Source: Exiguobacterium sp. FSL W8-0210 (lineage in GTDB: Bacteria > Bacillota > Bacilli > Exiguobacteriales > Exiguobacteriaceae). Taken from it: 64,000 nt of DNA. Under the pieces are notes generated by a model. It had not been told where the DNA came from, ran no database searches, and saw only the letters and a list, made by a program, of their open reading frames with translations. This document shows positions 1 to 64,000 of this stretch, piece by piece. Location: the NCBI RefSeq assembly GCF_038006045.1, contig NZ_JBBOUK010000001.1, positions 341,001-405,000 of the forward strand, written 5' to 3'. The position numbers were made by a program, and so were the translations under genes. Position 1 is the stretch's first letter. Every line of letters starts with the position of its first letter.

Positions 1-606
1 TGTTTCGACGAGGTGCTGATCGCGTAGATAGATCCCACTCTCGTCAGCTAGTCCGAAGGCACGGTCTGTGCTTTCTTCCGCAAAGGATTGCACGAGATGG
101 GCAGCTTCGCCCCACGTCTCGTAATGGACACAAATGACTGCGTCTTTCAGTAAGGCAAGACCAGGCAAGCGAAGACGTTGATTGTCGCGTTGGTCGATCG
201 CCGGAATCACACACCGTTCAGGCGAAACGAGGGCACCGGCTGAAAAGCCGGCGACCGGAACACCATCTGCGAAACGCGACTGAATGATGTCACCGATCGG
301 TGTAGCGACCAAGTATTGCTGATACAATTCGGTCTCGCCACCGGAGATGATGATGCCCTGACACTGCTGTAGTTGTGCAAGTTGTTCGTCCGTTGTTGCG
401 TCAGACAGTGGCAGATGGACGAACGACGAGATGCCATCTTCCTCTAACGGCTTCGTATAGATCGAGGCGTAGCTCGTCCAGTCCTTACCGGTCCGCGGAA
501 CGTATAGAATCGCGACCGGTCCACCATTCGTTAATGTAGCAAATCGTGTTCGTAAGTTCGGTGTAAAAGGAGGACCGCCTCCGAATAAGAATAAATGAGT
601 ACGCAT
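1..606 (-). CDS. Peptidase S51-like (cyanophycinase/dipeptidase E type) protein, partial
   Basis: The reading frame begins at the ATG at 604-606, preceded by GGAGGG, and runs off the left edge, so the C-terminus is missing. The N-terminus reads MRTHLFLFGGGPPFTP. Further on come GIIISGGET and the nucleophile-elbow motif GFSAGALVSPE, where the Ser is the expected catalytic nucleophile. The family fold is a class I glutamine-amidotransferase-like fold that uses Ser; members are cyanophycinases and aspartyl dipeptidases, probably cytoplasmic here. The exact substrate cannot be told. It is separated from the ecs-like genes by about 50 bases and transcribed in the same direction. Confidence 0.8.
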   Translation of the reverse strand, partial: MRTHLFLFGGGPPFTPNLRTRFATLTNGGPVAILYVPRTGKDWTSYASIYTKPLEEDGISSFVHLPLSDATTDEQLAQLQQCQGIIISGGETELYQQYLVATPIGDIIQSRFADGVPVAGFSAGALVSPERCVIPAIDQRDNQRLRLPGLALLKDAVICVHYETWGEAAHLVQSFAEESTDRAFGLADESGIYLRDQHLVET

Positions 607-655
607 GAAGTCATCCCTCCAACCAATGTAATAGAAAAAGTATAGCAGAAATCAA

Positions 656-1654
656 TCAATTGGAAATGTGCTGGTAGAATGATTGTCTGCGGAACCACGT
701 GTGATGTTGTTTCCGTTCTTGAAAGAGAACAAACAGAACGAAGGCGATAACGAGACCGCGTCCGATCCATGGTAAAACGAGAAGACCGTAGTTCATCGCA
801 GCAAACAGCTGGAGTAAGAAACGACGTTTACTCGGATCCCGCAGATACGTGATCAGCGGGAGTTGCTGGTGCGTCTGCTTGAATAATCGCAGATGAAAGA
901 ACGGACGCTTTCGGTGAGACGGCTTCGGTAAGGCACCGTTCAATTCAAGGACGGTCGCCGATAAACTCGACTGTCGTTTCGTCGACAACAGGATATCCTC
1001 CGTTAATCCGTCCTCTCGCCGCGACCAGTGCTGGACATGAAGGGATCCGAACAGCAACACACACAGTGCGACGACGAAGAGGACAGGGTGCGGTTGAAGC
1101 CAAAGCAGGAGTAACAGAGTGATGCGTCCGGTTGCCAGGACGAGAAGACCGCTCCATTTCCGCAAGAACCGTTGCCCAGATAACCGATATGTCCAAAAGC
1201 TAAAGAACGGTTGGAGCAAAGAGAGCACGAGACTAATCAGCAGTACTGTGATACTAGATTGGTCAAACCGGATGCTATGTAGCGGAAAACAGAGTAGATG
1301 TAATCCGGCAGTCATTAGAAAAATCCTCACGAAGTGATACCGAACGGAATACCACTTCATTCGAACGATCGCTCCAGGAACCGGTTTGAAGAAGAGGCGA
1401 TCTGCCGGTTCGAACCAGGCGTAAAAGGCGGGCAGGAATCCATACAGAATCCATCCGAGTAAAATCCAAGCGACCGGAACTGTTTGAACCCAGTCCGCTT
1501 GACCACTTAAAATCTGCACCGCTTCATAGATGATGAATAGAACGACTGGAACGACAAGATACAGCAAAATCGTCCAGTCGAAGATTTCTCGGAAGAAGCG
1601 ACGTTGTTCCGCATGCCGTCGACGGATCCGTTGCTTCAAAAAGGTTTCAATCAT
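656..1654 (-). CDS. ecsB: EcsB-like ABC transporter permease
   Basis: A 332-residue very hydrophobic protein with about six to eight predicted membrane segments (for example residues 28-46, 58-80 and 110-125) and basic loops. It has no ATPase motif. It overlaps the upstream ATPase gene by 8 bases, so the two are translationally coupled and form one exporter. The partner ATPase closely resembles EcsA, and the N-terminal RRRHAEQRRFFREIFDWT region fits EcsB. B. subtilis EcsB is somewhat longer (about 400 residues, from memory). In Bacilli the Ecs transporter affects secretion, competence and regulated intramembrane proteolysis. A generic ABC-2 permease is the alternative. Confidence 0.7.
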   Translation of the reverse strand: MIETFLKQRIRRRHAEQRRFFREIFDWTILLYLVVPVVLFIIYEAVQILSGQADWVQTVPVAWILLGWILYGFLPAFYAWFEPADRLFFKPVPGAIVRMKWYSVRYHFVRIFLMTAGLHLLCFPLHSIRFDQSSITVLLISLVLSLLQPFFSFWTYRLSGQRFLRKWSGLLVLATGRITLLLLLWLQPHPVLFVVALCVLLFGSLHVQHWSRREDGLTEDILLSTKRQSSLSATVLELNGALPKPSHRKRPFFHLRLFKQTHQQLPLITYLRDPSKRRFLLQLFAAMNYGLLVLPWIGRGLVIAFVLFVLFQERKQHHTWFRRQSFYQHISN

Positions 1655-2327
1655 GCTCGAGCACCATCGCTTCCATTATGTCGAACAAGCGAGCGCCTGG
1701 CTGACCGGAGGCTTCACCAATCTGAGCGAGTGTTCCTTGATGTTTAATGCGTCCCTGATCAATCCAGACGAAATCGTCACACAGACGTTCCGCGGAATCG
1801 AGGACATGGGTGACGAGCAGAATCGCCACACCACGCGTTCGTTCTGCTTCGAGTAAGTGTAACAACCGAATCGTCGCGACCGCGTCGAGACCAACGAACG
1901 GTTCATCGATGATCAAGCAGTCCGCGCGTTGCATCAAGGCACAGACGAGCATCACCTTCTGTTTCATTCCTTTAGAGAAAGAGGATACATAGTCACCTGT
2001 GACAGCATGCAGTTCGAATGTCTTTAAGAGTCGTTCCGTGTAGGCGTGATCTGTCTCGTGAAGTGAGGCGACCAGCTCAAGGTGCTCGGCGAGCGTCAAA
2101 TATTCGTAATAGGTCGGCTGTTCCGGAATATAGGCGAGTGAGGCCGGTAAATCGATCTCTCCTTCGACCCATGGCAGCGTACCGAACATGGCTTGAATCG
2201 TCGTACTTTTTCCTGCACCGTTCGTACCGATCAAACCGGTGATGGATCCAGGCTGTAAAGCAAACGCGATCTCTTGTAAGACGGGCTGACCGACGTCATA
2301 ACCAGCTTGGTGAATGGATACATGCAT
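1647..2327 (-). CDS. ecsA: EcsA-like ABC transporter ATP-binding protein
   Basis: Contains Walker A GTNGAGKST (about residues 37-45), the segment AYIPEQPTYYEYLTLAEHLE that is typical of EcsA, signature FSKGMKQKV, Walker B CLIIDEPFVGLD and the switch His in LLVTHVLD. I chose the ATG at 2325-2327 because AAAGGAG lies 9 bases upstream; an ATG 9 bases earlier would overlap the ribosome site. Length is about 226 residues, normal for the family. It energises the overlapping membrane protein downstream. Transcription starts in the 2328-2476 gap, divergent from the next gene. Confidence 0.8.
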   Translation of the reverse strand: MHVSIHQAGYDVGQPVLQEIAFALQPGSITGLIGTNGAGKSTTIQAMFGTLPWVEGEIDLPASLAYIPEQPTYYEYLTLAEHLELVASLHETDHAYTERLLKTFELHAVTGDYVSSFSKGMKQKVMLVCALMQRADCLIIDEPFVGLDAVATIRLLHLLEAERTRGVAILLVTHVLDSAERLCDDFVWIDQGRIKHQGTLAQIGEASGQPGARLFDIMEAMVLEHD

Positions 2328-2476
2328 ATGAACCATCTCCTTTCACTACATTTACTGATAGAAGGAGAAAAATGTTTCACAGCAACAGAAATCAGCAGAA
2401 CCATAGTAAAAAATGTAACAGGTTAAAAATAACAAATGGGCTATAATGGAAATATCAATTTTAGAGGATGATTACG

Positions 2477-2914
2477 ATGCAAACAGTCGAGCGAATTTAT
2501 TTTCGGGAGTCCGGTATGGGAAGAGGACAGACGTTTTGGTGGCACCGTGCAACTCGAACGGTTCGTGCGGAAGATGAGGAAAGACGATTATCCGGATGGT
2601 GGTTTCAAGAACTAAATTTACCAGAGGAATTGAATCCGTTACTGATAGAACTGACGGAAGAGGATATTTACCTAATCGACATGTGGTCGGAGCGGTTCGA
2701 TGCGGAAGTATGGCGAAACTATCCATATCCTGAAGGCGTTCTGATTTGTGACGGCACGGATTGGGAAATTCATGTGACGACAGAAAATGGTACAGAGAAA
2801 CTTTCAGGATCAAATATCTATCCACCTGGATGGTGGATGATTCGAGAACTGCTATACGGTTATTATGACGCGGGGAGTAATCGAGAAGATGAAGAATGGG
2901 AGGATGAACGATGA
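2477..2914 (+). CDS. Uncharacterised acidic protein, first of three-gene operon
   Basis: A 145-residue protein rich in Trp, Glu and Asp with no recognised domain. The ATG at 2477 is preferred over the one at 2468, because AGAGG at 2463-2467 sits at proper distance from 2477 and abuts 2468. No signal peptide or membrane segment is seen. The stop overlaps the next start (ATGA), so it is coupled to the small membrane protein downstream. Function not recognised. Confidence 0.65.
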   Translation: MQTVERIYFRESGMGRGQTFWWHRATRTVRAEDEERRLSGWWFQELNLPEELNPLLIELTEEDIYLIDMWSERFDAEVWRNYPYPEGVLICDGTDWEIHVTTENGTEKLSGSNIYPPGWWMIRELLYGYYDAGSNREDEEWEDER

Positions 2915-3273
2915 AAAGAGCACTATTGTATCTGATTCCGTTTGCGTGGCTAGGACCTTACCTCGATTGGAAAACGGGTTCGATTTTAGGATACGCCTTA
3001 TTTTTATTTGGACTCGGTGTTTTATCGTATTCCCTTGCACGGAGTGGAAAACCGAAATACATCGTTATCGGCAACATGGTATCGTTTGCGATTTCGTACG
3101 GGATCGCACTCAGTGTAGGGGAAGGATACGGCGAAGGATACTTCAAGCCATTGACAGCCAGTCAACTGGTTCTTGGAGTCAGCGTCTTGAATCTGGTCGT
3201 CCAAATACCGATCGTGATGAATGCGATTCAAAACAAAATGATGAAAAAGGAGTTAGAAGGACATGACGGATGA
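2911..3273 (+). CDS. Small four-helix membrane protein
   Basis: A 120-residue protein with about four hydrophobic segments (residues 4-17, 25-43, 48-68, 84-104) and a short basic tail NKMMKKELEGHDG. It overlaps the upstream gene by 4 bases and the downstream gene by 11, so all three are one operon. No family recognised. Confidence 0.65.
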   Translation: MKRALLYLIPFAWLGPYLDWKTGSILGYALFLFGLGVLSYSLARSGKPKYIVIGNMVSFAISYGIALSVGEGYGEGYFKPLTASQLVLGVSVLNLVVQIPIVMNAIQNKMMKKELEGHDG

Positions 3274-3526
3274 GAGCCAACAGTTACTTGATGTAATTCA
3301 ACGAATCCTAGAACGACAATCGCCACTCGACTTAATTGATATCTACCAGCGCGTCAGACAAACAGAACATTTGGATCTATTACGGTTTACATCAGAAGCA
3401 GGACTCGAGGCACGCATTCGAAAATTGATCTACCTGCATGCGAGTGAGTGTGAATTGTACCAGGGAGAGCAGGACCTTTTTTACAGTGAGACGGGGAAAG
3501 GAACAGGACGCTGGGGACTACGATGA
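3263..3526 (+). CDS. Uncharacterised 87-residue soluble protein
   Basis: Overlaps the upstream membrane-protein gene by 11 bases, with an AAGGAG-type ribosome site inside it at 3247-3258. Helical, charged, no recognised domain. It is the last gene of the three-gene operon, followed directly by a hairpin terminator shared with the convergent ridA gene. Confidence 0.6.
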   Translation: MTDESQQLLDVIQRILERQSPLDLIDIYQRVRQTEHLDLLRFTSEAGLEARIRKLIYLHASECELYQGEQDLFYSETGKGTGRWGLR

Positions 3527-3529
3527 AAA

Positions 3530-3556
3530 AACGCTACGCAGGGAGTGCGTAGCGAT
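3530..3556. terminator. Bidirectional hairpin terminator
   Basis: Perfect stem CGCTACGCA / TGCGTAGCG with a 5-base loop at 3532-3554. On the minus strand it is followed by a T run (the A run at 3526-3531 on plus), so it mainly ends ridA and probably also the converging operon. Confidence 0.8.
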
Positions 3557-3560
3557 CAGA

Positions 3561-3950
3561 TCACACGAGTCCTAAGATCTCAACTTCAACTAAAGCACCT
3601 TTTGGTAGTTCCTTAACAGCGATACAAGACCGAGCTGGGAAGTGATTGTGCGGTGCGAAGTAATCGGAATAAATCGTATTAAAAGAAGCGAAGTGTTCCA
3701 TGCTCGTTAAGTAGCATGTCGTCTTGACGACGCGGTCAGGTGTCAGTCCTGCTTCTTTCAGGATGGCATCGACGTTGCGCATGACTTGTTCCGTCTGCTC
3801 CGTGATCCCGCCTGGTACAAGTTCACCTGTTGTCGGGTCGATCGGGATTTGACCGGAAGCATAGAGTGTTCCGTTTGCGATAAAGCCTTGCGAGTAAGGG
3901 CCGATCGCAGCAGGGGCGTTCGTTGTGTCGATCTGTTTGAATGTAGACAT
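3561..3950 (-). CDS. ridA: RidA family reactive intermediate deaminase
   Basis: A 129-residue protein of the YjgF/YER057c/UK114 family, which hydrolyses reactive enamine/imine intermediates made by PLP enzymes. Seen: N-terminal APAAIGPYSQ, ASGQIPIDPTTGE, the conserved Arg in FPARSCIAVKELPKGALVEVE, and a full family length. The start at 3948-3950 follows GAGGAGGTTC; a longer frame upstream lacks a ribosome site. It is a lone gene ending in the terminator at 3530-3556. Confidence 0.92.
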   Translation of the reverse strand: MSTFKQIDTTNAPAAIGPYSQGFIANGTLYASGQIPIDPTTGELVPGGITEQTEQVMRNVDAILKEAGLTPDRVVKTTCYLTSMEHFASFNTIYSDYFAPHNHFPARSCIAVKELPKGALVEVEILGLV

Positions 3951-4039
3951 GAAAAGAACCTCCTCTTGTAAAATACATATGTACGACACCGAGTGATTCG
4001 ACTCGGATATCCCTCAACCCTTCAAAGGAGTGAATTGAT

Positions 4040-4363
4040 ATGCCACTTTATCATAAATTAGTTCGAGACGCGATTCCAAACATCATCGACCAAAACGGAA
4101 AAAAAGCGACGTTCCGAACGCTGAACGAACATGAATTCCTAGTGGAAGCGAAAAAGAAATTCCATGAAGAACTCGCTGAATACGAGGAAGCAACGACGGA
4201 CGCAGACGCTGTCGAGGAGTTAGCTGATTTACTGGAGCTGATCCAAGCGTTAGCGAAGACACATGGCGTGACAGTCGAGGAACTGGAAGCCGTCCAAACG
4301 AAGAAACAGCAACAACGCGGCGGATTCGAAGAACGTCTTTACTTGATCGAGGTCGAAGATTGA
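4040..4363 (+). CDS. MazG-like nucleoside triphosphate pyrophosphohydrolase
   Basis: A 107-residue all-alpha protein beginning MPLYHKLVRDAIPNII, with EELAEYEEA and the metal-binding style segment AVEELADLLELIQAL, as in the phosphoribosyl-ATP pyrophosphohydrolase-like group of all-alpha NTP pyrophosphatases. Likely a house-cleaning enzyme for non-canonical nucleotides; substrate unknown. Ribosome site AAAGGAG lies upstream of the ATG. Its TGA overlaps the TTG start of the helicase gene, so the two are coupled. Confidence 0.75.
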   Translation: MPLYHKLVRDAIPNIIDQNGKKATFRTLNEHEFLVEAKKKFHEELAEYEEATTDADAVEELADLLELIQALAKTHGVTVEELEAVQTKKQQQRGGFEERLYLIEVED

Positions 4364-6687
4364 TCCCGGAAGCGAAGCTGACGACGCATCACTTATATGA
4401 CTCACTCGTCGAAGCCATTGATTTGGCGGAGGAAGTCTATATCGTCGCAGCATTTGCTCAGAAGTCAGGCGTTGCCTTACTCGTCCCAGCGTTTCGTCGT
4501 GCCTTACAACGAGGAGCCGAGATTCGGCTGTTGATTGGCGACTATCTACACATCACCGATCCAGAAGCACTGGCACAGTTGCTTGCGCTGGATGGGTTGT
4601 CAGTTCGCTTTTATCGATCAGGCGGACGCTCCTTCCATCCGAAAGCGTATCTGTTTCGAAACGCAGAGACTGGCTTATCAATCGTCGGTTCGTCGAACAT
4701 CTCGAACAGTGCGCTTCGGTCCGGTATCGAATGGAACGTCCATCTACCACAAGCTGTCGCACCACAAATCCTTGATGATGCGATGGATGCCTTCATGGAT
4801 CTTTATCTCAGTGAATCGGCAGAAGAACTGAACCCAGTTGTTTTAGAGGCCTACCGTCAAGAGTACGCGGCGCGTCAATATGTCTCAGAACCGGAAGTTG
4901 AGTACGACGAAGGAACCGTTGTCGTCGCACCAGAAATCCTGCCACACCGAGTGCAGGAAGAAGCGCTGCACGCGTTACGGGAAACGATGGAAGAAGGACG
5001 GACACGGGCATTGGCAGTGCTTGCGACTGGACTAGGGAAGACCTACCTCAGTGCGTTCTTTGCGGGAGACTTCACACGAATCCTGTTCCTGGCACATCAA
5101 AAAGAATTGTTACTGCAGGCCGAGCGTTCGTTTCAAAAAGTCAATCCGGCGTGGCAGACCGGCTTTTATATCGGCAGTGACCGGACCGTCACAGAGACGA
5201 CGGAGATCGTCTTCGCTTCCGTCCAGACGCTGGCGCAAAAGCGTCACTTGGACCGTTTTGCAACGGATCAGTTTGATCTCATCATTGTTGACGAGTTCCA
5301 TCACGCGGCAGCGACGAGTTATCGGAAGATCATCGATCATTTCACGCCCCGTTTCCTGCTCGGTCTGACGGCGACACCAGACCGAATGGACGGTGCCGAT
5401 GTCTATGCGATCTGTCACCATAACGTTGCCTTCCAGATGCATTTCACAGCGGCGATTGCTGAAGGATTTTTGACGCCGTTTCATTATTACGGTATTCATG
5501 ACACGATCGACTATTCCCAGATTCGACGAATCGGTCGGACCTACGATGCGTCGCAACTCGAGCATCGACAACTTGATCGTGAGGTCGCGGATAATATCTA
5601 TCATTCATGGGAGAAACGTCGTCAAACGAAGACGATTGGTTTTTGTTCGTCGATCAAGCAGGCGGAATATCTGGCGCAAGTATTCCGGGAAAAAGGAACG
5701 ACGGCATTTGCACTGACTGGGCAGACGACCAATCGCACAAAGTACATGCAAGCATTCGAACAAGGCGAGATTGACGTCCTCTTTACGGTTGATTTGTTCA
5801 ACGAAGGTGTCGATATTCCGAAAGTCGATACACTCCTTTTCTGTCGTCCAACTGAATCCGTCGCTATCTATACGCAACAAATCGGACGAGGTTTACGCTT
5901 GGCACAGGACAAATCGCACTGCGTCATCATTGACTTGATTGGGAACTATCGCAACGTCGAGACGAAGCTGAAGCTGCTCGGGAAGATGAAAGAATCGTTC
6001 AAGCGAGGCGAAATAGAGCCGATTACGCCACCACCCGGCTGTGTGATTGAGTTCGATACGCGAGCACTGGAATTGATTCATCGACTCCGGCAACCAAGTC
6101 AGCGGAAGTTACGATTGATTGAGCAATACGAGCAAATCAAATACGAACTCGGTCGTCGACCATCGTATGTTGAAATCGGCGAGTATGCTCCAGTTCCACA
6201 AGGTTATAAACAAGAGTGGGGCTCTTACGTTGGTTTCTTGAAAGAGTATCAGGAGTTATCAGACGAAGAGATTGAGGCGTACGATGCAAATCGAGAATTG
6301 ATTGAGCAGGTCGAAAAGACGATCATGAATCGAAGTTATAAGATGGTCGTTCTGTTAGCAATGCTTGATCGAGGAGAAGAGCGCTGGATGGAGCCGATCA
6401 CGGCAGAGGAAGTAGCACCATTCTTTTATGAGTATCTGCATGCAGAGAAGTATCGAGAGTTAAAGGATACGCAAACGGCGGAGTTAAATGGACCATTTGA
6501 TGCCGTGAAAGTAGAACGATTACTGAAGAAGATGCCGTTTCCGAAAATGGGTAAGCCGTTTGAGTTTGATAGTAAGACATTATCTATAAAAATATCGGAA
6601 AAATATATAGATATATTAAATCGAATTTTGCATGAAATTGTATCTTTAAGACTCAATCTTTATTTTGAAATGAAAGAAAAAATTTAA
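4360..6687 (+). CDS. PLD-nuclease / superfamily II helicase fusion protein
   Basis: A 775-residue protein starting at TTG (4360), 4 bases inside the upstream gene. Residues 1-160 are phospholipase-D-like, with the HPKAYLF half-motif and IVGSSNIS. Residues about 190-560 are an SF2 helicase: Walker A ATGLGKT, motif II VDEFHH, motif III LTATPDR, motif VI QIGRGLR. The tail (560-775) is an accessory helical region ending in a KISEKYIDILNRIL type segment. Homologues of this architecture have been linked to DNA repair or nucleic-acid processing; the role here is not known. Codon usage changes sharply to AT-rich in the last 40 or so codons (from about 6560). Confidence 0.82.
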   Translation: MIPEAKLTTHHLYDSLVEAIDLAEEVYIVAAFAQKSGVALLVPAFRRALQRGAEIRLLIGDYLHITDPEALAQLLALDGLSVRFYRSGGRSFHPKAYLFRNAETGLSIVGSSNISNSALRSGIEWNVHLPQAVAPQILDDAMDAFMDLYLSESAEELNPVVLEAYRQEYAARQYVSEPEVEYDEGTVVVAPEILPHRVQEEALHALRETMEEGRTRALAVLATGLGKTYLSAFFAGDFTRILFLAHQKELLLQAERSFQKVNPAWQTGFYIGSDRTVTETTEIVFASVQTLAQKRHLDRFATDQFDLIIVDEFHHAAATSYRKIIDHFTPRFLLGLTATPDRMDGADVYAICHHNVAFQMHFTAAIAEGFLTPFHYYGIHDTIDYSQIRRIGRTYDASQLEHRQLDREVADNIYHSWEKRRQTKTIGFCSSIKQAEYLAQVFREKGTTAFALTGQTTNRTKYMQAFEQGEIDVLFTVDLFNEGVDIPKVDTLLFCRPTESVAIYTQQIGRGLRLAQDKSHCVIIDLIGNYRNVETKLKLLGKMKESFKRGEIEPITPPPGCVIEFDTRALELIHRLRQPSQRKLRLIEQYEQIKYELGRRPSYVEIGEYAPVPQGYKQEWGSYVGFLKEYQELSDEEIEAYDANRELIEQVEKTIMNRSYKMVVLLAMLDRGEERWMEPITAEEVAPFFYEYLHAEKYRELKDTQTAELNGPFDAVKVERLLKKMPFPKMGKPFEFDSKTLSIKISEKYIDILNRILHEIVSLRLNLYFEMKEKI

Positions 6688-6823
6688 GAAGTGCTATAAT
6701 TTATCAATTAAATGTATTGAGATAATAAACTTATCTTCAAAATAGCATTTCTGTACTCAAAAAATATTCTTAGTATAGAAACATTTTTATACACATAAAA
6801 GATTATAGGAGAAGATATAGCGT

Positions 6824-7453
6824 ATGGATTTGATGTTTAAAAATATTTCAGAAATTCAAAAAGCACTCGGAGTTGGATACTTAGAGTTATTCTTATCTAT
6901 AGTATGCCTCTCATATTTTGCGTTTGTTTATAAATATTTTAGCTCGAAACTCAGAGAAAAAGATGAAGAAAAAAAAGCCAAAGAACATGAGCAACTTACA
7001 TTATTAATAGACTTACACAATCTAATTACGAAAGACAGATCAGATGATGAAATTATTACAAATTGCCAAAAGGCTATTGGAACTTGTAGCAATAAACTTG
7101 AATACTATTCATTTCAATTGATGGTCGGAGAAAAAGAGTTAGATAAAGAATACTTGTTAAAAATTGTAAGAAATGATTTGATCAAAATTAGAAATTTGAA
7201 TATAAATCCTGATAGCTTAATAAGTGATGTGAACAATACGATATCATATGTGCGTCCGCTAATTTTACCTATCTTGCCCTCCTTGCTATTCTTTTATTTA
7301 ACTCTTTTAGGTTTATATTCTATAGGTTTTATTTTAGAAGGAGAATGGAACTGGGTTATAGTAGTGTTAGGAGTTTTAATAGTTCTTGGTCTCTTTTATT
7401 TTTCGCTTTTTATGGTCACTAAAGTTAAAAAAATAATATTACGTCGAGTATAA
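6824..7453 (+). CDS. AT-rich membrane protein of unknown function
   Basis: A 209-residue protein with one N-terminal membrane segment (residues 20-40), a charged coiled-coil-prone and cytoplasmic middle (45-145), and two C-terminal membrane segments (about 150-172 and 178-200) ending in KVKKIILRRV. AGGAG lies 12-16 bases upstream of the ATG. Base composition is far more AT-rich than the helicase gene before it, which points to acquired DNA. No family recognised. Confidence 0.6.
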   Translation: MDLMFKNISEIQKALGVGYLELFLSIVCLSYFAFVYKYFSSKLREKDEEKKAKEHEQLTLLIDLHNLITKDRSDDEIITNCQKAIGTCSNKLEYYSFQLMVGEKELDKEYLLKIVRNDLIKIRNLNINPDSLISDVNNTISYVRPLILPILPSLLFFYLTLLGLYSIGFILEGEWNWVIVVLGVLIVLGLFYFSLFMVTKVKKIILRRV

Positions 7454-7458
7454 AATCA

Positions 7459-7508
7459 TAAAGCACCTATCTTCTAAATGTTTTTTAAGAAGAATAGGTG
7501 CTTTTTAA
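7459..7508 (+). terminator. Hairpin terminator after the AT-rich membrane protein gene
   Basis: Stem AAAGCACCTATCTTCT / AGAAGAATAGGTGCTTTTT with an A/T-rich loop and a T run, immediately after the stop at 7453. Confidence 0.8.
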
Positions 7509-7776
7509 TACATAAAGTAATTCCTGTTTTATCTATATCTTGACTAATTCAACGAGATCTTTAAATTTCTTTTTAAACCGCAAGGTTCATACTCAATACA
7601 GGCATCAGGAAGGGAATCCAGTTCTTATTGTTTTGGGCTTCATAACTCATAGAAGGTACTCTTTTTTTAGAATGTAAGTTCTTGATGTATTTCTCGAAAT
7701 TATGTTCTCAATTAAAACAATTCATCAATGATGTTTGTTAGTTGACAAAACAGGAGTTTTAAGTTCTCAAAGTAAA
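7509..7776. other. AT-rich spacer, no intact gene
   Basis: No open frame with a start and ribosome site. The minus strand from about 7720 to 7570 reads as protein-like sequence (EHNFEKYIKNLHSKKRVPS..) interrupted by stops and without a start, so a decayed gene fragment is possible but unproven. Confidence 0.4.
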
Positions 7777-7818
7777 AAAACGTCTAACAATCGAATGAGT
7801 GATTGTTAGACGTTGAAA
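7777..7818 (-). terminator. Terminator of the terB-like / PH-like pair
   Basis: On the minus strand AACGTCTAACAATC / GATTGTTAGACGTT forms a 14-bp stem followed by TTTTTTT (the A run at 7774-7780). Confidence 0.85.
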
Positions 7819-7833
7819 TAAAAGATGTATGGC

Positions 7834-8298
7834 TTAATTCTTAAAGACAGAGCGATCATTTTTCATCGCAATAACCTTGAAGATTGAAGCGAATTCTTGT
7901 TCTGTTACACCAAATGCTGTCACGAATTTATTAAACATAGCTTGTTCTTCTCGCTCTGCTTCTCCGTCAGATAGGGAAGAGTCCACTAGATTAGCAAGAA
8001 CACAGAGTTTTTGCTCATAATTTAATACTGGTGCAGCCTCTGCCAAGAATGTATCGATAGAGTTACGATCAAAGTACTTAAATACTTTTTCCATTAAATC
8101 ATCATTATTGTCTCCAATACGAATTGTACCTTTTTTGCTCTTACCGCCTAATACAGCTAGTAGTTGACCGATTTCTTCATTATCAAACTCTCCATCTGAA
8201 GCCATCATGTAGACAAGTGATGTTGCGAATGCAAAATGAGGATGCATGCCTTGTTTATTTTTTGTACTGTCACCTTTAAACATATCAAATAATCCCAT
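7834..8298 (-). CDS. TerB-like (tellurite-resistance domain) protein
   Basis: A 154-residue soluble helical protein with the TerB-type acidic motifs ASDGEFDNEE (about residue 33-42) and DSSLSDGEAEREEQAMF (about 107-123), spaced as in the two-fold TerB helical bundle. Such domains bind metal and occur in stress and phage-defence contexts; the role here is unknown. AGGAGG precedes the ATG. It lies 15 bases downstream of the PH-like gene on the same strand and AT-rich like it. Confidence 0.65.
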   Translation of the reverse strand: MGLFDMFKGDSTKNKQGMHPHFAFATSLVYMMASDGEFDNEEIGQLLAVLGGKSKKGTIRIGDNNDDLMEKVFKYFDRNSIDTFLAEAAPVLNYEQKLCVLANLVDSSLSDGEAEREEQAMFNKFVTAFGVTEQEFASIFKVIAMKNDRSVFKN

Positions 8299-8312
8299 TT
8301 ACAATTACCTCC

Positions 8313-8798
8313 TTAGTTGTGTTGATTCGCAGCATACTTCAACTGTTCTACAAGTGAATCGAGTCGACTAACAGTAACGTCACGAATCGTAAGTTTTTTA
8401 CTTCCGAATCCTTTTTTATGTGTCAGATAAATAATTCCTTCATTCACCCCAAACGGATTAATTGGAATTGGAATGATATCGAAGTCTACTTCTTTAATTT
8501 TAGAGAACGGAATCTTTTCAATTGTCGCACTTGGCATGATCGAACCTTTATGGATAGAGAGAACGACATCTGTTTCCGTCATCAGAAGAAAACCATACTT
8601 AGTCAGAGAAGGTTGAACACCTTCTAACGCATAAAAAAGTTGATCGGACTTAAATTCTTTTTTCAATGCCTTTAATGTGATTTCGATATAAGATCGTTCA
8701 ATTTTTGGTAACTTCATTTTCAATTCTTCTAACGTATTTAAACTAATTGGAAAAGTACTATTTTCTAACTGGTTGTTAATTGTATCTAATTTGCCCAT
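8313..8798 (-). CDS. Bacterial PH-domain-like protein (YokE type)
   Basis: A 161-residue protein. The ATG at 8796-8798 follows AAGGAG; a longer frame upstream starts in AT-rich noise. Residues 60-155 show the beta-rich pattern of bacterial PH domains: ALEGVQPSLTKYGFLLMTETDVVL then ATIEKIPFSKIKEVDF and a terminal helix LDSLVEQLKYA. Likely a soluble partner of the TerB-like protein encoded directly downstream. Function unknown. Confidence 0.55.
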   Translation of the reverse strand: MGKLDTINNQLENSTFPISLNTLEELKMKLPKIERSYIEITLKALKKEFKSDQLFYALEGVQPSLTKYGFLLMTETDVVLSIHKGSIMPSATIEKIPFSKIKEVDFDIIPIPINPFGVNEGIIYLTHKKGFGSKKLTIRDVTVSRLDSLVEQLKYAANQHN

Positions 8799-8892
8799 TT
8801 TAAATCTCCTTAACATGATTATATTGTAAATTTTATCATGTATTTTGAAGATAAAATAGATAAAAAATGAATTATTATATAAATAAGTAATA

Positions 8893-8922
8893 CAAAAAGA
8901 CAAGTGCAATATGTACTTGTCC
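8893..8922 (-). terminator. Terminator of the interrupted nuclease gene
   Basis: Minus-strand stem GACAAGTAC..GTGC..ACTTGTC followed by TTTTTG, just after the stop at 8937. Confidence 0.75.
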
Positions 8923-8936
8923 TAAGGGTCAATTGA

Positions 8937-9399
8937 TCATTCTCCGACCATGCCGTCATGGTCGTTGTCCCGCATATATTGGTACAACCAGTGTTTCTCC
9001 GTGATCGGCATCGCGAAGCCGGCATTTTTCGCCTCCTGTATCGCCACCTGACCATTGCCGTCGGTATCGACGCGCGAGACGTCCTCGGTCTTTGTGGTAT
9101 CAGGAGCTGATTTCGAGGTCGGTTCTTTTTTCGTATCCTTCTTCGTCAGACCAAGTGCGGCATTCGTTTCGTCCGGGTTACTGTTCTTGAACCGGTCGAC
9201 GACGGTATTCCCGCGGACCGTATCAGTATACTTATACGCGGATGGTATCATCGTCGAAGTATTCGGATAGGTAATTTGCGCTTCAAAGTTCGTTGCGCCA
9301 CCCGCTTTGCGGATGACGTCCTCCATGTACGCCTGATTACCATGACGGTTCAAGGTACTGTCCTGTGGTGTGATGTTGTAGGTGTTCGAGACGCCACCG
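8937..9399 (-). pseudogene. C-terminal half of interrupted DNA/RNA non-specific endonuclease
   Basis: Reads in frame from the element junction: GGVSNTYNITPQDSTLNRHG, then a nuclease C-terminal region, a linker, an EF-hand-like DTDGNGQVAIQEAKNAGF and a final DNDHDGMVGE. This is the 3' half of a gene whose 5' half lies at 19216-19748. Removing bases 9400-19221 restores one continuous frame (ADSLGG joined to VSN). Base composition is host-like, unlike the element. An ATG at 9351-9353 could start an artificial short product, but the catalytic His is in the other half. Confidence 0.9.
9394..9399 (+). repeat. Left copy of 6-bp target duplication (CCACCG)
   Basis: CCACCG at the left border is repeated at 19216-19221. 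The uninterrupted gene needs only one copy to keep its frame and to match the homologue (codons for Gly-Gly-Val). Confidence 0.85.
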
Positions 9400-9407
9400 G
9401 TATAGGA
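9400..9407 (+). repeat. Left terminal inverted repeat
   Basis: GTATAGGA, exact inverse complement of 19208-19215. The next bases (TATTCTTTT against CACTTTTTG) are only loosely alike. Confidence 0.75.
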
Positions 9408-9461
9408 TATTCTTTTAAGAGATAAAACCTTTTATCTGTTGATACACCTCAATTTGAGCGA

Positions 9462-9490
9462 TGAACAAAACTAAATGATGAACAAAACTT
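9462..9490 (+). repeat. Subterminal recombinase-site-like repeats, left end
   Basis: TGAACAAAACT at 9462-9472 and TGAACAAAACTT at 9479-9490, two direct copies 17 bases apart. The inverse complement occurs at the right end (19189-19200). Position and orientation suggest binding sites for the element recombinases. Confidence 0.55.
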
Positions 9491-9530
9491 AAAATTCCTA
9501 CACTTTTATCGTAGGGTTAGTGTAAGAAAG

Positions 9531-9545
9531 ATGCGTATTTACAAC
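9531..9545 (+). repeat. 15-bp inverted repeat, left arm, flanking the efflux cassette
   Basis: ATGCGTATTTACAAC, exact inverse complement at 11360-11374. The two arms bracket the tetR-SMR genes and their promoter. Confidence 0.7.
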
Positions 9546-9837
9546 CTTAATGAATCCAAGAAATACTATTTAAGCAAGATTTCTAGGATTTTCGTTTGCG
9601 TCCAAACTTTTATTTGGGAACGTTATTTTGAATGATTTTGCATACTTTATAAATCTTTAATGAACTAAGGTATCTTGAATTTTGAGGCGCTTCTTCAACA
9701 ATGGCGCTTCTTATATGTAATAAGGACGCTGGTTCATATGTCAGAATAGCGCCCTTTAACAGAATCATTTTCTAAGAAACAATACAAACTTAGATTCTGG
9801 AACATCCCTATCAAAATAAATTCAAGGTAAATTTATT
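9546..9837. other. Non-coding spacer with short GCGC-core repeats
   Basis: No gene. It holds a 10-bp direct repeat GGCGCTTCTT at 9686-9695 and 9703-9712 and further GCGC-core motifs near 9721-9760. Similar motifs in inverse sense lie at about 11575-11590 and 11680-11695. These may be decayed insertion-sequence ends or protein-binding sites. Confidence 0.45.
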
Positions 9838-9866
9838 TTGACAAAAAACCGTCCGGACGGTATAAT
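9838..9866 (+). promoter_or_regulatory. SigA promoter with TetR operator between -35 and -10
   Basis: TTGACA at 9838-9843 and TATAAT at 9861-9866, spacer exactly 17. The spacer holds a perfect 14-bp palindrome ACCGTCCGGACGGT at 9848-9861. It is expected to be the operator of the TetR repressor encoded just downstream. Confidence 0.9.
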
Positions 9867-9897
9867 AATCTCATGGAATAACAAAAGGAGGGTAATC

Positions 9898-10437
9898 ATG
9901 TCAGCAAAAGGACAGGACAAAAGAGCGCATCTGCTAAATGCTGCAATAGAACTCTTAGGTTCAAACGATTTTGATACTTTGACATTAGAAGCAGTCGCAA
10001 AGCAAGCCAATGTTAGCAAAGGTGGTTTATTGTATCATTTCCCCTCAAAAGAAGCATTATATGCTGGAATAACTGAACTAATTTTTCAAGACTTTGTATA
10101 CCGATTTAATGAATTAGCTGAGAATGATCCTATAGAAAAAGGAAAATGGACTCGCGCCTTAATACATGCATACACTGATGATTTAAACAATTCTCAAGTT
10201 CTAAATATAGCATCTCATTCTTTTTCGAAATTGAACCATACTGTTACAGAAAACATCCTCGTCCACTTCGAGTATATTCAATCAAAAATTGATGAGGATG
10301 GTATTGACTCTGTACTAGCAACAACAATTCGGCTTACCCTCGATGGTCTTTATTATTCCGAGTTCTTTAAGTTGGGACAAATCAATTTTGACTTACGAGA
10401 AAAAATCATCGAAAAATTAATTGAATCTACAACCTAG
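9898..10437 (+). CDS. TetR family repressor of the SMR efflux pair
   Basis: A 179-residue protein. The ATG at 9898 follows AAGGAGGG; a TTG-started longer frame would begin inside the -35 box and is rejected. The N-terminal helix-turn-helix is typical: AAIELLGSNDFDTLTLEAVAKQANVSKGGLLYHFPSKEALY. The C-terminal ligand-binding domain is variable. It sits 11 bases before two SMR genes and behind a palindromic operator, so autorepression with drug-induced release is inferred. Confidence 0.9.
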   Translation: MSAKGQDKRAHLLNAAIELLGSNDFDTLTLEAVAKQANVSKGGLLYHFPSKEALYAGITELIFQDFVYRFNELAENDPIEKGKWTRALIHAYTDDLNNSQVLNIASHSFSKLNHTVTENILVHFEYIQSKIDEDGIDSVLATTIRLTLDGLYYSEFFKLGQINFDLREKIIEKLIESTT

Positions 10438-10448
10438 GAGGATATCAC

Positions 10449-10766
10449 ATGAATCCATATGTATTATTAATTGGCTCAATCTTATTTGAAGTATTCGGAA
10501 GTTCTATGATGAAGGCATCAAATGGCTTTAAGAAATTAGTCCCTACAGTTGGTTTAGTAATAGGTATGGGGAGTGCTTTTTACCTTCTCTCCAAAGCATT
10601 AGAACACATTCCGTTAGGAACTGCTTATGCAATATGGTCTGGTGCAGGAACTGCTCTTACTGCGATTGTTGGTATTCTTGTTTGGAAAGAAAAGTTTAAT
10701 CTAAAAATATTACTTGGCTTACTAATCATTATAGCTGGTGTTGTGGTACTTAAATTGTCTCATTAA
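10449..10766 (+). CDS. SMR family multidrug efflux subunit 1
   Basis: A 105-residue four-helix membrane protein of the EmrE/QacC type. The essential membrane Glu is present in ILFEVFGSSMMK, and GTAYAIWSGAGTALTAIVGIL is the family signature in helix 3. AGGAGG precedes the ATG. Paired with a second SMR gene 17 bases downstream, it probably forms a heterodimeric proton-coupled exporter of quaternary ammonium compounds (EbrAB-like). Confidence 0.9.
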   Translation: MNPYVLLIGSILFEVFGSSMMKASNGFKKLVPTVGLVIGMGSAFYLLSKALEHIPLGTAYAIWSGAGTALTAIVGILVWKEKFNLKILLGLLIIIAGVVVLKLSH

Positions 10767-10783
10767 AGGAAGGTTGATGGATT

Positions 10784-11128
10784 ATGAAAGGGTATGTTGC
10801 ATTAGGAATTGCGATTATTGGTGAAATATTCGGAACATCTATGTTGAAATTATCTGAAGGATTTACGAATATATACCCCACAATTGGAGTAGCAATTGGC
10901 TTCTTCATAGCGTTCTATACATTATCATTGTCTTTAAAAACTTTGCCTTTAAGTTTAGCTTACGCAATCTGGTCAGGTGTAGGAACAGCTCTGACAGCTT
11001 TAATAGGTGTTTTGGTGTGGAATGAACCATTTAACATTCTTACATTTATTGGTTTAGTTATGATTATCGGTGGAGTAATTATACTTAATCAAAGATCTGC
11101 TGACACGAAAACAAGCACTTCTCATTAA
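10784..11128 (+). CDS. SMR family multidrug efflux subunit 2
   Basis: A 114-residue partner with the same fold: Glu in IIGEIFGTSMLK, AYAIWSGVGTALTALIGVLVW in helix 3, and a short hydrophilic tail RSADTKTSTSH. AAGGAAGG precedes the ATG. Both subunits keep the coupling Glu. Opposite membrane topologies of the two subunits are expected from other paired SMR systems, not read from sequence. Confidence 0.9.
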   Translation: MKGYVALGIAIIGEIFGTSMLKLSEGFTNIYPTIGVAIGFFIAFYTLSLSLKTLPLSLAYAIWSGVGTALTALIGVLVWNEPFNILTFIGLVMIIGGVIILNQRSADTKTSTSH

Positions 11129-11425
11129 TTAAATGGTATGAGCTCCTTATTGGTATGAGAACATCTTACTTCTTAGAGGGGCAGCATCAGGATTATACGG
11201 ATTTACAATGATAAAGCAGGAAACCTTGTACAATAAGGTTTAATCTATTGAGATATAATCGAAATTACGTCAAATAAAGCTATTTAGTGTTTTGTATGAC
11301 TTGTCTCAAAATTCTTATCGTTGTATATGCTTTATTTTTATCAACACAAACAGCTTAACGTTGTAAATACGCATTTACGGGAAGCTACCCCAAAATAGAC
11401 ATCATTCATTCAAATATTACAAAGT
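11129..11425. other. Non-coding spacer after the efflux genes
   Basis: No gene. The repeated words TGGTATGAG (about 11133 and 11150) and the right arm of the 15-bp inverted repeat (11360-11374) are the only structure seen. Confidence 0.4.
11360..11374 (-). repeat. 15-bp inverted repeat, right arm
   Basis: GTTGTAAATACGCAT, exact inverse complement of 9531-9545. The match extends imperfectly outward (TTAA one base away on each side). Confidence 0.7.
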
Positions 11426-11461
11426 TCCTCCTGAATCTGTTACAAATCAGGAGGTTTTTTT
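11426..11461 (+). terminator. Terminator after the SMR operon
   Basis: Stem CCTCCTGA / TCAGGAGG around an 11-base loop, followed by TTTTTTT. About 300 bases after the last SMR stop codon. Confidence 0.7.
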
Positions 11462-11512
11462 ATAATAAACCTTTTCGGGAAATCAAGACTAAAATGAAGA
11501 AATTATAGAATA

Positions 11513-11558
11513 AAAAAGGCTTCCTACTATGTTTATATGAACACAAAGTAGAAAGCCA
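11513..11558 (-). terminator. Terminator of the recombinase operon
   Basis: On the minus strand GGCTTTCTACTTTGTG..CATAGTAGGAAGCC then TTTTTTA. About 225 bases beyond the stop of the last recombinase-operon gene. From here to 11780 no gene is seen, only scattered GCGC-core motifs. Confidence 0.65.
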
Positions 11559-11780
11559 GTTTATGTTGTTCGACAATTGCGCCATTCGCTTTGAGTTCTA
11601 CTCAAGTTAGAACAACAATAGTTGTAATGTGAAGTTATTAAATCATATGTAGTTAATTGATAAGCGATTACCTTTGTACGGCAATAGCGCTTTGATTGTT
11701 GAATAACGAAAACGTCCCCGAAGCGAGCTTGAAGTGAACCCTAAAAGTACTTTATTTTATGACTTTTGATAGACTTTTGT

Positions 11781-12368
11781 TTATTTGAATAAATCCTCAA
11801 ATTCATCGTCAATTTCTTTAAATTTCTTTTCCACATCTATGACATTTTCCTTCAAATCAAAATTTTTCCGACTTAGAAGAGTAGTGCTATGTAATGTCAT
11901 CGATTCGTATTTTTCTTGATAGAATGCAGCCTGCTTTTTCAGGGCATCGATTTCCTCTTTTAAAGAGGCTATTTCTTTCTCCTTAATATTTAGGCTATTT
12001 TCTAATTCCGTTGTCTTTAACACTTGTTCAAAAGTAGTTTGATATGCGTCAAGGACTTGTTGAACCCTTGTGATTAGTAGGTTTTTATTTTTATAATTAG
12101 AATTTACTAAATCCTCAGCCGAAGGAATTTTTACATTCTCTTTCATTAAACCTACGATTGCTATAGGGGTTTTGTTAAGCTTTTCAATGTCTTCTCGAAT
12201 CTGTTTATTATTTCTCCATACGTACCGAGGAAACTTTGTTTCGCGCCCTAAATCTGCGAGAGTAATTAATTTCCCACTTTTTTTGTTTGCGTATTCGAAT
12301 AAAACGGATCTTAGTTCCTCATATGAATATTTTTGCGGTCTGCCACCCTTAGACTTTTCTGTTGTCAT
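11781..12368 (-). CDS. TnpC-like coiled-coil accessory protein of the transposon
   Basis: A 195-residue soluble protein with a small N-terminal DNA-binding-like part (KGGRPQKYSYEELRSVLFEYANKKSG cut into a helical motif, residues 6-60), then a coiled coil at about 105-150 (LENSLNIKEKEIASLKEEI) and an acidic C-terminal end. It overlaps the previous recombinase gene by 20 bases and is last in the operon, the place held by tnpC in Tn554-type elements. TnpC there influences insertion orientation and efficiency. The assignment rests on position and form, not clear sequence identity. Confidence 0.6.
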   Translation of the reverse strand: MTTEKSKGGRPQKYSYEELRSVLFEYANKKSGKLITLADLGRETKFPRYVWRNNKQIREDIEKLNKTPIAIVGLMKENVKIPSAEDLVNSNYKNKNLLITRVQQVLDAYQTTFEQVLKTTELENSLNIKEKEIASLKEEIDALKKQAAFYQEKYESMTLHSTTLLSRKNFDLKENVIDVEKKFKEIDDEFEDLFK

Positions 12369-14124
12369 CTTGTACCTCCATTTTTTTGGCTAGATGCGCC
12401 TCTAACATTGCTTTTCTATTTAATAAAATTGCGAGATTTGCGCTGTTTCGTTCAAGGTCTTTAGAGTTTTTTTCGTTATTATCGAATTCTGACTCCTTTT
12501 TCCTATAAGCTGATCGGTAATACTTTTTGATGAAATTTAATTTGATTTGTATTTCATCTTGAATTTTTGTAATTTTGTTTGCCAATTCAGATTGTTCTAG
12601 AGTGGTCAAATTAGATAAATCTATATGAATCTTATTACAAAAGATACAATCATCTTCGAAACATTCGTACGGAAAGTTTTTTGATTGGCAGTAACCATAA
12701 TCTATTTTCTTTTCTTTAGAGTAGTCAGAATTCCAATAAGAGAGTATCTGCTTTTGACGAAATGTAAAATGATCGAATCCTGAAGTATTTAGGTTTGTCA
12801 TACTTCGCTGGATATCCTTAGCTAGTAAATTAGAATAAGACCTTTGAAAATCATCAATATGAGATGCATATGCGGATTGAGTTTCAATCTTAGTATGACC
12901 TGCCATTTGGGCGATTGTTAATTCACTGAATCCTTGCATCATCATTGAACAAATAGCGAAATGGCGTGTATCCATTAGACTAAGGCGAGTAATGGTTTTG
13001 TGTGGATTTTCTAAATCTAATTCGTCTCTTGAATTTACAACATTAATGCCCATACCGTCTTGTATCACTTCATTGAAAAATGAAACCAATAGCTTTGACA
13101 TTAAATCGGTTGTTCGATGGTCGTTATATTTTTTTGTTACTCCTTTATTTATGAAGCTGCTATACTTAGGCTTTGTTAAATGTTCATAATGGTGAGAAAG
13201 ATGGAACAGATATTCTTCGTTCTCACTATTAGTTTCCTTTTTATAATCTTCAATAATTTCGAATATTTCCTTGTTTATCTGAATTTCCTTAGGTATGGAG
13301 ACGTGATGCTTTCCTTTTTCTTTTTTGGAAGGCGATAGCTTTCTTTTCCCTTTGGTAAGGTAATATTTTTCTTCTTTCGCATCATACCGTATATCGTTAT
13401 TTTTTATTTTAACGAGTTCTATTGGGCGAATAGGGAGGATTGTCGATACTTTCCACCAAATAAAAATTGGGTAATATTTCGAACGCATATTATTTGTTGC
13501 TTTGTTCATGAAATCGTTAATTAAAAAATCAAAACGGACAAATTCTTCATAAGTAGGTATCTCTCTGACTATATCCCAATCAGCGCCCTGTATGGATTCA
13601 AATAAAGGGATATAATCAGCTGCGTCGTTTATAGGATTAAAGTACAAGAATCCTAAGTTATAGTTTCTGTATGTACTTAAATTAATTTTTAATGACTCCT
13701 TTTCTAACTTCCATTCCTCGAATTCCACTAGTTTTCGTTTGTCATAACAACTTGTTAATTTAATGATGTTTAAAATGTTGCCAAACCCCTCAAAAATGCT
13801 ATCCGGGGATATATTTCGATCATATAGTTGTACTATTACGTAGCATTTTAAAGATAAATAAAGCTCTTTATCATATTCTATTTCAGTAAAATCAAGACTC
13901 CTATAATATTCGCGTCCCATTACGTTCCATTGATGGTCAAGAAATTCGGAAGGGGATTTAATAATCCCATCGTCTTGTAAAAGCTCGAATTTTTCTTGAT
14001 ACTGAATTAACTCATCTTCGTTGTACTTGAGATACTTTTTTTCTGCAACTGAGTTGGAAGTCTTTTCGTAAATAAGTAATCCTTTATCTCCATTTCCTAC
14101 TTTTAAATTTTTTACAGCCATCAA
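12349..14124 (-). CDS. Tyrosine recombinase (TnpB-like), 591 residues
   Basis: A phage-integrase-type catalytic domain in the C-terminal half. The first Arg is in ILPIRPIELVKIKN (about residue 226), box II is DTRHFAICSMMMQGF (about 385), GHTKIET follows, and the tyrosine is in QSAYASH. The distal tail carries a Cys cluster (ECFEDDCIFCNK) and a charged helical end. It overlaps the upstream and downstream genes by 4 and 20 bases. Expected to cut and rejoin the element ends through a phosphotyrosine link. Slightly shorter than Tn554 TnpB (about 630, from memory). Confidence 0.85.
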   Translation of the reverse strand: MMAVKNLKVGNGDKGLLIYEKTSNSVAEKKYLKYNEDELIQYQEKFELLQDDGIIKSPSEFLDHQWNVMGREYYRSLDFTEIEYDKELYLSLKCYVIVQLYDRNISPDSIFEGFGNILNIIKLTSCYDKRKLVEFEEWKLEKESLKINLSTYRNYNLGFLYFNPINDAADYIPLFESIQGADWDIVREIPTYEEFVRFDFLINDFMNKATNNMRSKYYPIFIWWKVSTILPIRPIELVKIKNNDIRYDAKEEKYYLTKGKRKLSPSKKEKGKHHVSIPKEIQINKEIFEIIEDYKKETNSENEEYLFHLSHHYEHLTKPKYSSFINKGVTKKYNDHRTTDLMSKLLVSFFNEVIQDGMGINVVNSRDELDLENPHKTITRLSLMDTRHFAICSMMMQGFSELTIAQMAGHTKIETQSAYASHIDDFQRSYSNLLAKDIQRSMTNLNTSGFDHFTFRQKQILSYWNSDYSKEKKIDYGYCQSKNFPYECFEDDCIFCNKIHIDLSNLTTLEQSELANKITKIQDEIQIKLNFIKKYYRSAYRKKESEFDNNEKNSKDLERNSANLAILLNRKAMLEAHLAKKMEVQDDNRKV

Positions 14125-16652
14125 TTATTCGCCTCGTTTATAGTTAAAAATTTTGTGACATTTAATTCTCTAATATTTACTTGCAACAAGTCTAAATCTA
14201 TGAAACTGCGAATATAATTCGTATCAAATTGATCATACATTCTTTTGAAATCCATTAGGATATACAAAAGCGATTTAATCATGTGTGTATATTTGATACG
14301 TGTGATACGTTCGTCTTGATTTGTTTTTTTTAATCGTTCAATCAAAGAAAATATTTTCACATTCACAATATCTAAAATATAATTTGTATCGATGCGATTT
14401 TTGCAACCGAGACATGGCATTTCTAGATTATATTCAACCTCTTTTTTAAACGGACAATTTTCTAATCCTACGAGACATTGTGAATGGTCTAGCAATGAAG
14501 GGGAGCGTAATCTGGAAATCTCCTTTAGTTTGTCTTTTAACTCTTGTTTTGGAATTTTCATGAGGTCTTTTAATAATGCAATTGATTGCTCGTGCCTAGT
14601 GACAGCGAATTTTGATAATTCGTTTATCATTACAGGTGAATATTCTTTATTGATATTTGTTATGGCTGCTGTCATTTCTCCTAAGCTCATCGGTTCATTT
14701 TCATTTATGGCGTCTATCATAACTTTTACTTGCCATCCAAAAATCCCTCTATCGAAGGCGTGACGAGCCATTTCTTCAACATCTACATCAGTATTTCGCG
14801 TAACTAGATATACCTGAGTGATAGAGTTAGGCATTGAAATATTATGAGTATGAGAACGAGAAAAACCACTTAGCCAATAAGCCAATGCACCTTTACCGTT
14901 TTTTACCGCTGTTTCCCAACCGTAAGTCATTAACGATTTGTTACTCATTTTACTTTTGAATTTTGGCAAATCTTCTCCAAAGAAATCTTTAATATTGTTG
15001 TCGCTTATATTTTCAACTAAAAATTTGCTATTTGCGTTTTCATTTTTACGGTGTAGTTCACTAAGAATGAAGGCTAATGCTGTAGGCATTTCAAAAATAA
15101 AAGGGACAACGTATACGGATTTTTGTTTGTTCTTTCTTGATAAATATTCTTGCATACTTCTACTGACTGTTTTTAATATATTTTGAGCATCTTCTAATTT
15201 AAATGTGTGTTCATTGAACCATTCAAAGTCATCAATGCCCACTATATCAAGTGATATCGATTTAAATGAAATCATATCTGAGCGTCTCCATGCCAATGAA
15301 AAATGTAACAAGCAGAATAGCCATGTATTAGCATACTCTCTGTTTTCAACTGCATTTTCGAAATGTTTGTCCACATCTAAAACATGAAGGATTAATAATT
15401 TCCACTCTTCTTTGGTATACGCTTCATCACCAACCCCATTTAAGGTCTTTTTAAAAACATAATCGCCACTAAAAGCACAATCAACTTTCTCTTTGCAATA
15501 GTCAAGAAATTGGATAACTCTACGAGTTTGATTTTTAGGAAGTGATTCGAAAAGTTGTTTTAATTCTAAATCTGAATATTCCATTAATTCTTTAGTTAGT
15601 TGAGTTGCTAAAACCTCTAAAACACGTAAATAATGAAGCGTGAGTTTTTTGAGTGGCTGTGTGCTTTTCTCTATTTTTTTTCTAGACCATCTATTATATA
15701 AATCCACTGTAAGGTTTATATTGGCTTTGTTCTTAAAGTATGTAATACTGTCTTCAAAAAATTGATGATAGTTAGTTTCTACACTATGGATATAATGATT
15801 ATGCTTAATTTGTATTGCAGCATAACTATTTATAAGTTCATCAGCACTTTCTCTTTTGATGTAAAAATCTTTTTTATTATTTGGAAGAAGAATATAGTCG
15901 TCAGAATTAAAAGATTTCCTTATAACATGCAAAGATGTGTTCATCTCCAATGCTAATTGCTCAATTGGGATCAGTCCACGTCTCTTATACTCATCTAAGT
16001 AAGCAAGATGCGTTCTAACACCCCTATCTTTCGCTGTAAATGATTTTATATGTTTCTTACTCCATAACATTTGCATCACTTCTAAAGGCATATTTAAATA
16101 TATAGAAGCCTCTTCGACATAGACTAATCCTTTTTTGTAGTCCTCCCAATCTTCAATTTTAATTTGGTAGCTTTGAGCTTCTTTATATACAAGTTTTGAT
16201 AAAAATGGGTCATTGAATATAAAGTCAACTAAAATATGTCTATCTGTTGATACATTTAATTCTTCTTTAATTAATTGGACTAGGCTAACTGCGCTTGTTT
16301 TACTGTTTAAAAATATTTCAACTTCTTTTTTTGAAAAGTATAGAAATCCTTCAAAAAGCCAGACATCCTCGAATACTCCTGTCTCTTGTAAAATCTTTAG
16401 TGTTTTGTCTGATACATTTAGCATACTTTTAACTTCGGCTTTTTTGTAATAATCATTTGAAAGTTTAGCTTGCAAGCATAGTTGCTGCTCAACATAGTTT
16501 GCATGAATCAAATATTTGATTTGTCCGCCAGAAGAAAGTTCCACTTTCAAAAATGAATCGGGTATTAACCCTGTTCGTGCAAGTTTTCGTAAATTCGAAT
16601 CACTTCTATTGATTAATTTAGCTACTTCTTCGGGTTTATACCATACTGTCAC
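14121..16652 (-). CDS. Giant recombinase-like protein with repeated HTH motifs
   Basis: An 843-residue protein. Residues 1-290 contain about four successive MerR/excisionase-like helix-turn-helix units: YKPEEVAKLINRSDSNLRKL, KKAEVKSMLNVSDKTLKIL, VEEASIYLNMPLEVMQMLW and IEQLALEMNTSLHVIRKSF. The C-terminal half looks like a tyrosine-recombinase core, with AWRRSDMISF as the first Arg and SRSHTHN and TQVYLVTRN near the end. It finishes with a Cys cluster (CLVGLENC, CLGCKNR). The catalytic assignment of these residues is uncertain. Its start lies 3 bases after the upstream stop, and it overlaps the 591-residue gene by 4 bases. Confidence 0.75.
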   Translation of the reverse strand: MTVWYKPEEVAKLINRSDSNLRKLARTGLIPDSFLKVELSSGGQIKYLIHANYVEQQLCLQAKLSNDYYKKAEVKSMLNVSDKTLKILQETGVFEDVWLFEGFLYFSKKEVEIFLNSKTSAVSLVQLIKEELNVSTDRHILVDFIFNDPFLSKLVYKEAQSYQIKIEDWEDYKKGLVYVEEASIYLNMPLEVMQMLWSKKHIKSFTAKDRGVRTHLAYLDEYKRRGLIPIEQLALEMNTSLHVIRKSFNSDDYILLPNNKKDFYIKRESADELINSYAAIQIKHNHYIHSVETNYHQFFEDSITYFKNKANINLTVDLYNRWSRKKIEKSTQPLKKLTLHYLRVLEVLATQLTKELMEYSDLELKQLFESLPKNQTRRVIQFLDYCKEKVDCAFSGDYVFKKTLNGVGDEAYTKEEWKLLILHVLDVDKHFENAVENREYANTWLFCLLHFSLAWRRSDMISFKSISLDIVGIDDFEWFNEHTFKLEDAQNILKTVSRSMQEYLSRKNKQKSVYVVPFIFEMPTALAFILSELHRKNENANSKFLVENISDNNIKDFFGEDLPKFKSKMSNKSLMTYGWETAVKNGKGALAYWLSGFSRSHTHNISMPNSITQVYLVTRNTDVDVEEMARHAFDRGIFGWQVKVMIDAINENEPMSLGEMTAAITNINKEYSPVMINELSKFAVTRHEQSIALLKDLMKIPKQELKDKLKEISRLRSPSLLDHSQCLVGLENCPFKKEVEYNLEMPCLGCKNRIDTNYILDIVNVKIFSLIERLKKTNQDERITRIKYTHMIKSLLYILMDFKRMYDQFDTNYIRSFIDLDLLQVNIRELNVTKFLTINEANN

Positions 16653-16654
16653 CT

Positions 16655-18013
16655 TTAATCTCCCTTTTTTCGATTTCGACTGTTTAATTTTAGTTCAGAA
16701 ATAATCACTTCCTTTACTTCTAATAAATCCATATACATATCATCGTAGTTACCCTTTAGAAGTCTAAGCATCTTATCTGTATTGTTTAGATACGTAATAC
16801 TGCTCATGGGGTTGTCATCTCCACGCGCTGTCATCACTTGAAGTACATTAGTTGCTTCTGCTGCAATCAAATTCGAGAAGATTCCACGTCCGATGTGAGA
16901 AGACCACTTAGCGCTACTTAATTCCAAGCCGTATGTTCTAAGTAAAGGATCTTTAGAATTTATCAATAAATTTAAGAATATATTTTTCAATTTTCTAAAC
17001 TCCCGTTGATATGTAAATTTCTCCATTGCTTTTCCATCTCTGTTGGAAAAGAGAGCGTTGCTACCGTCGGTAGGTAAATAATTATTAATATGCGTTTTAT
17101 ATAGAAGTTGTAATAACTCGCCATTAAAAGGGAAAATACCTTGCCTTCTTCGTTTTTTTACGGTTCCTTTTCCCTTGATATCCTTTAGTTCGGGTCTGAA
17201 ATTACGATTTTGTATTTTTATTTGAAATCCATATAATCCGAATTCTCCTGATGGAGTAATACCTGTCCTAGCGATATTTACAACCTCGCCAGCACGTAAG
17301 CCCCCGAAACACTGAAATGCCACACCAAGAGCTATTCTAGGTGTATATGACATTGCGGTGTGTATGAAGGGAATAATTAATTCACGAGGAAGGTCATGGA
17401 TAAGAAATGCTTCTTCCTCATCTTTTGGATAGTTCACGTTGATAAAAGGGCTTTCTGGCTTCCTGTTGACTTCTAAAACATCATACTTGTATTCTATGAA
17501 ATCGAAATCATTTATCGTTATATGCTTTAAAATATTTTTTTTGGCTAGGAAGTAGTATAAACGAGTAAGATTCCATTCACATCTTTTGACTGTTTCTTTT
17601 TTCACTGGAGCGTTATTTCGTCCTATTAAACCATACATATTCAAATAATCCACTCCATGTTCAAAAAGAAGGCCTTTTACGCTTGATAACTTATACTTTG
17701 CTTGATTTTCTATAAACACAAAATTTAGGAAGTTCACAATAGAGTTAGCAACTTGTTCTTGTGTTTTAATACTAGGAATACCACCTTTTTTTAATGGCAT
17801 ATGAATGAATTCAGAAATAGGGTGGACAACACTTACTGCACATCCGTTTTTCTTCTGCTCCAACATAATCATCATCTTATCGACAGTATGATTTTTACCA
17901 TTAGGTAAAGTTTCAGTTGCTGATACTCTTTTACAGTAGTACCTATAAACACCCAATCTTTTATTTATTCCCACAACATTGCTATGGTTTTGACTGTTTG
18001 AAACTTTGTTCAT
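16655..18013 (-). CDS. Tyrosine recombinase (TnpA-like), 452 residues
   Basis: First gene of the recombinase operon. Catalytic pattern: Arg in GGLRAGEVVNIA (about residue 240), box II SSHIGRGIFSNLI (HxxR, about 382-394), and the terminal Tyr in SSITYLNNT (about 418). The N-terminal part (70-200) fits a SAM-like core-binding domain. GGTGGGAAG precedes the ATG. It works together with the two further recombinases and the coiled-coil protein, as TnpA/TnpB/TnpC do in Tn554. The promoter must lie in 18014-18129, which has no other content. Confidence 0.88.
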   Translation of the reverse strand: MNKVSNSQNHSNVVGINKRLGVYRYYCKRVSATETLPNGKNHTVDKMMIMLEQKKNGCAVSVVHPISEFIHMPLKKGGIPSIKTQEQVANSIVNFLNFVFIENQAKYKLSSVKGLLFEHGVDYLNMYGLIGRNNAPVKKETVKRCEWNLTRLYYFLAKKNILKHITINDFDFIEYKYDVLEVNRKPESPFINVNYPKDEEEAFLIHDLPRELIIPFIHTAMSYTPRIALGVAFQCFGGLRAGEVVNIARTGITPSGEFGLYGFQIKIQNRNFRPELKDIKGKGTVKKRRRQGIFPFNGELLQLLYKTHINNYLPTDGSNALFSNRDGKAMEKFTYQREFRKLKNIFLNLLINSKDPLLRTYGLELSSAKWSSHIGRGIFSNLIAAEATNVLQVMTARGDDNPMSSITYLNNTDKMLRLLKGNYDDMYMDLLEVKEVIISELKLNSRNRKKGD

Positions 18014-18129
18014 TTATCTTCCCACCTACAATATATTTTCTCCTTTAGCTGTTAAAATCTTCATACGTTTTCTAAAACATGACCTGCTACAAAAATCTGT
18101 ATCATTCTAAAAATTACTAACGAAATTTG

Positions 18130-19032
18130 CTATTCGCCTACATAACCATCTCCATCACGATCATCCATGTATTGATATAACCAATGATCTTTTGTTATTG
18201 GCATTTTGAAGCCAGCTGATTTAGCTTCTTTAATTGTTACCTGCCCATCATTATTTGTATCAATGCTAGAAATATCTTTATCATCATTAGAATTATTTGA
18301 GTCTATTGATTTATTTTCAGTTAAACCTAAAGATTTATTTGTTTCATCAGGATTGCCATTGTCAAATTCATCAACAATCTTATTACCTTTTATTGTGTAA
18401 GTGTACTTATAATGAGAAGGGATTTGAGTTTCAGTATTTGGATATGTAATAATTGCTTCAAAATCTGTAGCTCCACCTGCTTTACGAATCGCATCTTCCA
18501 TGTAAGCTTGGTCGCCATGCCTATTTAATGAGCTATTTTGAGCAGTAATATTAAAAGCACTAGATACACCGCCCATGCTGTCAGCGATAACATGTCCTTC
18601 ATCTAAGTCACTTCTTTCTACTCCAGGCACTTTTGCTTCATCTTTACAGTATCTTCCCGATGATGTAACCGGTTCAGTACGGTCATCTTGTAAAATAATT
18701 TTATCAGCAATAACTTTCACTAATTGACCATACTCGTTCGTAAATGCCCAATATTCTCGATCAACAAAACCTATGTCTACCACAACATTAGCTTCACGAT
18801 GTCCGGATAAATCACAAGCATCCACTTCGATTAATTTGTAGCCTTTGAACAGTTCATCTTTTGATTGAGTTGATGTAACTTCTACTACTGATTCAGCAGC
18901 AGTTGTATTAATTGTTGTTACTTCTTGTAAATTTGTTTCGCCATTTGTAATAGACGCATCTTCTACATTCGTACACCCAACCATAAAGATGGTCATTAAA
19001 GGGGCGATTAAATAATTCATTTTCTTTTTCAT
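18130..19032 (-). CDS. Intact DNA/RNA non-specific endonuclease lipoprotein carried by the element
   Basis: A 300-residue protein. The ATG at 19030-19032 follows AGGAG; the longer frame upstream lacks a ribosome site. A lipoprotein signal ends in MVGC (about residue 19). The nuclease core has SDLDEGHVIADSMGG with the presumed catalytic His, then FNITAQNSSLNRHG. The C-terminus has an EF-hand-like DTNNDGQVTIKEAKSAGF and a final DDRDGDGYVGE. It is AT-rich but colinear with the interrupted gene along its whole length, so the transposon carries a working copy of its own target. Secreted, membrane-anchored nuclease; Ca or Mg dependence is inferred. Confidence 0.9.
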   Translation of the reverse strand: MKKKMNYLIAPLMTIFMVGCTNVEDASITNGETNLQEVTTINTTAAESVVEVTSTQSKDELFKGYKLIEVDACDLSGHREANVVVDIGFVDREYWAFTNEYGQLVKVIADKIILQDDRTEPVTSSGRYCKDEAKVPGVERSDLDEGHVIADSMGGVSSAFNITAQNSSLNRHGDQAYMEDAIRKAGGATDFEAIITYPNTETQIPSHYKYTYTIKGNKIVDEFDNGNPDETNKSLGLTENKSIDSNNSNDDKDISSIDTNNDGQVTIKEAKSAGFKMPITKDHWLYQYMDDRDGDGYVGE

Positions 19033-19188
19033 TTTAAGACTCCTAGTAATAGTTATTACAATTTTTGTTAAAAAGATAGATTTATTGTACATTACATTTT
19101 TGTTCATCGTCTACTATTTTTGAACAAAAAATAACCTTCCACAATAATTGATGTGAAAGGTTTTTAGATAAAATATATTAAGGTTTAC

Positions 19189-19200
19189 AAGTTTTGTTCA
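19189..19200 (-). repeat. Subterminal repeat, right end
   Basis: AAGTTTTGTTCA, inverse complement of the left-end copy at 9479-9490. Related TGTTCA/TGAACAAAA words occur at about 19100-19127. Confidence 0.55.
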
Positions 19201-19207
19201 AAAAGTG

Positions 19208-19215
19208 TCCTATAC
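19208..19215 (-). repeat. Right terminal inverted repeat
   Basis: TCCTATAC, exact inverse of GTATAGGA at 9400-9407. Confidence 0.75.
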
Positions 19216-19221
19216 CCACCG
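19216..19221 (+). repeat. Right copy of 6-bp target duplication (CCACCG)
   Basis: Matches 9394-9399. Direct duplication flanking the element. Confidence 0.85.
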
Positions 19222-19748
19222 AGTGAGTCAGCGATGATATGTCCTTCATCGAGATCCGCGCGTTCGACGCCAGGCACCTTCGCTTCATCGGAATAAGAGC
19301 GTCCGTCATTCGTGATGTCTTCCTTCGCATCATTCCGGATGATGATCTTCTTCGCGATGACATAGACCAGCTGACCGTGTTCATTCGTGAACGCTCAGTA
19401 CTTCCTGTCACCGAACCCGATGTCGACGACGACGTTTGCCTGACGACTACCGGACATTTCTCCGCCATCGAACGTGATCTTCTTATATCCTTTGAAAGAA
19501 TCCTGCGGAGTCGTCGTTTTTGATTCCGTCGATGAATTCTTATCTGTTGTTGACTTGTCTATACTGGTATCAGCCTCTTTTTCTAGATGTTGATCGGAGT
19601 CCTTCTTCGGATCGGTCTTTTGTATAGTCGTGTCGTCTTGTTACGTTACTTGCTCAGTCTTATCCGGTGGAGGTGAGGTCGTTTCCATATCTATACATCC
19701 TGCCATCAATAGCACGGTAAGGGGAATCGCTATGTAAGAAATCTTCAT
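19216..19748 (-). pseudogene. N-terminal half of interrupted nuclease lipoprotein gene, with two nonsense codons
   Basis: Starts at the ATG 19746-19748 after AGGAG with lipobox LLMAGC, and runs in frame to EGHIIADSLGG at the element border. It carries two in-frame stops: TAA at 19641-19643 in the linker, and TGA at 19395-19397 where the intact homologue has Trp (REYWAFTNE against RKY-stop-AFTNE). The rest of the frame stays open, so the gene was functional and decayed after or around the insertion. The C-terminal half lies at 8937-9399. Confidence 0.9.
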
Positions 19749-19864
19749 TAGTGCACTCCTTTATCGATGAGTCTGTCATTGCGTCCTTCATTATAACGCT
19801 ACTTATCAGTTCTTGCTGTCTTATTTCGGAAGACTGTTGTAATGAGGATTACCTCAAGGGTATG

Positions 19865-19888
19865 AAACAGAGCGGTACCGCTCTGTTT
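19865..19888. repeat. 24-bp perfect palindrome
   Basis: AAACAGAGCGGT followed directly by its inverse complement, no loop. It lies exactly at the 5' break of the truncated kinase-like gene. It may be a hairpin remnant (terminator or insertion scar). Confidence 0.6.
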
Positions 19889-19889
19889 G

Positions 19890-20633
19890 ATGGAAGGAGA
19901 CCGCAACCATCCTGCAGATTATGAGAGTGTCGCTTACTTAACGCTTAGTGAATGGGTAAACTTTCAAAGTAAGTATGCTTCACTCGATGTCTTACGATTT
20001 ACTGAGGTATTCAATGACTACGTACTGATATCGTATCGTCAGTGGCAGTCAAAACAGGATACTCCTGAAGCGGTACTTGTATTTCTACAAAAACGCGATA
20101 TTTATGAATTACCGTTTGAGCTATACCAATCACTGATTTACAAGAAATGGGAGTCATTCGTCGCTCAAGCGTTAACGACGAATATAACATATGTCTTTGA
20201 ATGTTGCTTCTTACAAAATCCATTGACGATGGGGCTCATCAAATACGATCTACCGGAAGCGACGTTACAAGCGTACATCAAACGCATAGCAACGATCATC
20301 GCACCGTTGCAACCGGTTCTCGTCTATGTTGATCAACTGAATGTAGAGCGAAGCTTCCATAAAGCATTACAAGAGCGTCCACCAGAATGGGCGGACGGAT
20401 TCGTATCCTATTACACGGAGCAAGCATATGGTGTGAATCACTCGTTATTAGGAGTGGAAGGGACGATTGCAATCTTAAGGGAACGAAAAGCATTGGAACA
20501 TCAGTTGTTAAAAACGCTTCCCTTTAGAATAGAGGTATTTGGAAATGAAGACTTTTCAACAGATGTGAGACAAAAATGGTTAAAGCAATTGATTCAGTCA
20601 ACTGTGCGTTCGACTTCTTTAAGCGAGAGGTAA
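19890..20633 (+). pseudogene. P-loop kinase-like protein lacking its N-terminal P-loop
   Basis: 247 residues from the ATG at 19890. The sequence begins at EGDRNHPADYESVAYLT, which in remembered full-length homologues (thymidylate-kinase-like P-loop proteins) comes after about 35-40 residues holding the Walker A motif. The remainder is family-like: RDIYELPFELYQ, KWESFVAQAL, YVFECCFLQNPLT, RPPEWADGFVSYYT, LGVEGTI. No P-loop is found in any frame upstream; instead there is a 24-bp palindrome. Classed as a 5'-truncated gene. If translated it would lack nucleotide binding. Confidence 0.6.
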
Positions 20634-20639
20634 TTAAAA

Positions 20640-20678
20640 GACGATTCTAAGTCAAAGAATCGCCTCTTTATAGTGAGA
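20640..20678. terminator. Bidirectional terminator
   Basis: Stem GACGATTCT / AGAATCGCC with loop AAGTCAA; A/T-rich on both sides. Between two convergent genes. Confidence 0.6.
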
Positions 20679-21303
20679 ATGTCTGATCAATAGTGTTTTT
20701 ATCATGGTTCAATATCCAATGCTTATAATCATCGTAGAGATCACGGATAGCGTCAGGTGTTTCGCCGATCAGGTCACAGCCTCGGTCATCATAGATGTGA
20801 AACAGACTCTTTCGTCTCGGATTAAAGAAAAAGGTACGATGGATAAAAGAAGGGCGATCCGTGACATCGTGACTGCAAATATCACGGATCAAAGCTGGAT
20901 AATGAATCTCTTGCCGTGTACAGGTCAAAGACAATGTGTATGTAGCATAGGGATGCTCTTCCACATATTGCGGTGTACGATCGCATCGCAGGCGATAGCG
21001 TAAAGAAGGGGACTTCAAGTACTTCACAAATCCACTATGCACGACCGGTTTCCAACCGCTTGTTCTTTTGTAGGGACTGACCTGCACGATCCATGTGATA
21101 AGATCAGATGGATCGTGAATGGCTTCGAATAAGGTTAGGGCTTTTCGATAGGCGGACTCTAGATAATTCGGATCATCTAGACCAACGTTTTTGAACAATG
21201 TTGGATTGCCTAGCTCAAAGCGGATTCCGTTCGCATTGTGATAAAATAAGTTCGGATATAAGACGAGCTGGGGAAAGATCGTATACAGCTCTTGGTGATT
21301 CAA
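20668..21303 (-). CDS. DUF3885-like protein
   Basis: A 211-residue soluble protein starting at TTG (21301-21303), 6 bases after GGGAGGAG. The N-terminal YPNLFYHNANGIRFELG and the pattern of aromatic residues and a C-terminal IYDDRGCDLIGETPDAI..LYDDYKHWIL resemble DUF3885 proteins of Bacilli. Function unknown. Single gene with its own ribosome site. Confidence 0.6.
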   Translation of the reverse strand: MNHQELYTIFPQLVLYPNLFYHNANGIRFELGNPTLFKNVGLDDPNYLESAYRKALTLFEAIHDPSDLITWIVQVSPYKRTSGWKPVVHSGFVKYLKSPSLRYRLRCDRTPQYVEEHPYATYTLSLTCTRQEIHYPALIRDICSHDVTDRPSFIHRTFFFNPRRKSLFHIYDDRGCDLIGETPDAIRDLYDDYKHWILNHDKNTIDQTFSL

Positions 21304-21350
21304 TAGGAACTCCTCCCTTCCATGTATGGTGCGCTACACTTGTTTCTTGA

Positions 21351-21392
21351 ATGAATAATGATCCGGCTTCTAAAAGCCGGATCATTATTCAT
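21351..21392. terminator. Strong bidirectional terminator hairpin
   Basis: A 19-bp perfect stem with loop CTAA (ATGAATAATGATCCGGCTT and its inverse). It serves the VOC gene on the minus strand. Confidence 0.75.
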
Positions 21393-21814
21393 TAGCCCAT
21401 ACTCGTTTCATGATTAACCTGCCATTGTACGCCAAACGCATCTTCGACAATACCGTAGGCTTCACTCCAAAACGTCTTTTGAATCGGCATGATGATCTTG
21501 CCGCCTTCAGCGAGCCGCGCGAACGTTTCGTGCAATAGCTCCACATCGGCTAAGTGAAGGGCTAACGTAATGTTTTGTCCGAACGTCACAGGGTTTTGTG
21601 GCATCGCGTCTGAGAACATGAGACGTGTGCCATGGACGATAAGCTGCGCATGTAAAATCAGTGTCTGGTGCTCCGGTGGATACGGTTGACCATCCGGTCC
21701 AGGACCTGGTCCGAACTCCATGATTTCCGGCATTTCTTCCTGAAACACCTCCGTGTAAAACGTCAACGCTTCACGGGTATTTCCATTAAAGACAAGATAC
21801 GGATTAATCGGCAC
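21392..21814 (-). CDS. PhnB-like VOC family protein
   Basis: A 140-residue protein beginning at GTG (21812-21814) after AAAGGAG. MPINPYLVFNGNTREALTFYTEVF and the C-terminal WSEAYGIVEDAFGVQWQVN are the classical PhnB/3-demethylubiquinone methyltransferase-like VOC pattern. Probable metal-binding glyoxalase-fold protein. Substrate unknown. Confidence 0.85.
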   Translation of the reverse strand: MPINPYLVFNGNTREALTFYTEVFQEEMPEIMEFGPGPGPDGQPYPPEHQTLILHAQLIVHGTRLMFSDAMPQNPVTFGQNITLALHLADVELLHETFARLAEGGKIIMPIQKTFWSEAYGIVEDAFGVQWQVNHETSMG

Positions 21815-21986
21815 GGGAAAGCTCCTTTCAAAAGGGAGAATGCGTCTCTTTTAGTATAACAAACATTTGTTCGTATAAAAAGAGTGAGTTGCTGATTTAT
21901 TTAGTATAAATGATAACGGTTTCAATTAATCTGATTTTTATAAAAAATAGGTTGCAACTTCCAGAAAGACTTCGTATACTAAATTT

Positions 21987-22004
21987 ACCGAAAGCGCTTT
22001 CGGT
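21987..22004. promoter_or_regulatory. LacI-type operator in front of its own regulator
   Basis: Perfect 18-bp palindrome ACCGAAAGCGCTTTCGGT, just upstream of the ribosome site GGAGTGAG. Typical LacI/GalR operator with central CG; autoregulation inferred. Confidence 0.8.
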
Positions 22005-22021
22005 GAAATGGAGTGAGTAGT

Positions 22022-23035
22022 ATGGGAACAATTTATGATTTAGCGAAGATGACCGGTTTTTCGATCACAACGGTCTCGAAAGCCTTAAATAATTATTCAG
22101 ATGTCAGTGAAAAGACGAAAGCGAAGATCGTCCAGGCAGCAGCTGAGATGGGATACTTGCCGAATGCACATGCTCAATCGCTCTCGACAAAACGTTCATG
22201 GACGATTGGTGTCATGTTTTCAGAAGCACATGGTGTCGGCATGATGCATCCGTTCTTTAATGCGATCATTGAAAGCTTCCGGAAAGCAACGGAGCAACAA
22301 GGTTATGATCTGATTTTTGCATCACGAAATTTACGTAATCGGGACATGAGTTACTTGGAGCACTTTCGGCACCGAGCGGTTGATGGCATTGTCGTCATCT
22401 GTTCGGACCAGTTGGATCTGCACGTTCAAGAATTGATTCAAAGTACGATTCCGATCGTTGTCGTTGATATGTACAGTCCGGATTGTAGCGTCGTCTATTC
22501 CGACAATATTACGGGTGGGCGACTAGCCGTCGAGCATCTATATGAATTAGGTCATCGCCGGATTGCGCATATCGCTGGCGACACGACGACGGATGCTGGT
22601 GCAGCAAGGATTGAAGGTTATAAACAAGCAATGACCCAGTTCGGTCTGCCGATTCCGGACGGCTATATTGCAAACGGTGGGTTGTTTTCCGGAGAAGAAG
22701 GAAAACGGGCGATGCAAGAGTTGCTAGCGCTACCAGATCGACCGACTGCTGTCTTTGCGGCAGCGGACCAAATGGCAATCGGCGCTATTGAAGCGATTCA
22801 TGAAGCTGGCTTACAGATTCCAACAGATATCTCACTCGTAGGCTACGATGATATCGAGATGGCGAAGTACATCACACCGAAGCTGACGACCGTCCGGCAA
22901 GATACGGAAACGATTGGTCAGCATGCGGCTTCAGTCTTGATCGAACAAATTGTCGATAAACAGCGGATCACGACACAAGACGTCATCCCCGTCGAGTTGA
23001 TCGTTCGTCATTCGACAGGTCCTGCACCTGAGTGA
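22022..23035 (+). CDS. LacI family sugar-responsive repressor
   Basis: 337 residues from the ATG at 22022 (after GGAGTGAG); a GTG 9 bases earlier is less well placed. The DNA-binding domain is at 1-50 (TIYDLAKMTGFSITTVSKAL, LPNAHAQSL), followed by a periplasmic-binding-like effector domain with YDDIEMAKYITPKLTTVRQD near the end. Operators of matching form lie at 21987-22004 and before the downstream gene. The downstream remnants (sugar-binding protein, beta-glucosidase) suggest a beta-glucoside/cellobiose regulon. The regulator is intact though its target operon is broken. Confidence 0.92.
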   Translation: MGTIYDLAKMTGFSITTVSKALNNYSDVSEKTKAKIVQAAAEMGYLPNAHAQSLSTKRSWTIGVMFSEAHGVGMMHPFFNAIIESFRKATEQQGYDLIFASRNLRNRDMSYLEHFRHRAVDGIVVICSDQLDLHVQELIQSTIPIVVVDMYSPDCSVVYSDNITGGRLAVEHLYELGHRRIAHIAGDTTTDAGAARIEGYKQAMTQFGLPIPDGYIANGGLFSGEEGKRAMQELLALPDRPTAVFAAADQMAIGAIEAIHEAGLQIPTDISLVGYDDIEMAKYITPKLTTVRQDTETIGQHAASVLIEQIVDKQRITTQDVIPVELIVRHSTGPAPE

Positions 23036-23043
23036 CGTGCGCC

Positions 23044-23100
23044 AATTTCGGAATCGCTCTCGCTGGTTGTCAGGGAGAGCGATTCCGAAATTATTTTTAC
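23044..23100 (+). terminator. Terminator after the LacI gene
   Basis: Long stem AATTTCGGAATCGCTCTC and its inverse with a 12-base loop, then ATTTTTA. Confidence 0.85.
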
Positions 23101-23107
23101 GGCAGTT

Positions 23108-23152
23108 CCGAAAGCGATTTCGAATTAAACGATTAAATTGAAAGCGCTTACT
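23108..23152 (+). promoter_or_regulatory. Two LacI/cre-type operators before the broken sugar operon
   Basis: CCGAAAGCGATTTCGAA at 23108-23124 is a variant of the regulator's own palindrome. TGAAAGCGCTTACT at 23139-23152 fits the catabolite-responsive cre consensus apart from the last base. Together they suggest specific and CcpA-type control. Confidence 0.65.
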
Positions 23153-23181
23153 TAAAAACTATTAAAAAAAGATGGGATGAA

Positions 23182-24280
23182 ATGAAAAAGGCGTTCATTA
23201 GTACAGTCACGATTGGTGCCATGACAGCAACTGTCTTAGCGGGATGTACGGGAAGTGGCGAAGACACTACGAGTGGTGGCAAAGAGGTCTTAAAGATCTG
23301 GTCGTTTACGGATGAATTAAAAAAAACCAATCAAAAAATTTAAAGAAAAGAATGACGTTAAAGTCGAATTGACGATTGTGCCGATGGCCGACTATCCGAC
23401 GAAGTTGAAACCAGCTCTTGAAAGTGGCATCGGAGCACCAGATATCTTCACGGGTGAAATTGCCTTCTTGAAACAATGGGTCGACGCTGGCTACTGGGCA
23501 AATTTATCCGAAAAGCCGTTTAATGCAGATGACGTCGCAAAAGACTATATTCCGTATGTATTTGACATGGGGAAAGATAAAGAAGGAAACGTGCGTGCGC
23601 TCTCTTGGCAAACGACGCCAGGAGGCATTTACTACAAACGAAGCATTGCGAAAAAAGTACTCGGAACAGACGACCCGAAAAAAATCGGCGGCATGATGAA
23701 TTCAATGGATGGGGTGTTTGAAGTCGCCGATAAGATGAAGCAAAAAGGCTATAAAATGTTCCCGGATGAAGGATCGATTCGTTGGTTCGTTCAAGGCAAT
23801 GATCCACAACCATGGGTCAACGACAAGCAGGAGCTCGTCTTGACCGATGCACGAAAAGAATATATGGACTACGCAAAAGAACTCCGTACGAAACAATATA
23901 CGGCCCTTGCACCGAACGCATTCAAGGACTTAATTCGCCGATTGCGGGCGGAATATACAGATTTACCGATCTATATTACAGAAAACGGAGCCGCATTTGA
24001 CGATGAGCTGATCGAAGGACGGGTCGCCGACCAAAATCGAATCGATTACGTTGCGCAACACTTGCAAGCAATCTCGGATTTGAACGAAGAAGGCATGAAT
24101 ATTGATGGCTACTACTTATGGTCGCTTCTTGACAACTTCGAGTGGAGCTTCGGTTACGAAAAACGCTTCGGAATCCTTTATGTCGATTTCGAGACACAGG
24201 AACGAATTTGGAAAGACAGTGCTTATTGGTATGCGAACGTGATCAAGCGACATAAAGCTACGCTTCCCCAAAGCGTATAA
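23182..24280 (+). pseudogene. Chimeric remnant: sugar-binding lipoprotein fused to GH1 beta-glucosidase tail
   Basis: Begins MKKAFISTVTIG with lipobox LAGC and a solute-binding protein body (KIWSFTDELKK..). A one-base length change in the 8-A run at 23319-23326 shifts the frame; beyond it ELTIVPMADYPTKLKPALESG continues the same protein. At about 23915 the sequence switches, in frame, to the C-terminal 115 residues of a family 1 glycoside hydrolase: LPIYITENGAAFDDE (nucleophile Glu), GYYLWSLLDNFEWSFGYEKRFG and DSAYWYANVI. The acid/base NEP region is absent. A deletion evidently removed the rest of the binding protein, the permeases and most of the glucosidase. Confidence 0.88.
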
Positions 24281-24287
24281 GGAAAAG

Positions 24288-24527
24288 GGGCAGACTCAAA
24301 AGTCAGTCTCTACAAAGATAAGGGTGGCAGAATGATGATCTGCCACCCTTATCTTTTAACAAAAAGAATGACGCGTCACGCGCCACTCCTACAGGAAAAA
24401 GCGCATTATGCGCTGTCAGAGACAAACAAGACCCGCTTTCCTGCTTGAATGAAGCAGGAAAACTGGCTTGTGTCTCGCCTGAGGAAAGGGCGTGAAAAGA
24501 CGCGTCATTCTTTTTTTGAGTCAGCCC
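24288..24527 (+). repeat. 240-bp multi-hairpin repeat element, copy 1
   Basis: Ends are inverted: GGGCAGACTCAAAA on the left and TTTTTTTGAGTCAGCCC on the right. Inside are a 17-bp stem AAGATAAGGGTGGCAGA with its inverse, an outer stem AAGAATGACGCGTC/GACGCGTCATTCTT and inner hairpins (AGCGCAT.., TTTCCTGCTT..). The same element lies inverted at 58456-58695. It contains no ORF and is probably a mobile miniature element or structured RNA, acting as a terminator for the chimera. Confidence 0.85.
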
Positions 24528-24660
24528 ATTTTGCCCGGATTAAATAAAAAATCAATAGAAATAGGGTGAAAAAATGTGTAAAAGAAAAAGGATTAAAACC
24601 CATCATATGGAATGTAAAGGATAGAGGTGACATCTATTCGTTTTCAGGGGAGGAAACGTC
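24528..24660. other. Promoter-bearing spacer, no gene
   Basis: AT-rich spacer before the next membrane protein. AGGGGAGG at 24646-24653 is that gene's ribosome site. Nothing else distinct. Confidence 0.4.
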
Positions 24661-25134
24661 ATGCGTCAGAGGGACTTACCGTATCGGTTCATCTTTATTT
24701 TAGGTTTACTTGTCATGATCGGAATTAACGGATGGTCCGCCATGCTCCATCCGGACGGAATGATTAACGGATGGCAAAGCATCGCCTCCGTTGTCTGGCT
24801 TATTGGTTTAGTCGGGTCTCTATTCTATATCAAAGAAGATAAAGCGCTTCGACTTATGGTCTGGTATATCCGGATTGGTCTCGTTGCGGCGTTATTCATT
24901 TACGGTGTTTCGTTACTTGAAGGCGCGTTTTCTGAGACGATTTGGTTTGATGGGCTTGCGAGTGTTCAGTTCATATTCTATTTCCTGTTCGTCATCCCAT
25001 TGTTTGGATTAAATGCCTGGACGGATGTTCTGTTTGGTGAGTTTTCGTTATACATGAGTGTTCTGTACGGTATCGCCTTGATCACGCTTCACGTAAAAGT
25101 CTGGAATGATGCATCACGGCATTTAGATTATTGA
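24661..25134 (+). CDS. Small integral membrane protein, unknown
   Basis: 157 residues, about five membrane segments (11-30, 42-60, 67-86, 101-125, 130-150). No recognised family. GGGGAGG lies 7 bases before the ATG. Ends at a terminator (25138-25167), so it is transcribed apart from the sigma factor gene that follows. Confidence 0.6.
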   Translation: MRQRDLPYRFIFILGLLVMIGINGWSAMLHPDGMINGWQSIASVVWLIGLVGSLFYIKEDKALRLMVWYIRIGLVAALFIYGVSLLEGAFSETIWFDGLASVQFIFYFLFVIPLFGLNAWTDVLFGEFSLYMSVLYGIALITLHVKVWNDASRHLDY

Positions 25135-25135
25135 T

Positions 25136-25167
25136 TCAAAAAGGTGACCTTGTGTCGCCTTTTTTGT
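25136..25167 (+). terminator. Hairpin terminator
   Basis: Stem AAGGTGAC / GTCGCCTT with loop CTTGT, then TTTTTT. Confidence 0.75.
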
Positions 25168-25176
25168 TGTGTCGTC

Positions 25177-25200
25177 AACTTTTTTCTCGACTCGCCCGTC
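25177..25200 (+). promoter_or_regulatory. Possible ECF-type autoregulated promoter of sigV
   Basis: AAC at 25177-25179 and CGTC at 25197-25200 with a 17-base spacer. This matches the AAC/CGTC pattern of ECF sigma factors and lies about 45 bases before the sigV start. Suggestive only. Confidence 0.45.
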
Positions 25201-25247
25201 TTAATGATGTATACACAGAACGATATCGAAAAAAGGAGCCGCGGCCT

Positions 25248-25766
25248 ATGACCTCTCGTCAAATGAGAAAACGGGAACAAGCATTCGTCCGTTTTTTAAA
25301 GCAATACAAACCGAATCTCTACTGGTTAGCCTACAGTTATATGAAAAATGAACAGGATAGTCTGGATGTCATTCAGGACAGCATCCAAAAAGCGTTACAA
25401 TCACTCGACCGACTCGAGGATGATGAACGGATGAAAGCCTGGTTCTATCAGATTTTGACACGAACAGCGATCGATGCGATCCGGAAACGTCAGCATAGTA
25501 TCAGTTACGACTCGGAGCGACTGATCGAACTTGTCGCGACGAAAGAAGATACATACCCGGATTCCGATTTACGACAGGCGCTAGAGGAGCTACCTGTCAT
25601 GTACCGGGAAGTCGTTATCTTACACTATTTCGAGGACTTGATCTTAAAAGATGTCGCGACGATTTTAGAGCTGAATCTAAGTACGACCAAGTCTCGCCTC
25701 TATAAAGGGTTGACCTTACTGAAAATGAAATTGAATGGAGATGATCTAGATGTCAAACAAACTTGA
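25248..25766 (+). CDS. sigV: ECF RNA polymerase sigma factor (SigV-like)
   Basis: 172 residues from the ATG at 25248 after AAGGAG; earlier in-frame starts read into the terminator. Region 2 has YKPNLYWLAYSYMKNEQDSLDVIQDSIQKA and region 4 has LPVMYREVVILHYFEDLILKDVATIL. It overlaps the next gene by 17 bases. That gene encodes an RsiV-like anti-sigma factor, which identifies the pair. In B. subtilis SigV responds to lysozyme and drives cell-wall modification genes. Confidence 0.85.
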   Translation: MTSRQMRKREQAFVRFLKQYKPNLYWLAYSYMKNEQDSLDVIQDSIQKALQSLDRLEDDERMKAWFYQILTRTAIDAIRKRQHSISYDSERLIELVATKEDTYPDSDLRQALEELPVMYREVVILHYFEDLILKDVATILELNLSTTKSRLYKGLTLLKMKLNGDDLDVKQT

Positions 25767-26604
25767 TGATCTGAAACAGGCTTACCAACAACCACCGGTC
25801 CCAAAAGAACTCGATGAAATGATTGCCCGAGTCGAGCGTCGAACTCGTCCTTCGCGGACGAAGCAATCCGTGTTGATTACAGCGGCCGCCATCACGTTAT
25901 TCATTGGCGGATTAAATAGTAATGCGTCGTTTGCAGACGCGATGGCGAAGGTGCCGGTCTTCGGTCAACTGACTGAGATCGTGACGATTGATTGGAAAGA
26001 GACGAAGACACAACAGTCGGCTGATATTAAAGCACCCCAAGTGACGTTACCGGACAAAGCGCTCGAGCAACAGCTGAATGAAAAGTATATCGCGGAAGGA
26101 CAAGCGTTATATGAAAAGTTCAAACAAGAGACGCACGGACAAGAAGGAGTATTTGCGATCGATAGCCGATACGACATCAAGACGGATACGGACGACCTGT
26201 TGTCGATTGGTCGAATCGTCACGGAGACACGGGCAAGTGCATCGGAAAGCGTCCAGTACGATACGATTGATAAGAAACAACAGCTTGTCCTGACGTTACC
26301 ATCCCTATTCAAGGATGACAGATATATCACGACGATCAGTGATTATCTAAAGGAAGAAATGCGTCGGCAAATGAAGGCAGATGAAGGGAAAGTCTACTTT
26401 GTCGAAGGAACACCAGATGTACCGGAGAGCGAACAGTTCAAGCGCATTTCCGCGAAGCAAAATTTCTATATTACAACAGACCACAAATTAGTCCTGTCGT
26501 TTGATGAATACAGCATCGCTCCAGGATATATGGGCATCGTTGAATTTAAGATCCCGACTTCAATCTTAAAAGACGACCTCGTCAGCTCATCCTATATTCG
26601 TTGA
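25750..26604 (+). CDS. rsiV: RsiV-like anti-sigma factor / lysozyme sensor
   Basis: 284 residues. A cytoplasmic N-terminus (1-40) is followed by one membrane segment (41-58, VLITAAAITLFIGGL). The extracellular domain is of the DUF4179/DUF3298 kind: EQQLNEKYIAEGQALYEKF, then a C-terminal PdaC-like region ending YSIAPGYMGIVEFKIPTSIL. In B. subtilis RsiV binds lysozyme directly and is then cleaved, releasing SigV. Domain content and coupling with the sigma gene support the same job here. Confidence 0.85.
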   Translation: MSNKLDDLKQAYQQPPVPKELDEMIARVERRTRPSRTKQSVLITAAAITLFIGGLNSNASFADAMAKVPVFGQLTEIVTIDWKETKTQQSADIKAPQVTLPDKALEQQLNEKYIAEGQALYEKFKQETHGQEGVFAIDSRYDIKTDTDDLLSIGRIVTETRASASESVQYDTIDKKQQLVLTLPSLFKDDRYITTISDYLKEEMRRQMKADEGKVYFVEGTPDVPESEQFKRISAKQNFYITTDHKLVLSFDEYSIAPGYMGIVEFKIPTSILKDDLVSSSYIR

Positions 26605-26718
26605 TTGTCAGATTTTAAAAATCATTGACGTAAAAATGAAAAAAGGAAACAATTTCTAAAAATGACCTCTTATAATCAAAAGACAAATCGTTGTTTTTTG
26701 AAAAAAGGAGGAATCCCT

Positions 26719-27016
26719 ATGAAAAAATGGAGTAGGCTCGTACTCGCAGGTGTCGTTAGTCTCGCCTTGCTTCATGTTCCGGCAGCTAGTGAAGCTGCGA
26801 CGAAAGCAAAGGCCTTTTCAAGTTGTGCAGAAATGCAGAAGACGTATAAAGGTGGCGTCGCGAAAAAAGCGGGGCTAAAAGAATCGGACCGGGTATGACA
26901 AGCATGGAAAACCAATCTACAAAGCAACAAAATATAAGGCATACGTAAGTCTTGCGACATATAACTTAAACACAAAAAGAGATCGCGATAAAGACGGTAT
27001 CGCGTGTGAACGTTAA
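26719..27016 (+). pseudogene. Excalibur-domain secreted protein, frameshifted
   Basis: The ATG at 26719 follows AAAGGAGG. It has a signal peptide to about residue 26 (AASEAATKAK), then FSSCAEMQKTYKGGVAKKAGLKESD. At about 26887-26891 the frame breaks. The +1 frame then continues GYDKHGKPIYKATKYKAYV to the Excalibur calcium-binding end RDRDKDGIACER and TAA at 27014-27016. A single-base indel restores a family-like 98-99-residue protein. It is either a recent pseudogene or a sequencing error. Confidence 0.75.
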
Positions 27017-27021
27017 ATAAG

Positions 27022-27062
27022 AAAAAGTGGTCTTTCTCGAGCGAGAGAAAGACTACTTTTTT
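27022..27062 (+). terminator. Hairpin terminator
   Basis: Stem AAAAGTGGTCTTTCTC / GAGAGAAAGACTACTTTT with loop GAGC, T-rich end. Confidence 0.85.
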
Positions 27063-27170
27063 GTACAGATTAGATGTTCCTTTCAATTATGTAATCCTTA
27101 GAAAATCATCATGTATGGTAGTGTTGTAGCGATGAAAGACGACAAATATGTGTTGAGTAGGAGGATTACT

Positions 27171-27350
27171 ATGCGAAAACGAGATTATCTGATTTTCTTC
27201 ATTCTATTTTTGATTCTGAATCTCATTAATTTCTTGGGCGCATTAGGTATACAGGATTCATTAGCAATCGTGAGCGTCGCTCTGATCGAAGCAGCGATAG
27301 CTGGAACGATTACGAATCTGTTCACTCGCATCTTTTTTAAGAAAAGCTGA
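27171..27350 (+). CDS. 59-residue two-helix membrane protein
   Basis: The ATG at 27171 is well placed after AGGAGG; the longer frame upstream is poor. Two membrane segments (6-26, 32-52) and a basic end FFKKS. Unknown. Confidence 0.55.
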   Translation: MRKRDYLIFFILFLILNLINFLGALGIQDSLAIVSVALIEAAIAGTITNLFTRIFFKKS

Positions 27351-27390
27351 GAAGGATTGAAGTAGCACTCCAAATCAGATCGGTACATAA

Positions 27391-27426
27391 AAAATAACCT
27401 GACGCTGCGGCGTCAGGTTATTTTTG
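27391..27426. terminator. Bidirectional terminator
   Basis: Stem AATAACCTGACGC / GCGTCAGGTTATT with loop TGCG and T/A runs on both sides. Between convergent genes. Confidence 0.9.
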
Positions 27427-27427
27427 C

Positions 27428-27751
27428 TTAGTTGAAGTTTTGCTTTAAGAAGGCTGTAACTTCTTCTGGTGTTTTAGCATTTGCACTGTGCAAGTGCGCC
27501 AGTTTTTCATTGTTTTTGAAGACGAGCAAGCTTGGGATCCCCATGACATCGTGGTTCGATGCGATTTCAGGGAACCCATCCTTGTCGATCGTATGGATTG
27601 GTAAGTGGTCGAATTGTGACTCGACATCCGGCATAAAGTAATCCATCCGTTTGCAGTCCGGGCACCAGTCTGCTTCGAACTTGATGATGACCGGTGCATC
27701 ACTTGAAATCAATTCCTTGAATGTTTCTTCACTCTTAATGAATTCTGCCAT
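27428..27751 (-). CDS. Thioredoxin-like protein
   Basis: 107 residues with the active site FEADWCPDCKRMDYF (CPDC, not the common CGPC) and cis-Pro in MGIPSLLVFKN. Cytoplasmic, no signal peptide. Ribosome site GAGGAG precedes the ATG. Probably a general thiol reductase of the YtpP/YdbP kind. The partner reductase is not in the window. Confidence 0.88.
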   Translation of the reverse strand: MAEFIKSEETFKELISSDAPVIIKFEADWCPDCKRMDYFMPDVESQFDHLPIHTIDKDGFPEIASNHDVMGIPSLLVFKNNEKLAHLHSANAKTPEEVTAFLKQNFN

Positions 27752-28049
27752 TGTGAGAACTCCTCCTCTTGGTGTTGTACCTTTAGTCTACCGATTCCCT
27801 TCAGAACTTGCACGAATTATGTTCGTCAAAGAGTCTGACAAGTCAAAAAAGTTGGTTAATCTTTAAGGGGATGCTACCGATTTTCTTTGAAATAGCTAGA
27901 TGACATAATCGAATTCAGTTTGGCATAGGGAAACATTATTGCGCGTTTGTTAATTACCTAGTTCGAAACAAAATGATTTCTCTAGACCCACTCGATTTCC
28001 GACTGGTACGATGAGGTTTGCTGATCGCAGAGAAAGTGGGGCGACGAGA
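27752..28049. other. Divergent promoter region, no gene
   Basis: About 300 bases between thioredoxin and the CDF transporter. No ORF with a ribosome site; presumably holds the two divergent promoters. No repeat or palindrome stands out. Confidence 0.4.
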
Positions 28050-28919
28050 ATGGAACAACAAAAATACGATAATCTAAAACGCGGCGAACGCGGTGCGATG
28101 ATCAGTATTGCAGCCTATATCTTGTTATCATCTTTAAAATTAATCATTGGGTATACAGCAGATTCCGCCGCACTCCGGGCGGATGGTTTGAACAACGCGA
28201 CTGACATCATCGCGTCGATTGCCGTCTTAATCGGCTTACGGATCTCACAACGTCCGGCAGATGACGATCACAAGTACGGACACTGGAAAAGTGAGACGAT
28301 TGCCTCGCTCGTAGCTTCCTTCATCATGATGGCAGTTGGTCTCCAAGTCTTGATCGATACGATCTCGACGTTGTTCGAAGGCAAGCAGGAATCGCCTGAT
28401 GTTCTTGCAGCGTACGTCGGAATTGGTTCAGCTCTCGTGATGTACTTCGTCTATCGTTACAATAAGAAGTTATCCGAGGAGATTGAAAGCAAAGCCGTCA
28501 TGGCAGCAGCGAAAGATAATCTATCCGATGCGTGGGTCAGTGTCGGGACGACGATCGGAATCGTCGGATCACAGTTCGGCATGCCCTGGCTCGATGTCGT
28601 GACAGCGATCATCGTCGGCTTCTTGATCTGTAAGACAGCATGGGATATCTTCACGGAAGCGTCACACGAACTGACGGATGGCTTTGATGAGAAGAAACTG
28701 AAGATGTACGAAGATGTCATTTTCGATCTCGAAGGTGTCAAAGGCATCAAGTCGATCAAAGGACGTAACTACGGCAACAATGAAGTCGTCGATGTCGTCA
28801 TCCTTGTCAACTCCACCTTGAATATCCATCAGGCGCACGATATCGCAACACGTGTTGAGGATACGCTGACGGATGAATACGGTGTCTATGATATCCATGT
28901 TCACGTCGAACCCGAATGA
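28050..28919 (+). CDS. Cation diffusion facilitator (CDF) metal efflux protein
   Basis: 289 residues from the ATG at 28050 (MEQQKYDNLKRGERG). An in-frame ATG at 28011 has a weaker context. Six membrane segments; metal-site residues DSAALRADGLNNATD and NLSDAWVSVG match CDF helices 2 and 5. The C-terminal cytoplasmic domain (205-289) ends in YDIHVHVEPE with the His pair. Exchanges Zn/Mn/Fe type cations for protons; metal not determinable. Confidence 0.9.
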   Translation: MEQQKYDNLKRGERGAMISIAAYILLSSLKLIIGYTADSAALRADGLNNATDIIASIAVLIGLRISQRPADDDHKYGHWKSETIASLVASFIMMAVGLQVLIDTISTLFEGKQESPDVLAAYVGIGSALVMYFVYRYNKKLSEEIESKAVMAAAKDNLSDAWVSVGTTIGIVGSQFGMPWLDVVTAIIVGFLICKTAWDIFTEASHELTDGFDEKKLKMYEDVIFDLEGVKGIKSIKGRNYGNNEVVDVVILVNSTLNIHQAHDIATRVEDTLTDEYGVYDIHVHVEPE

Positions 28920-28923
28920 ATTC

Positions 28924-28963
28924 AAAAACGTCTTTTCTACGCTGACTGTAGAAAAGACGTTTT
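28924..28963. terminator. Bidirectional terminator
   Basis: Stem AAAACGTCTTTTCTAC and inverse with loop GCTGACT, then TTTTTT. Confidence 0.9.
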
Positions 28964-29095
28964 TTATGGCAATAACTCGATATGAAGAGCCAGTGCTCCG
29001 TACTGTTGCTCGGCTTCTGGTGAATAGATCGTATACGTAGATGTTATGAGTTCATCGATCGACCAACTGACGCAGTCGATGGATTCCTGTCTCAT
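28964..29095 (-). CDS. Possible 43-residue protein
   Basis: ATG (29093-29095) preceded by GTGGAG; frame MRQESIDCVSWSIDELITS.. ends IELLP at a TAA that abuts the shared terminator. No homologue recalled and no membrane segment. Kept at low confidence because start, ribosome site and terminator line up. Confidence 0.35.
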   Translation of the reverse strand: MRQESIDCVSWSIDELITSTYTIYSPEAEQQYGALALHIELLP

Positions 29096-29206
29096 CTGTC
29101 TCCACTCTTTCTCTATAAAAGCATAGCAAAACTATGTGATTTTTCACATCGCCTTTTCGTTGACAACCAGGAATAATCAGCGTATTTTAATTCATATAAG
29201 TAATTG

Positions 29207-29223
29207 TTCCTTTTGGAACGATT
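29207..29223. promoter_or_regulatory. Possible MarR operator
   Basis: GTTCCTTTTGGAAC is an inverted repeat in the leader of the MarR-ABC operon; another GGAAC half follows at about 29231. Autoregulation is inferred. Confidence 0.4.
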
Positions 29224-29250
29224 TGAAATGGAACAAGGAGGCGAAACAGG

Positions 29251-29736
29251 ATGGAGCAAACGGAAACGGTTCGTTCAACGGCGATGATGCAGTCGTTTTG
29301 GAATGTACAACGACATCTCGTTCGAGCAGCACACCAGACGGCGCAGGAAAACGGACTCAGTTTACCGCAATTTCATAGCTTGATGACGATTGCGCCACGT
29401 GGACCGATTTCGCAAAAAGAACTCGCGACACATACGCATTTACCAAAGAGCACACTGAGTCAGTCGATCGAAGGTTTAGTGCAGTCCGGTTGGGTCATTC
29501 GGGAGACGAATCCTGAAAATCGACGAGAAGTCGTCCTATCGCTTAGTGATCAAGGACAACAATTCGTGACGGAGATTCAAGAACAAGAGAAGGGAATGCA
29601 ACGTCAACTCGAACAGGTCCTTGAGACGATTGATCAAGAGGTGTTCGAGCAGATGCTTGCGACGCATGCTCAGATTGCAGAAGGCATCGGACGTATCTTA
29701 CAGCCAGATATGAAAGGAGGATGCTCGGATGATTAA
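29251..29736 (+). CDS. MarR family repressor of the ABC exporter
   Basis: 161 residues; winged helix with GPISQKELATHTHLPKSTLSQSIEGL and the wing ENRREVVLSLSDQG. AAGGAGG precedes the ATG. It overlaps the first ABC gene by 8 bases, which marks it as the local regulator of the exporter. Confidence 0.9.
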   Translation: MEQTETVRSTAMMQSFWNVQRHLVRAAHQTAQENGLSLPQFHSLMTIAPRGPISQKELATHTHLPKSTLSQSIEGLVQSGWVIRETNPENRREVVLSLSDQGQQFVTEIQEQEKGMQRQLEQVLETIDQEVFEQMLATHAQIAEGIGRILQPDMKGGCSDD

Positions 29737-31453
29737 GTTACTCAAACGGTTGACGGTCTATAAATGGGCAGTTCTTGCCGTGCTCGTCTTGGTTTTCGCA
29801 CAATCAATGTCTGATCTCTATTTGCCGACACTGATGGCGGACATCATCGATAAAGGCGTCGTTACCGGCGATACCGCGTATATTTGGAAAATTGGTGCCG
29901 TCATGCTAGGGATTACCGGTATCGGAGCGTTAGCTGCAGTTGCCGCCAGTTATTATTCATCGAAGGCATCGATGGGGCTCGGACGGGATATCCGTCGCCA
30001 AGTCTTTAATCATATCGAACGGTTCTCCCTGCAAGAGTTCGATCAAGTCGGAACGGCGTCATTGATTACACGGACGACGAACGATATCACACAAGTTCAA
30101 CAAGTCGTCATCATGATGTTACGGATGGTCGTCAGTGCACCAATCATGTTCATCGGTGGATTGATCATGGCTGTCTCAAAAGACGCCAAACTATCGCTCG
30201 TCATCGTCGCAGCGATGCCGGTCCTTGTGCTTTCGATCCTATTGATTTTGTGGAAAGGGGTTCCGTTGTTCGGAAAGGTTCAAAAACGACTCGACCGTCT
30301 GAACCTTGTCCTACGTGAGAACTTGACCGGGATCCGTGTCATCCGTGCTTTTAACCGGGAACGCGATGAGCAAGTGCGATTAACGAAAGCAAACGCCGAT
30401 TTGACGGAAGTCTCGATCAAGGTCAATAAAATCATGGCGTTTTTGATGCCGGTGATGATGCTCGTGATGAACTTGACGGTCGTCGGTGTCATTTGGTTCG
30501 GGGGCATCCGGATCGATAATGGTGGTATGCAGATTGGGGACTTGATGGCGTTCATCCAGTACGTCATGCAAATCATGTTCGCTCTCGTCATGGCATCGGT
30601 CATGTTCGTCATGATTCCGCGGGCAGCCGTCTCGGCGAAACGGATCAATGAAGTCCTCGAGATGACACCAACGATGACAGATGAGGGAACACAAACCGCT
30701 GACCGTGAAAAAGGAACGCTCGTCTTTGATCGTGTCACGTTCCGTTATCCAGGAGCTGAGACACCCGTTTTATCCGATATTAGTTTTACGGCACGACCAG
30801 GTGAAGTAACGGCTGTGATCGGTGGGACCGGTTCCGGTAAATCAACGCTCGTCAATTTGATTCCCCGTTTTTATGATGTGACGGAAGGAAGCATTCGCGT
30901 CAATGGCGTTAATAGCCAGGACGTACCGCAAGAGGAACTGCGGTCGAAAATCGGCTTCGTTCCCCAAAAGGCGTTACTGTTCACAGGTACGATTGCCGAA
31001 AACATTCGTTTCGGGAAAGAGGACGCGACAGATGAAGAGGTCGCGCATGCAGCACAAATTGCGCAAGCGACGGACTTCATCGAACGGATGCCGGATGGTT
31101 ACGATGCGCGGATCGAACAAGGCGGATCGAACGTCTCTGGTGGGCAAAAACAACGGTTGTCGATTGCTCGGGCCCTCGTTCGTCGACCAGATCTATATGT
31201 CTTTGATGACAGTTTTTCAGCGCTCGACTTCAAGACCGATGCCGCTCTTCGGAAAGCGTTACGGGAAGAAACACGCGAAGCGACGGTCTTGATCGTTGCT
31301 CAGCGTGTCAGTACCGTCATTGATGCCGATCAAATCATCGTCCTTGATGAAGGGAAAGTCGCTGGAATCGGGACGCACGACGAGTTGTTTGCGAACAACG
31401 CCGTCTATCAGGAAATCGTTAAGTCACAACTATCAGAGGAGGAAATCGCATGA
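29729..31453 (+). CDS. Heterodimeric ABC multidrug exporter, subunit with degenerate Walker B
   Basis: 574 residues: six-helix membrane domain (1-310) and ATPase domain. Walker A GGTGSGKST and a canonical signature NVSGGQKQR are present. Walker B reads LYVFDDSFSALD, with Asp in place of the catalytic Glu. Type-IV exporter of the YfiB/BmrC group. It overlaps its partner by 4 bases. Drug substrates unknown. Confidence 0.92.
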   Translation: MIKLLKRLTVYKWAVLAVLVLVFAQSMSDLYLPTLMADIIDKGVVTGDTAYIWKIGAVMLGITGIGALAAVAASYYSSKASMGLGRDIRRQVFNHIERFSLQEFDQVGTASLITRTTNDITQVQQVVIMMLRMVVSAPIMFIGGLIMAVSKDAKLSLVIVAAMPVLVLSILLILWKGVPLFGKVQKRLDRLNLVLRENLTGIRVIRAFNRERDEQVRLTKANADLTEVSIKVNKIMAFLMPVMMLVMNLTVVGVIWFGGIRIDNGGMQIGDLMAFIQYVMQIMFALVMASVMFVMIPRAAVSAKRINEVLEMTPTMTDEGTQTADREKGTLVFDRVTFRYPGAETPVLSDISFTARPGEVTAVIGGTGSGKSTLVNLIPRFYDVTEGSIRVNGVNSQDVPQEELRSKIGFVPQKALLFTGTIAENIRFGKEDATDEEVAHAAQIAQATDFIERMPDGYDARIEQGGSNVSGGQKQRLSIARALVRRPDLYVFDDSFSALDFKTDAALRKALREETREATVLIVAQRVSTVIDADQIIVLDEGKVAGIGTHDELFANNAVYQEIVKSQLSEEEIA

Positions 31454-33306
31454 GTGAGAAGAAACGACCTGCCGGCGGTCCGCCGCCTGGTGGTCCCGGT
31501 GGCGGAAATATGATGATGCTTGGTGAAAAACCAAAGGATTTCAAAGCAACGTTCCGACGCCTGCTTCGGTATCTGCGTCCGCGTTGGACGGCACTGATCG
31601 GTGTCTTTTTAGCAGCGATCCTCAGTACAGTCTTCATGATTGCCGGTCCAAAAATCATGGGAACGGCGATCACGGAATTGTTTGAAGGTGCGTATGCGAA
31701 ATTCCAAGGTGTACCAGGAGCAGAAATTGATTTCACGAAAATCGGACAGATCCTCTTGTGGCTCGCTGGACTTTATATCATCAGTAGTCTGTTCAATTAC
31801 TTGCAACAGTATTTGATGTCGGGCATCGCTCAAAAAACAGTCTACGATTTACGTGAGGACGTCAACCATAAACTCGAACGCTTGCCATTAAAATACTATG
31901 ATGGTCGTCCGAACGGGGAGACACTAAGCCGTGTGACGAACGACATCGATACGATCGGGAGTACGTTACAACAAAGTGTGACTTCATTCATCACGTCGAT
32001 CGTGACGATTGTCGGGATTCTAATCATGATGTTGACGATTAGTCCATTGTTAACACTGATCTCGCTCGTCTCGTTGCCGGTCTCGATTTTTGCGATTCGT
32101 CCGATTTTGAAACGATCCCAAAAATACTTTGCCGATCAACAACGAACACTCGGTCAGTTGAACGGACACGTCGAAGAGATGTATACCGGACACTCTGTCG
32201 TCAAGGCGTTCGGACATGAACGCAAAGCGGTCGAGCAATTCGATGCCGTTAACGAGGAGTTGTATGAAGCAGGGCGCAAAGCGCAGTTCATCTCCGGGAT
32301 CATCATGCCGATGATGATGTTCATCGGGAACATCAGTTACGTCCTGATCAGTATCGTCGGTGGGATTCTCGTCACGCAACGGGCGATCTCGATTGGGGAT
32401 ATTCAAGCGTTCATCACCTATACACGTCAGTTCACACAACCAATCACACAAACGGCGAACATCGCGAACATCGTCCAATCGACGGTCGCAGCAGCGGAAC
32501 GTGTCTTTGAATTACTCGACGAAGCAGAAGAGATTAAAGAAGTGACGACGCATCGTCTTGCGCAGGCTGAAGGAGCCGTTGCATTCGAACACGTTGATTT
32601 TGGTTACGGAAACGATCTCTTGATCGAGGATATGAACATTGATGTCGCACCGGGACAAACCGTCGCGATCGTTGGACCGACGGGTGCCGGTAAGACGACG
32701 ATGATCAATCTATTGATGCGCTTTTATGAATTAAACGGCGGGACGATTCGGATTGATGGCATCGATACCCGTGAGATGTCACGCGAAGACTTACGGACGA
32801 CGTTCGGTATGGTCTTACAAGATACGTGGCTCTTCAACGGTACGATCCGAGACAATCTTGCTTACGGTAAAAGTGGAGCAACCGAAGAAGAGATTATCGC
32901 GGCAGCGAAGACCGCACATGCTGATCATTTCATCCGGACATTGCCGGACGGTTATGATACGGTTTTAAACGAGGAAGCTTCGAACATCTCGCAAGGTCAG
33001 AAACAGTTGTTGACGATTGCTCGGGCAGTTCTTGCCTATCCTCCGATCATGATCCTTGATGAAGCGACCTCTAGTGTCGATACACGGACGGAGGTCTTCA
33101 TCCAGCAAGCAATGCGACGGTTGATGGAAGGACGGACGAGTTTCGTCATTGCTCACCGTCTGTCGACGATCAAAGATGCTGATTTGATTCTCGTCATGAA
33201 TCAAGGGCGTGTCATCGAACAAGGTACTCATGAGGAATTACTCGAGGCAGATGGATTTTATGCGGATCTGTACAACAGCCAATTCTCTGAAAAAGAAGTC
33301 GTGTGA
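31450..33306 (+). CDS. Heterodimeric ABC multidrug exporter, catalytic subunit
   Basis: 618 residues with a Pro/Gly-rich N-terminus (GGPPPGGPGGG), six membrane helices, and an ATPase with Walker A GPTGAGKTT and intact Walker B IMILDEATSSVD. The signature is altered (NISQGQKQL instead of LSGGQ). Together with the Asp in the partner this gives one consensus and one degenerate ATP site, as in YfiC/BmrD-type pairs. Confidence 0.92.
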   Translation: MSEKKRPAGGPPPGGPGGGNMMMLGEKPKDFKATFRRLLRYLRPRWTALIGVFLAAILSTVFMIAGPKIMGTAITELFEGAYAKFQGVPGAEIDFTKIGQILLWLAGLYIISSLFNYLQQYLMSGIAQKTVYDLREDVNHKLERLPLKYYDGRPNGETLSRVTNDIDTIGSTLQQSVTSFITSIVTIVGILIMMLTISPLLTLISLVSLPVSIFAIRPILKRSQKYFADQQRTLGQLNGHVEEMYTGHSVVKAFGHERKAVEQFDAVNEELYEAGRKAQFISGIIMPMMMFIGNISYVLISIVGGILVTQRAISIGDIQAFITYTRQFTQPITQTANIANIVQSTVAAAERVFELLDEAEEIKEVTTHRLAQAEGAVAFEHVDFGYGNDLLIEDMNIDVAPGQTVAIVGPTGAGKTTMINLLMRFYELNGGTIRIDGIDTREMSREDLRTTFGMVLQDTWLFNGTIRDNLAYGKSGATEEEIIAAAKTAHADHFIRTLPDGYDTVLNEEASNISQGQKQLLTIARAVLAYPPIMILDEATSSVDTRTEVFIQQAMRRLMEGRTSFVIAHRLSTIKDADLILVMNQGRVIEQGTHEELLEADGFYADLYNSQFSEKEVV

Positions 33307-33308
33307 TA

Positions 33309-33345
33309 TAGGGCAGTGTCGTCATGTAGACGATACTGCTTTTTT
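33309..33345 (+). terminator. Terminator of the exporter operon
   Basis: Stem GGCAGTGTCGTC / GACGATACTGC with loop ATGTA, then TTTTTTT. Confidence 0.85.
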
Positions 33346-33522
33346 TACGAAATGATTGTTATAACTGTGTATTCTCACATACTGTAATCATCCAGTTTTT
33401 TTAGATAAAACAAGAAACTCCACATTCTGGTACGAACACTGGTTTAATAAATCCTTAAGCTGGGGAAATTAAAGAAGTGTCAGAAACATATAATTTTATT
33501 TTAGGTGAAGGAGTGTGAAAAG

Positions 33523-35319
33523 ATGAATAACATTTGGAACGGAACGTCGTTGAACCTGAACGGCATTCTCGGATCACTCGGCAACTTGCTTGGAGCGATC
33601 ATCGTCTTTTTAATTGGATGGCTCATTGCTAAGCTGATTGCGAATGGGATTCAAAAAGCGTTAGAGAAATCTGGGGTCGTCAACAAGTTATCGCCTCAAA
33701 AAGAAGGGGCGCCACCAAAGAAGAAAAAGTGGACACCTGAAAAAATTATCGGGACTGTCGTCTTTTGGATTCTCATGGTCTTCGTCCTGATCTTGGTCTT
33801 CAATATCCTTAATCTGAACATCATTGCGGGACCACTTGCGGATACGATGAGTACATTGCTCGCGGCAATACCGAATATCCTGAAAGCAGCCCTCATCCTC
33901 CTCTTAGCATATGTCATCGCGGTCGTTCTCCGCATGATCATCGTCAAAGCAGGTACGAAGCTGATGGCGAACGACAAAGTACGTTCGAACAAGATGCTTC
34001 AAGGTCAGACAGATCTTTCAGCTTATCCAAAAATCGCAGGGGAAATCGTCTTCTACCTCGTCTTGCTTCTGTTCCTACCAGGTGTACTTGGTGCGTTGAA
34101 CATTGAGAGTGTCTCACAACCGTTTAGCCAATTATTATCGTCATTCCTTGGATTCATTCCACGCTTGATTGCTGCGGCAGCCATCTTCTTCGTTGGCTTC
34201 CTCGTAGCGAAAATCGTCCGCGATATCGTGACGAATTTCCTTCATGCTGTTGGAACGGATAAATTTGCATCTCGCTTCAATCTTGGTTCAAATGATCAAA
34301 AAGATTCGAAATCACTGTCGTCGATTCTTGGAACAGTCGTCTTCATCTTGATTCTGATTCCAATCACGATTTCAGCACTTGATCAATTAAATATTAAAGG
34401 AATTACAGGACCAGCGATCAACATGTTGAACGATGTCCTAGGTATGATTCCGAATATCATTGTCGGTGTCGTTCTGATTCTTGTCGGTCTTTATGTCGGA
34501 CGTTTCATCAAGAAATTCGTTACGGATCTCCTGTCACGTCTTGGATTCAACAATCTAACACGTCACTTGAAAATCGGGACGTGGGATGCGAACCAAGCGT
34601 CTACATCACCAGCTTCCATCGTTGGTGCACTCGTTGAGATCGTCATCGTCGTTCTCTTCGTCGTCGAAGCCTTCAACTTGATTGGTCTTGATTTCATGGT
34701 CGACCTCGGTCGTGCCGTCCTTGCTTTCTTGCCAAGCGTCTTGACAGCGATCATCATTCTCGCGATTGGGATCATCGTCAGCAACCTTGTCAAACGTACG
34801 ATGGACAGCCTGTTCGGTAACTCTGAACTGAAAGTCCTCTCAATCGTTGCGAAGTATGCGATTCTTGCACTTGCTGTCTTCATGGCACTTGATCAATTGG
34901 GTGTTGCGGATACAATCGTCAACTCAGCCTTCATCTTGATCCTTGGAGCACTTGCGCTTGCTTTCGGTCTTGCCTTTGGTCTCGGTGGACGTGATAATGC
35001 ATCGCGTTACCTCGATCGTCTGCAAAAGAAAGCAGATAACACGGAAGTCGACACATCGAATCTTCCAAGTAAGTCTGCATCGACTTCTTCTTCACCAAGC
35101 TTGAAAGATGCAGCAAAAGGTGCTGCGTCACAAGCAGCGGATGATGTCACACCAGATCGTGCACCACGTTCAGCGCGTTCATCTTCAACAGATGAAACGA
35201 CACATGGTACACCAAAAGGTGCGTTGCCAGAAAATGATTTAGCACAACAAGATGATTATCCGATTGACCCAAATGATCATAAAGGTCCAAACCTCGATCA
35301 CCCTAATGATCGTCCGTAA
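33523..35319 (+). CDS. Mechanosensitive-channel-like protein with repeated TM-helix units
   Basis: 598 residues from the ATG at 33523 (AAGGAG 9 bases before); an earlier GTG is unlikely. Contains five or so repeats of the conserved channel TM-helix type, seen as phrases such as FLIGWLIAKLI, FFVGFLVAKIVRD, ILVGLYVGRFIKKFV and LAIGIIVSNLVK. The C-terminal 100 residues are Ser/Thr/Asp-rich and disordered. Related to CmpX-like MscS-family membrane proteins; ion conduction is unproven. Confidence 0.8.
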   Translation: MNNIWNGTSLNLNGILGSLGNLLGAIIVFLIGWLIAKLIANGIQKALEKSGVVNKLSPQKEGAPPKKKKWTPEKIIGTVVFWILMVFVLILVFNILNLNIIAGPLADTMSTLLAAIPNILKAALILLLAYVIAVVLRMIIVKAGTKLMANDKVRSNKMLQGQTDLSAYPKIAGEIVFYLVLLLFLPGVLGALNIESVSQPFSQLLSSFLGFIPRLIAAAAIFFVGFLVAKIVRDIVTNFLHAVGTDKFASRFNLGSNDQKDSKSLSSILGTVVFILILIPITISALDQLNIKGITGPAINMLNDVLGMIPNIIVGVVLILVGLYVGRFIKKFVTDLLSRLGFNNLTRHLKIGTWDANQASTSPASIVGALVEIVIVVLFVVEAFNLIGLDFMVDLGRAVLAFLPSVLTAIIILAIGIIVSNLVKRTMDSLFGNSELKVLSIVAKYAILALAVFMALDQLGVADTIVNSAFILILGALALAFGLAFGLGGRDNASRYLDRLQKKADNTEVDTSNLPSKSASTSSSPSLKDAAKGAASQAADDVTPDRAPRSARSSSTDETTHGTPKGALPENDLAQQDDYPIDPNDHKGPNLDHPNDRP

Positions 35320-35324
35320 TGAGA

Positions 35325-35362
35325 ATACGCCCTTTCCTCTAACTTTAGGGGAAAGGGTGTTT
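35325..35362 (+). terminator. Hairpin terminator
   Basis: Stem ACGCCCTTTCC / GGAAAGGGTGT then TTTT, right after the stop. Confidence 0.8.
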
Positions 35363-35388
35363 TCGCGTTGATGCATCAAAGCGTTGTC

Positions 35389-35430
35389 GTATTTTCACAA
35401 AAGTGGTTTGACTACTTTGTGAAAAAATAC
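35389..35430. repeat. Inverted repeat upstream of the APC permease gene
   Basis: GTATTTTCACAAAAGTGG and a near-inverse CTACTTTGTGAAAAAATAC enclose a short loop. May be a regulatory hairpin or operator of the permease. Confidence 0.45.
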
Positions 35431-35535
35431 AGAAAAAAAGACTTATCGAACCTGACATCGTTTGTTATGATTAGAAAGTCAATTACCTCAATGATTTGAA
35501 TATTCAGAAAAATAGAAAATTTCGGAGGATGAAAC

Positions 35536-36921
35536 ATGAGTTTGCTTCGCAAGAAAGATGCCAGTGTAATGATGGATATGAAACAACATTCCAAACTGGC
35601 ACGTCATTTATCAGGGTTTGACCTTATTTTACTTGGAATCGGTGCCATCATCGGAACCGGAATTTTTGTTCTAACAGGAACGGGTGCTCTTTACGCTGGA
35701 CCAGCTTTACCGATCTCATTCATTATTTCTGCAGTCGTCTGTGCACTCGCAGCCCTTTGTTATGCTGAATTCTCGTCGATGATTCCTGTTTCAGGTAGTG
35801 TATATACGTATACATACGCAACGATCGGGGAACTTGTCGCCTGGATCATCGGGTGGTGTTTGATCTTAGAATATGGACTCGCTTCAAGTGCCGTTGCAAC
35901 TGGCTGGTCAGGATATTTCCAGTCGCTCTTAGCAGGTTTCGGCGTCCATTTACCGACGGCTTTAACAGCTGCGCCAGGAGCTGTACCGGGAAGCGAGACA
36001 TTCTTTAACTTACCGGCATTCTTGATTTTAATGGTCATCACGCTCTTGCTTTCGCTTGGCATTAAAGAAACAAAACGCGTCAACAATGTCATGGTACTCG
36101 TCAAAGTTGCCGTCGTTGTTCTTTTCATCGTCGTCGGGATTTGGTATGTCGAACCAGGCAACTATAAACCATTTGCTCCGTTTGGTATGAGTGGGATCTT
36201 ACAAGCTTCGGCGATTGCCTTCTTTGCGTACCTTGGGTTCGATGCGGTTACATCAGCGGCAGAAGAAGTCAAAAACCCAGGACGTAACTTACCAATCGGA
36301 ATCTTGGGATCGCTTGCGATCGTTACCGTTCTATACGTCGTCGTTTCGGCTATCATGGTCGGAATCGTTCCATTCAAACAGTTCGAGGGTGTCGATAGTC
36401 CCGTATCGCTTGCGTTAAAAGTCGCAGGTCAAGACTGGGTTGCTGGATTTGTTGACTTGGGTGCCATCGTTGGTATGACGACGGTCATCCTTGTTATGAC
36501 ATTTGGTCTTATTCGTCTCTTGTTCGCGATGAGCCGTGACGGACTTTTACCGAAAGTCTTCTCGGATGTTAATGAAAAATCACACACACCGGTCAAAGCG
36601 ACATGGATTCTCGGAACAATCGCTGGTTTGATTGCTGGATTCGTGCCACTCGGTACACTTGCTGAATTGATCAACATCGGAACACTGGCAGCATTCGCGC
36701 TCATCTCAATCGCAGTCATCATTCTGCGCCGGACGCGTCCTGATTTGAAGCGTGCCTTTAAAGTTCCGTTCGTACCAGTCTTACCGATTCTATCAGTCCT
36801 CGCTTGTATCATGTTGATGGTCAACTTACAGAAATTCACATGGATTGCCTTCTTCGTTTGGACAGCAATCGGACTGCTTGTTTACTTTGGTTACGGACGT
36901 AGCCGTTCTAAAATTCAATAA
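35536..36921 (+). CDS. APC family amino acid permease (YfnA-like)
   Basis: 461 residues, twelve membrane segments. The first helix has the family motif GIGAIIGTGIFVLTG; further FFAYLGFDAVTSAAEEVKNP in the helix 6 region. GGAGG precedes the ATG. Belongs to the cationic amino acid transporter branch, as B. subtilis YfnA does; the amino acid is not determinable. Lone gene between terminators. Confidence 0.9.
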   Translation: MSLLRKKDASVMMDMKQHSKLARHLSGFDLILLGIGAIIGTGIFVLTGTGALYAGPALPISFIISAVVCALAALCYAEFSSMIPVSGSVYTYTYATIGELVAWIIGWCLILEYGLASSAVATGWSGYFQSLLAGFGVHLPTALTAAPGAVPGSETFFNLPAFLILMVITLLLSLGIKETKRVNNVMVLVKVAVVVLFIVVGIWYVEPGNYKPFAPFGMSGILQASAIAFFAYLGFDAVTSAAEEVKNPGRNLPIGILGSLAIVTVLYVVVSAIMVGIVPFKQFEGVDSPVSLALKVAGQDWVAGFVDLGAIVGMTTVILVMTFGLIRLLFAMSRDGLLPKVFSDVNEKSHTPVKATWILGTIAGLIAGFVPLGTLAELINIGTLAAFALISIAVIILRRTRPDLKRAFKVPFVPVLPILSVLACIMLMVNLQKFTWIAFFVWTAIGLLVYFGYGRSRSKIQ

Positions 36922-36925
36922 GTAG

Positions 36926-36952
36926 GGCACCCTTGGCGACAAGGGTGTTTTT
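36926..36952 (+). terminator. Terminator
   Basis: Stem CACCCTT / AAGGGTG with loop GGCGAC, then TTTTT. Confidence 0.8.
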
Positions 36953-37011
36953 GTGTGCAGGAAATGAGGCGAACGAAAGCGAAACAGCTCAGTGGAAAAG
37001 GAGGTTTTTCG

Positions 37012-37791
37012 ATGATTCATATTCAACGCGTGCCTGACGTAAAAACAGCATATCAAACGATGCAGGATGGATTTCAAGATTATCTGATTCCGCTGCACTT
37101 ATCAGAAGCAGAGTTTCAGAAGCGAATTCTCGAGCGAGACGGAAACCAGTTGGAACATTCGTTTATTGCCTACCATGGAGAAAAACCGGTTGGTCTTTGG
37201 CTGAACGGTTGGAAGGAAATCGATGGTCAACGCATCATGCGGTGTGGAGGGCTGGGAATTTCACCGCAGTATCGACGACTTGGCATTGCAAAAGCCTTGT
37301 ATCAAGCGCAACTGAGCCACGCTAAGGAAATCGGAATGGATGAACTGATGCTTGAAGTCATTCAAGGGAACGATCCGGCGATTCGATTGTATCAATCGCT
37401 TCACTACAAGATTGTTGGAGAAATTGGATATTTTCATTTAACCGATGAACATCAAAAATCCGCTTTGCCAGCGATCGAAGAAACAGAGTTCTTAAAACAG
37501 TATCATGGACAAGGAGAATACATCTGGCAACAAGATCCTCATGTCATGCAATATTTGCAGGCGAATTATTATCAACTCGAGGAAAGTGTCGTCGCTGTAG
37601 CGGAGGCTGCTTTATTGTCGATCGTCGGTCCAACAGAACATAAAGCAAAGCATGCGACAGAAGTCGTCCGCCATTTACCGGGAACGACCTATCATTATCA
37701 ATCGACAGATGTACAAGTGTGGGAAGCATTACGTTCTGAAGGATGGATACAACGGGATTTGCAGCAATACATCATGCGTCAGTCACTATAA
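37012..37791 (+). CDS. GNAT family N-acetyltransferase
   Basis: 259 residues from the ATG at 37012 (AAGGAGG before). The acetyl-CoA-binding segment is GLGISPQYRRLGIAKALYQAQL (shown in part: QYRRLGIAKAL, Q/RxxGxG/A), followed by LEVIQGNDPAIRLYQSLHYK. The C-terminal extra domain (about 150-259) resembles a degenerate second GNAT fold. Substrate unknown. Confidence 0.85.
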   Translation: MIHIQRVPDVKTAYQTMQDGFQDYLIPLHLSEAEFQKRILERDGNQLEHSFIAYHGEKPVGLWLNGWKEIDGQRIMRCGGLGISPQYRRLGIAKALYQAQLSHAKEIGMDELMLEVIQGNDPAIRLYQSLHYKIVGEIGYFHLTDEHQKSALPAIEETEFLKQYHGQGEYIWQQDPHVMQYLQANYYQLEESVVAVAEAALLSIVGPTEHKAKHATEVVRHLPGTTYHYQSTDVQVWEALRSEGWIQRDLQQYIMRQSL

Positions 37792-37793
37792 TA

Positions 37794-37826
37794 AAAACGC
37801 CGCTATACTTCAGCGGCGTTTTTTGT
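37794..37826. terminator. Bidirectional terminator overlapping the nudix stop
   Basis: Stem AACGCCGCT / AGCGGCGTT. The last codons of the minus-strand nudix gene (Lys-Lys-Arg-Arg-stop) lie in the hairpin arm. Confidence 0.85.
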
Positions 37827-38256
37827 AGTCTTCAATCATTCGAGCGTGAGAACCGACCAAGTGATCGGGTAAGTCGTCTAGCGAAACGAACTGAAGTTTG
37901 ATGCTTTCGTCACTTTGCTTTAACGTTCCGATCGGATGTTCACCGATATAGGCGAGAGTGACGCTTTGAAAGACGTCTCCGTTCGCTAAGGTCGTCACGT
38001 ATTGCGGACCGGAGTAGACATCGAGTAACGTCAATCGTTCGACTTCCAGTCCAGTCTCTTCGAGGAGTTCCCGACAAGCGGTCTCTTCCGGTGATTCCGC
38101 CCATTCCATTAATCCACCTGGCAAACCGAAGCGAGCTTGTGCTTCGTTCCGTTGTTCCAGCAGAATGTGTTCATGTTGCACGACGAGGACAACGGAACCG
38201 ACGAGAATGACCGGATCGTGACCGATTTTTCGACGTAACTGTTCGACATAATTCAT
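37810..38256 (-). CDS. NUDIX hydrolase
   Basis: 148 residues from the ATG at 38254-38256 after AAGGAG. The complete nudix box is GLPGGLMEWAESPEETACRE continued by LLEETGLEVE. It hydrolyses a nucleoside-diphosphate-linked compound, unidentified. Start overlaps the stop of the nitric oxide synthase gene by ATGA, so the two are co-translated. A metabolic link is possible but speculative. Confidence 0.92.
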   Translation of the reverse strand: MNYVEQLRRKIGHDPVILVGSVVLVVQHEHILLEQRNEAQARFGLPGGLMEWAESPEETACRELLEETGLEVERLTLLDVYSGPQYVTTLANGDVFQSVTLAYIGEHPIGTLKQSDESIKLQFVSLDDLPDHLVGSHARMIEDYKKRR

Positions 38257-39347
38257 TTCAATACTCCTTGGTGAAACGGACAACCCGTCACAGGCGCTGT
38301 CTGTGTTGGTTTTGGAAAGAAGTTCGGTCGTTTGATTTCTGGGTCGTAATCTTTATGGAACATATGCGTCGTTGCACCACTCATCGGTGGTACGAGCCAG
38401 GACCATTCTCCGGTGACATCACGACCGCATGCCGCTTCATTTTTTTCGAAACGAGCGAACTGTTTCGCAGCGGTATGGTGATCGACGATCGTAACACCAG
38501 CGCGTTCAAAAGATTCGAGTACGGCGACGTTCAGTTCGACGAGCGCTCGGTCTTTCCAGAGTGAACGTTCACGCGATGTGTTCAGACCGAGTTGCGTCGC
38601 GACGAGCGGCAACAGATCGTAACGATCCGTATCGGCGAGGTTACGAGCGCCGATTTCTGTTCCCATATACCAACCGTTGAACGGGGCACACGGATAAACA
38701 ATACCGCCAATCTCAAGCTGCATATCAGCAATCATCGGTACGGCATACCAGCGGACTTCGCGACCATCAAACAGGTCATAGTCAGGATGTGTGATGCTGA
38801 CTTCGAGCACGAGCTCGTCTGGAATCGGATGCAGACTACGTTGTCCATCGAGTTCAATCAAGAGAGGCAGGATGTCAAACGGTGTTTTTGCCCCTGTCCA
38901 GCCAAGTGCTTCACATTGTCGTGTCAGTTGGACAGAAGCCGGATCGCCGATGATTCCTGTTGCAGTCTCATAACCAGCGTAGCGAATCAGTTGGTGATTA
39001 TGCAGCCGCACACGTGTCGGATGAAAAATCGTGATCGTCGAGCGAATTCGTCCTTCATTCGTCGCGAACCGGATATGCTCAAATAACGCGTCGCGGACCG
39101 CTTCGACGGTCAACGCATCTCGCGCGTCAAAGACATGAAGTTGCTCCCAAAAGAGGCGTCCCACACATCGGTTACTGTTGCGCCAAGCGAGCTTAGCACC
39201 GAATGCGAGCTCGGAAGCCGTCTGTTCATATGTTCCTGTCGTTTGAATCGAACGGATGACTTCTTGCTGACGTCCGGACATTTCGGGGTATTGCTCTATA
39301 TAAGAAGTAAAGAAGCGTTCTGCTTCGGATTGAATGAATGGGTCCAC
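38253..39347 (-). CDS. nos: Bacterial nitric oxide synthase oxygenase
   Basis: 364 residues if started at GTG (39345-39347) after AGAAAGGA; this equals the usual length of Bacillus NOS. Seen: heme-thiolate region WRNSNRCVGRLFWEQL (proximal Cys), substrate-binding GWYMGTEIGARNL (Glu binds the arginine guanidinium), and WSWLVPPMSGATTHMFHKDY near the pterin site. It lacks a reductase domain, as in all Bacillus-type enzymes. Converts arginine to citrulline and NO, aiding oxidative-stress and antibiotic tolerance. Confidence 0.95.
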   Translation of the reverse strand: MDPFIQSEAERFFTSYIEQYPEMSGRQQEVIRSIQTTGTYEQTASELAFGAKLAWRNSNRCVGRLFWEQLHVFDARDALTVEAVRDALFEHIRFATNEGRIRSTITIFHPTRVRLHNHQLIRYAGYETATGIIGDPASVQLTRQCEALGWTGAKTPFDILPLLIELDGQRSLHPIPDELVLEVSITHPDYDLFDGREVRWYAVPMIADMQLEIGGIVYPCAPFNGWYMGTEIGARNLADTDRYDLLPLVATQLGLNTSRERSLWKDRALVELNVAVLESFERAGVTIVDHHTAAKQFARFEKNEAACGRDVTGEWSWLVPPMSGATTHMFHKDYDPEIKRPNFFPKPTQTAPVTGCPFHQGVLK

Positions 39348-39534
39348 GAATCGAAATCCTTTCTGAAAAACAAGCACGATACAATCTCTGTTCCTAGTGT
39401 ACCCCGCGAAGAAACGAAGCGCCAAACTTGAATGATGTATAAGGCTGTTATAAGTTCAAAAGACTCCCAAAAGTTTAAAGAAGTTATGAAATGGGGGATA
39501 GTGTAGAGAATGAGTTGAAAGTGAGGAAATTTGT

Positions 39535-40392
39535 ATGTCTTTAATCAAACCTGTATTTGCCCGTTTTTTTGGTGAAGCCTTTTTTGATAAATCAGCTCAG
39601 CTCGCCTATTATCTGATGTTGTCCTTATTCCCATTCTTATTATTTGTGGTTGGGATCGTCTCGTTCTTACCGTTTACGTCGGAAAACGTGCTGGATTTGA
39701 TTCGACCATTTGCTCCAGCAGAAACGTACGACTTGATTCAGCGGAACGTCGTCGGAATCTTTGATCAAGGCGGCTTTAAGCTTGCCTCGATCAGTTTCAT
39801 CGCCGCTTTTTGGCTTGCTTCGATGTCGGTCCAGTCACTTGTCCGCTCGCTAAATGATGCGCTCGAAGTGACACGGAAAGCACCGTTTTGGCGCGGACTG
39901 TTACAAGACTTCGCCTTTACAATCGGGATGATGATCATCTTACCGATTTCGTTGATTGTTCCGATTTCAGAGAAACTAACACGACGTTTCATCAACCACT
40001 TTGCGATTGTCGCTGATTTCGTGACGAACTACTCTTGGATTTGGTTCTTATTCCGCTGGGGAATCGGGACATTGTTCTTACTTGTCTTTTTCATCTTATT
40101 GTATCGGATCCTACCGAGTGTCCATTTGACGGTTCGTCAGGTACTTCCCGGGGCGATCTTCGCAACGATTGCTTGGCAAGTCGTTTCGGAATTCTTCTCT
40201 TACTACGCTGAGTTTGGGAGTTACGACCGTCTTTACGGTCAGCTTGCCGGAATCATCGTCTTGATGACATGGTTCTATTTATCGGCTGTTGTTTTGATGT
40301 TAGGGGGACTGATGAATGCGGAACGCATGCGTCAGAAAAAAGAAGCAAAAATCATGAAGCCGCAAAAAATCAAAGAAGAGAGCGTACGTTAA
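39535..40392 (+). CDS. YihY/BrkB family inner-membrane protein
   Basis: 285 residues, six membrane segments. Family motifs: FFDKSAQLAYYLMLSLFPFLLF, AFWLASMSVQSLVRSLNDAL and YGQLAGIIVLMTWFYLSAVVLMLGG. The start is after GTGAGGAA. Function in the family is unsettled (it was once misnamed ribonuclease BN). Confidence 0.9.
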   Translation: MSLIKPVFARFFGEAFFDKSAQLAYYLMLSLFPFLLFVVGIVSFLPFTSENVLDLIRPFAPAETYDLIQRNVVGIFDQGGFKLASISFIAAFWLASMSVQSLVRSLNDALEVTRKAPFWRGLLQDFAFTIGMMIILPISLIVPISEKLTRRFINHFAIVADFVTNYSWIWFLFRWGIGTLFLLVFFILLYRILPSVHLTVRQVLPGAIFATIAWQVVSEFFSYYAEFGSYDRLYGQLAGIIVLMTWFYLSAVVLMLGGLMNAERMRQKKEAKIMKPQKIKEESVR

Positions 40393-40410
40393 CGATTGAG
40401 CACGAATAAA

Positions 40411-40442
40411 AGCAGCTGACGGTGTGTCAGCTGTTTTTTATT
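40411..40442 (+). terminator. Terminator
   Basis: Stem CAGCTGAC / GTCAGCTG with loop GGTGT, then TTTTTT. Confidence 0.8.
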
Positions 40443-40559
40443 AAAAACATATATCTTAGTATGATCATAGGAAGAGATAAATGAATGTGCTTCATTTAAG
40501 CACATGCTACGACAAGCCAGCAACAGCGCGGTACAGTTAGATAAAAGAACATCCAATCG

Positions 40560-40573
40560 ACGTCACGTGACGT
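40560..40573. promoter_or_regulatory. 14-bp palindrome in the msrAB leader
   Basis: ACGTCACGTGACGT, perfect palindrome about 25 bases before the start of msrAB; possible operator. Confidence 0.4.
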
Positions 40574-40599
40574 AAGCCAAATAAAGGAGGCGAAGGGAG

Positions 40600-41700
40600 A
40601 TGAAGAAACGAATGTGGACAGTTTTATCCGTCATTGGTCTCATCGTCGTCATGGTCGGGGGATACTTCGTGTTCCAGCAACAGCAGGCAAAATCAAGTGG
40701 TAGTAAGGAATTGAGTTATCAACCGGAAGAGACGGCAATCTTAGCTGGAGGATGCTTCTGGTGTATGGAGCCACCGTTTGAGGAGTTAAAAGGAGTTAAA
40801 TCGGTCATTTCCGGTTACACGGGTGGTGATGTCGAAAATCCGACATACAATCAAGTATCGGCGGAGACGACAGGGCATCGGGAAGCGGTGTTAATCACGT
40901 TTGACCCAAACGTCATCTCATATAAACAATTACTCGATGTCTACTGGCGTCAGATTGACCCGACAGATGCAAACGGTCAGTTCGTCGACCGAGGGGAATC
41001 GTACACGACAGCGATTTTCTACACGAATGAAACACAAAAAGAAATTGCAACGCAATCGAAACAGGATTTAGAGAAACAACAGGTTTTTGATAATAAAATT
41101 GTCACACCATTGATTGCAGCAGGTCCTTTTTACGAAGCGGAGGCATACCATCAGGATTATTATTTAACGAATGAGAAAAAATATAAGTTTTATCGGGCAG
41201 CTTCTGGACGCGATGACTTTATCAATCGCTACTGGAACGATCAACCAAAACTTAACCTTCCAACGTATCCAAAATTATCAGACGCAGAAATTAAAAAGAA
41301 ACTAACCGCAATCCAGTACGAGGTGACACAAGAAGATGGGACAGAGCCGGCATTTGATAATCCGTATCAGGACTTAAAGGCAGACGGGATCTACGTCGAT
41401 CTCATTTCTGGTGAACCACTGTTTTCATCAAACGATAAATATGACTCGAAGACAGGATGGCCAAGTTTTACGAAACCACTTGAGCCGGGGAATATCATTG
41501 AGAAAAGTGACTTCTCGATCGGGATGAAACGGATGGAAGTTCGGAGCCGACATGGGAATGCACATCTCGGACACGTCTTCTCGGATGGTCCGAAACCGAC
41601 CGGACTTCGGTATTGTATGAACTCGGCTGCTTTACGTTTCATTCCGAAAGAGGAATTGAAACAAGAAGGATACAGCGAATATGTAGCAGATTTTAAATAA
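40600..41700 (+). CDS. msrAB: Membrane-anchored methionine sulfoxide reductase MsrA-MsrB fusion
   Basis: 366 residues. One N-terminal membrane segment (6-27) anchors the enzyme facing outward. MsrA is at about 45-205, with the catalytic [12 protein letters not shown]. MsrB is at about 225-360, with [11 protein letters not shown] and the catalytic [11 protein letters not shown]. The two CxxC zinc motifs of many MsrB proteins are absent ([12 protein letters not shown]). Repairs both S and R methionine sulfoxide on exported proteins. AAAGGAGG precedes the ATG. Confidence 0.93.
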
Positions 41701-41705
41701 TCATT

Positions 41706-41744
41706 AAAAGGCATTCAATGCGTGTGAGCATTGAGTGCCTTTCC
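41706..41744 (+). terminator. Terminator
   Basis: Stem AAAGGCATTCAATGC / GCATTGAGTGCCTTT with loop GTGTGA. Confidence 0.85.
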
Positions 41745-41844
41745 TTTCAAAATTGTAAGATACATCCATAAAATAAATATCCATTTTATCCATATCCTGT
41801 TTATAATCAAGATAAAGTACGTCCATTTTGAAGGAGGAACATCT

Positions 41845-44745
41845 GTGAAGAAACTGATGATTTGGGTCATGCTGAGCTGTCTGATTTTGACGCTTGGAGT
41901 AGGACCTACGACAGCAAAGGCGGAGACTGCCCTTGCTAAAGCAACGCTTTTGAAAGCAGGTCAAGAGACGACGCTTGAAACAGGAACGGAAGAAAAAAAT
42001 ACATATTGGTACCGCGTCAATCATGAAGCGGGTGTAGAAAAAACTGCCTCTCACTTCGAGTTATCAATCGACACGGATCAACCTGTTCAAGTAACAGCTT
42101 ATCCGAGCGAAGCGATGGCTGCAGAAGACGATACGTTTGATCGTTACCGGACAGAAGCAGAGCCAAATGAAAAAACACCGACAAAACTAGCTGTTCCATA
42201 CGCATGGGATGGACCGTATTATGTCAAAGTAGAATATTACCCGAACATCGAAGAAGGGAAGACGACAAAAGCAGCGCACGCTAAACTAACGTATAACAAC
42301 GTCAAATTGCCGGTTGAGTATGAACCGATCAATGATATCAGCTGTATGGCAGAAGAAGCGCTCAAACAAACAAAAGAAGAAAAACCGATGCTTGCGCTCA
42401 TGCACTCGATTCAAAAACAAGTATTGAGCCAATCGGATGCTGGACGCGCTTTGACATCGCTTTACTACAAAGCATCGCCTTATGTCGTCAAAACACTTTT
42501 ATTTAACAAAGATAAGCGTCAACAAGCATACGAAGATTTAAAAACATTGAAACCAGCGATGGAAGCACTCGTGCGTGGAACGTCATACACGTTGACGAAA
42601 GCTGATCAACAAGCTGTCGATCGTCTTTACAAATTATCACGTGAAGCGTCACCTACTGTGATCGCTGAAGAGATTGATGGATATGCAAATAAAATGGATA
42701 TCTCAAAATTAAGTGGTAGTTCGTTAAGCGAAACATTCCAGTCAATGGGTATGAGTATCCAATCAAAAGAAGCAACACGTTACATCGTCAAACTAAAACC
42801 AGGTAAGATGAACCGTTCGATGAAGATTGCGGGCGTTCAGGCAAATGATGTAGAACGTTTATCCCTTGGCAATGCGGGAGACTTCGTCATCGTGACGGAA
42901 GATCCAACTGTTAAAGGTCAATCAGCGGCAGCATTAAAACAATCACTCAATCGTTCTTCAGCCGTTGAGTACGTTGAGAAAGTTCAGACGTACCGTGCGA
43001 CAAGTGATATCAACTTCGACTACCAGTGGGCCGTCAATAAAAAGACTGCTTTTGAGCAATTTGATAACGTTGGGATCGGCTTTGAAGCATTCCAACAACG
43101 TTTTGGAACGAAAAAGTTAGCTCCTGTTAAGATTGCAGTCATCGATACAGGTGTTGATTATCGTTTGAAGGACTTACAAGGCAAAGTTGATATCGCAAAC
43201 GAAAAGAACTACGTTTCCGTCAACGGTGACGGGGATGCAATTGATGACAATGGTCACGGGACACACGTGGCAGGTGTCATCGCAGCAACGATGAACAACG
43301 ATTATGGTATCCAGGGAATCCATCAATCGGCACAAATCCTGCCGGTTAAAGTCTTGAATGCGAACGGTGAAGGGGAAACAGACGCCATCGCACTCGGGAT
43401 TAAATATGCAGTTGATCATGATGCAAAAGTCATCAATATGAGTCTTGGTGGCGGTGAGAGCCGGACGATGGCTTATATGATGAAATATGCAGCAGATCAT
43501 GGTGTTACGGTCGTAGCTGCTTCAGGAAATGACTACGACATGATGGTCGGTTACCCAGCGAACTCGGAATATGCGATTTCTGTCGGAGCGACGAATCCTC
43601 TCGGAATGGTCGCGGATTATTCAAACTATGGTGTTGGACTTGATGTCGTAGCGCCAGGATCAAAAGTGGCTAGTTTGATTCCAGACGGTAACACGGTGTA
43701 CATGGATGGAACAAGTATGGCTTCGCCACATGTTGCCGCAGTAGCGGGTATCTTGAAATCACTAAATTCGAAACTGACACCAGCGCAAATCGAACAAATC
43801 TTGCGTAAGAGTGCAGAACCGCTTGCGTTTGAAAATCCGAATGACTGGTATGAATTTGAAGATGAGGACGAAGATGGTGAGAAAATCGAGCCTGAGTTCC
43901 CAGCTTACGTCAGTCCAGTCGCTGGCTACGGGAAAGTCAGTATTCCACGTGCGATCTCCCAGTTGAACTTGAACGGGAACGTCAATGATGTCTACGATAA
44001 CCAACTAGTTGTTTCTGGAACAGTCAAGACAGGGACGAAAGTTGAAGTGTGGGCAGCTGTCGTAACAAAAGATAAGAATGGCAAAGAAACAACAACGAAT
44101 AAAAAGTTAGCTGCAACAACAGCACAAGCAGGAAAATACAGCGTCAAGATTCCGCGTCAAAACCAAAAAACAGTTCTGACGGTTCGCTATGCGAATGGAT
44201 TAGACGTCACATCGGAACGGACAGAAGTACTTCCTGGAAAAGCACCAAAAGCACCAAAAGTGAAACCGGTTCTTGCCGGTGCGACAAAAATGACAGGTAC
44301 AGCTCTTGCGGGCGGTACGATTACAGTCAAAGATGCGAAACGAAAGAAAATTGCAACAGCGAAAGTCGATGCAAAAGGTAAGTTCAGCGCGAAGTTACCA
44401 AAGCAAGTTGGTGGTTCAAGCTTGATTGTTACGGTGACGGATATTGCAAAACGAACAAGTAAACCGACGATCGTAAAAGTCTTACCAGCGCCAACTGCAC
44501 CAAAAGTGAAATCAGTCTATGCCGGTCAAACGAAAGTAACCGGAACAGCTGAAAAGAAACTGAGCGTCTACGTAAAAGATGCGAAGAAAAAAGTCATCGG
44601 AAAAGGAACGGTTTCTTCTAAAGGAAACTATTCCGTCAAAATTCCAAAGCAAAAAGCAAAAGCGAAACTGTCGGTTTACGTTAAGAATACACGCGGACAA
44701 GTGAGTCCTGTAACGTCTGTGACAGTGAAAAAAGCGAAAAAATAA
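41845..44745 (+). CDS. Secreted S8 subtilisin-like serine protease with C-terminal repeats
   Basis: 966 residues from GTG at 41845 after AAGGAGG; an ATG frame from 41731 reads through the preceding terminator. A signal peptide ends near TTAKAETA. A propeptide-like region precedes the catalytic domain: Asp in VIDTGVDY, His in NGHGTHVAGV, Asn in ASGNDYD, Ser in GTSMASPHVAA. An acidic insert EDEDEDGEK is followed by three repeats (PKAPKVKPV.., PTAPKVKSV..) of a bacterial Ig-like fold rich in Lys. These probably hold the enzyme to the cell wall. Confidence 0.93.
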   Translation: MKKLMIWVMLSCLILTLGVGPTTAKAETALAKATLLKAGQETTLETGTEEKNTYWYRVNHEAGVEKTASHFELSIDTDQPVQVTAYPSEAMAAEDDTFDRYRTEAEPNEKTPTKLAVPYAWDGPYYVKVEYYPNIEEGKTTKAAHAKLTYNNVKLPVEYEPINDISCMAEEALKQTKEEKPMLALMHSIQKQVLSQSDAGRALTSLYYKASPYVVKTLLFNKDKRQQAYEDLKTLKPAMEALVRGTSYTLTKADQQAVDRLYKLSREASPTVIAEEIDGYANKMDISKLSGSSLSETFQSMGMSIQSKEATRYIVKLKPGKMNRSMKIAGVQANDVERLSLGNAGDFVIVTEDPTVKGQSAAALKQSLNRSSAVEYVEKVQTYRATSDINFDYQWAVNKKTAFEQFDNVGIGFEAFQQRFGTKKLAPVKIAVIDTGVDYRLKDLQGKVDIANEKNYVSVNGDGDAIDDNGHGTHVAGVIAATMNNDYGIQGIHQSAQILPVKVLNANGEGETDAIALGIKYAVDHDAKVINMSLGGGESRTMAYMMKYAADHGVTVVAASGNDYDMMVGYPANSEYAISVGATNPLGMVADYSNYGVGLDVVAPGSKVASLIPDGNTVYMDGTSMASPHVAAVAGILKSLNSKLTPAQIEQILRKSAEPLAFENPNDWYEFEDEDEDGEKIEPEFPAYVSPVAGYGKVSIPRAISQLNLNGNVNDVYDNQLVVSGTVKTGTKVEVWAAVVTKDKNGKETTTNKKLAATTAQAGKYSVKIPRQNQKTVLTVRYANGLDVTSERTEVLPGKAPKAPKVKPVLAGATKMTGTALAGGTITVKDAKRKKIATAKVDAKGKFSAKLPKQVGGSSLIVTVTDIAKRTSKPTIVKVLPAPTAPKVKSVYAGQTKVTGTAEKKLSVYVKDAKKKVIGKGTVSSKGNYSVKIPKQKAKAKLSVYVKNTRGQVSPVTSVTVKKAKK

Positions 44746-44751
44746 GAGTAT

Positions 44752-44797
44752 GAAAAGACCTTTTTTCGGGTACATTCCGAGAAAAGGTCTTTTTTTG
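44752..44797 (+). terminator. Terminator
   Basis: Stem AAAAGACCTTTTTTCGG / CCGAGAAAAGGTCTTTTTTT with loop GTACATT. Confidence 0.85.
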
Positions 44798-44890
44798 TAC
44801 ATCTTAGCTGTTGCTTCGAAAGCGTTTCTATTATATTAAAAGAAACAAATGAAAAAGCATCATTCAATGAATGATGAGGAGGATACATTC

Positions 44891-47461
44891 ATGATGAATT
44901 GGATTCGGCGACGAATCGGTCGGCAGTTGCTGACGGTTTTTTATGCGGTACTGATCGTAGTATCGATTACTTCGTTCTTTGTCTATGACTACATGGAAGG
45001 GCGAATTGAAACGTCTAAACAAAATTTAGAAACGATCAGTGAACAAAATCGCCGAGCCAACGATTTATGGGACAATTGGCAAACGGTTCAGTTCGGTTTA
45101 CGAGGGTTTGTCATCTTTGGAGACCAGGAACGGTTTGACGAAATCCAAGCGCTCCGTACAGATATCAAAAGTGAGACCGATTGGTTCATGCGAAACGCAA
45201 AAACGGATGAAGAAGAAGAATTCGCGGCACAAATGACGAATTTATATGAACTGTACTATGACGTCTTATTTCCGCTGACCCAGTCTTACGTCAATGAAAA
45301 AAAGGCGAATCGGATCAATGAAGACTTTTTACAGGGGGATAGTCTATTTTCCTTACCAATTGCGAAACGACTCGTTGAACAAGGACAGTTAAAGCCAACT
45401 GCAGACGGTTCGATCGATATTACGCCAGATATTGAAAAAGCATCTGCAGCGCTTGACGAATACCGGACGAATTTAAGTCAACAGCAAGAAACCGCTGTCG
45501 GGGAATTGCGGAGTGAAGTTGCAAAATCACAATGGATTTGGATCTCAAGTATCGTTATGCTCGTCGCATTCATTCTTCTATTCGTTCACCCGTTCCTTCG
45601 CCGGATGACGTGGCAGTTGTTACGATTAGTAGACGATAATCAAAAACTTGCTCGCAAGGAACCAATTGAAATCGATAAGACGACAGAAAAACGTCCAGAC
45701 GAAATCGGATTATTACGTGCTTCCTTTAATCGGATGGTCGTGACGACGAATGCTCATACGGATGCGATGCAAGGTAAAAATGAAGAATTGCAAGCGCAAA
45801 GTGAAGAATTGCTCGCGCAACAAGAAGAGTTACAGGCGCAACAAGAGGAACTCGAAGAAGCGTATCAAACGACGAAAAAGAATGAGGAAAAGTTGCGATT
45901 ACGTAGTGAACTAACAGAGGCACTTGCCGTTCGCGAAACTGTCGAATCGTATCCAGCAATCGTTCAAAAGATGATCGATATCACTTCTTCAGAGTACGGT
46001 GCTCTATTACTTTATGAAGAAGGGCAGTTTATGGGTGCAACAACAAACGGCATGACGATGGACTATTTAAAAGATCTCCTGAAAGATGAGATGTCCGTCA
46101 TCAATCGATCTGTTCGCAAGATGGAATTCGTTCAATCGGAGAAGCGCGTTACACGTGAAAAAGAGCATCCGTATTCCTTTAGTACGTATGAGGTGACGAT
46201 TCCGGTTCAAGATCCAGAAACGCATGAATTGATTGCTGCCATCTATCTCGTTCGCTACAAATCTGCATATAAAGGACAACAGCTGACGGATATTCGCGAG
46301 TTTGCGCAACAAATGACGCTTTCACTTCTACGGACGCGTTCTTATGAAGGAATGCGTCAGGAAAAAGAAAAGACCGAGCAAGTGTTGGACTCAATTCGAG
46401 AAGCGATCATTTATCTCGAGGATGGAAATGGAGAGTTATACGTCAACCGTCCATTGTTTGACTTGATTCCAGAACTTCAAACGGAATTCACAGTAGATCG
46501 GACGTTACCTTCGAGTGAGTACGTCATTGATGTGATGCGTCAGTTGGTGGATGATGTTGAAGCCTTTAATACGTATCTGGATTTAATTCGTTCCGGTAAG
46601 ATTTCACCGGACAAAGTCCGATTTGATGTTCGAAACAATACGGCGCATCTAGAAGTCTACGCGGAACGCATTGATGTCGTCGGGGGATGGAAGGGAATCA
46701 TTCTCGTCTTACGGGATATTACCCGGGAAACAGAAGCCGATCGTCTAAAAACAGAACTTGTCTCGACTGTGTCACATGAATTGCGAACGCCGCTCTCATC
46801 GATTTACGGTTTTACAGAGTTGATGCTAAATCGAAAGATCGATGACTCAAAACAGCAGAAGTATCTAGCGACGATCCATAATGAGACAGAACGATTATCG
46901 AACCTCGTCACGGACTTCTTAGACGTTCAACGGATGCAGTCGGGTGGACAGTTGTACCAAATGGCACATCTTGATTTGCTCAGCCTAACTGAACAAGTGA
47001 TGTCCCTGTATGACGCTTCAAGTGAACGACACGATCTTCATTTGCAATTGCTCAGTCCGGATCGTCCATTCATATTAGGAGATGAAGACCGGATCAAACA
47101 ATTGATGAGTAACTTGATCAACAATGCAATCAAGTATTCTCCCGATGGTGGACGTGTAGATGTCTGGATCGATACGAAAGATGATCAAGCCATCATTGAA
47201 GTGAAAGATGAAGGAATTGGAATTCCTCACCATGCATTTGCCCACTTATTTGATAAATTCTATCGTGTCGATAATTCCGATACACGTCGAATCGGTGGAA
47301 CTGGACTCGGTTTATCGATTTGTAAAGAAATCGTCAAAGAACATGAAGGCGTCATCCACGTCGAATCTGAAGTCGGTAAAGGCAGTCGCTTCATCATCGT
47401 CTTACCGCTCAGTTTAAGTGAATCGATCGAGTCGACAGAAGAGAATCGACGTTCTAGTTAA
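44891..47461 (+). CDS. Orphan sensor histidine kinase with CHASE3-like, GAF and PAS-like parts
   Basis: 856 residues from the ATG at 44891 after GAGGAGG. Two membrane segments (about 12-32 and 215-235) enclose a helical extracellular sensor resembling CHASE3. Then come HAMP, a Gln/Glu coiled coil (EELQAQSEELLAQQEELQ), a GAF-like domain and a PAS-like region. HisKA has STVSHELRTPLSS; the ATPase has LMSNLINNAIKYS, DEGIGIP and GGTGLGLSI. No response regulator adjoins it. Confidence 0.9.
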   Translation: MMNWIRRRIGRQLLTVFYAVLIVVSITSFFVYDYMEGRIETSKQNLETISEQNRRANDLWDNWQTVQFGLRGFVIFGDQERFDEIQALRTDIKSETDWFMRNAKTDEEEEFAAQMTNLYELYYDVLFPLTQSYVNEKKANRINEDFLQGDSLFSLPIAKRLVEQGQLKPTADGSIDITPDIEKASAALDEYRTNLSQQQETAVGELRSEVAKSQWIWISSIVMLVAFILLFVHPFLRRMTWQLLRLVDDNQKLARKEPIEIDKTTEKRPDEIGLLRASFNRMVVTTNAHTDAMQGKNEELQAQSEELLAQQEELQAQQEELEEAYQTTKKNEEKLRLRSELTEALAVRETVESYPAIVQKMIDITSSEYGALLLYEEGQFMGATTNGMTMDYLKDLLKDEMSVINRSVRKMEFVQSEKRVTREKEHPYSFSTYEVTIPVQDPETHELIAAIYLVRYKSAYKGQQLTDIREFAQQMTLSLLRTRSYEGMRQEKEKTEQVLDSIREAIIYLEDGNGELYVNRPLFDLIPELQTEFTVDRTLPSSEYVIDVMRQLVDDVEAFNTYLDLIRSGKISPDKVRFDVRNNTAHLEVYAERIDVVGGWKGIILVLRDITRETEADRLKTELVSTVSHELRTPLSSIYGFTELMLNRKIDDSKQQKYLATIHNETERLSNLVTDFLDVQRMQSGGQLYQMAHLDLLSLTEQVMSLYDASSERHDLHLQLLSPDRPFILGDEDRIKQLMSNLINNAIKYSPDGGRVDVWIDTKDDQAIIEVKDEGIGIPHHAFAHLFDKFYRVDNSDTRRIGGTGLGLSICKEIVKEHEGVIHVESEVGKGSRFIIVLPLSLSESIESTEENRRSS

Positions 47462-47483
47462 AGAAAACATGATGTATTTCTGT

Positions 47484-47524
47484 TAAACCGTGTTCAAATC
47501 GCTTAGGTGTGAACACGGTTTTTG
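47484..47524 (+). terminator. Terminator
   Basis: Stem AAACCGTGTTCA / TGAACACGGTTT, then TTT; loop about 13 bases. Confidence 0.85.
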
Positions 47525-47657
47525 CTTGTGTTTAAAAAGAGTGATCTTTTCAAAAAATTCAAGAAAATAAAAAAAGAGTGAATAAACAGCAACCGTGAAC
47601 CGATATACCTACAGGACAAACGAACTATGGTTAAAAAAGGAAGGGGGGGACTCGTCA

Positions 47658-49196
47658 ATGTATCAAAAATGGTTAGGTGTCGTCATCGGTTGGTTACTCT
47701 TTCATATCGGCTGGGTGACGTGCGTTGGAACGGATACATCCATCGGACAAGTCGTCAACAGTCTGTTCACGATTGGTGGTGTAACGATCTCCCTCTATTT
47801 GATTTGGCAGATACAACGACGTCAGACAAGACGCTCTTTTACCTATCGTTTATTTCTTCTTTTATTGTTGGCTAACGCCATGCTTGGATTAGGCGAATGT
47901 GGACAGCTTCTATATTTACTACAAGGACGAATACGAACGGAATCGTTTGACTGGATCGATTTGATCTTTAGTCTTCAAATCTTGATTTATTTGATCGCTT
48001 TTGGTTATTTTCTTCGCAATCGACGACGTGAGGTCAACTTGCGTGTTTTTTTGTTTGATGAATTCATCATTCTAGTCGTTGCAGGATCTCTCTCATGGCA
48101 CTATTTAGTGACACCGTATTTAGAAGCGAATACGCTGCTGACGATCGAAACGATTTTATGGCTCCGTTATCCGATCGGCGATTTATTATTACTCGGTGGA
48201 ATGATTGTCTTGTTTTTTGGTTTGATGAAGCGTGGCAATGGTGGCTCGTTGTTATTAATTTTACTCGCTTTTCATTTTCAGTTACTTGCCGACCTTCTAT
48301 ACGTCGTGCTAGAACGATTTGATTACCCCATCCCTTCGAGTTGGCTCGATCCGTTATGGTTAGCGACTGTCATGATCGTCGGATTAGCAGCTTATCGTTT
48401 TGATGCTGAGGAATCATTCGTCAGCTTTGATGTCGCTTGGAAATGGATCGATGTCTTGCGTTTGATTACGCCATACGTATTCTTGTTAATTCTATTCGTG
48501 ACGATGGCACGGCAAACAATCAGTTGGAATGGTTTGACGATTGGTCTGATGATTGCGATTCCGTTATTAATTTCCCGTCAAATTCGGATCGTCGTTGATA
48601 ATCAACGACTGCGTGAAAACCTTGAGGCGAAGGTAGAGGAACGGACGGAAGCACTAGCATCTGCCATGGAAGAGATGCGGCACATGGCGTATCACGATGC
48701 TTTGACAGGGTTACCGAATCGGTATCTGTTTGCACGATTGTTTCAAGATGCCTTGTACCGAGCGGAAGCGAGTGAAGGACAAGTCGGATTATTCTTTATC
48801 GATATCGATCACTTCAAAGAGATTAATGATACGTACGGACATCGTGTCGGAGATCAGCTCATCATCGACGTCACGGCACGCTTACAAAAGAAACTACCGC
48901 CTAATACGGTCATTTCGAGACAGGGTGGGGATGAATTCATCGTCTTATTATTTGACGTTGAACAAGAATCAGAAGTCGTGCAGTGTGGAGAGCACCTGGT
49001 TTCCTTGTTTCGACAGCCGTTTCATCATGGCATCATCCCACTTCCTGTGACGGCAAGTATTGGGGGCGCGATTTATCCTACACATGCAGCCTCTCGATCG
49101 GACTTGATCGAGCAGGCAGATCTTGCAATGTACGAAGCAAAACGTCGGGGGAAAAATCAATTTTGTATGCATGATTCGACGGTAACGAAGGTATAA
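47658..49196 (+). CDS. Membrane diguanylate cyclase (GGDEF)
   Basis: 512 residues from the ATG at 47658 after a G-rich ribosome site. About nine membrane segments (1-315) form a sensor, followed by a short coiled coil (LEAKVEERTEALASAMEEM). The GGDEF domain has HDALTGLPNRYLF, FFIDIDHFKEINDTYGHRVGD and the active RQGGDEFIVLL. No RxxD inhibitory site is seen just before it. Makes cyclic di-GMP from GTP. Confidence 0.92.
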   Translation: MYQKWLGVVIGWLLFHIGWVTCVGTDTSIGQVVNSLFTIGGVTISLYLIWQIQRRQTRRSFTYRLFLLLLLANAMLGLGECGQLLYLLQGRIRTESFDWIDLIFSLQILIYLIAFGYFLRNRRREVNLRVFLFDEFIILVVAGSLSWHYLVTPYLEANTLLTIETILWLRYPIGDLLLLGGMIVLFFGLMKRGNGGSLLLILLAFHFQLLADLLYVVLERFDYPIPSSWLDPLWLATVMIVGLAAYRFDAEESFVSFDVAWKWIDVLRLITPYVFLLILFVTMARQTISWNGLTIGLMIAIPLLISRQIRIVVDNQRLRENLEAKVEERTEALASAMEEMRHMAYHDALTGLPNRYLFARLFQDALYRAEASEGQVGLFFIDIDHFKEINDTYGHRVGDQLIIDVTARLQKKLPPNTVISRQGGDEFIVLLFDVEQESEVVQCGEHLVSLFRQPFHHGIIPLPVTASIGGAIYPTHAASRSDLIEQADLAMYEAKRRGKNQFCMHDSTVTKV

Positions 49197-49212
49197 ATGA
49201 AATCATATACTA

Positions 49213-49264
49213 AAACACGCTCGTATACTGATCCAAACGGACCAGTCATACGAACGTGTTTTTT
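49213..49264. terminator. Bidirectional terminator
   Basis: Stem AAACACG.TCGTATACTG / CAGTCATACGAACGTGTTTTTT, between convergent genes. Confidence 0.75.
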
Positions 49265-49272
49265 GATGCATA

Positions 49273-49911
49273 TCATTTCTTTTGCGAACGGGCTAAGAAC
49301 GTTTCAATAACGTCCGGCTTGGTCACTGCTTGATTACAAGCATCACTATCGATACACATATAATGACCAATCGTTTGATGCTGCTCAGTCGAACGGCGTG
49401 TCGTGACAGTTACGAGTGTAATATCACTATACGTATGACAAATCGCACAAATCCCTTTTTGAATCGATGGTAGATAGGTACCTTCTACGCCAATCCATTC
49501 ACCATTCAAGGGATAGACGAAATATTTTTTCCGATTTCCGGTATCGTTCCAGCTTAAAAACGTCGTGTGTGTCCACTCAAAGGAGTGAAGTGGCGGAACG
49601 TGTAGCTTTTTCGTTTTTTTAAAGAGCTGTCGGATTCGTGATTCAGAGATGGTCGGAAATGGTTGGACGAACGGCTCCACACGTGTCAAATATATGAGAA
49701 GATCCTGTTCGGATTCAGCGTCACGAATGTTCGTCAGCAAGATTTCCTGTTCCGGTGTAAGTATTGGCAATAGATCAAGTATCTTTTCAGCGGCACTGTA
49801 CCGAACAGCATCACGAACATCGGGGTCATGAACGGCTGCGAATTGATGTTGCAGCAGCTCGACTTGATTCCGAATGAAATTGTATTGATGGGGTAGTAAA
49901 AATGCGTCCAT
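49273..49911 (-). CDS. FusB/FusC-like elongation-factor-G-binding protein
   Basis: 212 residues from the ATG at 49909-49911 after AAGGAGG. The N-terminal helical bundle (MDAFLLPHQYNFIRNQVELL) is followed by the zinc-binding C-terminal domain: GICAICHTYSDI and HYMCIDSDACNQ supply Cys/His ligands. Relatives release EF-G from the ribosome and give fusidic acid resistance. The chromosomal form may be a housekeeping factor. Confidence 0.88.
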   Translation of the reverse strand: MDAFLLPHQYNFIRNQVELLQHQFAAVHDPDVRDAVRYSAAEKILDLLPILTPEQEILLTNIRDAESEQDLLIYLTRVEPFVQPFPTISESRIRQLFKKTKKLHVPPLHSFEWTHTTFLSWNDTGNRKKYFVYPLNGEWIGVEGTYLPSIQKGICAICHTYSDITLVTVTTRRSTEQHQTIGHYMCIDSDACNQAVTKPDVIETFLARSQKK

Positions 49912-50034
49912 TCTCGTTCCTCCTTTTCCTTTCATCATACCGGAATTTGGCAACAGAACAAAGCGACATTTTAGTTTTTCGGACTCCTACAGCGGGAATT
50001 AAATAACAGACTGAATGAGGAGGTTAAAAGGGAG

Positions 50035-50769
50035 GTGCAGTATTTAACATTTTTACGCTTGATGAATATAGGAGCATTCCTCTTTGCAATGCTAGCACGC
50101 GTCGTTTGGCAACATCCGATGACCATTCTTAAGTTACCTCTTGTTCCTGCACCATTCTTTGACGCCATTGCCGGTGTCGTGTTTACGACATTATTGATTT
50201 GGTGTATTCGACCGGTACGTGCCTTCCCTGCGGATCGAGAACTGATTGAAGATATCGGAGGATGGCTTGCATTATCACTCGTGACGCTTGGAATCAGTAG
50301 TATGAGTGGCCCCCCTTGGGAACTCGTCTCGACGACGATTTCTTTCATCAGCCTTTGCTTAGTCTATATGAAAATTCAACACCATCCCCGGCGTTCGCCG
50401 TGGATGCGCTCTCCATTTTCAGTGTTGCTTGCCTGGATCAGTACGATGCTATTGATTTTACCATTTCGGATCTTGTCGGATTTTCAGTTCACTTCTCTAT
50501 TCAGTCTTTCCGAAACCCAATGGAGCACGATTGTGCTCGCATTAGCTGTTATCGGTGGACTCCTGTTCATCGCAATCCATTCAGATTGGGTATTTGGTCT
50601 CGCACTCATCTGGTATTTAGCTGGACTATTGTTTAACGAACGTCTCATTCTCTTGCAACAAATCGTAGCGGGAATTGGCATAATGTGTATTTTACTCCTA
50701 TGTTATTACGTCTTTCAGAAACGTCAACGTCTTTTTCGACAGCATTCACCTAAGTCTTCTTCGTCCTAG
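50035..50769 (+). CDS. Polytopic membrane protein, unknown
   Basis: 244 residues from GTG at 50035, AGGAGG 11 bases upstream. Six to eight membrane segments, basic ends. No family recognised. Confidence 0.6.
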   Translation: MQYLTFLRLMNIGAFLFAMLARVVWQHPMTILKLPLVPAPFFDAIAGVVFTTLLIWCIRPVRAFPADRELIEDIGGWLALSLVTLGISSMSGPPWELVSTTISFISLCLVYMKIQHHPRRSPWMRSPFSVLLAWISTMLLILPFRILSDFQFTSLFSLSETQWSTIVLALAVIGGLLFIAIHSDWVFGLALIWYLAGLLFNERLILLQQIVAGIGIMCILLLCYYVFQKRQRLFRQHSPKSSSS

Positions 50770-50773
50770 TTAT

Positions 50774-50795
50774 GTTTTAGGTGAATTTGGGGTAT
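50774..50795 (+). promoter_or_regulatory. Possible SigB promoter with short spacer
   Basis: GTTTTA at 50774-50779 and GGGTAT at 50790-50795 recall the general stress sigma consensus (GTTTAA / GGGTAT), but the 10-base gap is shorter than the usual 12-15. The gene downstream is a general-stress-type protein, which supports it weakly. Confidence 0.3.
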
Positions 50796-50833
50796 ATCCC
50801 ATATAGCTGTTATAAAAGGGGGAGGCGTGCATC

Positions 50834-51283
50834 ATGGGGAAAAAACAATGGATTGGTGTCTATCAGAATGAAACGGATTTAATTCGTAAGATCGAGGATT
50901 TACATTTTGCAGGTTATCTAGAAGAGGATCTATATATCGTGTTGCAAGACAAGACTGACATGGCGATGTTACGTGGGCAATCGGCGGCGCAACTCGTCTC
51001 TGGAAAACGGACGCTATTTGAGCGATTTACAGGCAAACCGGCTTCGGCCGAGGAAATTCAAACCGCCTTCACGGAACTCGGATTACCGGAGTCGGATATT
51101 CGTCAACATGTCTTACGTGTCCAGCAAGGCGATTATGTCCTGTTGGCAGACGAAGCAGGGGCTTCTCGTCCTGCGCCGGAACCAAAAAGTATTCTGGAAA
51201 CAGAGCCAGAGGGAATCGAAGCGGAACGAAAACTTGATCACGAAAACCGTGCCCTTGAAAATGAAAATGATCGGATGTTGTAA
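50834..51283 (+). CDS. General stress protein 17M-like (YflT domain) protein
   Basis: 149 residues. N-terminal IGVYQNETDLIRKIEDLHFAGY and LPESDIRQHVLRVQQGDYVLLADE match the YflT/GSP17M domain. The C-terminal 40 residues are acidic and disordered. GGGGGAGG precedes the ATG. Followed after 28 bases by a universal stress protein gene, so probably a stress operon. Confidence 0.8.
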   Translation: MGKKQWIGVYQNETDLIRKIEDLHFAGYLEEDLYIVLQDKTDMAMLRGQSAAQLVSGKRTLFERFTGKPASAEEIQTAFTELGLPESDIRQHVLRVQQGDYVLLADEAGASRPAPEPKSILETEPEGIEAERKLDHENRALENENDRML

Positions 51284-51311
51284 GAGAGTCGTGCGGAAAG
51301 GATGAATCTTG

Positions 51312-51761
51312 ATGGAGAGCCAATATCATACGATTTTGGTAGCAGTCGATGGATCAGAGACAGCAGATTTAGCATTTGAGAAGGCAGTGAAATTTGCCAA
51401 ACTTGATCATGCTAAACTCGTCATCGCCCATGTTATCGATATTCAGACGTTTGCTAACGTACGTGCCAATAAACGTTTCATTGATCAAAACGTTACCGAA
51501 TATGCACAAGAATTGCTCGATCGTTACGAAAAGCGGGCACGAGAAGCAGGTGTCGAGAAAGTTGAGCTGATCATCGAAAACGGCTCTCCGAAAACACTGA
51601 TTCCAAAGGTCATCGCACCACGCGTTGGTGCGGGTCTGATCGTCTGCGGAGCAGTCGGGACGAATGCGATGGAACGAATCATGATTGGGAGTGTTTCTGA
51701 AAACATTTCCCGTTATGCAAAATGCGATATCTATATCGTCCGTCCGAAAACCTTGAAGTGA
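51312..51761 (+). CDS. Universal stress protein (UspA family)
   Basis: 149 residues; MESQYHTILVAVDGSETADLAFEK start and the ATP-binding pattern GAVGTNAMERIMIGSVS (GxxGx9GS). Cytoplasmic; ATP-binding subclass. AAAGGATG is the weak ribosome site. Confidence 0.9.
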   Translation: MESQYHTILVAVDGSETADLAFEKAVKFAKLDHAKLVIAHVIDIQTFANVRANKRFIDQNVTEYAQELLDRYEKRAREAGVEKVELIIENGSPKTLIPKVIAPRVGAGLIVCGAVGTNAMERIMIGSVSENISRYAKCDIYIVRPKTLK

Positions 51762-51763
51762 CA

Positions 51764-51803
51764 TAAAACAGCACACATCAGCCGATGTGTGCTGTTTTAT
51801 GTC
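51764..51803. terminator. Bidirectional terminator
   Basis: Stem AAAACAGCACACATC / GATGTGTGCTGTTTT, loop AGCC. Confidence 0.9.
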
Positions 51804-51993
51804 ACGTTAGAAAGTAATAGAAAATGCCTAATAAAATCAGAATGATCGGGAGAAAAATGAAATACATCCAAGACATATTTTTTGCCGAAGTCTTGTGATC
51901 GTACTGCTCTTCTGCTGGTTGCTTAGCAATCCGCAACGTAAAGATGAGTCCGACGAGACAAATGACTAATGCGATCCAAAATAAAGTCAACAT
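51802..51993 (-). CDS. 63-residue two-helix membrane protein
   Basis: I chose the ATG at 51991-51993, 9 bases after GAGGAG. Two membrane segments (2-20, 43-62) with a charged loop KQPAEEQYDHKTSAKN. Unknown function. Confidence 0.6.
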   Translation of the reverse strand: MLTLFWIALVICLVGLIFTLRIAKQPAEEQYDHKTSAKNMSWMYFIFLPIILILLGIFYYFLT

Positions 51994-52067
51994 AAGCATG
52001 CTCCTCTCTTCCTTTATCATACAGAAATTGGTCATGTTCTGCATCGGTAAGTTGTGACAGTTTAGAG

Positions 52068-52122
52068 TTGACAGACTTCTAGTTGAGGGGCTAAACTAAC
52101 TTCATAAGTTTAGGGGGTAAAC
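52068..52122 (+). promoter_or_regulatory. Promoter and MarR operators of the MMPL operon
   Basis: TTGACA at 52068-52073 and TAAACT at 52092-52097 (spacer 18). Inverted repeats overlap the -10 and leader: CTAAACT (52091-52097) with AGTTTAG (52107-52113), and the perfect GTTTAGGGGGTAAAC (52108-52122, palindromic arms). Autorepression by the MarR protein is inferred. Confidence 0.75.
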
Positions 52123-52127
52123 TAAAA

Positions 52128-52571
52128 ATGAAAGACAATTTACGTGAAGCAGTCCTCCTGTTTGAAGAAGTCATGATCCACGGAACAGAACGCGTGTTGA
52201 AGTCGGTCGAAGCACCCGTTTGGCAAATGTACTCACCGGAACAACTTCATGTGTTGAAGCTCGTCGGAAAATATGGACCGATTTCGTCCGGACGTCTCGC
52301 GGCAGTACAGGGTGTTCACAAAAGTGCCATCTCGAACCGGCTGAAAAAGTTGACGGAAAAAGGTCTCGTCATCGTCGAACGTCGAGAAGATGATCACCGA
52401 ACGAAGTACATCTCTTTGACGGAAGCAGGTCGGTTAGTGGCAACTGAAGCGGAGCAAGAAATCTATACGTATTTGGAGAATTTGATTGAAGGAAAAGTCG
52501 AAGAAGAAGAAATCATCCAGTTCATTGAAACCTTCAAAAAGATTAAAGAGATTTTGCAGTTGAATGATTAA
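52128..52571 (+). CDS. MarR family repressor of the MMPL transporter
   Basis: 147 residues; winged helix with GPISSGRLAAVQGVHKSAISNRLKKL and wing RREDDHRTKYISLTEAGR. The start lies 6 bases after its likely operator. The MMPL transporter gene follows 30 bases downstream. Confidence 0.9.
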   Translation: MKDNLREAVLLFEEVMIHGTERVLKSVEAPVWQMYSPEQLHVLKLVGKYGPISSGRLAAVQGVHKSAISNRLKKLTEKGLVIVERREDDHRTKYISLTEAGRLVATEAEQEIYTYLENLIEGKVEEEEIIQFIETFKKIKEILQLND

Positions 52572-52601
52572 AAACAGACAGAGGGAAGAGGAGAATCAGA
52601 C

Positions 52602-55268
52602 ATGCGACAAATCGTCAAATGGCGCTGGGCAATTCTTGCATTATTGCTCATCGTCACAGTAGGTTTACTATTTACGGCACCAAACTTGGCAAAACAAGCA
52701 GAGGACGCAGGGGCGATTCAGCTTGCAAATGATGCTGATTCACAGCGAGCAGCTGATATTTTAGAAAAAGCGGGAGCAAGCGAAGAAACGATCTCGCTTG
52801 TCATTCCGCTCAAAGACAAAGTCAGCGATGCCGATCGAAAGTCGATCGGGCAAATCGTTCAGGATTTAGAAGCACTCGATCGTCCGGTCACGGATGTGCT
52901 CGATCCGTTTGAAAACAAAGAGACGGAAGGACAGCTCGTCTCAAAAGATAAAAAGACGGTCCTCGTACCGATCACAGTCGACGGTTCGCAAGAAGAGATC
53001 GTCAAACTGGCAAAACAAATCCGGACGGATCTTTTACCAAAGGATCAAAGGATTTATCTAACGGGTGAAGCGTTAATCAACGATGACGTTAATACGAGCT
53101 CGCAAGAGGGACTGAAGCGGACGGAACTGATTACCGTCGGATTGATTTTCGGACTGCTTCTGCTCGTCTTCCGTTCCATCGTCACACCGTTCGTACCACT
53201 TGTGGCAGTGGGCTTTACGTACCTGATCAGCCAATCACTCGTCGCCTTTTTCGTCGACTGGTTCGGATTCCCGGTATCGAACTATACGCAAATCTTCCTC
53301 GTTGCCATCCTGTTTGGGATTGGGACGGATTACTGTATCTTGCTACTGAGCCGGTATAAGGAAGAATTGACGGCAGGACACGATGTCGAGACAGCGATCG
53401 TCAACACGTATAAGACAGCAGGGCGTACGTTACTAATCAGTGGTCTTGCTGTTCTTGTCGGTTTCTCAGCGATTGGGTTTGCGGACTTCCCAATCTTCAA
53501 ATCATCGGTCGCTGTTGCGGTTGGGATTGCCGTCCTCTTACTCGTCTTATTTACACTTGTCCCCTTCTTCATGGCGACACTCAAAGAAAAATTATTCTGG
53601 CCGTCAAAGAAGGCAGCGAGTCACCAAGATAGCAAACTGTGGTCACATTATGGTGGGTTATCGATCCGTCGTCCGTTACTTGCGATGATCATCGTTGCGA
53701 TCGTCACGGTCCCGACACTCTTTACGTACGATGATGACCTCTCGTTTAATACTGTCGATGAGATTGGTGCGAAGTATGATACGGTCAAAGGACTGAATGC
53801 GATCTCGGATGGATTTGGAGCAGGTGAGTCGCTCCCGGTCAATGTCATTCTTAAGAGCGACAAAGATTTGATTACAGAAAAGACAGTTCCTTATGCGGAA
53901 CAGTTGAGTCGTGAGCTCGTGAAAATCGACGGGGTCAAATCGGTTCGTTCGATTTCTCGTCCGACAGGCGAAATCATTAATGACTTCTACGTCGATCGTC
54001 AATTAAAACAAGTTGCTTCAGGCATGAAGAAAGCAACCGCCGGTCTTACGGACGTTCAGTCTGGTCTGACGACAGTTGAAGACAATCTCAACGGTATTAC
54101 AGGACAACTACCGGCAGGAGACACGGCTTCAGCAGGAGCAAGTCAGTTGCAACAAGCAGCAGACGGACTTGGACAGATCAATCAACAGTTGACGCTCGTC
54201 GGTCAAGGTCTGCAATCGACTCAGAATATCCCGCAAACCATTGGGACATTAAATGCCTTGTCTGGTCAATTGAGCCAAGTTCAAGCTGGCATCAGTCAAG
54301 CAGCAAGTGGAATAGCCTCACAAGGAGCACAAGCCGGTCAACTTGGAAGTGGGCTGACACAACTTGCGGATGGTGTTGGTCAAGCAAACACAGGGCTTGC
54401 GAAAATTAGTAATGGTCTAGATGACATTTCGAATTTGTTAACCGAGATGGGACAAGCGACATCGATCCGTGGGACAGGTGTGTTCGTGCCAAAAGATACG
54501 TTATCGGACAAGGCCTTTAAGCCAGCAATTGACCGTTACGCGATTGATCAGCAAACCGGATTGAAGTTTGAAGTCATCCTCGAAGATGATCCGTATTCAC
54601 CAGAAGCGATTCAAACCGTCGCTGCAATCAAAAAGACGACAGCGAATACGATTAAAGGGACACCGTTTGAAGACAGCACTGTCGTATATGGCGGAATTTC
54701 AAGCGTCAACAGTGACTTGAATGATACGTCGAAAGCCGATTTCAAGCGAACAGTGACCGTCATGTTGATCAGTCTCTTTGTGATTTTAGCGATCATGTTC
54801 CGTTCGTTGATCATGCCATTGTTCATGATTGGTTCGTTATTGCTGACGTATTATACGTCGATGTCGATCGCTGAGCTGATCTTCGTCAACGGTCTTGGAT
54901 ATGACGGCATCAGTTGGGCGGTTCCGTTCTTCGGATTCGTCATGTTGATTGCCCTTGGTATCGATTATTCGATCTTCCTACTCGATCGTTTCCGCGAAGA
55001 GACGATCAAGGGACTCGATACGAAGGAAGCGATGTTCCTGTCGATGAAAAAGATGGGATCTGTCATCATCACGGCAGCGATCATTCTTGCAGGAACGTTC
55101 GGAGCGATGATGCCGTCTGGTGTCTTGAGCCTCGTTCAAATCGCGACGATTGTCATCACAGGTCTACTTTTGTATGGACTAATCGTCTTACCACTCTTGA
55201 TTCCAGCGATCACAGTTTCGTTTGGTAAAGGGGTCTGGTGGCCGTTTCGATCAAATGCCAAAAAATAA
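52602..55268 (+). CDS. MMPL/RND family membrane transporter (YdfJ-like)
   Basis: 888 residues with two six-helix halves. The family-typical lines FGIGTDYCILLLSRYKEEL and LGIDYSIFLLDRFREE occur once per half. A large extracytoplasmic insert (about 465-640) has Gln/Gly-rich heptad-like repeats (QQAADGLGQINQQLTLVGQG). Probable proton-driven export of lipids or hydrophobic toxins, controlled by the adjacent MarR. Confidence 0.9.
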   Translation: MRQIVKWRWAILALLLIVTVGLLFTAPNLAKQAEDAGAIQLANDADSQRAADILEKAGASEETISLVIPLKDKVSDADRKSIGQIVQDLEALDRPVTDVLDPFENKETEGQLVSKDKKTVLVPITVDGSQEEIVKLAKQIRTDLLPKDQRIYLTGEALINDDVNTSSQEGLKRTELITVGLIFGLLLLVFRSIVTPFVPLVAVGFTYLISQSLVAFFVDWFGFPVSNYTQIFLVAILFGIGTDYCILLLSRYKEELTAGHDVETAIVNTYKTAGRTLLISGLAVLVGFSAIGFADFPIFKSSVAVAVGIAVLLLVLFTLVPFFMATLKEKLFWPSKKAASHQDSKLWSHYGGLSIRRPLLAMIIVAIVTVPTLFTYDDDLSFNTVDEIGAKYDTVKGLNAISDGFGAGESLPVNVILKSDKDLITEKTVPYAEQLSRELVKIDGVKSVRSISRPTGEIINDFYVDRQLKQVASGMKKATAGLTDVQSGLTTVEDNLNGITGQLPAGDTASAGASQLQQAADGLGQINQQLTLVGQGLQSTQNIPQTIGTLNALSGQLSQVQAGISQAASGIASQGAQAGQLGSGLTQLADGVGQANTGLAKISNGLDDISNLLTEMGQATSIRGTGVFVPKDTLSDKAFKPAIDRYAIDQQTGLKFEVILEDDPYSPEAIQTVAAIKKTTANTIKGTPFEDSTVVYGGISSVNSDLNDTSKADFKRTVTVMLISLFVILAIMFRSLIMPLFMIGSLLLTYYTSMSIAELIFVNGLGYDGISWAVPFFGFVMLIALGIDYSIFLLDRFREETIKGLDTKEAMFLSMKKMGSVIITAAIILAGTFGAMMPSGVLSLVQIATIVITGLLLYGLIVLPLLIPAITVSFGKGVWWPFRSNAKK

Positions 55269-55313
55269 GTTTTTCATGACGTATACTAAGAGCAGAGTAT
55301 AAGGAGGTAGAAC

Positions 55314-56162
55314 ATGCAACACTTCAAACGACTGACTTCACGGATTTGGTATCAGACACCGGTCAGCGAGACGGATCGCCCGATTCTCGCCGTCGTGCGT
55401 GGGGAGAAGCATCAATTAATGATTGACGCAGGAAACTCGTCAGCCCATGCCGCTTTGTTTTTAGAAGAAATGAAAAAACACAATCTTGGATCACCTGACT
55501 TATTGGCATTGACCCACTGGCACTGGGATCATATTTTTGGAATGAAACATCTCCGTCTGCCATCGATGGCAACACAGCAAACAATCACTCGCATGAAAGA
55601 GATGCAACCATACGCTTGGACGGATGCAGCGTTACAAGAACGAATGGATCAAGGGATCGAGATTCCGTTTTGTGCGGATGCGATCAAGCTCGAGTTTGGT
55701 ACGACACGCGATATTGAAGTCGTCTTACCGACGATTGGCTTTACTGGACAATTGGAAATTGACTTAGGTGGCGTGCAGTGCCAACTGATTGAAGTCGAAA
55801 ATGATCATTCTCCTGGTAGCCTACTCGTCTACATTCCGGAAGAACGCGTCGTGTTCTTAGGAGACGCGATGTATGCGGATATCTTTTCATCGAAGTGGAA
55901 TTATACGGTCGAACGGACGAAGCGCTTACTCGCAACAATCGATCGTTTAGAAGCCGATTATTATGTCTGGTCGCATGGAGAAGCGATGCCGAAGTCTGAA
56001 TTTGAAGAAGAGGTCAACATATTGCGTCGAGCCATTCGTGTAACGGAAGCGACCGGAGGACGACTGAAGGATATGCGGATCTTATATGCAGAAGAGACAG
56101 GACGATCGTTGACGGAAGACGAAACCGAAACATTGATCTATTTTGCAAATGGAGTGAAATGA
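55314..56162 (+). CDS. Metallo-beta-lactamase-fold hydrolase
   Basis: 282 residues; metal motif LTHWHWDHIFGMKHL (HxHxDH), later His in NDHSPGS, and Asp in FLGDAMYAD. Ribosome site AAGGAGG. General zinc hydrolase of the glyoxalase II-like class; substrate unknown. Confidence 0.9.
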   Translation: MQHFKRLTSRIWYQTPVSETDRPILAVVRGEKHQLMIDAGNSSAHAALFLEEMKKHNLGSPDLLALTHWHWDHIFGMKHLRLPSMATQQTITRMKEMQPYAWTDAALQERMDQGIEIPFCADAIKLEFGTTRDIEVVLPTIGFTGQLEIDLGGVQCQLIEVENDHSPGSLLVYIPEERVVFLGDAMYADIFSSKWNYTVERTKRLLATIDRLEADYYVWSHGEAMPKSEFEEEVNILRRAIRVTEATGGRLKDMRILYAEETGRSLTEDETETLIYFANGVK

Positions 56163-56239
56163 CAGATCGTAACAAGGGATAAAATGGAGGACGTTGAAAT
56201 AAAAAAGTACTACGAGCTTGTTAAAGGGAGCGGTACTAT

Positions 56240-56368
56240 ATGACAAAGCCAAAATTCGAACGGGATGAAACCATCGATCGCGTCTTTTTTGGAAAAGCGG
56301 GCATCTTTTCATTTTTGGTTATCGTGGGAGGCATTCTATATCTACTATATGATTTGTACGTACAATGA
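56240..56368 (+). CDS. 42-residue single-span membrane protein
   Basis: ATG at 56240 after GGGAGCGG; MTKPKFERDETIDRVFFGK then a membrane helix FSFLVIVGGILYLLYDLY. The stop overlaps a perfect terminator hairpin. Too short for automatic calls but well formed. Confidence 0.55.
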   Translation: MTKPKFERDETIDRVFFGKAGIFSFLVIVGGILYLLYDLYVQ

Positions 56369-56395
56369 TCGGAACGCATGCGTTCCGATTTTTTG
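56367..56395 (+). terminator. Terminator
   Basis: Perfect palindrome ATCGGAACGCA / TGCGTTCCGAT then TTTTT. Confidence 0.85.
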
Positions 56396-56475
56396 AATTC
56401 AGGGGAGTGCACGAAAACCAGATATTGGGTAATGACTTGCGTGAGACTGTTAGTGAAAGTGAGAGGAGATGTCGG

Positions 56476-57180
56476 ATGAAACGAATTCAAATTGCGGATT
56501 TTGATCGACGCATGCCATCGATTGAATTGGTCGAAAAGGATGATCACTATGAAGCGATGCTTGTACCGAGTTATGACCATACGTATCCTTCGACACAAAT
56601 CCGGACGATCCGCTTAGCGGATATCTCCGTCAATCTGTTTGTCACCCCGGAAGAAACACTACTTGTTTCTGCGCTTTTTCATAAACCGGTTCAAGTGACG
56701 GATATCGTTTCCTGGATGCAGTTGTATACGATTAGTTTTGCCCAGTCGGATGAGACTGGTTATTTCGTCGAACAAGCAGATGAAATTTTAGAAGTCGTCT
56801 TGTATCAGAAACATCCGATCGTCATCGCGACACGTGGTCAGGATCGATTGTATTACGATACGACGGGAGCAATCGAGGTCCGGCGGGCGACGAATGAATC
56901 GGTCGGCGAGCGTCCCTTGCTTTATTTGAACGGGGAAGCCTGGTATGGTGTCCCGCGCTTGTCGTTCAATCGAATGAAGGATGAGTTGCACGTCAATGGA
57001 ACGTTTTTATATGCGGACTATATGGACGCACACCATGGAAAAATCGGTTTCTTTCGCGAGAATGATCCCTCTCTACCAATCGTTTTGCTCGTCGGTCAGG
57101 CAATCGTTGAGATTGAACTGACCGAGAATCCGGACGGTTCACGCGTCCTGATTTTAGAACAACCATATGACGAAGCATGA
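56476..57180 (+). CDS. Uncharacterised soluble protein next to the galactose repressor
   Basis: 234 residues from the ATG at 56476 after GAGAGGAG; upstream in-frame starts lie in the terminator. Mostly beta-strand-forming, no membrane segment, no known motif. Ends EQPYDEA. Its stop is just before a terminator. Unknown. Confidence 0.6.
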   Translation: MKRIQIADFDRRMPSIELVEKDDHYEAMLVPSYDHTYPSTQIRTIRLADISVNLFVTPEETLLVSALFHKPVQVTDIVSWMQLYTISFAQSDETGYFVEQADEILEVVLYQKHPIVIATRGQDRLYYDTTGAIEVRRATNESVGERPLLYLNGEAWYGVPRLSFNRMKDELHVNGTFLYADYMDAHHGKIGFFRENDPSLPIVLLVGQAIVEIELTENPDGSRVLILEQPYDEA

Positions 57181-57186
57181 AAGTGC

Positions 57187-57219
57187 ACAAAAACCGTTCA
57201 GCAGATGAACGGTTTTTAA
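57187..57219 (+). terminator. Terminator
   Basis: Stem AAAACCGTTCA / TGAACGGTTTTT with loop GCAGA. Confidence 0.85.
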
Positions 57220-57290
57220 GTGAGACCGTGAAATCCCTTACAAAATATGCGAAGATAGTAAAGAGACAGACCAAAGGGGTTGATGGGGAC

Positions 57291-58451
57291 ATGGCGAAAG
57301 AAACACCGCGTAATTCTAAATGGATGCGTTCCTATAATCGGGCACTCGTCTTGCGACTGATTCGGATGCATCAACCGATTTCGCGGGTTGAGTTAGCACA
57401 ACGGACGAACTTAACGAAGCCGACGGTATCGAACATCGTCAGTGAATTGATTGCAGAACAACTCGTAACGGAGCGAGAGCTTGGGATATCAAATGGGGGA
57501 CGAAAACCGATCATGCTCGAACTCGTCGCAACAGAACAGTACGTCATCGGCATCGATGCGACGAGTCACCAATTCATCGGAGTCGTCGCGGATTTAAGTG
57601 GTAATACGATTCATGAGTCCGAAGCCGTGGGACGTTTTGAGACGAATGAAGAATTGATTGAAGCGATTGGTCGATTATGCGAGACCTTGATTGCACAGAC
57701 ACAAGGACGGGGAACGATTCACGGTATCGGGATCTCCGTCCACGGGATGGTCAATCCGGAGACAGGTGTCATCTTGTTTGCACCACGTTTCCACCTGCAT
57801 GACGTTGAGTTGAAGGTACAACTTGAAGCACGCTTTGACTATCCTGTCTTCATCGAAAACGATGTTCGAGCACTCGCTTCGTTTGAGCTATTATTCGGTG
57901 AAGGTGTTGGGGTCGAACAATTCTTTTATCTCTATGCCGGGGAAGGCATCGGGGGTGCTTATGTGCTCGATGGACAGCTTGTCGACGGACAACATCATAT
58001 TACGGGAGAGGTCGGACATATGCGTCTTGATCTCGATGGACCGATTTGTTCGTGTGGGAACAGAGGATGCCTAGAAGCATTAGCAGGCGAAAAAGCATTG
58101 TTACGGGATTATGCTGTCGTGGATCCGCAAGTCATGACGATTGCTGATTTGCGCAAACGGTTAAACGAACGCGATGAACAAGCAGTTCGTACATATGAAC
58201 GGGCGGGGGAATATATCGGAATCGGTGTCTTGAATACGATTCATCTCCTGAATCCACGCCGGATTTTACTTGGGGGACCGATGTTTGAGCTCGCACCCAC
58301 GATCGTTGATCAAATCAAGGAACGGGTCGAGCACACGGCGTTGACCGCTGCTTCACGTGAAACCGATGTCAAGATGGTTCCGTGGGGTGAAAAACAAGGA
58401 GCACTCAGTGCGGCTGCCCTTGCGACAAATAGTTTATTTCAAACGATTTAA
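57291..58451 (+). CDS. ROK family repressor (XylR/NagC type) of the galactose locus
   Basis: 386 residues from the ATG at 57291. A MarR-like winged helix (QPISRVELAQRTNLTKPTVSNIVSEL) is followed by a ROK sugar-kinase-like domain with GEGIGGAYVLDGQLVDG and the zinc motif ITGEVGHMRLDLDGPICSCG continued by NRGCLEALA. Effector is probably galactose or a galactoside, judged by the downstream gal genes. A TTAG...CTAA operator of ROK type lies at 58767-58791. Confidence 0.9.
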   Translation: MAKETPRNSKWMRSYNRALVLRLIRMHQPISRVELAQRTNLTKPTVSNIVSELIAEQLVTERELGISNGGRKPIMLELVATEQYVIGIDATSHQFIGVVADLSGNTIHESEAVGRFETNEELIEAIGRLCETLIAQTQGRGTIHGIGISVHGMVNPETGVILFAPRFHLHDVELKVQLEARFDYPVFIENDVRALASFELLFGEGVGVEQFFYLYAGEGIGGAYVLDGQLVDGQHHITGEVGHMRLDLDGPICSCGNRGCLEALAGEKALLRDYAVVDPQVMTIADLRKRLNERDEQAVRTYERAGEYIGIGVLNTIHLLNPRRILLGGPMFELAPTIVDQIKERVEHTALTAASRETDVKMVPWGEKQGALSAAALATNSLFQTI

Positions 58452-58455
58452 TGAA

Positions 58456-58695
58456 GGCTGACTCAAAAAAAGAATGACGCGTCTTTTCACGCCCTTTCCT
58501 CAGGCGAGACACAAGCCAGTTTTCCTGCTCCGTTGAAGCAGGAAAGCGGGTCTTGTTCGTCTCTGACAGCGCATAAATGCGCTTTTCCTGTAGGAGTGGC
58601 GCGAAACGCGTCATTCTTTTTGTTACGAGATAAGGATGGCAGATCATCATTCTGCCATCCTTATCTTTGTAGAGACTGACTTTTGAGTCAGCCCC
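58456..58695 (-). repeat. 240-bp multi-hairpin repeat element, copy 2 (inverted)
   Basis: Inverse copy of 24288-24527, beginning 5 bases after the ROK stop. In the long central hairpin one pair differs from copy 1 on both arms (G-C replaced by A-T), so the stem is kept. Ends GGCTGACTCAAAA / TTTTGAGTCAGCC. Confidence 0.88.
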
Positions 58696-58718
58696 TTGTT
58701 ATTCAAAAAATAATTTAT

Positions 58719-58791
58719 TGAAACCGTTTACAAGTTAAAAACCAATGTGCTATAGTCGATATAAAGTTAGATAATAAATTTAATTTACTAA
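58719..58791 (+). promoter_or_regulatory. gal promoter with cre site and ROK-type operator
   Basis: cre match TGAAACCGTTTACA at 58719-58732. Its end is the -35 TTTACA (58727-58732); TATAGT at 58751-58756 is the -10 (spacer 18). Downstream, 58767-58791 is a 25-bp site with TTAG and CTAA ends and an AT core, as in XylR/ROK operators. Implies CcpA repression and local repression of the gal operon. Confidence 0.75.
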
Positions 58792-58871
58792 GTTCGTGGT
58801 CAACTAAGTGGAGGTGGATGCAGGTTAGCAGGGGCTAATCAAGCTGAAGCAGGAAAGGGAGGCATCGCGCA

Positions 58872-59354
58872 ATGGAACCACACGATCCATGGGTTTCGTA
58901 CCGTGAAGCTTTCGGGCGTTACGGAGCAATCCGCGGTTTTTATTTTCATCGGTCAACGCAACAGATGACAGAACAGGGTCCAGGCGATGTCCCGACAGAC
59001 GAGCAGGATATCGTGCTCGTCCGACCACGACGTGACGGTGTGTTTCAATTCCGGATGTCATCGGTACAAGGGGTCCTGACGATCCGTTCATCCGAGCTAC
59101 ACATTCGAAAAAATGAGAGCGGATACATTGAATTACGCGCACTCATGCAACACATGCGCTCTGCCGGTTGTTTGACGCTGGGTGGAGAGTTATATCTCTT
59201 CGTGCGACCGGACGTCGATACGCTGGCATACCGTCTTCGATTGATCGCCCGTGTATTGATTCAGCTACAGGGAATGCCGATTCAGACGAAGGTGATCGAA
59301 GAATGGTGCCGACAAGCACTAATCGAAGGGGAACACGCTAGACGATACGCTTGA
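58872..59354 (+). CDS. Uncharacterised 160-residue protein, first gene of the gal operon
   Basis: The ATG at 58872 follows GGGAGG. Arg-rich, soluble, no domain recognised. It lies between the gal promoter and a truncated sugar-binding protein gene, so it is co-regulated with galactose use. Could be a small regulator or accessory protein; not recognised. Confidence 0.65.
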   Translation: MEPHDPWVSYREAFGRYGAIRGFYFHRSTQQMTEQGPGDVPTDEQDIVLVRPRRDGVFQFRMSSVQGVLTIRSSELHIRKNESGYIELRALMQHMRSAGCLTLGGELYLFVRPDVDTLAYRLRLIARVLIQLQGMPIQTKVIEEWCRQALIEGEHARRYA

Positions 59355-59383
59355 CTACTTACACATAAAAGGGGAGCTCTTAC

Positions 59384-59509
59384 ATGAAATTCAAAAAAAC
59401 GAAACTCGTTGCTGCAGCATCAGTCCTAACATTATCCGCATTCCTCGCCGCTTGTGGTGGCGAAGACGAGCAACAAACGAAAACAAAAGACGGTAAGACG
59501 ATCGTATGA
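59384..59509 (+). pseudogene. 41-residue stub of a sugar-binding lipoprotein fused onto galK start
   Basis: The ATG at 59384 follows GGGGAG. Lipoprotein signal MKFKKTKLVAAASVLTLSAF with lipobox LAAC, then GGEDEQQTKTKDGKTIV and stop TGA that overlaps the galK ATG. This is the first 41 residues of a solute-binding protein of a sugar ABC transporter; the rest has been deleted. The stub keeps a ribosome site and now acts at least as a leader coupled to galK. Confidence 0.8.
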
Positions 59510-60678
59510 CAAACCAGACGTTAGAAGCACAATTTGAACAGCGGTTTGGCTCACCGTCGACGCATCGCTTTTTTGCCCCGGGTCGGATCAATTTAATCGG
59601 TGAGCATACGGATTACAATGGCGGTCACGTCTTTCCGTGCGCGTTAACGTTCGGTACGCATGCGATCGCGCGAAAACGAGACGATCAACGTTTCCGCTTC
59701 TACTCGCTGAATTTTGAGCAGGACGGCATCATCGAAGTCGCACTCGAAGAACTGGCGTATGACGCGAAGCACGGTTGGGCGAACTATGCGAAGGGTATGA
59801 TTTCAGTCCTACAGGAAGCAGGATACCGAATCAATACAGGATGCGACATCTTGATTCAAGGTGACATCCCGAACGGAGCCGGTCTTTCGTCATCCGCTTC
59901 ACTTGAACTCGTCATCGGAGTCTTGCTCGATCGATTGTATGGATTAGACATTCCACGTCTTGATCTCGTTCGGTTTGGTCAACAGGTCGAAAACCGTTAT
60001 ATCGGCGTCAATAGTGGTATCATGGATCAATTTGCGATCGGTATGGGGAGAGCGGGAGCGGGATTGTTGCTCGATTGTGAGACGCTCGACTATACGTATG
60101 CCCCACTCGATTTGACGGGATATACGATCATCATCATGAATACGAACAAACGCCGTGAACTGGCAGATTCGAAATATAATGAACGCCGGGCGGAATGTGA
60201 GGCAGCACTCGCTTATCTCAATCAGTTCACATCACGGGAAACGCTTGGACAATGGACGACGTCAGAATTCACGAAAGTCGCATGGGAAGACGAAATCTTG
60301 ATGCGTCGTGCCCGACACGCGATTTCAGAAAATGAACGAACACTTCAAGCACTAGCGGCACTCGAAGCGGGAGAACTGAAGACGTTCGGTCAGTTGATGA
60401 ATGCGTCACACGTCTCGTTACGGGAAGATTATGAAGTGACAGGGATTGAACTCGATACACTCGTCGAAGCCGCTTGGGAGCAACCGGGCGTGCTCGGCGC
60501 ACGGATGACAGGTGCTGGTTTTGGTGGCTGTGCGATTGCGATCGTTGAAGACGAGGCAGTCGACGCGTTCAAACAAGCTGTCGGCGAACAATATGAAGCA
60601 AGGATCGGTTACCCAGCGACGTTCTATACGGCGGCGGTCGGTGACGGAGCACGTGAAATCGAACGGGAGGTCATCTAA
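59506..60678 (+). CDS. galK: Galactokinase
   Basis: 390 residues; N-terminal signature GRINLIGEHTDYNGGHVFPC, ATP-binding PNGAGLSSSASLELV, and the C-terminal GARMTGAGFGGCAIAIV. GHMP-family kinase making galactose 1-phosphate. Coupled by ATGA to the lipoprotein stub; its stop abuts the galE ATG. Confidence 0.97.
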   Translation: MTNQTLEAQFEQRFGSPSTHRFFAPGRINLIGEHTDYNGGHVFPCALTFGTHAIARKRDDQRFRFYSLNFEQDGIIEVALEELAYDAKHGWANYAKGMISVLQEAGYRINTGCDILIQGDIPNGAGLSSSASLELVIGVLLDRLYGLDIPRLDLVRFGQQVENRYIGVNSGIMDQFAIGMGRAGAGLLLDCETLDYTYAPLDLTGYTIIIMNTNKRRELADSKYNERRAECEAALAYLNQFTSRETLGQWTTSEFTKVAWEDEILMRRARHAISENERTLQALAALEAGELKTFGQLMNASHVSLREDYEVTGIELDTLVEAAWEQPGVLGARMTGAGFGGCAIAIVEDEAVDAFKQAVGEQYEARIGYPATFYTAAVGDGAREIEREVI

Positions 60679-61677
60679 ATGGCAACTTTAGTCGTAGGTG
60701 GAGCTGGTTATATCGGCTCCCATGCTGTCTATCAATTGATTGATGCCGGAAAGGATGTCGTCGTCATCGACCATCTGCAGTCCGGTCACCGTGAAGCGGT
60801 TCATCCGCAGGCACGTCTATATGAAGGAGACATACGCGATCGTGCTTTTCTCGATCGTGTCTTTACGGAAGAGGCGATTGAACAGGTCATCCATTTCGCT
60901 GCTTTTTCACTCGTTGGCGAGTCGATGACGGAACCATTACGCTACTTTGATAACAACGTTTACGGAACACAAGTGTTGCTCGAAGCGATGATTGACCATG
61001 ACATTAAACAGATCGTCTTTTCTTCGACGGCAGCCACATACGGGGAACAGGAGCAGATGCCGATTCTCGAGACAGCGGAAACGCGTCCGACGAATGCGTA
61101 TGGTGAGACGAAGTTGATGATGGAGAAGATGATGCGATGGTCTGAACAAGCATATGGCTTACGTTATGTCGCATTACGTTACTTCAACGTTGCGGGTGCG
61201 CGTGTAACAGGAGAAATCGGGGAAGATCATACGCCGGAAACCCATCTGATCCCACTCGTCCTCGAAGTTGCCAACCGACAACGGTCAGAAATTTCGATCT
61301 ATGGCGATGATTATCCAACGCCTGACGGTACCTGCATTCGTGATTACATCCATGTCGAGGACTTGATCGACGCACATATGCGAGCACTTGATCATTTGGC
61401 TGATGGAAACGAGAGTACGGTCTTTAACCTCGGTTCAAGCCAAGGGTTTTCCGTTCGGGAAATCATTGAAGCAGCTCGTCGCGTGACGGGACATCCGATT
61501 CCAGAACGGATCATTGAACGTCGTGCAGGGGATCCGAGTATCTTAATCGCCGGATCTGCCAAAGCAAAAGAAGTTCTCGGCTGGACACCACAACGCACCG
61601 ACATCGAAACGATCATCCGTGATGCTTGGAATTGGCATGCACATCATCCAGAAGGGTACCGGACGAGCGTTCGTTAA
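60679..61677 (+). CDS. galE: UDP-glucose 4-epimerase
   Basis: 332 residues; NAD-binding GGAGYIGSH at the start, catalytic YGETK (Tyr-x-x-x-Lys), and SSTAATYG. Extended SDR interconverting UDP-glucose and UDP-galactose. Begins directly after galK with no gap. Confidence 0.97.
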   Translation: MATLVVGGAGYIGSHAVYQLIDAGKDVVVIDHLQSGHREAVHPQARLYEGDIRDRAFLDRVFTEEAIEQVIHFAAFSLVGESMTEPLRYFDNNVYGTQVLLEAMIDHDIKQIVFSSTAATYGEQEQMPILETAETRPTNAYGETKLMMEKMMRWSEQAYGLRYVALRYFNVAGARVTGEIGEDHTPETHLIPLVLEVANRQRSEISIYGDDYPTPDGTCIRDYIHVEDLIDAHMRALDHLADGNESTVFNLGSSQGFSVREIIEAARRVTGHPIPERIIERRAGDPSILIAGSAKAKEVLGWTPQRTDIETIIRDAWNWHAHHPEGYRTSVR

Positions 61678-61706
61678 AGAGAGACAGAATGAGGAGAGTG
61701 ACGGCG

Positions 61707-63203
61707 ATGAATGAACTTATCCAACAGTTAGTAGCGCAAGCGATCCAGGAACGATTGATTGAACCGGAAGATATGATCTATACTCGGAACCGGATTCTAG
61801 CACAAGTCGGTCAAGATGACTTTGAAGAAATGACCGACGTACCATCTCGCCCGATTCCAGATATATTGGATGACATGATTGAAGTGTTGATCGTAAGTGG
61901 ACAGTTACCGGCACGTCTTGAAGACAAAGAGCAGTTCGCAGCAGATGTGATGGATATCTTCGTCGCCCGTCCGTCTGACGTGACAGCGACGTTCCGTCGT
62001 CTGTACGCTGAATCACCGGTAGCGGCGACAGATTACTTCTATCAACTGAGTCAAGCGAGCAATTACATCCAAACGAAGCGGATCGCTAAAAATAAACGCT
62101 ATCAAGCGGATACGGCTTACGGGACGATCGATGTCACGATCAACTTATCGAAGCCGGAAAAAGATCCACGTGAAATCGCGGCAGTTCGGACGGAAGCACC
62201 GACGACGTCGAACTATCCGACCTGTCTGTTGTGCGTCGAAAATGTCGGCTACGCGGGTCGTGCGAATCATCCGGCCCGTGCGAATCACCGGGTTGTTCCG
62301 CTGACACTGATGGAAGAATCGTGGGCACTGCAATACTCACCATACGTCTACTACAATGAACATAGCATCATCCTGTCGCAGGAACATCGTGACATGGTCA
62401 TCAATCGGGATGCATTTGCAAGGCTGATTGCCTTCGTTGAGCAGTTTCCACATTACTTCGCTGGTTCGAACGCTGACCTGCCGATCGTCGGTGGATCGAT
62501 CCTGACGCATGATCATTATCAGGGCGGACGCTATACGTTTGCGATGGACCAAGCAAACGCTTTAACATCCTTTACGTTCCCGGATCAGCCGACAGTCACT
62601 GGGGAGACATTACACTGGCCACTGAGTGTGTTGCGTCTGAAGAGTAAAGATGCGTCGGCATTACTCAATGCTGCGACGACCGTCTATGAGACATGGTTGA
62701 TGTACACGGATGAGAGTCAAGAGATCCGTTCACATACAGGCGAGACGCGACACAATACCGTGACGCCGATCGCTCGTCAACGCGACGGACAATTCGAGCT
62801 CGATCTCGTCTTGCGGAATAACCGGACGTCAGCAGAACATCCGGACGGTATTTTTCATACACATGCCGATATTCATCACATCAAACGGGAAAATATCGGT
62901 TTGATCGAGGTGATGGGACTGGCAGTCTTACCGGCACGTTTGCTCCAAGAATTGCAACAGGTCGAACAGTTCATCACAGGCGAAGTCGACGAAGTAGCAG
63001 CCGCTCATGCTGACTGGGCACAGGAACTAAAACAAGCGTATGTCGGACAACATGTCACGACATACGTCGAGCAAGCAGTTGCTGCAAAATTCGTACGTGG
63101 TCTTGAGGACTGTGGTGTCTTTAAACAGACAGAGGAAGGTCAGGCGGCGTTCGGGCGATTCGTTCAACTCGTGACGCGCCAACCAGTGGAGGAACAACGA
63201 TGA
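61707..63203 (+). CDS. galT: Galactose-1-phosphate uridylyltransferase (Bacillota type)
   Basis: 498 residues from the ATG at 61707 after GAGGAGAG; a longer frame into galE is spurious. The long GalT form of Bacillota, with SNYPTCLLCVENVGYAGRAN, THDHYQGGRYTFAMD and HRVVPLTL. Transfers UMP between UDP-glucose and galactose 1-phosphate. Overlaps galM by ATGA. Confidence 0.93.
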   Translation: MNELIQQLVAQAIQERLIEPEDMIYTRNRILAQVGQDDFEEMTDVPSRPIPDILDDMIEVLIVSGQLPARLEDKEQFAADVMDIFVARPSDVTATFRRLYAESPVAATDYFYQLSQASNYIQTKRIAKNKRYQADTAYGTIDVTINLSKPEKDPREIAAVRTEAPTTSNYPTCLLCVENVGYAGRANHPARANHRVVPLTLMEESWALQYSPYVYYNEHSIILSQEHRDMVINRDAFARLIAFVEQFPHYFAGSNADLPIVGGSILTHDHYQGGRYTFAMDQANALTSFTFPDQPTVTGETLHWPLSVLRLKSKDASALLNAATTVYETWLMYTDESQEIRSHTGETRHNTVTPIARQRDGQFELDLVLRNNRTSAEHPDGIFHTHADIHHIKRENIGLIEVMGLAVLPARLLQELQQVEQFITGEVDEVAAAHADWAQELKQAYVGQHVTTYVEQAVAAKFVRGLEDCGVFKQTEEGQAAFGRFVQLVTRQPVEEQR

Positions 63204-64000
63204 CACGACTACTTGAGAAAGAGTTGATTCGACATACATTACGTCAGGAAGGTATCGAAGTGACACTCTGGAACTATGGCGGCATTATCCAGGACATCCG
63301 GACGATTGATCGGGATGGTCATTTGGAAAGCGTCGTCTTAGGTCTAGAGACGGTGAAAGACTATCAACAACACTCGCCGTACTTCGGGGCAATCGTCGGA
63401 CGCGTCGCTGGTCGAATCGGGCAGGCACGTTTCGAAGTAGAGGGAAAAGTCTATCCGCTCGTCGCAAATGACGGGGCGAATCATCTGCATGGTGGAATTC
63501 ACGGATTTGATCAAGCGTGGTTTGATGTCATCGAAGCGACGGATACATTATTCCATTTGCGCTTAAAAAGTCCAAACGGAGAAGAAGGTTATCCGGGAAC
63601 AGTTACACTCGATGTGTTTTATCGACTAAAAGATACGACATTGACACTTGAGATGTCGGCGGTGACGGATCAGACGACACCACTCAATCTGACGAATCAT
63701 ACGTACTTCAACTTATCGGGAAATGCGAAGCGGGATGTGTTAGATCATGTCTTGACGTTACCAAGCGACTGCTACTTACCGGTCCAGCCAGACGGCTTAC
63801 CGACAGGGGAACAACGGGTCGTCTCCGGAACCCCGTTCGATTTCCGGAACGGTCAGTCGATTCGTGACGGGATTACGCTTGAGCATCCCGAGACGATTGC
63901 TGTTGGAAACGGCTATGATCATCCCTTCGTATTACGGGATGACACACTTCGACTTGAAGATCCGGTGTCCGGTCGTTTCGTCGACGTGACAACGAATCAG
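63200..64000 (+). CDS. galM: Aldose 1-epimerase (mutarotase), partial
   Basis: Starts in the galT stop and runs past the right edge; 267 residues are seen. AIVGRVAGRIG, LHGGIHGFDQ and the catalytic-His line LNLTNHTYFNLSG are family signatures. It interconverts alpha and beta galactose before phosphorylation. Only a short C-terminal part with the final Glu base region is missing. Confidence 0.93.
   Translation, partial: MTRLLEKELIRHTLRQEGIEVTLWNYGGIIQDIRTIDRDGHLESVVLGLETVKDYQQHSPYFGAIVGRVAGRIGQARFEVEGKVYPLVANDGANHLHGGIHGFDQAWFDVIEATDTLFHLRLKSPNGEEGYPGTVTLDVFYRLKDTTLTLEMSAVTDQTTPLNLTNHTYFNLSGNAKRDVLDHVLTLPSDCYLPVQPDGLPTGEQRVVSGTPFDFRNGQSIRDGITLEHPETIAVGNGYDHPFVLRDDTLRLEDPVSGRFVDVTTNQ

Follow-up and report, generated by a model that had tools for sequence, protein, structure and literature searches.

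The closest described relatives of the element analysed here are IS1272 and TnSha1 of the IS1182 family in Staphylococcus. Both use hairpins as targets, several of them being terminators, without following a sequence rule, the hairpin being deleted wholly or partly, no target duplication being formed and both orientations being found at one site (PMC4923244, PMC5678879), and the second account puts forward a model in which attack at one or the other foot of the stem decides between duplication and replacement of the target (PMC5678879). Hairpin replacement is already published for IS1272/TnSha1 of the IS1182 family, and the miniature transposable element (MITE) present in the window, i.e. the whole analysed stretch of 64,000 nucleotides from Exiguobacterium sp. 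FSL W8-0210, resembles these elements in the replacement of a hairpin, the lack of target duplication and the occurrence of both orientations at one site. IS1272 and TnSha1 are autonomous or composite, whereas the window MITE is 240 bp long and geneless; it contains a conserved structured core. Palindrome-duplicating IS1182-type elements of the Bacillales carry the same core before their transposase gene, but duplicate the target hairpin that the MITE replaces. REP/BIME elements with their RAYT transposases are small, folded, intergenic and present in many copies, features all shared by the window MITE. The bridge RNA of IS110 is a structured non-coding stretch at one element end beside the recombinase gene, comparable to the core as a structured non-coding stretch near an element end and next to a transposase gene, whereas the targets of the window MITE, unlike in the IS110 system, have structure and not sequence in common.

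Copy 1 of this hairpin-replacing MITE occupies positions 24288-24527 (plus strand), 7 nt past a stop codon, and copy 2 positions 58456-58695 in inverted orientation (minus strand), 4 nt past a stop codon, which bears out the coordinates and opposite orientations given in an earlier sequence-only reading of this DNA; both copies are 95% identical by BLAST. Read along the plus strand, copy 1 is composed of a left terminal inverted repeat (GGGCAGACTCAAAA, 24288-24301), a spacer, a long hairpin of 18 pairs with a 7-nt loop (24314-24356) which is missing from short copies, the left arm of an inner inverted repeat (AAAGAATGACGCGTC, 24363-24377), the core (24373-24500, its sense being the minus strand), the right inner arm (24499-24513) and the right terminal inverted repeat (TTTTGAGTCAGCCC, 24514-24527). 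In copy 2, the core has its sense on the plus strand (58482-58609), and the hairpin module (58629-58665, plus strand) shows an A-T pair where copy 1 has G-C. Both cores match the covariance model R1, with 140.3 bits for copy 1 (G000:C1:365373-365500, G000 being the own genome) and 132.1 bits for copy 2 (G000:C1:399482-399609), each being itself among the 18 cores used to build the model. Terminal inverted repeats of the GGCTGACTCAAAA type pair about 230 bp apart; the inverted ends described before are thus present, the left end of copy 1 having one mismatch to the repeat as quoted (GGCAGACTCAAAA). The longest start-to-stop reading frames comprise 40 aa in copy 1 and 48 aa in copy 2, and the statement that no ORF is present holds in practice. 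Folding of 24288-24527 yields z-scores of -13.4 and -13.9 for the two strands with 0 of 200 shuffles being equally good. Copy 1 contains four terminator-like sites, three on the minus and one on the plus strand, and the 400-base stretch around it holds five compared to 0.4 expected from shuffles.

The change from G-C to A-T with pairing being kept, reported for the two window copies, is confirmed in an alignment of 40 copies from 16 genomes, i.e. those copies that had become loci and not all copies, in which the respective pair of the long hairpin is GC in 35, AU in three and GU in two. Over the whole alignment, 95% of the cells are paired in the structure, compared to 93.5% in shuffles, which remain highly paired because the copies are so alike. 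Changes on both sides of a pair are found in 12 pairs (5.5 in shuffles), six of these being located in the long hairpin, i.e. six of its 18 pairs.

The element is not restricted to two copies as assumed before, both of which are there. A BLAST search with copy 1 against the own genome returned 64 matches, many of them being fragments or the two opposite arms of one and the same copy, including 15 of 228-240 bp, one of 200 bp with an inner deletion and otherwise short forms, and MITE matches are present in all 19 genomes of the genus that were searched, the own genome included. The proposed search for further copies and covariation hence yielded many copies with covariation, the opposite of the many copies without covariation that had been named as refuting. 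By simple ORF calls, a stop codon is found no further than 30 nt from each of the 15 full-length copies, on both sides in ten of them. In two copies, L019 (G000:C1:1528968-1529202) and L030 (G000:C1:1814457-1814627), the core runs opposite to its usual orientation with respect to hairpin and ends, which would fit a flip between the inner inverted repeats. Four short copies (L016, L021, L022, L023) have a left flank resembling the leader of the G004-type element and look like two-core composite elements. A segment of about 1.7 kb that has inverted ends of its own seems to have inserted into one MITE copy at G000:C1:638706-640625, dividing it into L024 and L025. Immediately ahead of copy 1, the ORF at 23369-24280 begins like a sugar-binding-protein gene and ends like a beta-glucosidase gene, both named by eye; in the close relatives G012 and G011 these two portions are separated by about 3.5 kb, and a deletion seems to have fused them in the window.

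To read the state of the sites before insertion, the flanks of 19 copies were sought in these two relatives. Each of the 15 readable empty sites holds a hairpin where the element sits, its sequence being different each time. The first 12 of these hairpins fold at -13 to -36 kcal/mol, and the three sites read further are hairpins as well; that of L013 is weak, with seven pairs in the fold, and in one relative is not the best-folding stretch of its surroundings. Two short copies, L017 and L018, are also present in the relatives, and L006, for which no match was listed, and L016, with a repeated flank, were left out of the count. The clearest site is that of copy 2, where both relatives have 42 nt containing a long perfect hairpin at exactly this position: the window reads atttaatgaa, element, cttgttattc, and the relatives read atttaatgaa, a hairpin with 17 or more perfect pairs, ttgttattc. 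At the site of copy 1, G011 has a 28-nt terminator hairpin stretch and G012 the whole element inverted, and a related terminator is kept in the ten loci read out of 14 fetched from more distant congeners. The presence of the related terminator in G011 and in the distant congeners argues for the hairpin being the older and the element the newer state. Among the genus matches listed, that of G012 is closest to copy 1 (99%), and judged from this comparison it was likely inverted in place, a second insertion being the alternative. Inspection by eye of the 12 copies whose empty sites were first compared revealed no direct repeats flanking the element. Comparison of filled and empty sites thus gives good support to the element taking the place of a hairpin at gene ends without target duplication. 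No duplication flanks the element because it replaces its target, and the earlier suggestion to look for target duplications at its borders, none of which are seen, would have been misleading as a test. The same site occupied by a hairpin, the element or the inverted element constitutes a natural replacement set, which shows how a mobile element can substitute for gene terminators, at what is probably a low cost.

The core of about 105-130 nt, for which R1 was built from 18 cores of the own genus, has a wider distribution than the MITE ends. R1 has 42 matches in the own genome, one being a small partial match opposite another; 26 are MITE-borne, including short copies without the other hairpin, and 15 lack a MITE end repeat nearby, and no R1 match is present at three further places with end repeats (L062, L064, L065). 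A pattern scan of named genomes found at least 118 stretches, and the 80 loci listed belong to Exiguobacterium, Lysinibacillus, Sporosarcina, Planococcus, Psychrobacillus, Paenisporosarcina, Ureibacillus, Mesobacillus, Robertmurraya, Peribacillus, Neobacillus, Rossellomorea, Fredinandcohnia, Lederbergia and Bacillus, plus a Bacillota MAG, a sample that is not random as the pattern fixes part of the core. The class-wide search with the model, at reduced sensitivity, has matches in 36 of 299 genomes, belonging to 11 of the 118 genera covered. In an alignment of 79 distinct cores, including those of Exiguobacterium, 90.6% of the cells pair; as the alignment had been fitted to the model, this share is biased towards pairing. 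Double changes affect 23 of 34 pairs and amount to 280 cells; shuffles give 91, with 0 of 500 reaching the observed count, and slid controls no more than 76. Further pair types do not exceed the shuffles in number (51 vs 50.9). The unpaired junctions are conserved and a U-G pair is invariant (79/79) across genera, while the third arm is mostly an Exiguobacterium feature. Taken alone, Bacillus-type cores fold modestly better than shuffles (z of -1.2 to -4.5 in seven), some falling short of the model fold. Rfam gave no match at gathering score for the window and six loci with other core types; at a permissive threshold, microRNA, CsrC and other hairpins appeared as weak matches far under their gathering scores and were rejected. 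Searches of the open-licence literature with short sequence strings of the core gave unrelated papers only, with no recognised description of the core. This conserved folded module before IS1182-type transposase genes across Bacillales, with no Rfam match and shared by the MITE and full-size elements, deserves a family entry.

The link of the core to transposase genes was assessed with six transposase proteins representing four IS1182-type groups, which were compared with the loci available. Out of 88 cores, 79 outside Exiguobacterium and nine in elements of the genus, 44 have transposase homology within 700 nt, which in 41 of the 44 lies downstream in the sense of the core, at a distance of 37-80 nt in 33 of these 41; these counts are not independent, since many are copies of one element per genome and some transposase genes are truncated. 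The exceptions are L283, with a second, inverted core 31 nt past the 3' end of the transposase gene, L275, where a second core upstream points away from the transposase, and L240 with transposase homology at 22% identity. The arrangement at L283:3963-5600 comprises a core at each end of a single transposase gene, in inverted orientation. Two transposase groups being just 24% identical to each other carry the core, with scores of 80.6 bits for the G006 element and 20-26 bits for the second group. The G006 element is ordered as end repeat, core, hairpin with T-tract, transposase, 3' hairpin and end repeat (GAGGGTGACTCAAAAG), its transposase matching the Pfam families DDE_Tnp_1_6, DDE_Tnp_1 and DUF772; the MITE keeps from this order end repeat, core, hairpin and end repeat, the end repeat being similar. 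Two other transposase groups, the G000/G005 and G002 types, show no core match, and the former, core-less group has about 20 copies in the own genome. None of the 22 PF13751 matches in the own genome is core-bearing, the nearest core start being 2.6 kb off, and the nine copies with ends read have a different end repeat (GAGGCTGGGACATAAC); a matching autonomous element was not found among these 22 matches, ends having been read in nine. Among the matches listed for the 19 genomes searched, a protein more than 40% identical to the G006 transposase comes only from G006. Palindrome-duplicating core-bearing elements are represented by two B. massiliglaciei copies and a Planococcus unit in which no transposase gene was read, and both duplication and replacement of the hairpin thus exist among core-bearing elements. 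In G004 and G018, three IS1182-type elements (L159, L174, L151) have a palindrome beside the left end, which is duplicated on the right in L159 and L174.

Taken together, we consider it very probable that both window copies are members of a non-autonomous IS1182-type MITE replacing terminators. Multiple copies, terminal inverted repeats, empty sites and the module common to autonomous IS1182-type elements support a MITE, in line with the folding miniature transposable element that had been one of two proposals. By analogy to the published mechanism of IS1272, an IS1182-type transposase would recognise the folded hairpin, cut it out and link the element to the two stem feet left behind. Its inverted ends together with the inner hairpins may serve as a two-way terminator, so that insertion would cost the host little. 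Less certainly, the core might be the retained 5' leader of the parent transposase gene, as suggested by its fixed place before transposase genes, and in the full-size element such a structured leader might limit transposase expression from host transcripts entering via the replaced terminator. The data lend weak support to this leader control: sequestration of the ribosome site by the core is not consistent over nine leaders (mean pairing of 0.07-0.89), and scoring one Bacillus leader for terminator-like sites gave none. The conserved module makes it a testable question whether IS1182-type transposons use a structured leader for control or as a cofactor.

The strongest competing view is that the core is a DNA-level signal, i.e. 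a folded single strand or cruciform near the element end bound by the transposase, in which pairing is selected in the DNA and not in a transcript and MITEs keep the core because it is needed for movement. It is consistent with the enzyme family targeting hairpin DNA, as far as described in the accounts of IS1272/TnSha1 (PMC5678879, PMC4923244), with the 26 MITE-borne cores of the own genome, which include short copies that lost the other hairpin, and with the inverted core past the transposase gene in L283, placed as an end signal might be. It also fits the counts of G-U versus A-C mismatches in the sense strand, which show no wobble signal in two Exiguobacterium sets (20 vs 32 and 8 vs 17); in the wide set the counts are 59 vs 34, with one possibly misaligned column giving 36 of the 59. 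The wobble-pair counts do not prove that the core acts as RNA, and of the structured RNA proposed in the sequence-only reading the strong covariation stands, whereas the sense wobble counts in Exiguobacterium do not favour RNA over DNA. However, nothing in a DNA signal would tie the core to the sense orientation seen ahead of the transposase gene in 41 of 44 cases, and the G000/G005 and G002 types, the first being abundant here, do without a core match; we regard this view as a serious possibility that falls short of an even chance.

Covariation could also result from hairpin-templated repair, in which a change in one arm is copied into the other by template switching and pairing is kept without selection. 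The high pairing of the MITE copies and the double changes in the accessory hairpin are compatible with this, and the core inverted in two copies as well as the whole element flipped at one locus suggest that strand switching may occur, so that template-switch repair could cause part of the covariation within MITEs. As an explanation of the core it is rather unlikely, since junctions and the invariant U-G pair are conserved across genera while the stems change and the core keeps its place before transposase genes.

We assign a low probability to the core being a working RNA or folded single strand of IS1182-type transposases which derives from the leader, is bound by the transposase and is required for hairpin targets to be found or cut; if true, this would be a DDE transposon family with a structured nucleic-acid cofactor, in which MITEs survive by keeping the core.

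Similarly doubtful is the proposal that the Exiguobacterium cores lacking MITE ends are host 3'-end RNA elements, i.e. terminators or mRNA stabilisers, from which the IS took its module. Of the 15 end-less cores, 14 cluster at G000:C1:2343549-2812451 (2.34-2.81 Mb, about 0.47 Mb) of the 3.11 Mb contig. The proposal draws on a pair of mutually facing cores at one shared position in six of 19 genomes (G000, G017, G012, G010, G003, G007), five of which have a gene of about 273 aa next to it and proline dehydrogenase beyond, on a core directly 3' of proline dehydrogenase in seven of 19 genomes (G000, G005, G008, G015, G009, G004, G013), and on all three two-core regions of the own genome having cores that face each other from convergent genes. 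Yet convergent regions make either orientation sense, and because sense orientation is automatic there, an apparent 3'-UTR sense signal was withdrawn; in tandem-gene regions two cores are sense and two antisense, and the 79 cores outside Exiguobacterium have no orientation bias (22 vs 21), and a sense 3'-UTR function of the end-less cores was rejected on these counts. The cores near proline dehydrogenase could reflect either host use or repeated terminator replacement; a joint alignment of them spans both kinds of position and does not count as evidence for a single locus. At G000:C1:2403861-2403928 no gene of about 273 aa intervenes, and the core adjoins proline dehydrogenase. A tRNA link of the cores was likewise discarded, none being seen in 11 loci.

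An ordinary MITE of unrelated origin inserting near gene ends with the core as a passenger, in favour of which no matching transposase was found in the own genome, is highly improbable and already largely refuted by hairpins being replaced at all 15 sites read and by the core being common to two IS1182-type groups. An identity with REP/RAYT systems was rejected as well, the sole Y1_Tnp gene of the genome being broken and R1 finding no core at its locus (L070). This broken RAYT-like gene (G000:C1:1653830-1654182) is located close to an IS1182-type transposase gene.
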